Source of the DNA: Terriglobia bacterium
GTDB lineage: Bacteria > Acidobacteriota > Terriglobia > Acidiferrales > UBA7541
DNA: 33,064 nucleotides
NCBI GenBank assembly: GCA_020073705.1
Contig: JAIQES010000047.1
Location: 1 to 33,064 of the forward strand
Direction of reading: 5' to 3'
How positions within the stretch are numbered: the first letter of the stretch is position 1; the number at the start of each line of letters is the position of its first letter. A program made the translations under genes and the position numbers. Under the pieces are notes generated by a model. That model was given only the letters and a program-made list of their open reading frames with translations, was not told the DNA's origin and ran no database searches. This document shows positions 1 through 33,064 of the stretch, in pieces.

Positions 1-120
1 GTCTATTCTCAATCCGAACTCGATGAAGTTGCGCTCCGATTAAATCAACGCCCGAGAAAAACGTTGGGCTTTGAAACTCCGGAGAGTAGACTCCAGGCCA
101 GTGTTGCAATGACCCATTGA
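1..120 (+). mobile_element. IS30-family transposase, C-terminal fragment (truncated by window edge)
   Basis: An open frame enters from position 1 and stops at TGA 118-120, giving 39 residues. It contains the stretch SQSELDEVALRLNQRPRKTL followed by GFETP, which is the usual C-terminal end of IS30-family DDE transposases (LN-RPRKTLG-TP). Only the last part is present because the window starts inside the gene, so the catalytic residues and the left end of the element cannot be seen. I did not identify a terminal inverted repeat in the ~230 bp that follow. Too short for a standard ORF cutoff; recognition rests on the RPRKTLGFETP signature. Confidence 0.8.
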
Positions 121-353
121 GACCACCCCGTTTCTCGGGACTTGGCCTAGGAGGGAGATGCTATTGCCAACTACGCTGGATTCACTTCTTCCCCGTGGGA
201 ACTTTCTGCTTCAACGATGAACAGGAAAGGTTCCTTGATCCGTAACGGCGTCCGCAGTATCAGAACTTACCAAGCAGCGTCCAAGCCAACGCTAAGCCCT
301 TTCAACATCGTGGCATCCGGAGAGCTCAACAATTTGACCGTTCTTATGGCGAA
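121..353. other. Non-coding gap between IS30 end and permease
   Basis: No convincing gene is seen. The stretch should contain the right end of the IS30 element and the promoter of the permease-amidohydrolase pair, but I could not pick out a clear inverted repeat or a good -35/-10 pair. Confidence 0.4.
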
Positions 354-1787
354 GTGCTAGAGTCCATGCCTTCGCGCACCCATGGCGCGCCCCGACAGCT
401 TTCGCCCAAAGGAGGCTCGGCGGTCTTGCTCCCCGAGTGCACAAGTCGTGATGTGGCGCTCGACCGCTCGATGGGCATTGTGGCGGCGTCGGCGATCGTC
501 GCCGGCATAATTCTCGGTACCTCGATTTTCGTCCAGCCATCAGAGATCAGCCGGCTTGTTCCCAGCATCCCTGCAATGACGGCCGTCTGGCTGGTTGCCG
601 GCCTGCTCACCCTTTGCGGAGCCATGACCTGCGCGGAGCTCGCTTCCGCCTTCCCGCACACCGGTGGCGTCTACATTTTCCTGAAAGAAGGAATCTCCCC
701 GGTCGCAGGCTTTCTCTGGGGTTGGGCGATGTTCTGGACCATGCACTCCGGAATCATCGCGGCCATCGCCGTAATTGTCGCGCGCTACGCTGGCTACTTC
801 GTTCCGCTCGATGACCGTGGCGTGAAGGCGTTGGCGATCGGTGTGATCTTCCTTCTTTCTGGCGTCAACTATCTGGGCGTTCGCCAGGGAAGCGCGCTGC
901 AGACGGTGCTTACCGCCGGGAAGGTCCTGGCCGTCGCGCTGATTTTTATTTTTGTCTTCGCCGTCGCCACACCAGCCCTCGGTTCGCCTGCCACCTCGCC
1001 GCAAGCAGCGCTGCCGGGATTCCGCGAATTTCTTCTCGCGCTCGTCGCGGGACTGTTCGCCTTCGGCGGCTGGCACATGGTGACCTACACGGCCGGCGAA
1101 ACACGCGATCCCGAGCGCACCATTCCTCGCGCGCTACTCGTTGGCACGCTCGTGGTGACCGGCTGCTACCTCAGCCTCAACGCTGCTTACATTCGCGTCC
1201 TGCCGCTGCCACAACTGATTGCCTCGCAGCGCGTTGCCGCCGACGCCGCCAGCGCGCTCGTCGGCCATCGGGGCGCCGCCATCGTCTCCCTGCTCGTGAT
1301 TCTTTCCGGCGCGGGCTCGCTCAACGGGATCATCCTCGGCGGCCCGCGCGTCTATCTCGCGATGGCGCAAGACCGCCTCGCGTTTCGCTGGCTCGGAGCG
1401 ATTCACCCGCGCTATCGCACGCCCCACGCCGCGATTCGCGCGCAAGCGCTGTGGTCGAGCGCCCTCGTGGCCACAGGAACCTACCGCGAGCTCTTCACGC
1501 GTGTTGTCTACACTGAATGGCTCTTTTTCGCGCTGATGACCGTTGGACTTTTCCGCCTCCGCGGCCGCGCGTCTTATGCTCCGTCTTACCGAGTTTGGGG
1601 CTATCCGCTGGTTCCCGCGCTGTTCGTAGCGGCCTGTGCCGCCATCGTTGCGAACCAAATCGCCGCTGATCCGCGCGAGAGCGCAATCGGACTTTTCTCC
1701 GTCATCGCCGGCTTGCCGGTTTACTATCTCTGGGTGCGATTCGCGGCGTCGCCGCACGAAGGAGACCCTGACCGTGCCCATCGTTGA
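354..1787 (+). CDS. APC-superfamily amino acid permease
   Basis: A polytopic inner-membrane transporter of 477 residues, the usual length for the APC family (12 TM segments). The first membrane segment has the family-typical pattern MGIVAASAIVAGIILGTSIF, where the G-I-I-L-G-T-S-I-F stretch corresponds to the substrate-binding unwound helix, followed by PHTGGVYIFLKE, the conserved PxxGGxYxxL motif of TM3. These positions support import or exchange of an amino acid or amine; the substrate cannot be read from sequence. The frame opens at GTG 354. ATG 366 is equally possible, and either leaves a ~35-residue cytoplasmic tail before TM1. The stop overlaps the start of the downstream amidohydrolase by 14 bp, which suggests co-translation and a joint role in taking up and degrading one compound. 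Confidence 0.85.
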   Translation: MLESMPSRTHGAPRQLSPKGGSAVLLPECTSRDVALDRSMGIVAASAIVAGIILGTSIFVQPSEISRLVPSIPAMTAVWLVAGLLTLCGAMTCAELASAFPHTGGVYIFLKEGISPVAGFLWGWAMFWTMHSGIIAAIAVIVARYAGYFVPLDDRGVKALAIGVIFLLSGVNYLGVRQGSALQTVLTAGKVLAVALIFIFVFAVATPALGSPATSPQAALPGFREFLLALVAGLFAFGGWHMVTYTAGETRDPERTIPRALLVGTLVVTGCYLSLNAAYIRVLPLPQLIASQRVAADAASALVGHRGAAIVSLLVILSGAGSLNGIILGGPRVYLAMAQDRLAFRWLGAIHPRYRTPHAAIRAQALWSSALVATGTYRELFTRVVYTEWLFFALMTVGLFRLRGRASYAPSYRVWGYPLVPALFVAACAAIVANQIAADPRESAIGLFSVIAGLPVYYLWVRFAASPHEGDPDRAHR

Positions 1788-2754
1788 CGTTCACAATCAC
1801 TATTACCCGCCCTCCTACATCGACGCCCTTCGCACCGGCCCCAGCAACGTGCGCGTCACCACCGATGGCGAAGGCAATCCGCGCCTGCATTATCCCGGCG
1901 ACTACAACATCGCCGTCCGCAGCCATCGGGATATCGACTATCGCGAAAGCATGCTGAAAGAATCCGGCGTCGACACGCAAATCATCTCGCTTACCACGCC
2001 CGGCACGCACGTCGAGTCGCCCGCGAACGCCGCGCGTCTCGCCAGCCTTGTCAACGACGCGTTTGCCCGTGTGGTCAGCGAAAAGGAAGGCCGCTTCGTC
2101 GCGTACGCCACACTGCCGCTCAACGATCCAGCCGCATCCGTGCATGAGCTGGAACGCGCTTGCACGCAACTGGGCATGTGCGGCGCGATGCTTTTCAGCA
2201 ACGTCAACGGCGTAGCGCTCGCCGATTCGCGTTACTGGTCGCTCTATGAGGCGGCCAATTCGCTCGATGCCGTTCTGCACATTCATCCCACCGCTCCTGT
2301 CGGCGTCGAGGCCATGACCGAGTTTTGGCTCATGCCCCTGGTGGGCTTTCTGATGGACACGACGCTCGCCGCCGCGAATCTTGTCTTTGCCGGCGTGCCG
2401 GAAAAATTTCCGCGGATTCGTTGGGTACTCAGCCACCTGGGCGGCGCGATTCCATATCTGGCCGAACGCCTCGATCGCGGCTTTCACGCGTTTCGCGAAT
2501 GTCGCGCGAATATCGTCCGCCCGCCGAGCGATTACCTGAAGCAGTTCTACTACGACACAGTGAATTTCGATCGCAACGCCTTGCAACTCGCCATTTCCTT
2601 CGCCGGCGTCGACCACTTCCTCGCCGGTAGCGACTACCCGCATCAAATCGGCAGTATTCCGTCGATGCTTGACTCCATCCGCGGCCTCCCCATTTCCGAC
2701 GCCGACCGCGCCAAAATCCTCTACGGCAACGCCGCCCGCCTTTTCCGCCTGTAG
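1774..2754 (+). CDS. Amidohydrolase family 2 protein, ACMSD-like metal-dependent decarboxylase/hydrolase
   Basis: The 326-residue TIM-barrel protein begins VDVHNHYYP, the HxH metal ligands (His7, His9) of the amidohydrolase-2 family. It continues with LHIHPT (third His), SHLGG (fourth His) and GSDYPH (Asp287), the full metal-binding set of aminocarboxymuconate-semialdehyde decarboxylase and related gamma-resorcylate or 5-carboxyvanillate decarboxylases. I chose GTG 1774 because AAGGAG at 1759-1764 sits nine bases upstream and the product then begins immediately before the HxH strand, as is normal. A longer frame from 1636 would lie inside the permease. The start is embedded in the end of the permease gene, implying translational coupling. 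The exact substrate (an aromatic acid or 2-amino-3-carboxymuconate semialdehyde) is not determined. Confidence 0.85.
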   Translation: MPIVDVHNHYYPPSYIDALRTGPSNVRVTTDGEGNPRLHYPGDYNIAVRSHRDIDYRESMLKESGVDTQIISLTTPGTHVESPANAARLASLVNDAFARVVSEKEGRFVAYATLPLNDPAASVHELERACTQLGMCGAMLFSNVNGVALADSRYWSLYEAANSLDAVLHIHPTAPVGVEAMTEFWLMPLVGFLMDTTLAAANLVFAGVPEKFPRIRWVLSHLGGAIPYLAERLDRGFHAFRECRANIVRPPSDYLKQFYYDTVNFDRNALQLAISFAGVDHFLAGSDYPHQIGSIPSMLDSIRGLPISDADRAKILYGNAARLFRL

Positions 2755-2790
2755 CTTACCCTTGCCCTGAGGCGCGAAGGGTGTTTAGAG

Positions 2791-3066
2791 GTGAGTGCAA
2801 AGATTCGATGCGAAGAAATTGTTCGGGGACAGGGGCAGCGAGGTGCTAGGTTTCTTGATGTTCAGGTTCGCCCGGGGGCGGGAACCTTTGCAGTTGCGAT
2901 ACTTTTGTTAGACTTGATATTCGCTGCCTGTGCCATGGTCGTTGAGAAGCACGCCATAGACATGGGCATAAAACGACAATCCACCAGAGCGTTTAGTATT
3001 CTTGGTATAGGGATTGTTTCAATGGTTATCCCTGCGGTCTTAATCGCGTTGAACGGAGTTCAGTGA
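2791..3066 (+). CDS. Small two-TM membrane protein, unknown function
   Basis: A 91-residue frame starting with GTG. Two hydrophobic stretches, about residues 31-52 (GTFAVAILLLDLIFAACAMV and two more) and 69-89 (ILGIGIVSMVIPAVLIALNG), would form a hairpin in the membrane, with a charged linker EKHAIDMGIKRQ between. No family was recognised. The start is not well supported because only a weak purine stretch precedes it, so the true start could be downstream. Composition is AT-richer than the neighbouring operons. It sits between the end of the amidohydrolase and the convergent biotin operon. It might be a spurious frame, although two clean hydrophobic segments argue for a real gene. Confidence 0.4.
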   Translation: MSAKIRCEEIVRGQGQRGARFLDVQVRPGAGTFAVAILLLDLIFAACAMVVEKHAIDMGIKRQSTRAFSILGIGIVSMVIPAVLIALNGVQ

Positions 3067-3246
3067 TGGCGACTAACTTTCTGATTGCACTGGCATACTA
3101 GCCGTACAACACTGACGTGCCACCCACACAGGACCAACGCTTGTTGCCACATCCCGTGAAGTCGGCTTATCGGAAACTGGCCAATTACCGGCGGTTGCAC
3201 ATTGCAAACACGCAGCCCCCCGAAATCGGCTATGGCCTCGTTGCGC

Positions 3247-4551
3247 TTAACTCGGTAGGAGGGCAAGAGAGTCCTCAATTACGTCGTACACGAAATTGAG
3301 CTGACCGGCCGTGATGACATAGGGCGGGAGGACATAGACGACATTGCCGAGAGGACGAAGAAGAACGCCACGATTCAGGAAAAACTCATACAGGCGCGGG
3401 CGCAGCGACGACAGGTATCCCGCGTCCGGAACTTTGAGTTCAATGGCGGAGATGGTGCCGATGTAACGAACGTCTGCTACACCGGGATGCGCCGCGAGTG
3501 CAGGCAGGCGCGCGGCATGCACCCTTTCGATCGCGGCAATGCGGTCGAAGACCGGCTCGGAGTCGAAAATCTGAAGATTGGCGTTGGCTGCGGCGCAGGC
3601 GATGGGATTGGCGGTGTAGGAATGTCCGTGGAAGAAGGCGCGTGAATGATCGGCTCCGGTGAAAGCATCGTGGACGCGATCGGTCGTGATCGTGGCGGCG
3701 AGCGAAAGAAATCCGCCGGTGAGGCCCTTGGCGACACACATCAAGTCTGGGACGACGCCGGCACGCTCGCAGGCAAACATCCGCCCGGTGCGTCCAAACC
3801 CGGTCAGGACTTCGTCGGCGATGAGCAAGACGTCGTGGGCGGCGGTGAGGCGGCGAATGCCAGAGAGAAACTCCTCGGGATGAACAATCATGCCGCCCGC
3901 GCCCTGAAGGAGCGGTTCGACGATGACGGCGGCAATCTCGTGGCCGCGTCCGGCAAGCAGGCGCTCGAGACTTTCCAGGCATTCGATAAGGCATGTGGCC
4001 CGTGTGAGGCCCACGGGACAATGGGCGCAATATGCGGAATGCGTTCGCAGGATTGGAACCCGCAGCGATTCGAATGCCGCGGTGAATGGGGAATCATCGC
4101 TGACAGACATGGCGCCGGCCGTGTCGCCGTGATAGGCGTTTTCGAGCGCGACAATGCGGCATTTCTCCGGGCGGCCGCGATTCCTCCAGAACTGTACCGC
4201 TAATTTGAGCGCCACTTCGACCGCTGTCGAGCCGTCGTCCGAGAAAAAAATATGTTGCAGCGGAGCGGGAACAATTTTCCCAAGGCGCGACGCGAGTTCT
4301 TCGGCGGGCTCATGCGAGAAGCCCGCGAACAGAACATGTTCGAGACGCGCGGCCTGCCCGGCAATGGCGGCTGCGATGGCGGGGTGCGCGTGTCCGTGCA
4401 GGTTAACCCACCAGGACGATATCGCGTCGAGAATCCGCCGGCCGTCGCGAGTTTCCAGGAACACGCCTTCCGCGCGTCGAATGTGGACAGGCGCAGGATC
4501 AGCGCCTTGGTGGGTGAACGGATGCCACAGATGCAGGTTGGGAGCGCCCAT
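3247..4551 (-). CDS. bioA: Adenosylmethionine--8-amino-7-oxononanoate aminotransferase
   Basis: BioA transfers an amino group from S-adenosylmethionine to KAPA to make DAPA, the third step of biotin ring assembly, in the cytosol with PLP. The 434-residue protein is full length. It opens with LWHPFTHQG, has SSWWVNLHGHAHP (BioA-typical WW near the substrate pocket), ENAYHGDT, the acidic IADEVLTGFGRTG segment and the PLP lysine in VAKGLTGG at residue 275, very close to Lys274 of the E. coli enzyme. YxHGHSYTANP is also typical of the SAM-using subfamily rather than the lysine-using BioK. It is the last gene of the minus-strand operon bioB-bioF-bioD-bioA, 3 bp after the bioD stop. Confidence 0.95.
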   Translation of the reverse strand: MGAPNLHLWHPFTHQGADPAPVHIRRAEGVFLETRDGRRILDAISSWWVNLHGHAHPAIAAAIAGQAARLEHVLFAGFSHEPAEELASRLGKIVPAPLQHIFFSDDGSTAVEVALKLAVQFWRNRGRPEKCRIVALENAYHGDTAGAMSVSDDSPFTAAFESLRVPILRTHSAYCAHCPVGLTRATCLIECLESLERLLAGRGHEIAAVIVEPLLQGAGGMIVHPEEFLSGIRRLTAAHDVLLIADEVLTGFGRTGRMFACERAGVVPDLMCVAKGLTGGFLSLAATITTDRVHDAFTGADHSRAFFHGHSYTANPIACAAANANLQIFDSEPVFDRIAAIERVHAARLPALAAHPGVADVRYIGTISAIELKVPDAGYLSSLRPRLYEFFLNRGVLLRPLGNVVYVLPPYVITAGQLNFVYDVIEDSLALLPS

Positions 4552-4554
4552 ATT

Positions 4555-5190
4555 CTAATGAAACTCAAACGCGGATCGATCGAAATTCTTCTCAAATACT
4601 TCGAGGAGCGCGGCGCGATGGATTCGGTCAAGAACAGGGATGTTGCCGACGACGCGCACATGGCCGTAATGCTCAATGGCGCGTCGATTCTCGGCATTTT
4701 CCGCGCCGATCAGGACGACACCCCGAACGCTCAGTTGCGCGTCACGCAGCGCGGCGAGTGTAAGGAGCGTGTGATTGATTGTGCCCAGCGCGGTGCGCGC
4801 AGCGACGACAATGGGAAGCTCGAGTTGGCTCATCAGGTCCAGCATGAGGTCGTGCTCGTTGAGCGGCGCCATTGCACCACCAGCGCCTTCGACAATCCAC
4901 GTCCGATTCGCCGGCGCCTCTGGAAATTCGAACGAATCGAGAGCAATCCGGACCCCCGCTTCGCGCGCCGCCAGATGCGGCGAAACGGGTGAATCGAAGC
5001 AGTACCGTTCCGGCAGGAGCTGTTCTTCAAGGGGCGCAGCCCACAATCGGACCGCGTTCCGGTCTGTGCCTTCGATGGCCCCGGTTTGCACGGGTTTCCA
5101 ATAAACGCCGTCGAGCGCGGCAACCAGGAGCGCGGAAAGAACCGTTTTTCCCACTCCGGTATCGGTGCCCGTGACGAAGAACCCGTTCAT
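4555..5190 (-). CDS. bioD: ATP-dependent dethiobiotin synthetase
   Basis: BioD closes the ureido ring of DAPA with CO2 and ATP to form dethiobiotin. The 211-residue length fits the family. The protein begins with the P-loop GTDTGVGKT (residues 8-16), followed by the substrate lysine region YWKPVQTG and the magnesium/ATP loop VEGAGGAMAPL. All of these are characteristic of BioD. Start ATG 5190 overlaps the TGA stop of bioF in an ATGA arrangement, so the two are translationally coupled; bioA follows after 3 bp. The loop NEHDLMLDLMSQLELPIVVAA matches the position of the usual xxDLxxxLxLPVILV stretch. Confidence 0.95.
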   Translation of the reverse strand: MNGFFVTGTDTGVGKTVLSALLVAALDGVYWKPVQTGAIEGTDRNAVRLWAAPLEEQLLPERYCFDSPVSPHLAAREAGVRIALDSFEFPEAPANRTWIVEGAGGAMAPLNEHDLMLDLMSQLELPIVVAARTALGTINHTLLTLAALRDAQLSVRGVVLIGAENAENRRAIEHYGHVRVVGNIPVLDRIHRAALLEVFEKNFDRSAFEFH

Positions 5191-6350
5191 CGCGACAAAG
5201 GAACCGTATGATCGGCCGCAATTTCGTCGCGGACTTCAACGACTGCACCGGCAAGATCGGCCAGGACGCGTTGCGAGAGCTTCGCCGTTAGCGACAAGCG
5301 CAGGCGAGCCGAACCGGGCGGAACGGTGGGCGGGCGGATCGCTCGAATGCCGTATCCGCGGGCCTGGAGACGTGAGGCAAAGGCAAGCGCCGTGTCGTTC
5401 GATCCAAGCACGATGGGCACGATGTGCGAGTTACTTCCCGCGGTATCGAAGCCGTTTCGTTCCAACTTGTCCCTCAGAAAGGCGCTAAGTCCGGAGAGAT
5501 GCGTGCGTTCGGTCTCTGCGTCCGCAGCCAGATGCATTCCGGCAGAGACCTGAGAAGCAAAGTATGGTGGCAGAGCCGTGTTGAAAATGAACGTGCGTGC
5601 GCGGTTGATCAAGAAACGGCGCAATGGTTCCGAACCGCAGACGAACGCGCCGGCGGCAGCGAGCGCCTTGCCGCAGGTGTGGACCGTGGCAAACACGCGG
5701 CCGGCAAGCCCGGCCTCCGCGACGCAACCGCTGCCGTCCGGTCCGCAGACGCCGGTGGCGTGGGCCTCATCAACGATGAGTTCGGCGTGATGGCGCGCAG
5801 CAAGCACGGCGAGATCACGCAGCGGCGCACGGTCGCCACCCATGCTGAAGACGCTTTCGACCACGATGAATCGCGCTCCGGAAATAGATTGGTTGCGGCG
5901 AAGTTCATCTTCGAGAGCGTTGAGATCAAGATGAGGAAAAATAATGCGCCGTCCCTTCGCCAGACGCATGCCATCAATGAGGCTGGCGTGATTAGCGCTG
6001 TCGGAAAAAACGATATCTTCAGGATGGACGATCGCGCTTAATAGGCCGATATTCGCCGCATACCCGGAAGTGAAATAGAGCGCGGCTTCAGCGCCGACCC
6101 AACAGGCGAAATCATTTTCGAGTGCAGTCCAGACTTCGTCGTGGCCCGACAACAGGCGCGAGCCGGTGGACGCGACGCGTGGCGCGGCATCCAAGGCTTC
6201 CCGGACCGTATGCTTCATGCGGGGATCGGAGGCGAGACCGAGGTAATCGCTCGAGCCGAGATCGATGTCGCGCGCCGCTTCCAGTTGACGCAGCTGGGAC
6301 CGTGATTCGAGATCGGCAAGCTCAGTGAGGATGCGTTGGTCCATCTTCAT
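5187..6350 (-). CDS. bioF: 8-amino-7-oxononanoate synthase
   Basis: BioF condenses pimeloyl-ACP (or CoA) with alanine to give KAPA, using PLP. With the start at ATG 6350 the protein is 387 residues, the normal size. An upstream in-frame extension to 6482 would run into bioB and adds an unrelated arginine-rich tail, so I rejected it. Visible marks are SSDYLGLASDP (residues 33-43), STGSRLLSGH (61-70), the SANHASLIDG loop, the PLP-binding DEAHATG (194-200), and the Schiff-base lysine in TCGKALAAAG (Lys228). ATG 6350 follows the bioB stop by 10 bp, and the gene ends overlapping bioD. The catalytic-lysine context has C in place of the more common L/F before GKA, a minor variation. Confidence 0.93.
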   Translation of the reverse strand: MKMDQRILTELADLESRSQLRQLEAARDIDLGSSDYLGLASDPRMKHTVREALDAAPRVASTGSRLLSGHDEVWTALENDFACWVGAEAALYFTSGYAANIGLLSAIVHPEDIVFSDSANHASLIDGMRLAKGRRIIFPHLDLNALEDELRRNQSISGARFIVVESVFSMGGDRAPLRDLAVLAARHHAELIVDEAHATGVCGPDGSGCVAEAGLAGRVFATVHTCGKALAAAGAFVCGSEPLRRFLINRARTFIFNTALPPYFASQVSAGMHLAADAETERTHLSGLSAFLRDKLERNGFDTAGSNSHIVPIVLGSNDTALAFASRLQARGYGIRAIRPPTVPPGSARLRLSLTAKLSQRVLADLAGAVVEVRDEIAADHTVPLSR

Positions 6351-6360
6351 GGCGGAGCCT

Positions 6361-7335
6361 TCACCGAAGCGGCAGCGGTTCGAGCCCGAGCGAATGGAGC
6401 ATAGCCGCATCGTCTTCCGGATCGGCATTCGGCGTGGTAAGCAGTTTTTCGCCGATAAAGAGCGAATTCGCACCGGCGACAAAACAAAGAGCCACGGCTT
6501 CCCGCGAGAGAGACCGGCGCCCCGCGCTCAAGCGGACCATCGATGCCGGCATGAGGTTGCGCGCGGTGGCGATGGTGCGCACGTACACCAGCGGATCGAG
6601 CGGCTGCTGATGTTCAAGCGGCGTCCCGGCAACACGCTCCAGCGCGTTGATCGGAACGCTCTCCGGATGCGGGTCGAGTGTAGCGAGCTGGTGGAGCAGG
6701 CCAATGCGATCATCATCCGACTCGCCGAGGCCGACAATGCCGCCGCAGCAGATTGTGATTCCGGCCTTTCGCACCGCAGTGAGCGTCCGGAGGCGATCAC
6801 CGTAGTTGCGTGTCGTGATGATCTGACCATAAAATTCGGGCGAAGTGTCGAGATTGTGGTTGTACGCGGTGAGGCCGGCGTCCGCCAGGCGTTTGGCCTG
6901 TGTGTCGTCGAGCATTCCGAGCGAGCAGCAGACCTCCATGCCAAGTTGCGCGACGCGTCGGACCATCTCGAGAACACGTTCGAAATCCTCGCCATCGTGC
7001 ACCTGGCGCCATGCGGCGCCCATGCAGACGCGCGTCGCGCCTTCGCTGCGGGCGCGCTCGGCAAATTCCGTCACTTCCTCGATTGGCAGCAGGCCGCCCC
7101 GAGCCACATCGGTCTTGTAGTGCGCGCTCTGGGGACAGTAGGCGCAATCTTCGGGGCATCCGCCTGTTTTGACGGAGAGCAGGCGGCAGAACTGAACGCG
7201 CCTCGGGTCATGAAATTCGCGGTGCAACTGCTGCGCAGAGAAGAGCAGATCGGGGAGTGGCTGCCGGTAGATCCGTCGAATCTCTTCGCGCGTCCAGTCA
7301 TGGCGCAGGCTCGACTTGGTTGCCGAGACGTTCAT
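6361..7335 (-). CDS. bioB: Biotin synthase (radical SAM)
   Basis: BioB inserts sulfur into dethiobiotin with a radical-SAM [4Fe-4S] cluster and an auxiliary [2Fe-2S] cluster. The radical-SAM cysteines are in KTGGCPEDCAYCPQS (Cys60, Cys64, Cys67). YNHNLDTSPEFY, the GLGES motif (GIVGLGESDDDR) and the late SAGRRSLS segment, which carries the arginine ligand region of the second cluster, are all present, so the enzyme looks intact at 324 residues. I chose ATG 7335 because GGGAG lies just upstream. A longer frame from 7380 adds only a nonconserved stretch. It is the first gene of the bioB-F-D-A operon; no bioC/bioH pimeloyl genes are visible here. Confidence 0.95.
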   Translation of the reverse strand: MNVSATKSSLRHDWTREEIRRIYRQPLPDLLFSAQQLHREFHDPRRVQFCRLLSVKTGGCPEDCAYCPQSAHYKTDVARGGLLPIEEVTEFAERARSEGATRVCMGAAWRQVHDGEDFERVLEMVRRVAQLGMEVCCSLGMLDDTQAKRLADAGLTAYNHNLDTSPEFYGQIITTRNYGDRLRTLTAVRKAGITICCGGIVGLGESDDDRIGLLHQLATLDPHPESVPINALERVAGTPLEHQQPLDPLVYVRTIATARNLMPASMVRLSAGRRSLSREAVALCFVAGANSLFIGEKLLTTPNADPEDDAAMLHSLGLEPLPLR

Positions 7336-7640
7336 TTGGTTCTCCCGCAAGCGCGTTCCTCCACAATAGCGATAATCCACGTCTGATCTGGCCTATCCTG
7401 CCTCAAGCCCGTGTGACACAAGGGGCTGGCCCCAGCGCGCCGCCCCAAGAGAGTGCATTCTAGCGCAGAATAACTTCGAATACCGCATTGTTCCGGACAA
7501 GATATGCTGTACGTAGTGAATCCCACAAAGGAAAGCCAGTCAGCCCAGTAAATCAACCGTAGATCGGAAGGAAGGCAAACCAGAATTATTCAGGCAGGGT
7601 CGAGGGTAAGCTCGCCACGTAAGTCCCGGCTGTCTTTGAG
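7336..7640. other. Leader region of the biotin operon, no gene
   Basis: About 300 bp without a convincing gene. On the minus strand a TAGAAT hexamer (7457-7462) preceded by an AT-rich stretch could be the -10 of the bio operon promoter, ~120 nt upstream of bioB, but no good -35 was found. I saw no BirA-type dyad (TTGTAAAC-like arms). Confidence 0.3.
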
Positions 7641-7949
7641 CTAGCGGCGAGCCTCTTCGGTGTGATTCGTTTTGCTTGAGCCCGAATTCGAAGCCGGTGA
7701 CGTCGCTTCGTTTTCAGGCGCACTCCTCTTATGGCAGGAGTTTGCCCACCAGCGATTCTCGTATTGTGGCAGTTCACACATCTTCGTGCACTGCTTCCCG
7801 CTTTCGTGCTCGCAATGGCAATAGCACAGCGGCATATGTGGACCCGCAACCCGCGTTGTGGACTGGTTGGCCAGGACAGCCGCGGAAGCCACTCCTAGAA
7901 GAATTGCGATTCGAATGACCTGACGGATTCTGTGTTTTCGTGATGTCAC
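7641..7949 (-). CDS. Small secreted cysteine-rich protein, unknown function
   Basis: A 102-residue frame. It starts with a basic N-terminus and a hydrophobic core (IRIAILLGVASAAVLA, residues ~12-27) that looks like a signal peptide with an AxA-like cleavage site. The mature part carries a compact cluster: LCYCHCEHESGKQC, then TKMCELPQYENRWWANSCHK. That is six cysteines plus several histidines in ~35 residues, consistent with disulfides or metal binding in the periplasm. The tail is Ser/Glu/Asn-rich and disordered. The start is GTG 7949 with a poor ribosome site, and an overlapping frame from 7992 exists, so the exact start is uncertain. No family was identified with certainty. It lies between the bio operon and pilT with no obvious partner. 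Confidence 0.55.
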   Translation of the reverse strand: MTSRKHRIRQVIRIAILLGVASAAVLANQSTTRVAGPHMPLCYCHCEHESGKQCTKMCELPQYENRWWANSCHKRSAPENEATSPASNSGSSKTNHTEEARR

Positions 7950-8343
7950 GTTTCATTCTGGAACACGAAATAGGTATGGTCCGATAGCGCAAAGGATAGG
8001 ATTTTTCGGTATTGAGGTGCTAAAACTACTGGTACGTAGACCCGAAACCCGTGTCTCACAGAAAAAATTAGCCACGGAACTCTAGGCGTGCAAACATACA
8101 AAAACCTGCGCGATTCTGAATGTCCTGTCCGACAGTCGTGCCGATCTGCTCTGGCATGCGAGAGGCGCCGACCCTTAATATTCAAATCGAGTTGTTATGT
8201 CAAGTGAGAACGGGGAATTTGGTTGGTATTTCCTTCGCAGAGGAAAGCAATATTCGCTTCGGAGACTCCGGAGAGCCGCACCCAATGACATAAGCCTGCG
8301 CGGGAAAGACATCCCGCCGTGCCTACGAATTGGTTGCGGCGCT
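7950..8343. other. Intergenic region downstream of pilT, no gene
   Basis: About 390 bp. It contains a GC hairpin (GGGA-aagaca-TCCC, around 8300-8314) that could end the pilT message but lacks a T-run, and an AT-rich stretch at 7970-8090. I see no gene here. Confidence 0.3.
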
Positions 8344-9516
8344 CTAGGCGAAATCTGCAAGCTCCAATCGAAGATTGCCGGCGTTGGATGCATAGCCGAG
8401 CCCAACTTCGAGATCGATAACGCCGGCGCGGATCATGCGGTCCAGCTCGCTGTCGAAGTGCTGCATGCCTTCCGTGGTGCCATCCCGCATTGCATCCAAC
8501 AGTGTCTTGCCCTCGCCCTCTCCCTTTTCGACGTATTCTCGGGTTCGCATGGTAGACTTCAGGATTTCGATGACGGCCACACGGCCGGTGCCGTCCTTTC
8601 GAGGGATCAGGCGCTGCGAAATGATGTAGCGAAAGGCTTTTGAGACGCGGTTACGGATGGCCTGTTGATCGGCAAGAGGAAATACGCCGATGATGCGCTC
8701 GACGGTTTTTGAGGCATCGATCGTGTGCAGGGTGGAGAAGACAAGATGGCCGGTCTCTGCGGCCTCTAGCGCGATCTCGATGGTCTCTTTATCGCGCATT
8801 TCACCAACAAGGATCACCTTCGGCGCCTGCCGCAAAGCCGCCCGGAGCGCCAAAGCAAAGCTCGGCGTGTCACTGTGGAGTTCCCGCTGGTGGATCGTTG
8901 ACTTCTTATGGGCATGAAGAAATTCGATGGGGTCTTCAATCGTCAGGATGTGGTAGGCCTTTTCCTCGTTGATTTTGTTCAGGATCGCCGCGAGCGTCGA
9001 GGATTTTCCTGAGCCGGTCGGGCCGGTTACCAACACGATGCCATTGCGCAGGTCGGCGATTTCACCGAGGTGCGGCGGCAAATTGAGTGACGCGAGATCG
9101 GGGATCGTCTGGGGAATCACGCGCATCACGATCGCGTAGGTCCCCCGCTGTCGGAAGACGTTCACTCGAAAACGCGCGATTCCCGACAGGCTGTAGGACA
9201 AATCGGTCGCCCCCTCTTGTTCAAGCTTGCTGGTCACAATTTCATTTCGCCCGATCAGGTCGGTGGCGATGCGGCGAGTTGCTTCCGGCAAGAGTTTGCC
9301 TACACCGGCTATCTTCACCTCTTTCAACTGGCCATTGATTTCGACTTGTGGGGCCCGGCCGGGCGAAAAGATCAGGTCGCTCACCTGCTTCGAAACCTGC
9401 AACATCGTCGCAACAATCGCGGCAGTGGATACTTTAGGCGCAGATGGCGCGGTGGAGGAAGCATCCGCATTAGCACCAAGTGTTTGGGACGGCAGCGTGG
9501 AAACATCCGAATCCAT
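8344..9516 (-). CDS. pilT: Type IV pilus retraction ATPase, PilT/PilU-like
   Basis: A hexameric cytoplasmic ATPase that powers pilus retraction. After an Ala/Ser/Thr/Pro-rich extension (residues 1-30) the family domain runs to residue ~375. SDLIFSPGRAPQVEINGQL is the N-terminal PAS-like domain, Walker A is GPTGSGKSS (165-173), the Asp box is LTIEDPIEF, Walker B is VILVGEMRD (234-242), and the His box is GHLVFSTLHT. The C-terminal part has MRDGTTEGMQHFDSELDRM rather than the AIRNLIREGK motif of canonical PilT, which leans toward the PilU type; the distinction is not certain. At 390 residues it is slightly longer than PilT. It is adjacent to a PilZ protein and a broken pilB, so it belonged to a pilus cluster. 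Confidence 0.9.
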   Translation of the reverse strand: MDSDVSTLPSQTLGANADASSTAPSAPKVSTAAIVATMLQVSKQVSDLIFSPGRAPQVEINGQLKEVKIAGVGKLLPEATRRIATDLIGRNEIVTSKLEQEGATDLSYSLSGIARFRVNVFRQRGTYAIVMRVIPQTIPDLASLNLPPHLGEIADLRNGIVLVTGPTGSGKSSTLAAILNKINEEKAYHILTIEDPIEFLHAHKKSTIHQRELHSDTPSFALALRAALRQAPKVILVGEMRDKETIEIALEAAETGHLVFSTLHTIDASKTVERIIGVFPLADQQAIRNRVSKAFRYIISQRLIPRKDGTGRVAVIEILKSTMRTREYVEKGEGEGKTLLDAMRDGTTEGMQHFDSELDRMIRAGVIDLEVGLGYASNAGNLRLELADFA

Positions 9517-9594
9517 AGAGATCTCCTAGCAATGCGCCGGGCTCGGCGAAAATAGATATTCGCCGGAAGCTGCGAGCTTGTCCAGAGGGTTTGG

Positions 9595-9957
9595 TTATTT
9601 TTTCTTGGTACGAGTCCGGATGGAGGCCCTCACTTCCCTTTCGATAGCGCGTGTAGCTTCAGGCCGAATGCCGACGAACTCAACCCCGATCCCTATGCCG
9701 GGAAGGCAATAGCGCACTTCACCACGAGTCTGGACTTCGACATTCGACCGCGTCAAGCGGAATCGGAGGTTGACGATTGCGCCTTCGGGAAAAAGTGACG
9801 AAGTGTTTACAAACATTCCGTGCAGGCTGATGTCGGACGGACGGAGCGGAATATTATCACTCCTGCCTTCATAGTTCATGCGAAGTTCGCGAAGTTGCGG
9901 AAAGCGCGGCTCGCGGCGCGCTGCCGTGAAGTCATTGCCGTTTCCGAGTTGTTTCAT
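9595..9957 (-). CDS. PilZ-domain c-di-GMP-binding protein
   Basis: A 120-residue single-domain protein. The c-di-GMP signature is present in order: RREPRFP near the N-terminus (the RxxxR switch, residues ~14-20) and DISLHGMF (the D/NxSxxG strand, residues ~42-49), followed by the beta-barrel segments GAIVNLRFRL and RYCLPGIGIGVEF. A basic tail (RTRTKKK) ends it. The start ATG 9957 overlaps the stop of the pilB C-terminal fragment (ATGA), so it was co-translated with the ATPase. Members of this family regulate motility or pilus function in response to c-di-GMP; that role here is inferred from the neighbours. Confidence 0.85.
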   Translation of the reverse strand: MKQLGNGNDFTAARREPRFPQLRELRMNYEGRSDNIPLRPSDISLHGMFVNTSSLFPEGAIVNLRFRLTRSNVEVQTRGEVRYCLPGIGIGVEFVGIRPEATRAIEREVRASIRTRTKKK

Positions 9958-10509
9958 GACGAAAGTACTCCATCTGAAATATTTACGTAGGATTCCGAAA
10001 GAGGTGCCGGCCCTCCGGTCTCACGCTTGGTCCCACAATACGGGCAGTAGTGGAATGCGGGAAGAAGCTCATGTCCACACTCTGTGCATTCGGCGGGCGC
10101 CAGGGTTTCGAAGGGGACAACGCGCAGGATTTCTTCCATAGTCGTGATTCCCAAGTGCAACTTCTCGATAGCGTCTTCCTGTAACCGCTTCATCCCGTTA
10201 CCGCGAGCAGCGTTCCGAATGAGATCGGGCTTGAAGCCGCCGCGCAGGATTGAGCGGATGGAGTCGTCGATTAAGAGCAATTCATAGATTCCGATGTGGC
10301 CCTTGTACCGTCGAGCAATCCAGGTACAGAGTGCGGGTAACCTCTTCGAGGGCACCAATCAAAGACGTCTTATCGGCCAAACCACGCTCGAGGATCAATT
10401 CACCCAGACGAATGACTTTGCCCTGCTGTTCCAGAAACAGTTGTTGAAGGTTCGCAGCAGATATCTTTCCCCGTTCTTGAAGAACCTCCCCAAGTCGCTT
10501 CCGTTTCAT
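9954..10509 (-). pseudogene. pilB: Internally deleted, frameshifted pilB/GspE-type assembly ATPase
   Basis: Two pieces of one gene lie in different frames. The 5' piece (ATG 10509 downwards) encodes MKRKRLGEVLQERGKISAAN and continues with QQGKVIRLGELILERGLADK to EVTRTLYLDCSTV, which is the N-terminal MshEN/T2SSE-N domain. The 3' piece (to TGA 9954) resumes at YKGHIGIYELLLIDDSIRS and continues to GNGMKRLQEDAIEKLHLGIT, the C-terminal end of GspE/PilB. The join lies near 10305-10316. The whole catalytic middle (Walker A, Asp box, Walker B) is missing. I estimate about 400 residues lost, judged from usual family length. The 3' piece also carries a CxxC...CxxC zinc ribbon (CTECGHELLPAFHYCPYCG) after the end of the ATPase fold. 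It cannot be an active ATPase as read. An assembly collapse cannot be excluded. Confidence 0.8.
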
Positions 10510-10910
10510 GCAGAGTGCCTCGATAAGATTTAACGCACGCTGGATTCCAAATCTCAATTCCGAGATCGAGCTAAACTCCGGAGAATCAATAGATTTTCAA
10601 AGTCCTCATGCAAATGGAAATATGAGTTGTTCCGAAACGGTATTCAAGTGCGCCTATTCGGAATTCGTGGCCACGAGAACAATTCTTATCTTAACGGCGA
10701 CCTCTGTGAAGGTGTTGCAAAATGGATCTTTCATGGTCCCTGATCGAGTGATTCCCGAGGCGGGAGTCGCTCCTCCCGAATCAGGATTCCAGGGCATTGC
10801 TGGAGACGCGTCATGCGTGACCATCCTTCAGAATATAAACAAAAATAAGGAAATTTTGATCGGAAAACAATCTTCTGGACTGGTTACTGGCGTGCATGGC
10901 CTACAAGCGT
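10510..10910. other. Non-coding region between pilB remnant and structured RNA candidate
   Basis: About 400 bp with AT-rich patches (10660-10730, 10830-10870) and no gene that I would support. It must hold the minus-strand promoter for the pil cluster and the plus-strand promoter for the RNA candidate, but no strong hexamer pair could be assigned. Confidence 0.35.
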
Positions 10911-11070
10911 AGACGCATTCCGATAGACGATCTTCACGAGTCTTTGAGCGAGGGGGAAGGGGCTTGCTCAAGGCCCTGTGCTGGTCGTCCCCACCTGCCT
11001 CTGAGAGGGAAGCTAGGATGGATGACCCTACGCCCCGGTCAAAAAAAGACTGGGAAACGGAATGCGCCTT
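10911..11070 (+). ncRNA. Candidate structured small RNA (class unresolved; possibly 6S-like)
   Basis: The ends pair: CGCATTCCG at 10914-10922 is the exact reverse complement of CGGAATGCG at 11058-11066, closing a ~150-nt domain. Inside are further stems: TTGAGCGAG/CTTGCTCAA (with one G-U pair, 10944-10972), GACGA (10926-10930) with TCGTC (10985-10989), CCTC-TGA-GAGG, and CCCGGTC-AAAAAAA-GACTGGG just before the closing arm. A strong intrinsic terminator follows directly. No coding frame explains this stretch. A long closed rod with CCCACCT in the 3' half recalls 6S RNA, but I could not reproduce the typical central bubble, so the class is left open. Confidence 0.5.
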
Positions 11071-11073
11071 TAG

Positions 11074-11107
11074 GGGCTCTCGTTCTCAAGCGAGAGCCCT
11101 CTCTTTT
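11074..11107 (+). terminator. Intrinsic terminator
   Basis: GGGCTCTCG (11074-11082), loop TTCTCAAG, CGAGAGCCC (11091-11099), then TCTCTTTTTT. A perfect 9-bp GC-rich stem followed by a T-run on the plus strand. There is no T-run on the other side, so it serves a plus-strand transcript. The only plus-strand candidate upstream is the structured RNA. Confidence 0.85.
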
Positions 11108-11118
11108 TTCTGCCGCTT

Positions 11119-11364
11119 CTAAATTTGTGACACGGTTGCCACAGGCTCCACGCGGCCAAGCACTGGAATCCGCGCTTGTCTGAGCACATGAGCGACTTCG
11201 GTTTCTCGTAGCCGCGAAGCGTCATATTCGAATGACAATCGGTTTGTTTTTTCGTGCACGCGAAACCGGCGCAATCCGTAGGTGTTGGCAAAGCTCCCTA
11301 GCGTTCGAAGCTGCTCGGGCCTGAGCGGCGACTGCAATTCGTACGTAATTTCCATAAGTGTCAT
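11119..11364 (-). CDS. Small HMA-like fold protein without metal-ligand cysteines
   Basis: An 81-residue protein, MTLMEITYELQSPLRPEQLR and so on, with a beta-alpha-beta-beta-alpha-beta rhythm (EITYEL / EQLRTLGSFANTY / RRFRVHEK / RLSFEYDASRL / REVAHVLRQARI) like a ferredoxin-like heavy-metal-associated domain but without the CxxC. It is divergent from csoR-copA with about 100 bp between, so a link to copper or metal handling is plausible but inferred. There are two start options: ATG 11364 or ATG 11355. A perfect minus-strand TATAAT at 11376-11371 lies so close that the first start would be leaderless; the second gives a very short leader. Confidence 0.65.
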   Translation of the reverse strand: MTLMEITYELQSPLRPEQLRTLGSFANTYGLRRFRVHEKTNRLSFEYDASRLRETEVAHVLRQARIPVLGRVEPVATVSQI

Positions 11365-11370
11365 GGCGCC

Positions 11371-11376
11371 ATTATA
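11371..11376 (-). promoter_or_regulatory. Candidate -10 box for the small HMA-like gene
   Basis: Minus-strand TATAAT, perfect consensus, 7-12 bp upstream of ATG 11364. No recognisable -35 lies 16-19 bp upstream. If functional, the transcript would start at or next to the first ATG. Confidence 0.35.
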
Positions 11377-11403
11377 ACAGGATAGGGCGAACGCCCGGGC
11401 GGA

Positions 11404-11433
11404 TGGACATAGGGGGAGGGGGTATGGTACAAC
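11404..11433 (+). promoter_or_regulatory. Candidate csoR-copA promoter with CsoR operator in the spacer
   Basis: A -35-like TGGACA (11404-11409) and -10-like TACAAC (11428-11433) are 18 bp apart. Between them lies a G-tract element, CATAGGGGGAGGGGGTATG (11408-11426), with ATA/TAT flanks. CsoR/RcnR-family repressors bind G-tracts flanked by AT-rich inverted arms, so this is a credible operator that would block RNA polymerase until Cu(I) binds CsoR. A further G-tract, ACAGGGGGTA, follows at 11432. Assignment is by pattern only. Confidence 0.45.
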
Positions 11434-11465
11434 AGGGGGTAAGGAATGTAAAGTCTGGAGAGCCT

Positions 11466-11825
11466 ATGGCAAGGAAGAAGTCTCGAATGGCAAGCAGTGC
11501 CGCTGCGTGCGGCTGCGCCGCCCATCCAGAAAACCGCAAGGCGCTAGCAGTCGATCCGGAGATCAAGTCATCGAATTTGAAGCGTCTGCGGCGTATTGAA
11601 GGGCAGATCCGCGGCCTGCAACGTCTGGTCTCCGAAGACCGCTATTGCGCCGATATCCTTGTCCAGATTTCCTCCGTGCAGCAAGCGTTGCGGTCCGTGG
11701 GTCGCGAACTGATGCGCAATCATTTGCGCCATTGCGCTTCAAAGGCGATCCGGGATAGTTTGCCCGGACGCGCCGAAGCCATGTATGAAGAATTGTTAAA
11801 TCTGATGGACAGGCATTCCCGATGA
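11466..11825 (+). CDS. csoR: CsoR-family copper-sensing transcriptional repressor
   Basis: An all-helical metal-sensing repressor of 119 residues. The start ATG 11466 has GGAGAG just upstream; longer in-frame starts add only a low-complexity stretch. The core [24 protein letters not shown] is the DUF156 signature. The Cu(I) ligands are Cys61, His86 and Cys90, with spacings of 25 and 4 that match the Cys36-His61-Cys65 arrangement of M. tuberculosis CsoR. FrmR-type sensors differ at these positions. An N-terminal tail with CGCAAHP (residues 15-21) is unusual and might add a metal site. copA follows after only 7 bp, so CsoR most likely represses its own operon and is released by copper. Confidence 0.9.
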
Positions 11826-11832
11826 GGGCTCT

Positions 11833-14289
11833 ATGACCACCGAGGCTGGTTCGATCGAGAAAGATCCGGTTTGTGGGATGACAGTGGATCCCGCACGTGC
11901 GACCGTGACCTATGAGCACGCAGGCAAGACGTACTATTTCTGCTGCCGCGGCTGCCAGGGAAAATTCCGAGCCGAGCCGGGAAAATATCTTAAACCAAGC
12001 GAGCTCCACGCTTCACGTGAAGCATTCAGCGTAAAAGTAGAGCCCGCACCCGCGCCGAAAACGCTCGTGGGTATCAGTCCGGCAGCATCGCATGCCGTAC
12101 AGATCGCGCCCGCCCCGGCCCGCCGGCAAGGTGCGTTACCAGCCGCCGCGCCGCCGGCTACCAAGTCTGAGTACACATGTCCCATGCATCCGGAGATCGT
12201 CAGGGGCGAGCCGGGTTCCTGTCCCATCTGCGGCATGGCACTGGAACCGCGCACGATTACCGTAGCGGAAGGAAAGAATCCTGAACTGGTGGATATGACA
12301 CGGCGGTTCTGGGTTTGCACCACGCTGACAGTTCCCATTTTGCTGGTAGCCATGGCGGATCTTGTGCCCGATATCTCGCGGCTCATGCAATGGGCTTCGC
12401 CACGAACCTGGCAATGGTTTGAATTGATCCTGGCCACCCCGGTTGTGCTGTGGGGAGGCTGGCCATTTTTCGTGCGCGGGTGGCGTTCCATCGTCAACTG
12501 GAGCTTGAACATGTTCACGCTCATTGGATTGGGAGTGGGCGTTGCATATTCGTTTAGCGTAGTGGGCGCGCTTTTTCCGGAGATATTTCCAGCATCGTTT
12601 CGCGGGGAGGGCGGTGCAGTTGCCGTGTACTTTGAAGCCGCCGCGGCTATCACCACGCTGGTGCTTCTCGGGCAAGTTATGGAACTGCGAGCGAGAAGCC
12701 GGACGGGCGCTGCGATCAAAGCGCTCCTCGGTCTTGCGCCGAAGACGGCGCGATTGATTCACGAAGACGGGTCCGAGGTGGACGTCCCGCTCGATCAGGT
12801 CAAGCCCGGCGACCGCCTGCGCGTGCGTCCCGGCGAGAAAATTCCGGTCGACGGCGTGGTACTTGAAGGTTCCAGCAGCGTGGACGAATCGATGATTAGT
12901 GGCGAGCCCATTCCGGTCGAGAAGCAGAAAGGGGCGCGCATCACCGGCGCGACCGTAAACGGCACGGGTTCGCTGGTCATGAAAGCGGATCGCGTGGGGT
13001 CGGAGACCCTGTTGGCCCAGATCGTTCGGATGGTCAGCGAAGCGCAACGCAGCCGGGCCCCCATCCAGAAACTTGCGGACATCGTGGCAGGCTATTTCGT
13101 GCCTGTCGTCATCAGCGTTGCCGCGGTGACATTTGTCATTTGGGGACTATGGGGTCCGGATCCCCGGATGGCCCACGCCGTCATCAACGCGGTCGCGGTG
13201 TTGATTGTCGCCTGCCCATGCGCGCTGGGGCTTGCTACGCCGATGTCCATCATGGTGGCCACGGGCAGAGGCGCGGCGCTCGGGGTGCTGTTCAAGAATG
13301 CCGAGGCCATCGAGCTGATGCGCAGGGTAGACACGCTCGTTGTAGATAAGACCGGGACGCTTACCGAAGGCAAGCCAAAGTTGGTCTCCGTCGAGCCGGT
13401 TGACGGATTTGAAGCAGATAAGCTGCTGCGTCTTGCGGGGACACTCGAACGGGGCAGCGAGCATCCTCTGGCCGCCGCCATCGTCAAGGGCGCCGAGGAA
13501 CGCGGGGTCAAACTCAGCTCAACCGAGGGGTTCGAGTCCTTGACGGGCCGGGGCGTTCGCGGACGCGTAGAGAACTATTTAGTTGCCTTGGGCAACCGGA
13601 AGTTTCTTGAAGAGCTCGGCGTCGATCCCGGAGCGTTTTCGGCGAAAGCGGAAACCATGCGCGCCGACGGCCAGACCGTCATGTTCGTGGTTGTGGAGAA
13701 CAAGATCGCAGGGCTTCTCGGCGTAGCCGACCCCATCAAGCAGACTACTCCGGAGGCGATTCGCCAGCTTCACGAGGACGGCATCCGCATTGTGGTGCTG
13801 ACCGGCGATAGCCGCACGACTGCCCAAGCCGTGGCCGCGAAGCTTCAGATTGACGAAGTGATTGCCGAGGTTCTGCCCCAAGACAAGGCCAGCATCGTGA
13901 AGCGGCTTCAGGGAGAAGGCCGCTTTGTGGCCATGGCTGGCGATGGAATCAATGACGCACCAGCGCTGGCACAGGCGCAGGTCGGCATCGCCATGGGCAC
14001 GGGTACGGATGTTGCGATGGAGAGCGCGGGAGTCACCCTGGTGAAAGGCGACCTGCGCGGCATCGTTCGCGCGCGCTCCTTGAGCCGGGCGACGATGCGA
14101 AATATCAAGCAGAACCTCTTTTTCGCATTTGTTTACAACTCCCTCGGCGTGCCCATCGCGGCGGGAATTCTCTACCCGTTCTTCGGCCTGCTGCTCAGTC
14201 CGATGATCGCGGCAGCGGCCATGAGCTTCAGCTCGGTTTCGGTCATCACCAATGCGTTGCGCCTGCGACGGATCAATCTTCCTGCATGA
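11833..14289 (+). CDS. copA: Copper-translocating P1B-type ATPase with N-terminal YHS and zinc-ribbon-like domains
   Basis: Exports Cu(I) from the cytosol using ATP. The 818 residues carry, in order: a YHS domain ([20 protein letters not shown], then [11 protein letters not shown]) at ~10-45; a Pro/Ala linker; a second metal-binding module, [20 protein letters not shown] with GMAL, at ~114-138 (the heavy-metal-binding domain found fused to CopA/CopB-like pumps); TM segments; the actuator loop SGEPIPVEK; the membrane metal site CPC (461-463); the phosphorylation motif DKTGTLTEG (Asp505); HP in SEHPLAAAI; and [14 protein letters not shown]. Complete and probably active. It replaces the usual CxxC HMA domains with YHS and a CPMHP module. 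Co-transcribed with csoR. Confidence 0.93.
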
Positions 14290-14310
14290 TATGGATTTCT
14301 CAAATTGAGA

Positions 14311-14339
14311 GTCGCACCCATGCTCCGCAAGGATGCGAC
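14311..14339. repeat. Small hairpin after copA
   Basis: GTCGCA (14311-14316) and TGCGAC (14334-14339) can pair around a 17-nt loop, ~20 bp after the copA stop. No T-run follows, so termination would not be intrinsic in the classic sense. Confidence 0.3.
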
Positions 14340-14357
14340 ACCCGGCAACGCCAGTTC

Positions 14358-15134
14358 TCAAATATGCATGCTGATCAAACTTGCAGATTCATCTTGACCT
14401 GACCGCACTTCGATCACGCACACAAAAGACTGGTCTTTTTGAACCTTCTCAGCGATTTCCTTCCACTTGTTCGCGAGGTACCAAGCAGCTCCAGAGGTAC
14501 CCCATTCACCCCACCCGGCGGACGCTATCCATGTTCTTCGTGGGAATTGTGTTGGATTAATCTTGAGGAGAATTCCATAATCGTAGCCTGGACGAGGAGT
14601 GCATATTGGCTTGCTGTTCGTCTTTAGGACAAAAAATCCTTTTTGAGGATCGTAGTCAACAAGCTTGTTTGCAGCGTTTCCAAATATGTCGGCCGTCTTG
14701 AGGTTTGAAGTAGCTCCGAGCGAGACGAAATCCAGATCAAGTTTTTGAACAATGGAATCATCGGCAATGGTGTGCGCAGTGATTCCAGCATTCTTGCTCA
14801 ATGTTGATTCCAGGTAGGAAACAGCACGGATTTCACAGGTACTTACAACCTTTTGCGCTGAGAAAGCCATCGTGGGCTGACCTGGCTTGGCGAGAGGAAA
14901 TCTTGCCAATTGCGGGCTGATAGTATGAATAGCACTGACTACCGATGGGTGAACTTCCAAAGCTGCGTAAATCAAGTAGTACTCTTTCGCCTTCAGGCCA
15001 AAGACCTTCTTGAATTGCCGCCGCCTCGATCTTAGATAGATGAATCGCGATATCGCAATAATGCCTGCGAAGCAAAACGAAGCAATGATCCCATCTAGAA
15101 CAGGTAGACCAATATCTGAGAATAAAGTCCTCAA
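14358..15134 (-). CDS. Single-TM protein of unknown function with conserved-looking C-terminal domain
   Basis: A 258-residue frame from TTG 15134; the in-frame triplet two codons upstream is a stop, so no longer start exists. Residues ~12-34 (VLDGIIASFCFAGIIAISRF) form one membrane anchor, followed by a basic patch RSRRRQFKK. The remaining ~215 residues are soluble and predicted cytoplasmic. Notable stretches are FVSLGATSNLKTADIFGNAA and GYDYGILLKINPTQFPRRTW, then IASAGWGEWGTSGAAWYLAN. The Gly-rich GWGEWGTSGAA stretch after a strand resembles a ligand loop, but no enzyme family can be named. Codons are AT-richer than in the neighbouring copper and pterin genes, which hints at transfer. It stands alone in its strand with no operon partner. 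Confidence 0.7.
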   Translation of the reverse strand: MRTLFSDIGLPVLDGIIASFCFAGIIAISRFIYLRSRRRQFKKVFGLKAKEYYLIYAALEVHPSVVSAIHTISPQLARFPLAKPGQPTMAFSAQKVVSTCEIRAVSYLESTLSKNAGITAHTIADDSIVQKLDLDFVSLGATSNLKTADIFGNAANKLVDYDPQKGFFVLKTNSKPICTPRPGYDYGILLKINPTQFPRRTWIASAGWGEWGTSGAAWYLANKWKEIAEKVQKDQSFVCVIEVRSGQDESASLISMHI

Positions 15135-15505
15135 TTGTTAATAACCTTGCGGCTCATAGTGAGGGCAGATTATCGCATGAAACCTTCTTTGGCGGGAGGT
15201 CCGGTGATGGTCAGGCATTGAAGTCCAAATTACGGGATGGCCTGCCCTTCGCTATTGGGAGGGCGGGGCCTTTGTGATGAACTCCGCTACCTGCACCAAC
15301 TGGCTGAATCAATCTGAATGGATGATCTCGTCCGTACTGATGCTTCAGTATCTTAGCACTCGAAACCAAGCCAAGCCGTCATTCCGAAGAGCGAAGCGAT
15401 GAGGAATCCCTCTTTTCTTGCGCGTCCGTAAGAGAGATTCCTCGCTGCGCTCGGAATGACGCCATTAGAGATTTGCGCGAAGCGCCAAGTAGGTCTGTTC
15501 GGATT
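15135..15505. other. Intergenic region with REP-like palindrome
   Basis: About 370 bp with no gene, between the TM protein and the TlpA-like gene. It contains the long inverted repeat described separately and a GC-rich stretch near 15240-15280. Confidence 0.4.
15378..15460. repeat. REP-like imperfect palindrome
   Basis: Left arm GTCATTCCGAAGAGCGAAGC continuing with GATGAGGAATC (15378-15408); right arm GATTCCTCGCTGCGCTCGGA continuing with ATGAC (15436-15460). The arms are reverse complements apart from small insertions, and fold into a long hairpin with a ~27-nt loop. Sequences of the form GTCATTCCGAGCGAAGCGAGGAATC are repeated in many bacterial genomes; only one copy is visible here, so repeat status is inferred. 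Confidence 0.6.
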
Positions 15506-16024
15506 TCACTTTTGATTCAGCACGAAGTCGATCGAACGCATGATTTCGGGCGACTGCCAATCCTGCGGGCCTACGATCTTTCGCGCGAAGCGGCCTTCGC
15601 GGTCGATCAGATAGGTTTCCGGAAACATGGTCGTCCCGTAATCCACGGCACTCTTCTTGGTGGCGTCACGGTAGGTGGGGAAGATTACGTGGTTGTCTTG
15701 AAGGAATTTGTTGTATGCGGCGGCGTCTTCATCGACGCTCACGCCGAGAACGACGCCTCCCTTCGCCGCAATTGCCTGCTGCAGGCGATTGAGCGATTGG
15801 GTTTCTTCGACGCAAGGCGGGCACCACGATGCCCAGAAATTGAGGACCACGACCTTGCCGCGCAGGTCAGCCAGGTGCGACGCGCCTGGGATCTGAAGTG
15901 CAAAATCTTTGGCTTTGCTTCCGGCAAGGCTGGCTTCGCCGTGGCGATAGCTTGGCAGAAAGAATGAAAACACAACCCCTGCTGCCAGGATCAAACCCAG
16001 AGGACCGAGGATTTTATGCTTCAA
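15506..16024 (-). CDS. TlpA/ResA-like membrane-anchored thiol-disulfide oxidoreductase
   Basis: A periplasmic thioredoxin-fold reductase with an N-terminal anchor (residues ~6-24, LGPLGLILAAGVVFSFFLP) and the redox motif WASWCPPC (Cys68, Cys71). VVLNFWASWC, VSVDEDAAAYNKFL and FPETYLIDREG, with the cis-proline threonine region, mark the AhpC/TSA-TlpA family used for cytochrome c maturation or general disulfide reduction. I chose TTG 16024 (GGAG eight bases upstream) because a longer frame to 16159 would overlap the divergent glycosyltransferase gene by 60 bp and has no extra domain. 172 residues is a normal length. A TTG start is slightly unusual. Confidence 0.8.
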   Translation of the reverse strand: MKHKILGPLGLILAAGVVFSFFLPSYRHGEASLAGSKAKDFALQIPGASHLADLRGKVVVLNFWASWCPPCVEETQSLNRLQQAIAAKGGVVLGVSVDEDAAAYNKFLQDNHVIFPTYRDATKKSAVDYGTTMFPETYLIDREGRFARKIVGPQDWQSPEIMRSIDFVLNQK

Positions 16025-16048
16025 CGATTCCGCTCCAATCTTTATAAT
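16020..16048 (+). promoter_or_regulatory. Candidate promoter for the glycosyltransferase-pterin unit
   Basis: A perfect TATAAT (16043-16048) 50 bp upstream of ATG 16098, with TTCAAC (16020-16025) 17 bp upstream as a weak -35. The region lies between divergent genes, so it may serve only one direction. Confidence 0.45.
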
Positions 16049-16097
16049 ACCTTCTCGCTCGGTTCCATGCGAGCCGATTTGCCGCCCCAAGCAGCCG

Positions 16098-17120
16098 ATG
16101 AATCCCATCCCAAGTGTTTCCGCCATCGTGCCCGCTCGCAATGAGGAAGCTACGATCACGCCCGCCGTTGAGTCGCTGGCCGCTCAGCCGGAAATCAAGG
16201 AGATATTCGTTATCAACGACCAGTCCAGCGACGGTACGGCGGCACAACTCTCCCGGCTCTCCTCGCGCCACACGCAATTGCGTGTCCTCGAAACGCAGGC
16301 GATACCCAGCGGCTGGACGGGGAAAAACTATGCCGTTTCGCTGGGCGCGGCACAAGCAACGGGGGATTGGCTGCTGTTCACCGATGCCGATGGCGTGCAC
16401 CTGCCCGGCTCGACGGCGCACGCGCTTGCCGACGCGGCGGCTGCTGGCGCTGGCCTGGTATCCTATTCGCCGGAACAGGAAACGCGCACATGGTGGGAGC
16501 GGGCGCTGATCCCGTTCGTCTATACGCGTCTCGGACAGAAATTCTCCTACGATGCCGTGAATGATCCCGATTTGCCGGAAGTGGCGGCGGCCAGCGGGCA
16601 GTATCTGCTGATCCGGCGGGTGGATTACGCGCGGATTGGGGGACATGCAGCCGTGGCGGGCGAGGTGCTCGAAGACGTGGCGCTGGCGCGGCTCGCCAAA
16701 CAGGCCGGAATACGCCTGCATTTTGTCTCGGGGCATGGAATCATGCGTGTAAGGATGTACCGGACGTTCGGGGAGATGTGGCAGGGCTGGACGAAGAATC
16801 TATATCCACTGATGGGTGGGACGCCGCGCGCGGTGGGTCGTGAACTGCGCGGAGTCGTCCCGTGGATACCCCTGGTGTTACTGCTGCTTACCCGCCTGCA
16901 TTTGTTTCTGGGAGTGCTGGGAGGAGTCCTGCTGGCAGGGCGCCATGTGGCGTATGCCGTTGCACTCCGGCGGAATCGTTTTCCGGCCTCGCATACTCTA
17001 TACTATATGCCAGCGGTCGCGCTCTATGCAGCGGCGCTGCTCACCTCGGAATGGCGCTACGCGCAAGGGCGCGTTAGGTGGAGGGGCCGCGAATATCCGG
17101 TCAGCACCCCGGGCCGCTGA
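16098..17120 (+). CDS. Family 2 glycosyltransferase with C-terminal membrane segments (HpnB/CrtQ-like)
   Basis: A GT-A-fold glycosyltransferase of 340 residues: VSAIVPARNEEATI (nucleotide-binding N-terminus), INDQSSDGT, GWTGKNYAVSLGA (residues 72-84), and the DxD-type metal site FTDADG (Asp96, Asp98). Later come the acceptor-side motif EDVALA and a QxxRW-like WQGWTKN. At the C-terminus three hydrophobic segments (from ~252) anchor it in the membrane. The GWxGKxxA motif with C-terminal TM helices is typical of the hopanoid-associated HpnB and carotenoid CrtQ groups. Which lipid it modifies is unknown, since no shc or crt genes lie nearby. It is followed after 53 bp by the pterin genes, which may share its transcript. 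Confidence 0.8.
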   Translation: MNPIPSVSAIVPARNEEATITPAVESLAAQPEIKEIFVINDQSSDGTAAQLSRLSSRHTQLRVLETQAIPSGWTGKNYAVSLGAAQATGDWLLFTDADGVHLPGSTAHALADAAAAGAGLVSYSPEQETRTWWERALIPFVYTRLGQKFSYDAVNDPDLPEVAAASGQYLLIRRVDYARIGGHAAVAGEVLEDVALARLAKQAGIRLHFVSGHGIMRVRMYRTFGEMWQGWTKNLYPLMGGTPRAVGRELRGVVPWIPLVLLLLTRLHLFLGVLGGVLLAGRHVAYAVALRRNRFPASHTLYYMPAVALYAAALLTSEWRYAQGRVRWRGREYPVSTPGR

Positions 17121-17173
17121 GAACAGCTTCAGCTCAGGCAGCCGGAAACCTTGAGGACGATTTCCTTCGCTCC

Positions 17174-17605
17174 ATGATTTATCTGACACGCAAAATCGAG
17201 TTCTCGGCGTCGCATCTCTACCACAACCAGGCGTTTTCGGCGGAGGAGAACCGTCGTATCTTCGGGAAATGCAATAACCCGCACGGCCACGGGCACAACT
17301 ACGTGCTCGAAGTAACGGTGGCAGGGGATCCGGATCCGGCGACCGGCATGGTGCTTGACCTCAAGGAGCTGAAGGACATTTTGCAGCGCGAAGTGACCGA
17401 CCGGATGGATCACCGTTTTCTCAACTACGAGGTTCCGGAGCTATGCGGACAGATTCCGACGTGCGAGAACATCGCCACGGTGATCTGGCGGCTGCTTGAG
17501 CCGAAGATCACACGCGGAAGTTTGCACCGCGTGCGCCTCTATGAAACGCCCGACCTGTTCGTCGATTGCTATGGCGAAGGTAACGGCGCGGGAGGAGCGC
17601 GATGA
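17174..17605 (+). CDS. 6-pyruvoyl-tetrahydropterin synthase paralogue 1
   Basis: A cytosolic zinc enzyme that converts 7,8-dihydroneopterin triphosphate to 6-pyruvoyl-tetrahydropterin or, in QueD relatives, to 6-carboxy-tetrahydropterin. Zinc ligands are His14, His39 and His41, the catalytic Cys33 lies in GKCNNPHGHGHNY, and the DH of RMDHRFLN and a C-terminal YET (pterin-binding Glu) are in place, so it looks active. The GKCNNPxGHGHNY pattern resembles the eukaryote-like PTPS group more than the QueD CxxxHGH group. 143 residues is a normal length. I chose ATG 17174 because an upstream extension adds unrelated residues. ATGA overlap with paralogue 2. Confidence 0.88.
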   Translation: MIYLTRKIEFSASHLYHNQAFSAEENRRIFGKCNNPHGHGHNYVLEVTVAGDPDPATGMVLDLKELKDILQREVTDRMDHRFLNYEVPELCGQIPTCENIATVIWRLLEPKITRGSLHRVRLYETPDLFVDCYGEGNGAGGAR

Positions 17606-18027
17606 AGCTCCAACTGGCGCGGCGGTATTGTTTTGCGGCGTCACATCGCCTCCATAGCGCGCAACTTGGCGAGGAAGAGAACAAGCGCATCTATGGCAAA
17701 TGCAATAATCCGTACGGGCACGGCCACAACTACGTCGTCGAAGTGGCCGTCTCGGGTCCGGTTGATCCTGCAACCGGGATGATCGCAAATTTGAGTGACT
17801 TGGACGCGTTCGTCACATGCGAAGTGCTCGAGCCGTTCGATCACAAATATCTGAATGAAGAGATTCCTGAATTCCGTGAGCGCGTGCCGACAACCGAAAA
17901 TCTCTGCATCGAGATTTTTAACCGCCTGCGCGGTTTTCCCCGCGCAAGACTCGAACGCGTGCGTCTGGAAGAAACCAGCCTGAACAGTTTTGAATATACG
18001 GGGGAACCCGCCGGGAGCAGCCGATGA
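17602..18027 (+). CDS. 6-pyruvoyl-tetrahydropterin synthase paralogue 2
   Basis: A second full-length PTPS fold of 141 residues directly after the first. His15, His40, His42 (zinc), Cys34 in [13 protein letters not shown], the catalytic FDHKYLN and the C-terminal EET are all kept. Other parts differ strongly from paralogue 1: [16 protein letters not shown] replaces DLKELKDILQREVTD, and [15 protein letters not shown] replaces VPELCGQIPTCENIA. This is an old duplication or a fused import rather than a recent copy. Both could form a hetero-oligomer or act on different substrates; that is speculation. It overlaps folE by ATGA. Confidence 0.88.
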
Positions 18028-18641
18028 CTGAGAAAATGAAGCGTACCGAAGAACTTGCGCTGGCCGAGCCAGGCAGCGCGGGGACATCCGAATCCGTTGC
18101 CGATCTGGTGCGGCGGATACTCCGCTTGATTGGCGAAGACCCGGACCGCGATGGCTTGCGGCACACGCCCGAGAGGTTTGAGAAGGCGTTGCGGTACCTG
18201 ACCAGCGGCTATCTCCAGGATCCGGAAAAGGTTTTGAACGGCGCGATGTTCAGTACGTGCTACAACCAGATGGTGCTGGTGAAGGACATCGAGATTTACA
18301 GTATGTGCGAGCATCACATGCTCCCGTTTTTCGGGAAGTGCCACGTGGCGTATATTCCGGACAAGAAAGTGGTTGGGCTATCCAAGATTCCGCGGCTGGT
18401 GAACATGTTCGCGCGGCGGCTGCAGCTCCAGGAACGGCTGACCGACCAAATAGCGAACGGGATCCAACAGAAAATTGCGCCGCTCGGCGTGGGCGTGGTG
18501 ATTGAAGCGCGGCATCTCTGCATGGTGATGCGAGGTGTCGAAAAGCAAAGCTCGCAGACCATAACCAGCGCCATGCTGGGTGCGTTCCGGGAGAACGTGC
18601 AGACACGCGAAGAATTCCTTTCCCTGATTCGCGAGAAGTAG
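18024..18641 (+). CDS. folE: GTP cyclohydrolase I
   Basis: FolE opens GTP to 7,8-dihydroneopterin triphosphate, the substrate for PTPS, and feeds folate, queuosine or tetrahydrobiopterin synthesis. The 205-residue protein has the family hallmark [20 protein letters not shown] with zinc ligands Cys95, His98 and, in [10 protein letters not shown], Cys166. [10 protein letters not shown] and [20 protein letters not shown] are also standard. It looks like the decameric type IA enzyme and is complete. Chained by ATGA to PTPS paralogue 2, so the three make one pterin unit from GTP to the pyruvoyl- or carboxy-pterin stage. No sepiapterin reductase is seen in the window. Confidence 0.93.
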
Positions 18642-18812
18642 CGCGCTGGGAACCATTTCATGGGCCGGACGCGGTTGCGCCGAAGCGCCGTTGCCGTAGC
18701 CGATGGCCGGCAGAAAGATTTTGCATGAGACTATGCGCGTATGATAGGCTCGTTAGGTCGAAGAGAAGACGAAACGAGAGTAAAGTTCAGTGGGTTCGGC
18801 GGAGAGGACGAC

Positions 18813-19073
18813 TTGAGAGAAGCCAAGTCAGTGTTGATCGAGCAGTATCGCAGGGAAGTTAAAGATACAGGCTCACCGGAAGTCCAGATTGCATTATTGA
18901 GCGAACGCATCACCTACCTGACGATGCATCTGAAGTCGCACCTGAAGGACCACGCATCGCGACGCGGGCTGATCATGATGGTCAACAAGCGCCGGCGGCT
19001 GCTAGACTACCTCAACCGTCGTAATCCGGATCGGTATCGCGAGATTGTCGAACGCCTTAGTTTGCGCAAGTAA
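18813..19073 (+). CDS. rpsO: 30S ribosomal protein S15
   Basis: S15 binds the 16S rRNA central domain. The product is 86 residues, [20 protein letters not shown] then [16 protein letters not shown], and [20 protein letters not shown], then [11 protein letters not shown]. The core DTGSPEVQ, HxxDHxSRRGL and RRRLLDYL are diagnostic. I chose TTG 18813 because GGAGAGG precedes it by five bases and its product has the usual length. An upstream ATG at 18741 would add 24 nonconserved residues and is better read as the leader. pnp follows after 258 bp. Confidence 0.93.
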
Positions 19074-19145
19074 CTGCTGTCCGAGCGGGCAGCGCGATCG
19101 CGCCAACAGAATCTCCGAGCCTTCGCGGGATCGTGGGAGTATTTG

Positions 19146-19181
19146 GCGGCATGTGGGCAAAATCGCCCGTCCGCTTTTTTT
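19146..19181 (+). terminator. Candidate attenuator/terminator between rpsO and pnp
   Basis: GCGG (19146-19149)...GGGC (19155-19158), loop AAAATC, GCCC (19165-19168), CCGC (19171-19174), then TTTTTTT. The stem has an asymmetric internal loop (5 against 2 nt). A second hairpin can form with the following GGCGGGC. rpsO-pnp are usually co-transcribed, so partial readthrough would set pnp expression. Confidence 0.5.
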
Positions 19182-19331
19182 GTAGGCGGGCTCCGGCCTT
19201 CCTCTCGCTGCTGTCTCCGTCATTCTCTTCCAAACAAAACGGGAAGCATCACTCCCGCACTCGAATAGCTTTCCGCACGCGCATTGTCCGATGATTCGGG
19301 GCGCGGCGGGCAAGCGAAAGGACTTTAAGAT

Positions 19332-21467
19332 ATGTCGCAAGTAGCTCCAGCTCCCCATCAGGTTACAGTCGAGGTCGGCGGACGCACGCTGACGCTTGAA
19401 ACCGGGAAAGTGGCCAGGCAAGCCAACGGCGCCGTCCTGGCGCGGTACGGCGATACCGTCGTGCTCGTTACGGCCTGCATGGATAACAGGCCGAATGACC
19501 GGGACTTTCTCCCCCTCACAGTGGACTATCGGGAATATACCTATTCAGCCGGGAAGATCCCCGGCGGTTTTTTCAAGCGTGAAGGGCGCCCCTCGGAGCG
19601 CGAAATCCTGACTTCGCGGATGATCGACCGCCCGTTGCGTCCGCTGTTCCCTGAAGCGTGGCGCAACGAGACGCAAATCGTAGCCATGGTGCTTTCGGCC
19701 GACAGCGAGAACGATCCGGACATGATCGGGATCACGGGCGCTTCCGCGGCGGCATTCATTTCCGACCTGCCATTCACGACACCTGTGGCGGCGGTGCGAG
19801 TCGGATTGCTCGAGGGCAAGCTGGTCGCAAACCCGACGGTTGCCGAACAGAAAACGAGCTTATTGAACATCGTAGTTGTCGGAACGGAGCAGGCCATCGT
19901 GATGATCGAAGCGGGCGCGATCGAAGTCAGCGAAGACGCGGTCGCGGACGCGCTGCAATTCGGGCATGACCAGGTCAAGCTCATCATCCGAGCAATCCGC
20001 GAGTTGCACGACAAGGTCAAGCCGAACAAGGTTACCGTGCCCGTGCTGCCGTTTGACGAAGCCCTCGCCAAGGAAATCGAACAAAAATACGGCGGGCGTC
20101 TGCACGACGCGCTGGACACGGCGAAATACCCGAAAAAGGAAAGCTACCAACGCATCGATGAAGTGAGGAAAGAAATCCTCGAATCGATTCCGGAAGAGGA
20201 AGACGAGAAGCGCACGCTTGCGGCTCGGGCGTTTGAGCGGCTGCGCGAACGCTATTTCCGCGAGGATATCCTCGAGCGCCACAGGCGGCCGGACGCGCGC
20301 GCGTTCGATCAAATTCGCCAGATTACGTGTGAAGTCGGAGTTTTGCCGCGCGCCCACGGCTCGGCACTGTTCACCCGCGGTGAAACCCAGGCGCTGGCGA
20401 CGACCACTCTGGGCACGAAAGAGGACAAGCAGCGCCTCGACCTGCTATTCGAGGACGAAGCGTTCAAACGTTTCATGCTGCACTACAACTTTCCGCCTTT
20501 TTCCGTCGGCGAGGTGAAATTCCTGCGCGGACCGGGCCGCCGCGAGATCGGGCACGGCGCACTGGCCGAACGTGCGTTGTTGAACCTGCTTCCGCCGGAA
20601 GCCGACTTCCCGTACGCCATGCGTTTGGTATCAGACATCCTGGAATCGAACGGTTCTTCTTCCATGGCCACCGTCTGCGGCGGATCGCTCGCTCTGATGG
20701 ACGCCGGGGTGCCGATTCGCGCGGCCTGCGCGGGCATCGCCATGGGCCTGGTGGTCGAAGGCGACAAGGCGGCCGTGCTGACCGACATCGCCGGCGCGGA
20801 AGATCACTACGGCGATATGGACTTCAAAGTCGCTGGAACGCGGGCCGGAATCACCGCGCTGCAGATGGACATCAAGGTCGGGGGCATCAGTGTGGCTTTG
20901 ATGCGGCAGGCGCTTGAGCAGGCGCGGCGCGCGCGTCTGCATATCCTGGACATCATGGACCAGACGATTTCGACGCCGCGCGACAAGATGTCGATCTATG
21001 CCCCGCGGCTCTACCTGTTGCAGATCCCGACCGACAAGATCCGCGACCTGATCGGCCCAGGCGGGAAGAAAATCCGCTCGATCATCGAAGTGACCGGCGT
21101 CAAGATCGACGTCATGGATGATGGCAAGGTGCATGTCTTCGCAAACAGCGGCCCCGCCGCCGACCAGGCGCTACAAATGATTCGCGAGGTCACCGCCTCA
21201 GCCGAAATCGGCAAGACGTATCTTGGCAAAGTGGTTCGGCTGGCGGACTTCGGTGCATTCGTGGAGATTTTTCCGGGTACCGACGGTCTGCTGCACATCA
21301 GCGAAATTGCCGAACAACGTATCCGCGAAGTCCGGGACGAACTGAAACTGGGCGACCAGGTGCTTGTCAAAGTGCTCGCCATCGAGGGCAACAAGATTCG
21401 CCTGTCGCGTAAAGCGGTCCTGCGCGAGCAGCGCGAAAAACAGCAAAAGGAAGCGGCCGGGCAGTAA
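19332..21467 (+). CDS. pnp: Polyribonucleotide nucleotidyltransferase
   Basis: PNPase is a phosphorolytic 3'-5' exoribonuclease of the RNA degradosome. The 711 residues carry two RNase PH domains joined by an alpha-helical linker: FFKREGRPSEREILTSRMID is the first and MLHYNFPPFSVGEVKFLRGP with GRREIGHGALAERAL the second. A KH domain (LLQIPTDKIRDLIGPGGKKI, from ~558) and an S1 domain (YLGKVVRLADFGAFVEIFPG, from ~626) follow. GSSSMATVCGGSLALMDAGV is the active-site loop. The length is normal and the gene complete. ATG 19332 has a purine stretch (GAAAGGACTTTAAGAT) upstream. Downstream of rpsO as in many bacteria. Confidence 0.95.
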   Translation: MSQVAPAPHQVTVEVGGRTLTLETGKVARQANGAVLARYGDTVVLVTACMDNRPNDRDFLPLTVDYREYTYSAGKIPGGFFKREGRPSEREILTSRMIDRPLRPLFPEAWRNETQIVAMVLSADSENDPDMIGITGASAAAFISDLPFTTPVAAVRVGLLEGKLVANPTVAEQKTSLLNIVVVGTEQAIVMIEAGAIEVSEDAVADALQFGHDQVKLIIRAIRELHDKVKPNKVTVPVLPFDEALAKEIEQKYGGRLHDALDTAKYPKKESYQRIDEVRKEILESIPEEEDEKRTLAARAFERLRERYFREDILERHRRPDARAFDQIRQITCEVGVLPRAHGSALFTRGETQALATTTLGTKEDKQRLDLLFEDEAFKRFMLHYNFPPFSVGEVKFLRGPGRREIGHGALAERALLNLLPPEADFPYAMRLVSDILESNGSSSMATVCGGSLALMDAGVPIRAACAGIAMGLVVEGDKAAVLTDIAGAEDHYGDMDFKVAGTRAGITALQMDIKVGGISVALMRQALEQARRARLHILDIMDQTISTPRDKMSIYAPRLYLLQIPTDKIRDLIGPGGKKIRSIIEVTGVKIDVMDDGKVHVFANSGPAADQALQMIREVTASAEIGKTYLGKVVRLADFGAFVEIFPGTDGLLHISEIAEQRIREVRDELKLGDQVLVKVLAIEGNKIRLSRKAVLREQREKQQKEAAGQ

Positions 21468-21654
21468 CGCCGCCGCGTGCGCTTCCGGTGCGCGCTGAAT
21501 GAGGTTTTCAAGACATGCCGGAGAAGTATCCGCATCTCTGCGCCTGCTTCATGATCGTCTTACGGAGGGTGGTGCAATCGTTTCCAGGAAAAGTGTGCCT
21601 TGACAACGCCTTCGCTCTTACAATCCAACCCGGCTTGCAAAGGCTCAGTGGGGC

Positions 21655-21683
21655 TTGTGCGAAATGCGATCCAATGCTATAAA
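21655..21683 (+). promoter_or_regulatory. Promoter candidate for the ATP synthase operon
   Basis: TTGTGC (21655-21660) and TGCTATAAA (TG-extended -10, hexamer TATAAA 21678-21683) with a 17-bp spacer, ~110 bp upstream of the first atp gene. It matches a sigma-70 extended -10 promoter well. The ~320-bp gap around it (21468-21791) has no supported gene; an ORF at 21600 overlaps this promoter and is likely spurious. Confidence 0.6.
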
Positions 21684-21791
21684 ATCAAACCTTTGTTCAG
21701 ACGAGGAGAAGCCTGCAGGGCAGGCGCGTACCTCACATTGTCCGGAGAAGACGTACTGGCGGGCATTCTCGGATGGCCCCCAGAATAAACG

Positions 21792-22271
21792 GTGGAGATC
21801 CTAAACCAACTCGGCGAGTTGTTCCTGGCGGCTGTGCCGACCGTCATCTTCGTTTTCCTTTTCTATTTATTCCTGCGCTGGAGCTTTTTTACGCCAATCG
21901 AGCGCGTCCTCGCAGAGCGCCATAAACGAGCAGATGGCGCGCGACAGGAAGCGGAATCGAGCCGCGCGGCCGTGCAGGAAAAGCTGCGCGCGTATAAAGA
22001 AGCGCTACGGAAGGTTCGCGGCGAAATTTTTGCCGAGCAGGAATCATATCGCCGCCTCGTCCTGGACGAACGCCAGAATGCCGTGCACGCGGCGCGCCTT
22101 GCTGCGCAACAGGAGTTACAGGCGGCGAAGAACTCCCTCGCGGCGGATGTGGAAGCGGCGCGTGTGCAGCTTGAACAATCGAGCGGTCTGCTGGCCGGCG
22201 AAATTGCCGAAGCCATCCTCGCTGGAGGGCCTTCCGGCCCGGGCAGTCCCCGGCGCGGGGAGCCTCGATGA
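21792..22271 (+). CDS. ATP synthase F0 subunit b' (peripheral stalk)
   Basis: 159 residues. An N-terminal membrane helix (LFLAAVPTVIFVFLFYLFLR, ~11-30) is followed by TPIERVLAERHKR and a long amphipathic coiled coil rich in Ala/Glu/Arg to the end, as in F0 b-type stator subunits. It starts with GTG 21792 and overlaps the next b-type gene by ATGA (22268-22271). Together they form a heterodimeric b/b' stalk. The usual operon partners a (atpB) and c (atpE) are not upstream here, so they must be encoded elsewhere. ATP hydrolysis/synthesis itself is carried out by the F1 genes downstream. Confidence 0.75.
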   Translation: MEILNQLGELFLAAVPTVIFVFLFYLFLRWSFFTPIERVLAERHKRADGARQEAESSRAAVQEKLRAYKEALRKVRGEIFAEQESYRRLVLDERQNAVHAARLAAQQELQAAKNSLAADVEAARVQLEQSSGLLAGEIAEAILAGGPSGPGSPRRGEPR

Positions 22272-22858
22272 AATCCTGGCGGCGCGCGCTATCGCTCGTA
22301 GCGGGCGGGTTCCTGATTATTTTCCTTGCCGTGTTTCCGGTGCTGGCCGCTGAAGCTGCCGAGCAGGATCCTGCCGAGTCCACAACGGGAGCAGTTTTCC
22401 GCTGGCTCAATTTTCTTCTTGTTTTCGGCGGCGCCGGCTACCTGATCGCCAAGCACGGCGGAACATTCTTCCGCGACAACGCGAAGTCCATCGCGGCAAG
22501 CATCGACGAAGCCACGGTGGTGAAGGTCCAGGCGGACCGCGAACTGCGCGAGGTGGAGGCAAAAATAGCGCGGCTCGACCAGGAAGTAGCGGAGTTGCAC
22601 GAAGCAGCGGGGCGCGATTCGGCTGCCGAAGCCGAGCGGCTGCGCGCTTCGGGGCGTGTTGAGATCGAAAAGATCAAGCAGGCTGCACGCGGGGAGTTGG
22701 CCTCCTCCGAGCGGGCCGCGCAGCAGGAGTTGCGGGTGCTGGCGGCTTCGATGGCTGTGGAGCGCGCTGGAGCCCTTGTGAATTCCCGGATGAACGCAGA
22801 GGTCCGCGCGAGAATGTTCCACGCATTCATGGGAGAACTCGGAAGGAGCGCAAATTGA
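22268..22858 (+). CDS. atpF: ATP synthase F0 subunit b, with signal-like N-terminus
   Basis: 196 residues. The first ~27 residues (LSLVAGGFLIIFLAVFPVLA) look like a signal peptide or extra TM, then AEAAEQDPAESTTG, a second membrane helix (FRWLNFLLVFGGAGYLIAKH) and the b-type coiled coil (KVQADRELREVEAKIARLDQ onwards). A signal-like first segment before the b helix is seen in some other phyla. Start ATG 22268 overlaps b'; the stop TGA overlaps the TTG start of atpH. Assigned from topology and operon position rather than from strong sequence identity. Confidence 0.82.
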   Translation: MKSWRRALSLVAGGFLIIFLAVFPVLAAEAAEQDPAESTTGAVFRWLNFLLVFGGAGYLIAKHGGTFFRDNAKSIAASIDEATVVKVQADRELREVEAKIARLDQEVAELHEAAGRDSAAEAERLRASGRVEIEKIKQAARGELASSERAAQQELRVLAASMAVERAGALVNSRMNAEVRARMFHAFMGELGRSAN

Positions 22859-23391
22859 AGGCGCTGGCGGAGCGGTATGCGGGCGCGCTGGTCGACGTCG
22901 CGATCGAGAACAAGCAAGCCGAACAGGTGAAACAGGAACTGGCGGCGTTTGCGGCGATGGTCCGCGAATCGGTCGAGTTGCACGCATTTCTCTCAAACCC
23001 CTCGATTGCTCGGGCGGGCAAACATGCCGTTATCGAGCAATTGGTTGAGCGAATGGGCGCGAGCCGCACGCTGCGCAACTATCTTTTTGTGATCGTGGAC
23101 CAGCGGCGCGCGGGGTTGCTGATTGAAATCGAGCAGGCCTTCAGCGCGTTGCTCGACGCACGGCAGGGGATCACACAGGCCACGGTGACCTCCGCTGCGG
23201 ATTTGACGGCCGAGGAGCGCGCGGAACTTGACGTCGCGCTAGCGAAGCTCACCGATCGGAAGGTTCAAGCGCGGTTCACGACGAATGCCGCGCTGATTGG
23301 TGGCGCGGTGGTGAGAATCGGTTCGACGATTTATGATGGAACGGTGCGCGCGCAACTGGATCGCCTGCGCGCCCGGATGATTTCGGAATAG
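22855..23391 (+). CDS. atpH: ATP synthase F1 subunit delta
   Basis: 178 residues, the normal OSCP/delta length. [20 protein letters not shown] is the family start, followed by [20 protein letters not shown] and, at the C-terminus, [20 protein letters not shown] with [15 protein letters not shown], the conserved OSCP ending. The TTG start at 22855 overlaps the atpF stop (TTGA). Delta joins the stator b stalk to the alpha3beta3 head. Confidence 0.88.
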
Positions 23392-23399
23392 GAGCGGGG

Positions 23400-24935
23400 A
23401 TGGCTTCGATCAAAGCGGATGAAATCACAAAGATTCTAAAGGCGCAGATCGCCAACTACGAGCAGGCTGTCGCCGTGGAAGAAGTCGGCACGGTCATTTC
23501 CGTGGGCGACGGCATCGCGCGCATCTACGGCCTGGAAAAGGCGATGTCCGGCGAAATGCTGTCGTTCCCGCATGATGTGTTCGGCATCGCGCTCAACCTC
23601 GAAGAAGATCAGGTCGGCGCCGTGCTGCTCGGCGAATACACGCTGATTCAGGAAGGCGATACAGTCAAGCGCACGGGCACGATCATGTCCGCGCCGGTCG
23701 GCGAAGCGATGGTGGGCCGCGTCGTCAGCCCGTTGGGATTGCCGCTGGACGGCAAGGGTCCCATTGCGACCGACAAGCGCATCCCGATTGAGCGCATCGC
23801 TCCGGGCGTTGTGGACCGGCAACCGGTGCGCGAGCCGCTGCAGACCGGCATCAAGGCCATCGACTCGATGATTCCGATCGGCCGCGGGCAACGCGAGCTG
23901 ATCATTGGCGACCGCCAGACAGGCAAGACCGCCATCATTCTGGACACGATCCTGAACCAAAAGGGCGGCGACATGATCTGCATCTACTGCGCGATCGGGC
24001 AAAAGCGCTCGACGATCGCGCAGGTGGTAAAGATACTGACGGACGCGGGCGCAATGGACTACACCATCGTCGTCGCGGCATCGGCCACCGAGCCCGCAAC
24101 GCTGCAATACATCGCGCCGTACGCCGCCTGCGCGATGGGCGAGTATTTCCGCGATTCCGGCCGCCATGCCGTCTGCTTCTACGACGACCTTTCGAAACAC
24201 GCGCAGGCCTACCGCGAAATCTCGCTGCTGCTGCGCCGCCCTCCGGGCCGCGAAGCGTTCCCGGGCGACGTGTTCTATCTCCACTCGCGTTTGCTGGAGC
24301 GCGCGGCGAAGCTGAACGACAAGCTGGGCGCAGGCTCTCTCACCGCGCTGCCCGTCATTGAGACACAGGCAGGCGACGTCTCGGCCTACATCCCGACCAA
24401 TGTGATTTCGATTACCGACGGGCAGATTTATCTCGAAGCCGACCTGTTCAATAGCGGCATCCGGCCCGCGATCAACGTGGGTCTCTCGGTGAGCCGCGTC
24501 GGCGGCAATGCGCAGATCAAAGCCGTGCGGCAAGTGGCTGGATCTCTGCGGCTCGATCTAGCGCAGTACCGCGAACTCGCGGCGTTTGCCCAGTTCGGCT
24601 CCGAGCAGCTCGACAAAGCCACGCAGGCGCAGCTCGCGCGAGGGCAGCGGCTGACTGAAATTCTCAAACAAGGGCAATTCTCGCCGCTCTCGGTGGAAGA
24701 GCAGGTGCTCGTGATCTTCGCAGGCACCAGCGGCTTACTGGACGACGTCGCGGTGAGCGACATCCAGCGTTTTGAGCACGGCCTGATCGAGTTCGTGCGC
24801 ACGGGGTACGGCGCGCTGCTGGCGCAGATTGCGCAGAAAAAGCAAATCACCGACGACGCACGCGCGGAACTCAAGCGCGCGATCGGGGAATTCAAGGAGC
24901 GCTTCCAGCCCGGCGTGGTGGCGCCCCGAGCCTAG
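23400..24935 (+). CDS. atpA: ATP synthase F1 subunit alpha
   Basis: 511 residues, normal length. The non-catalytic nucleotide-binding subunit: [21 protein letters not shown]-terminal barrel, P-loop [10 protein letters not shown] (~170-179), [18 protein letters not shown], and the signature [14 protein letters not shown] (the alpha/beta PxIxxxxSxSRxG motif). It is preceded by GGAG (23394-23397), a few bases before ATG 23400, and is 8 bp from atpH, so it is tightly linked. Complete. Confidence 0.95.
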
Positions 24936-24956
24936 TCCGGCGAGCGGAACCTTCCC

Positions 24957-25844
24957 ATGCCCACACTTCTCGATTTCCGGCGGCGTATCCGTTCAGTCAG
25001 GAACACGCAGCAGATTACTCGCGCGATGAAGTTCATTGCGGCGGCGCGGCTCCGGCGCGCGCAGGAAACGGCCCTTTCACTGCGGCCCTACGCCGGGGGA
25101 ATCCGCGAAGTGCTGCGCTCGGCGATGTCGCGCATCGAGAATCCCGAGCAGTTCCCGCTGCTGGCGCAGCGCCCCGAAGAACGTGTGCTTGTGCTGGTGA
25201 CCTCCGGGGAGCGCGGCCTGTGCGGGGCGTTCAACGCGAATGTGCTGCGGCGCGCGTTCGAGTTCTTGCGAGAGAAAAATGACAAGTCGGTGGAAGTGAT
25301 CGCCATCGCGAAGAAAAGCCGCGATTCCTTCCGCAAACGTTCCTGGAAAATTGCCGCTGAATACGTGGACGTCACGACGCGCGCCGATCTCGGAAAAGCC
25401 AGGGAAATCGCCGCCGAGGTGATGAAGATCTACGAAGCCCATCAGGCGGACTCGGTCTATTTGATTTATAATGAATATAGGAACGTGTTGATGCAGACCC
25501 TGCGGGTCGAAAAATTGCTCCCGCTCGAGCGTGCAGCGCTAGCCACCCCGGGGAAAAACTCCCCGCCGGCGTCGTCGGCCGACGCGGTGGACTACATCTA
25601 TGAGCAGCCAGCGGCGGAAATCTTTAACAAGCTGGTGCCACGCTACGTCGAGATGCAGATTTACCGCATGCTGGCTGAAACCTCCGCTGCGGAGCACGCT
25701 GCGCGTATGACGGCGATGGAATCAGCCACCAGCAACGCCTCCGACGTGATCGACGCGCTGACGCTGCACATGAACAAGGTGCGCCAGGCGGCGATTACGC
25801 GAGAGATCATCGAAGTTGTAAGCGGCGCGGCGTCGGCGGGGTAA
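24957..25844 (+). CDS. atpG: ATP synthase F1 subunit gamma
   Basis: 295 residues, the rotor shaft. RRRIRSVRNTQQITRAMKFI with AAARLRRAQ at the N-terminus and LHMNKVRQAAITREIIEVVS at the C-terminus form the two long coiled-coil helices, with SGERGLCGAFNANV in the middle. All are classic gamma motifs. 21 bp after atpA. Immediately downstream the operon is interrupted by an inverted-repeat element (25847-25987) before atpD. Confidence 0.94.
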   Translation: MPTLLDFRRRIRSVRNTQQITRAMKFIAAARLRRAQETALSLRPYAGGIREVLRSAMSRIENPEQFPLLAQRPEERVLVLVTSGERGLCGAFNANVLRRAFEFLREKNDKSVEVIAIAKKSRDSFRKRSWKIAAEYVDVTTRADLGKAREIAAEVMKIYEAHQADSVYLIYNEYRNVLMQTLRVEKLLPLERAALATPGKNSPPASSADAVDYIYEQPAAEIFNKLVPRYVEMQIYRMLAETSAAEHAARMTAMESATSNASDVIDALTLHMNKVRQAAITREIIEVVSGAASAG

Positions 25845-25846
25845 AG

Positions 25847-27460
<1,614 letters not shown>

Positions 27461-27505
27461 TGCAGTGACTGGTGACGAGTCATAACGTGCGAGACACGAT
27501 AGAAC

Positions 27506-27955
27506 ATGCTGCCTGAAAAGTTCACACTCGAAGTGGTGACGCCGGCGCGCTTGGTCGTGCGCGAAACGGTGAGCGGAGCGCAGATCCCCGTGCGCGGCGG
27601 ATACATCGGCGTGCTTGCTGGACACACTCCGCTGCTCGCCGAGATGGGCATCGGCGAGCTCAGCTACCACGCCGGCAGCCGCACATATTCATGCACGTCG
27701 ATGGGCGGGTTTGTGGAAGTGCTGGCCGATCGTGTCATCGTCCTTGCGGACAGCGCGGAGCGCGTGGAGGAGATTGACGTGCCTCGCGCGCAAGCCGCTC
27801 GCGACCGCGCCCAGAAGCGCCTGGCGGCTCCGAACGACCCCAACGTGGATTGGAAACGCGCTGAAGAGGCGCTAGAGCGCGCTCAGGTGCGATTGCAGGT
27901 GGCCGCGAAGGCCGGCGTACCCTCTGTTGCCGATTCTGGTCATGCGGCATCCTAA
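27506..27955 (+). CDS. atpC: ATP synthase F1 subunit epsilon
   Basis: 149 residues. KFTLEVVTPARLVVRETVSG, GGYIGVLAGHTPLLAEMGIG and GGFVEVLADRVIVLADSAER are the beta-sandwich domain; a C-terminal helical hairpin (RAQAARDRAQKRL... EEALERAQVRLQVAAK) follows. This is the regulatory hairpin that inhibits ATP hydrolysis when extended. 45 bp after atpD. The last gene of the atp operon. Confidence 0.93.
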   Translation: MLPEKFTLEVVTPARLVVRETVSGAQIPVRGGYIGVLAGHTPLLAEMGIGELSYHAGSRTYSCTSMGGFVEVLADRVIVLADSAERVEEIDVPRAQAARDRAQKRLAAPNDPNVDWKRAEEALERAQVRLQVAAKAGVPSVADSGHAAS

Positions 27956-27998
27956 CTGCCCATCGCATCCTTCAGAACGCGGTAACATCCAATTGCCT

Positions 27999-28253
27999 AT
28001 GGAAGAAATCACGATGTTCAGCACGACTTGGTGCGTGGACTGCCGCCGCGCCAAGAAATTTCTGAAGGAACGCGGCGTGGACTTCTCGGAAGTAAATATC
28101 GACGAGGAGCCCGATGCCGAGGAACTCGTCCTGGAAGTCAACGATGGCCGCCGAAAGGTGCCGACGATCAAGGTCGGCGATCGGTACTTCGCTTGCAGCC
28201 CCTTTGACCCTTATCTGCTGTCTTCTGAATTATGCATCCCACTGAACAAGTAA
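27999..28253 (+). CDS. Glutaredoxin-family protein (CVDC)
   Basis: 84 residues: MEEITMFSTTWCVDCRRAKK with FLKERGVDFSEVNIDEEP and the cis-Pro KVPTIKVGD, then a short C-terminus. The redox site is C-V-D-C (Cys12/Cys15), not the CPYC of classic glutaredoxins; this form is found in mycoredoxin- and NrdH-like proteins in GC-rich bacteria. I chose ATG 27999; a longer frame from 27927 overlaps atpC. It probably reduces disulfides in the cytosol. Just 43 bp after atpC, so possibly carried on the same mRNA. Confidence 0.85.
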   Translation: MEEITMFSTTWCVDCRRAKKFLKERGVDFSEVNIDEEPDAEELVLEVNDGRRKVPTIKVGDRYFACSPFDPYLLSSELCIPLNK

Positions 28254-28461
28254 CGGCGGCGAGCTTTCCCTGCCGCCGATGGCCCGGGCACTGCGCAGTA
28301 TGCTTTTGGCGGTTGCCGATTCACGTGGAGGACCAGGCGTGAAGATTAAAGATATGGGCCGCTTGTGTGTCCCATTGAAACTTCTCTGAATCTATAGTGT
28401 AGTGCACGGCCTTCAGGCTGTGTAGGTTGAGGGACAGCGGGGAGAAATGCGCGGAGGCTTT

Positions 28462-29634
28462 CTAAGAAAGTCCTGCCCCGCGAGTCATCACACCGGAGAT
28501 TTCAAGATTAGCATCGAGAAAGACGAGATCGGCGTCTGCGCCAGCAGCGAGCACGCCCTTGCGCGAGCCAAGCCCGAGTTGCCGTGCAGGGTTCGCCGTC
28601 ACCATGCGGAGAGCCGAGGCCAGCGGGACGCCCAGCGCAACGATGTTGCGCAACGCGCGGTCGAGCGTGAGCGTGCTTCCAGCGAGCTTACCTTCCGCAT
28701 TGCGGCAGACCCCTCCCGAAACCGTCACTTCGAACGTTCCGAGTTGATGCTTACCGTCGGGCATTCCGGTGGCCGCCGTGCCGTCGCTGACCAGGATCAC
28801 CCGCTCCGGCGTCTTGAGGTCCAGGAGCATGCGCATTGCCGCTGCGTCTACATGAACGCCGTCCGCAATCAGCTCGGCGCTCACATCGGGTGAGGTCAAC
28901 ACGGCGCCGACCACGCCGGTGTCACGGTGGGAGAAGGGGCGCATGGCATTGAAAACGTGGGTGGCGTGCCGGGCCCCCGCCGCTATTGCGGCCTGGGCCT
29001 GTTCGTGGCTCGCGTCAGTATGTCCGAGCGACACCACCAGACCGGCCTTGCGTGCCGCCGCGATCAGTTCCAATGCTCCGGGCAGCTCTGGCGCAAGCGT
29101 TAGTATTTCTCCCGTGCCCTGCGCTTCTTCGAGAAACCGTGACAGCAGCGCGGGCGAAGGGGCAGCGATCCATTCGGCCGGATGCACACCCCGCCGGGTA
29201 TGGCTGATGAACGGGCCTTCGAAGTGAATGCCGAGGATTTCAGCGCCGAGTTCGCGCACAGGGGACAGTCCTGTGGCGAAGATGAAGCGAGCAATGCCTG
29301 CCACACTGCGGCAGGTTTGCATCTCGCTGGCAGTCACGGTGGTCGCCAGCAATGAAGTTGTGCCATATCGTGCGACGGTTGCCACTATGATTTCAAGCGC
29401 TTCGCGCGTGCCTTCCATCACATCGTGGCCGCCCGCGCCGTGGATATGGACGTCCACAAAGCCCGGGACAATGGTCTTCCCCCGGGCAGCGATCTCGCGC
29501 GCGCCGCGCGGCACCGCGACCATCCCCCGCTGGCCTACAGCGGAGATCTTGCTCCCCTGAACCACTACGACGGCGTCGGAAATCTCCTCGAACGGTGTCA
29601 GCGCGCGGGCGGCGTGAATGGCTATCGGCAACAT
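28462..29634 (-). CDS. nagA: N-acetylglucosamine-6-phosphate deacetylase
   Basis: NagA removes acetate from GlcNAc-6-P in amino-sugar catabolism or cell-wall recycling. 390 residues. Metal/active-site marks: VPGFVDVHIHGAGGHDVMEG (HxH at His63/His65), GIHFEGPFIS (Glu ligand), SLGHTDAS, THVFNAMRPFSHR and VILVSDGTAATG with the catalytic Asp. All are standard, so it is complete and likely active. The C-terminus has the usual ADLVFLDANLEI. Minus strand, alone between glutaredoxin and tonB; no nagB or glucosamine transporter is seen nearby. Confidence 0.93.
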   Translation of the reverse strand: MLPIAIHAARALTPFEEISDAVVVVQGSKISAVGQRGMVAVPRGAREIAARGKTIVPGFVDVHIHGAGGHDVMEGTREALEIIVATVARYGTTSLLATTVTASEMQTCRSVAGIARFIFATGLSPVRELGAEILGIHFEGPFISHTRRGVHPAEWIAAPSPALLSRFLEEAQGTGEILTLAPELPGALELIAAARKAGLVVSLGHTDASHEQAQAAIAAGARHATHVFNAMRPFSHRDTGVVGAVLTSPDVSAELIADGVHVDAAAMRMLLDLKTPERVILVSDGTAATGMPDGKHQLGTFEVTVSGGVCRNAEGKLAGSTLTLDRALRNIVALGVPLASALRMVTANPARQLGLGSRKGVLAAGADADLVFLDANLEISGVMTRGAGLS

Positions 29635-30173
29635 CTCAGCGAGATCATCCTAACTTGAAACGCGAGAAAATTGGGAACAAGTCTCGATCATAACTATGCA
29701 TGTCCGGGCAGCGAGTCAGGCCGATCCGGCACGTTCCTTCCCCTACAGACTCCCAAAATAGAGGCACTTCAGCTCAATTGTGCGTGTTTCGAAGGCTGTA
29801 CTTCGGGGCCCTATGCCGTGGAGAGCAGGCTTGGCGGGCAACCTCTTGCCAGTAAACAGGATTCTTGTCTAAGGTGGGTGGGGGTGCTACACTTTGTGGC
29901 AGGTTTCCAGCCCTCGCCGATGAATCTGGCTCGAGCGTTCGATGGCTTTGCCGCCTCCAAATCGCTCTCCCGGCCGCACTGTTGGCGATTTTCACGGGGA
30001 CGTAACGCTTAAGTGGCATTTAGGCAACAGTAGTACAAAAGTCCTATATAGACACCCGGTCCAGCCCAGTACATTGGTACCGTACGTAGCAGCGCCAGCC
30101 TCGCTCGTGAAAATCACAAGCGGAAGGCTGTCCCTGCGCGCTCGGAACTCTCTTAGATAGGCGACATGACCAT
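29635..30173. other. Non-coding region before tonB
   Basis: About 540 bp without a supported gene. It holds a promoter candidate at 29865-29893 (listed separately), and another AT-rich CCTATATAGA patch at 30043-30052 that could be an alternative -10. An ORF at 29671-30012 has no recognisable content. Confidence 0.4.
29865..29893 (+). promoter_or_regulatory. Candidate promoter upstream of tonB
   Basis: TTGTCT (29865-29870) and TGCTACACT (extended -10, hexamer TACACT 29888-29893) with a 17-bp spacer. It would give a ~270-nt leader for tonB. Confidence 0.45.
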
Positions 30174-31349
30174 ATGATGACAACGATGGCGCACCAATTC
30201 ACGCAAGGGAGTCTCCCACCCCGGCCCGGCACCAGCGCAGCCGGCCCGAATCCCCAAGCATGGAAGGTCATGGTCGGAAATAAGCCGGTCAGCGCACGAT
30301 TCTCCTTGTTGCCCAATACCAAGCCGCGCATGAGCGCAATGGGAACCAGTCTGGTTATCCAGGTAGCCCTGGTGGCGTTTGTGGTCTTGGTTCCGCAACT
30401 GTTTCCTGTGCAGATGATTCCGAAAGCCATGTTTATGGTGACGGAAATTGCGGGACCACCGCTCGAAATTCCTGCTCCTCCGCCACCACGCAAGATTCCA
30501 GTGGCGAAGATCAAAAAAGTGGAACCGCCTCCTCCGGTCGAGCAGCCTGCTCCAAAGCCAGATGTGGCCAAGCTGTTCGCTCCGAGGATCGAGGCGCCCA
30601 AGCCGAAGCCGCGCTTGGTGAAAGAAGTTGAGCTTCCGAAGGTCAACGAAACATTTCAGCCGGTGAAGCTGGAGCTGGCGAATAACCAACCGGCCCGGCC
30701 GCGCGAACCAGTGAAAACCGGCATGATGACGAGCGGCAGCTCGGCGCCTGCAACGATCGACAAGCCAATTGACAAGATCCAGACGGGCGGGTTTGGTGAT
30801 CCCAATGGCCTCTCCGGCCCTGGTGACCCGAACAAGCGTGCCAATATCGCGCAGTTCGGTTCTCCGGCACTGCCTGGGGGTCCCGGGTACGGAAACGGCA
30901 CGGGCGGAGCTAAAGGAGCGAGAGGTACGGTCGCCAGCACGGGATTTGGCAATGGCGTGGCGATCCCGCCTACAGGCAGTGCGCGGCGAGTCATGGCCGT
31001 GCAGTCAACGGGCTTTGCCAACCTGAACGATCAGGTCATCGAACCGCCAAGGAAGAAGGCGGACGATGCCCCGGTTGTTGAGCCGGTTGTGATTTTGGCC
31101 AAGCCGAAACCGATGTACTCGGCAGAAGCGCTTAAGCTGAACCTCGAAGGAGAAGTCCTGCTGGATGTGGTTTTCCCGGCATCAGGCAATCAGGTGCATG
31201 TCAATCGAATAGTCAAGGGTCTTGGGCACGGGCTGGATGAGGCGGCCATTCGGGCGGCCGAACAAATCAAGTACAAACCTGCGCTTTCGCGCGGGCAGCC
31301 GGTCGATTTTCCAGCGGTGATTCACATTGTGTTTCAAATGGCGTACTGA
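30174..31349 (+). CDS. TonB-family energy-transducing protein with Pro-rich and Gly-rich linker
   Basis: 391 residues. A ~55-residue cytoplasmic tail, one TM helix (~56-77, SLVIQVALVAFVVLVPQLFP), a Pro-rich spacer (PPLEIPAPPPPRKIP, VEPPPPVEQPAPKPD) and a Gly-rich stretch (GFGDPNGLSGPGDPNKRANI, GGPGYGNGTGG) lead to a TonB C-terminal domain: AKPKPMYSAEALKLNLEGEV, LLDVVFPASG, VNRIVKGLGHGLDEAAIRAA and KYKPALSRGQPV. This is the periplasmic domain that touches outer-membrane receptors. It transfers proton-motive force for uptake or export. Start ATG 30174 (or 30177, or 30186). The tail is longer than in typical TonB. The secreted protein follows after 25 bp. Confidence 0.85.
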   Translation: MMTTMAHQFTQGSLPPRPGTSAAGPNPQAWKVMVGNKPVSARFSLLPNTKPRMSAMGTSLVIQVALVAFVVLVPQLFPVQMIPKAMFMVTEIAGPPLEIPAPPPPRKIPVAKIKKVEPPPPVEQPAPKPDVAKLFAPRIEAPKPKPRLVKEVELPKVNETFQPVKLELANNQPARPREPVKTGMMTSGSSAPATIDKPIDKIQTGGFGDPNGLSGPGDPNKRANIAQFGSPALPGGPGYGNGTGGAKGARGTVASTGFGNGVAIPPTGSARRVMAVQSTGFANLNDQVIEPPRKKADDAPVVEPVVILAKPKPMYSAEALKLNLEGEVLLDVVFPASGNQVHVNRIVKGLGHGLDEAAIRAAEQIKYKPALSRGQPVDFPAVIHIVFQMAY

Positions 31350-31374
31350 CGTTCAACCAAAGTTCGGAGGAGCT

Positions 31375-32085
31375 ATGCGCATTCTGAAGACAGTATTGGT
31401 GGTTCTGGCGCTAAGTGCCCTGCCGCTGCGTGCGGCAGCTCAGCAAATTAGCACATTGGACCAGGTGGTGAGCCGCATCATTAGCCAGGAGCAGACGCAG
31501 ATGAATTCGCTCCGCTCGTATTCCCCTTTGGTGGAGACATACATTCAAAACCTCAAAGGGGATAAAGATCTGGGGCCCATCCCGGCCGGTGACAGATATT
31601 TTCTGGGCCGGGCCGTACTCGCGAAGGGGGTCGATTTGGAACCGCTGACGGAGGGAGATAGCAGCAGTGGCGTCAAGAAGATCTTCGGCGGACTCGGAAA
31701 CATGTTCTCGCTCTCGATGGAGTATCTGCCACGTGGGTTCCTGCAGATGATCTATATAGACACGAACGGGTTTGACAAAGGGCACTACAAGTTCGACTAC
31801 GTGCGGCGCGAGTTTCTCGGCGAGGTGCGCACCCTTGTGTTCGACGTGACCCCTCTGCCCAAAGCGGGCAAAGGGCGCTTCGCCGGGCGCATCTGGGTCG
31901 AGGATCAGGATTTCCACATCATCCGGTTCAACGGCGCTTACAGTGGCAGCTCGCGCACCAATTACTATTTCCATTTCGATAGCTGGCGCGTGAATTCCGG
32001 CCCGAACCTGTGGCTGCCGGCCTTTATCTATAGCGAAGAGTCGGACTTGAACTACGCTATGGCCAAGCGGCGCACCAGCCAGATG
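31375..32085 (+). CDS. Secreted outer-membrane-sorting-like protein, 3' end lost at chimeric junction
   Basis: It starts at ATG 31375 with GGAGG just upstream. A signal peptide (MRILKTVLVVLALSALPLRA, residues 1-20) is followed by a periplasmic domain: QMNSLRSYSPLVETYIQNLK, YFLGRAVLAKGVDLEPLT, MEYLPRGFLQMIYIDTNGFD, VRTLVFDVTPLPKAGKGRFA, GRIWVEDQDFHIIRFNGAY and SWRVNSGPNLWLPAFIYSEE. The rhythm of a curved beta-sheet with aromatic strands resembles LolA/MucD-like lipoprotein-sorting folds, but the family is not certain. The bacterial sequence runs to about LNYAMAKRR and is then continued by foreign DNA; the frame closes at TAA 32119-32121. The native C-terminus is missing. Operon partner of the TonB-like gene. 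Confidence 0.7.
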
Positions 32086-32789
32086 TCAGACAGAGAGAGA
32101 TTGCGGAAAAGATCGGCATAACCCCCCAGGCAGTCTCAGAATACATCAAAGACCTTCTATCAGAGGGATTTTTATTTTCTGATGGCCGTGTGCGCTATCG
32201 GGTAACAAAAAAGGGTGTGGACTGGGTTCTTGAAAAGGCAATCGAGCTTAAAAAGTATTCCCATTATATCATGGAGGATGTTATCAGTCACATATCTGTC
32301 GCGACTGCAATCGCGAGGGGAAAATTCAATAAGGGTGACAGGGTGGCGCTCTGGATGGAGAACGGTTTACTGTATGCTCGTTCGGGGGATGGTGACGTCA
32401 CAGGGGGCACTATATCTGCCGCAGAAGAAGGAGAGGATATCGGCGTCACAGATCTGAAAGGATTGATAAAATTCCCCCCCGTAAGCATAACAATATGTAA
32501 AGTGCCAAGGGTGGAAAGAGGAGGCTCCAGAAGTGTGGATTTAAAGGATCTCAGAAGGCAGGCAAAAGATAAACCTTATATTGCCGCCATCGGGGTCGAG
32601 GCGCTGATAGCGCTCAGAAAGATAAGTATAGAGCCCACTATCCTTTTCGGTGCAAGGGAGTCAGTTGTGGAGGCTGCATTTCATGGTCTGTCTTCGCTTG
32701 TGGTCTCGGTGGATGAGGAAGTTCCCTCGCTGCTTAACAGGCTCGAGGCCGAAGGGTTGAACTATGAGGTTGTGGACCTGAGCAAATAG
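32073..32789 (+). CDS. Archaeal-type winged-helix protein, 5' end missing
   Basis: An open frame joined directly to the preceding gene in another frame; a GTG at 32190 is an internal codon and not the true start. The frame reads upstream as QPDVRQREIAEKIGITPQAV, then SEYIKDLLSEGFLFSDG and RVRYRVTKKGVDWVLE, which is a complete winged helix-turn-helix (recognition helix QAVSEYIKDLL). After it come KYSHYIMEDVISHISVATAI, ARGKFNKGDRVALWMENGLL, GTISAAEEGEDIGVTDLKGL and IAAIGVEALIALRKISIEPT. This architecture is known from methanogen and related archaeal regulators. The beginning (before the HTH) is absent because of the junction. Base composition is clearly AT-richer than in the rest of the window. 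Confidence 0.75.
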   Translation, partial: HQPDVRQREIAEKIGITPQAVSEYIKDLLSEGFLFSDGRVRYRVTKKGVDWVLEKAIELKKYSHYIMEDVISHISVATAIARGKFNKGDRVALWMENGLLYARSGDGDVTGGTISAAEEGEDIGVTDLKGLIKFPPVSITICKVPRVERGGSRSVDLKDLRRQAKDKPYIAAIGVEALIALRKISIEPTILFGARESVVEAAFHGLSSLVVSVDEEVPSLLNRLEAEGLNYEVVDLSK

Positions 32790-32835
32790 TTGTGTCCATT
32801 AGCTCTTGATAGTCATACTAATTCCAATCCGCTGA

Positions 32836-33064
32836 TTATAGTTTTTTATAGATTATCAATTTCAGTTTTTCTATTATTGCCTGAATGTCTTTACTTTTTC
32901 TTTCTGGATAATCTTCAGTAACGAAAAATCCATTGTAAGCAATACGATTTCTTATGATTCTCAGGTCATCTATGAGTGAGATCTCATGCCCTTTGAATTC
33001 TGGATAATTTTTCTCCAGATATTCTATCAGCTTTTTATGCGCCCCTTCTCCCTGCGTCTTATAT
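32836..33064 (-). CDS. HEPN-like small protein, N-terminal part beyond the window
   Basis: A minus-strand frame enters from the right edge and ends at TAA (32838-32836), giving 75 residues: YKTQGEGAHKKLIEYLEKNY, PEFKGHEISLIDDLRIIRNR, IAYNGFFVTEDYPERKSKDI, QAIIEKLKLIIYKKL. The helix LIDDLRIIRNRIAYNGFFV has the R-N-x-x-x-Y/H pattern of HEPN-domain proteins (the RNxxxH-type RNase motif, here RNRIAY with Tyr instead of His). It could be a toxin-antitoxin or nucleotidyltransferase-associated partner, but the gene is incomplete. Convergent with the winged-helix gene and AT-rich like it. Confidence 0.55.
   Translation of the reverse strand, partial: YKTQGEGAHKKLIEYLEKNYPEFKGHEISLIDDLRIIRNRIAYNGFFVTEDYPERKSKDIQAIIEKLKLIIYKKL

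Follow-up and report, generated by a model that had tools for sequence, protein, structure and literature searches.

Probable recent decay of an accessory PilB-type ATPase gene in a Terriglobia genome

The window analysed here (33,064 nucleotides; contig C78 of the Terriglobia genome G000, which comprises 3.79 Mb in 78 contigs and is 97% complete) carries on its minus strand the two separated halves of a PilB-type ATPase gene (10509-9954). Based on comparison with an intact orthologue in a congener, we consider it very probable (about 0.86) that the gene of a dispensable accessory ATPase has recently become a pseudogene here, through an internal deletion of about 1.33 kb and thus by ordinary gene decay. 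On the same strand, the remnant is followed by genes for a PilZ-domain protein (9957-9595), a PilT/PilU-type ATPase (9516-8344) and a Cys-rich protein (7949-7641). Beyond the latter lie further minus-strand genes that we take, by eye from their sequences, to be BioB-, BioF-, BioD- and BioA-like. On the 5' side of the remnant a noncoding stretch is followed by a small ORF of 81 codons and by genes which, again by eye, presumably encode a CsoR-like regulator and a heavy-metal P-type ATPase.

Two gene halves and their join

The 5' part of the gene (10308..10509, minus strand) begins with an ATG at 10509 and translates as MKRKRLGEVLQERGK...YLDCSTV to about position 10308, which corresponds to the first 67-68 codons. 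It is 70% identical to residues 1-67 of the intact orthologue in the congener G003 (67 aa, E 2e-22). From there, translation runs out of frame through QGPHRNL to a stop at 10284-10282 (10282..10307), giving an ORF of 75 aa in total. The 3' part (9954..10307, minus strand; YKGHIGIYELL...CPYCG...LSS) lies in a different frame, extends from 10307 to the stop codon at 9956-9954 and represents the last 117 codons. It is 66% identical to residues 511-608 of the G003 orthologue (98 aa, E 6e-40), and the only start codon available to it is a TTG further upstream, at 10358. With Pfam, nothing was found in it besides T2SSE positions 308-370 (20.7 bits), i.e. the last 62 residues of that domain, and a C-terminal Cys4 zinc ribbon (Zn_Ribbon_1, 26.7 bits), so that the catalytic core is absent from the window copy. 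Given these E values and the synteny with G003, which is conserved on either side of the remnant, the resemblance of both halves to the orthologue is far beyond chance.

The join lies at 10306..10312 on the minus strand and, in G003 coordinates, about 1.33 kb is absent there (L027 ~4268-5598). An earlier note on this DNA had recognized an internal deletion with loss of the core and an out-of-frame C-terminus, which the comparison bears out; its estimate of a missing segment of ~1.2 kb was somewhat too low. The lost residues (~68-511 of 626) comprise the rest of the MshEN domain, the P-loop, Walker B, the His box and the core Cys cluster. Since G003 holds the intact orthologue in an identical gene order, the missing segment can be regarded as proven, and relative to that orthologue at the same locus the gene is disrupted, as is characteristic of a pseudogene. 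The join reads GACGGTACAAGGG in the window, and its parental sequences in G003 are AACGTCACC on the left and GGATACAAGG on the right. The stretch in common is at most ~5 nt long (GGTAC), and comparison of the window with both parents revealed no repeat of useful length. Thus the former suggestion of a deletion between similar, GTAC/TACAAGG-like sequences is not supported.

In both halves the differences from G003 fall predominantly on third codon positions (in the 5' part 13, 11 and 43 changes at positions 1, 2 and 3 over 68 codons), and no further stop occurs. This is consistent with a recent loss. However, the third-position bias is mainly a record of past constraint, as most of the divergence between the species predates the deletion.

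Identity of the intact gene

The orthologue in G003 has 626 codons (L027:4065-5945) and stands in the same gene order as in the window. It has the domain composition of a PilB-type ATPase, with MshEN (69.9 bits), T2SSE (433 bits) and a C-terminal zinc ribbon, and it shows a GPTGSGKS P-loop, a Walker B region (DPNVIMVGEIRD) and a His region (LHTNDS). In MshEN, T2SSE, P-loop, Walker B and His region it thus resembles PilB (TIGR02538) and the GspE/MshE group (Pfam T2SSE and MshEN). It differs from them in a TIGR02538 score below the equivalog cut-off (571 versus 675.65 bits), in a Cys4 ribbon that canonical PilB lacks, in a CxC at the first Cys pair, in the adjoining PilZ gene and in its patchy distribution, while the window copy in addition lacks the entire core. 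Because of the score below cut-off, the gene is a paralogue rather than PilB proper, here called PilB-ZnR. At E <= 1e-140, 14 of 95 genomes from the order contain such a paralogue; all 14 belong to a single family, and a PilZ gene usually adjoins it. Searches of the literature provided nothing useful on this PilB variant or on pilB pseudogenes in such a setting.

Judged from its domains, the gene would encode an accessory assembly ATPase, probably responsive to c-di-GMP, and not the main extension motor. This reading is based on the TIGR02538 score, the zinc ribbon, the patchy presence and the retention of PilT where this pilB is missing. The earlier note had implied that the gene is the PilB partner of the adjacent PilT, a premise at odds with the score, the ribbon and the restriction to so few genomes.

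Type IV pilus genes elsewhere in the genome

A canonical PilB is encoded on another contig of G000 (C38; 787 bits, TIGR02538 cut-off 676). The same contig carries genes for PilT, PilC, PilS/PilR-like proteins and two N-methyl pilin-like proteins, as well as for a second GspE-like ATPase together with PilM/PilN-like proteins; PilM and a secretin are encoded on contig C34. Judging from these predicted products, G000 has the main genes for type IV pili, as far as tested. The earlier note had left two ways out, an extension motor elsewhere or the loss of pili, and had proposed to look in the genome for a full pilB, pilC and pilM-Q. That search returned PilB, PilC, PilM and a secretin, in agreement with the first alternative; loss of pili was rejected, as PilB, PilT, PilC, PilM, pilin-like proteins and a secretin are all encoded.

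Recurrent loss in related species

The locus is assembled in five congeners: the gene is intact in one of them, cut at different places in two and absent from the other two. In G004 (L034; ~82-90% nucleotide identity to G003 at the locus) the same gene has suffered two deletions, one across the start region (L027 ~4010-4829) and a second one (5143-5765) that shifts the frame, while PilZ and PilT are intact. The second join shows no microhomology and the first one little. G001 and G002 have no pilB between flanks that are syntenic. Remains of pilZ are evident in G001 (64% identical, E 6e-16), broken by stops and frame changes, whereas G002 holds at most a marginal trace (E 0.005). The possibility that the pilB-pilZ pair was never present there was thus rejected for G001, the debris in G002 being only marginal.

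Outside the genus, G088 shows a CsoR-like ORF, the small ORF, a structured RNA (see the last section) and then a pilB of this type, as in the window, and in G063 the structured RNA is followed by a pilB of this type and then by pilZ. Because of these shared orders the locus looks older than the genus. A further decayed PilB-ZnR/PilZ pair occurs in G066 (C594; L140:2670-4586), where one MshEN motif is missing, the frame changes near codon 400 and PilB residue 585 runs into PilZ residue 46. Two other copies (G001:C10 and G063:C233) were not counted as broken, because of N bases at or close to the point where the frame changes. One genome per species was compared, and the deletion in the window could therefore be a variant within its population.

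In five cases the PilB-ZnR gene is cut by a contig end inside the ATPase gene (G001:C436, G088:C181, G052:C148, G079:C59 and G087:C13), which suggests near-identical copies or a core that is hard to assemble in these genomes. Another observation concerns a 366-aa ORF on contig C47 of G000 (36693-37793; L035:4694-5794). It has a coiled middle and ends in TTLEEILR and the zinc-ribbon tail of a PilB-ZnR paralogue; over 179 bp its nucleotide sequence is 73.7% identical to G004:C42. It looks as though such a tail had become joined to another gene.

The retained pilZ and pilT genes

As the earlier note had stated, the retraction-type ATPase and the PilZ gene are intact and the latter is ATGA-coupled to the remnant (PilZ ATG 9957-9955, remnant TGA 9956-9954). 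The PilZ gene (9595..9957, minus strand; Pfam PilZ 44.7 bits, cut-off 22.5) has an upstream GGAG of its own that resembles a ribosome-binding site. Its product belongs to the PilZ family and has both c-di-GMP motifs, RxxxR (RREPR) and DxSxxG (DISLHG). The gene is open in G000 as well as in G004, and between G003 and G004 dN is 0.047 at a dS of 0.434 (Nei-Gojobori). This points to constraint on PilZ, although the pilB of G004 is broken.

The PilT/PilU-family ATPase (8344..9516, minus strand; TIGR01420 395 bits, cut-off 319) is intact in all five congeners (G000-G004) and was found in 54 of 89 genomes of the family (E <= 1e-150). Outside the genus, 38 loci were inspected, and none has a pilB of this type upstream of it; most of the family retains this PilT without such a pilB. 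Taken as a whole, one genus has repeatedly lost an accessory, zinc-ribbon-tailed pilus ATPase but has kept the PilT-type ATPase next to it throughout, and PilZ in some species. That both were kept while the motor was lost argues for roles of PilT and PilZ that are independent of it.

The Xanthomonas PilB-PilZ-FimX complex (PMC8389850) offers a parallel, since the position of the PilB-type ATPase gene next to that of a PilZ protein may point to a working pair; in distinction, the PilZ described here has both c-di-GMP motifs, RxxxR and DxSxxG.

Explanation of the disrupted gene

We propose the following sequence of events. In its ancestral form the gene would have specified a T2SSE core between an MshEN N-domain and an additional zinc ribbon at the C-terminus, with a PilZ gene normally downstream of it. 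One internal deletion then removed most of the coding region and shifted the frame. With canonical type IV pilus motors remaining elsewhere, the accessory motor was presumably dispensable, and congeners have lost the same gene through different deletions. PilZ, still open and with its own GGAG, probably serves another partner. The deletion, the frame shift, the different breakpoints in congeners and the intact pilus genes elsewhere can be read directly from the sequences; loss of function, its recent date, dispensability and the other partner of PilZ are inferred from them. Deletion pseudogenes of redundant ATPase paralogues are alike in having an internal deletion, a frame shift, intact neighbours and redundancy elsewhere. 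Different from the ordinary case, one gene has here been lost in different ways in several congeners and is caught at different stages.

Alternatively, the remnant might still be in use: the 75-aa N part could act as a free MshEN_N peptide that binds c-di-GMP, the 3' part as a separate zinc-ribbon protein together with PilZ, or both. The N part indeed retains both 24-residue, RLG-type motifs known from the MshEN c-di-GMP receptor domain, with the 5-residue spacer and all 53 positions of the motif pair, and in Vibrio cholerae MshEN_N on its own (residues 1-62) binds c-di-GMP (KD 0.35 uM; PMC5013675). In addition, the zinc-ribbon tail survives in G004 and recurs on the other ORF of contig C47. 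However, the remnant scores only 30.8 bits against the c-di-GMP motif model (NF053729, residues 5-56; cut-off 38), and its second motif ends in Val instead of Gln, as in the PilB-ZnR group in general. Furthermore, G004 has lost the N part with the start and G001 and G002 have lost pilB, so that no piece is common across the genus, and the 3' part could start only at the upstream TTG. We therefore regard continued use as very unlikely, and even less likely is its most elaborate form, a working relic in two parts whose free peptide and zinc-ribbon/PilZ unit would modulate the canonical PilB or the adjacent PilT.

A collapse or misjoin in the assembly, with the core still present in the cell, is likewise highly improbable. 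An assembly in 78 contigs might give rise to such an error, and copies of the paralogue in other genomes do end at contig borders inside the core, which marks it as a difficult region where a genome has several copies. However, G000 contains no second core of the paralogue, the best other match being the canonical PilB with 41% identity, and the few nucleotides in common at the join are too short for a collapse of k-mers or overlaps. The same gene is moreover broken or absent in three other congeners, which makes a real loss the expected result. Programmed frameshifting, or a protein that was always short, would fit two open and well conserved halves but is extremely unlikely, as even a perfect frame jump would yield a product without P-loop or Walker B, and the core is complete in the orthologue as well as in every full-length relative.

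A structured RNA next to the remnant

As a pseudogene the remnant is ordinary, and the adjoining uncatalogued RNA gene is probably of greater interest. The RNA lies on the plus strand between the remnant and the small ORF (10912-11068), folds into a closing stem with three arms and is followed by an intrinsic terminator (~11073-11109, plus strand). It matched no family of Rfam 15, apart from one match below threshold. Five congeners share it with a mean column identity of 93%. A covariance model gave matches in 73 of the family's 89 genomes, with all 13 genera represented and mostly a single copy per genome. Of 260 genomes sampled elsewhere in the class, under stricter filters, none gave a match. 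Covariation is strong: in a set of 20 sequences both partners vary in 22 of 50 pairs and 95.2% of cells pair, in an alignment that was fitted to the model and therefore leans towards it; when the partners are slid against each other, pairing falls to 32-41%.

Upstream of the RNA lies a promoter-like GG-N10-GC element (10882-10895, plus strand) of the sigma-54-like -24/-12 type. Each of the 20 members checked has it ~27-31 nt upstream of the RNA, compared with a mean of 3.0 and at most 8 of 20 in shuffled sequences, and sigma-54 is encoded in G000. In other genera the RNA has as neighbours the small ORF and the genes for the P-type ATPase and the Cys-rich protein. Since these are not pilus genes, the RNA is not part of the pilB system. 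The Cys-rich protein (7641-7949, minus strand; CYCHCE...MCELPQYENRWW) and the 81-aa protein of the small ORF (11119-11364, minus strand) were assigned to no family; both are conserved across genera near the structured RNA and the P-type ATPase.
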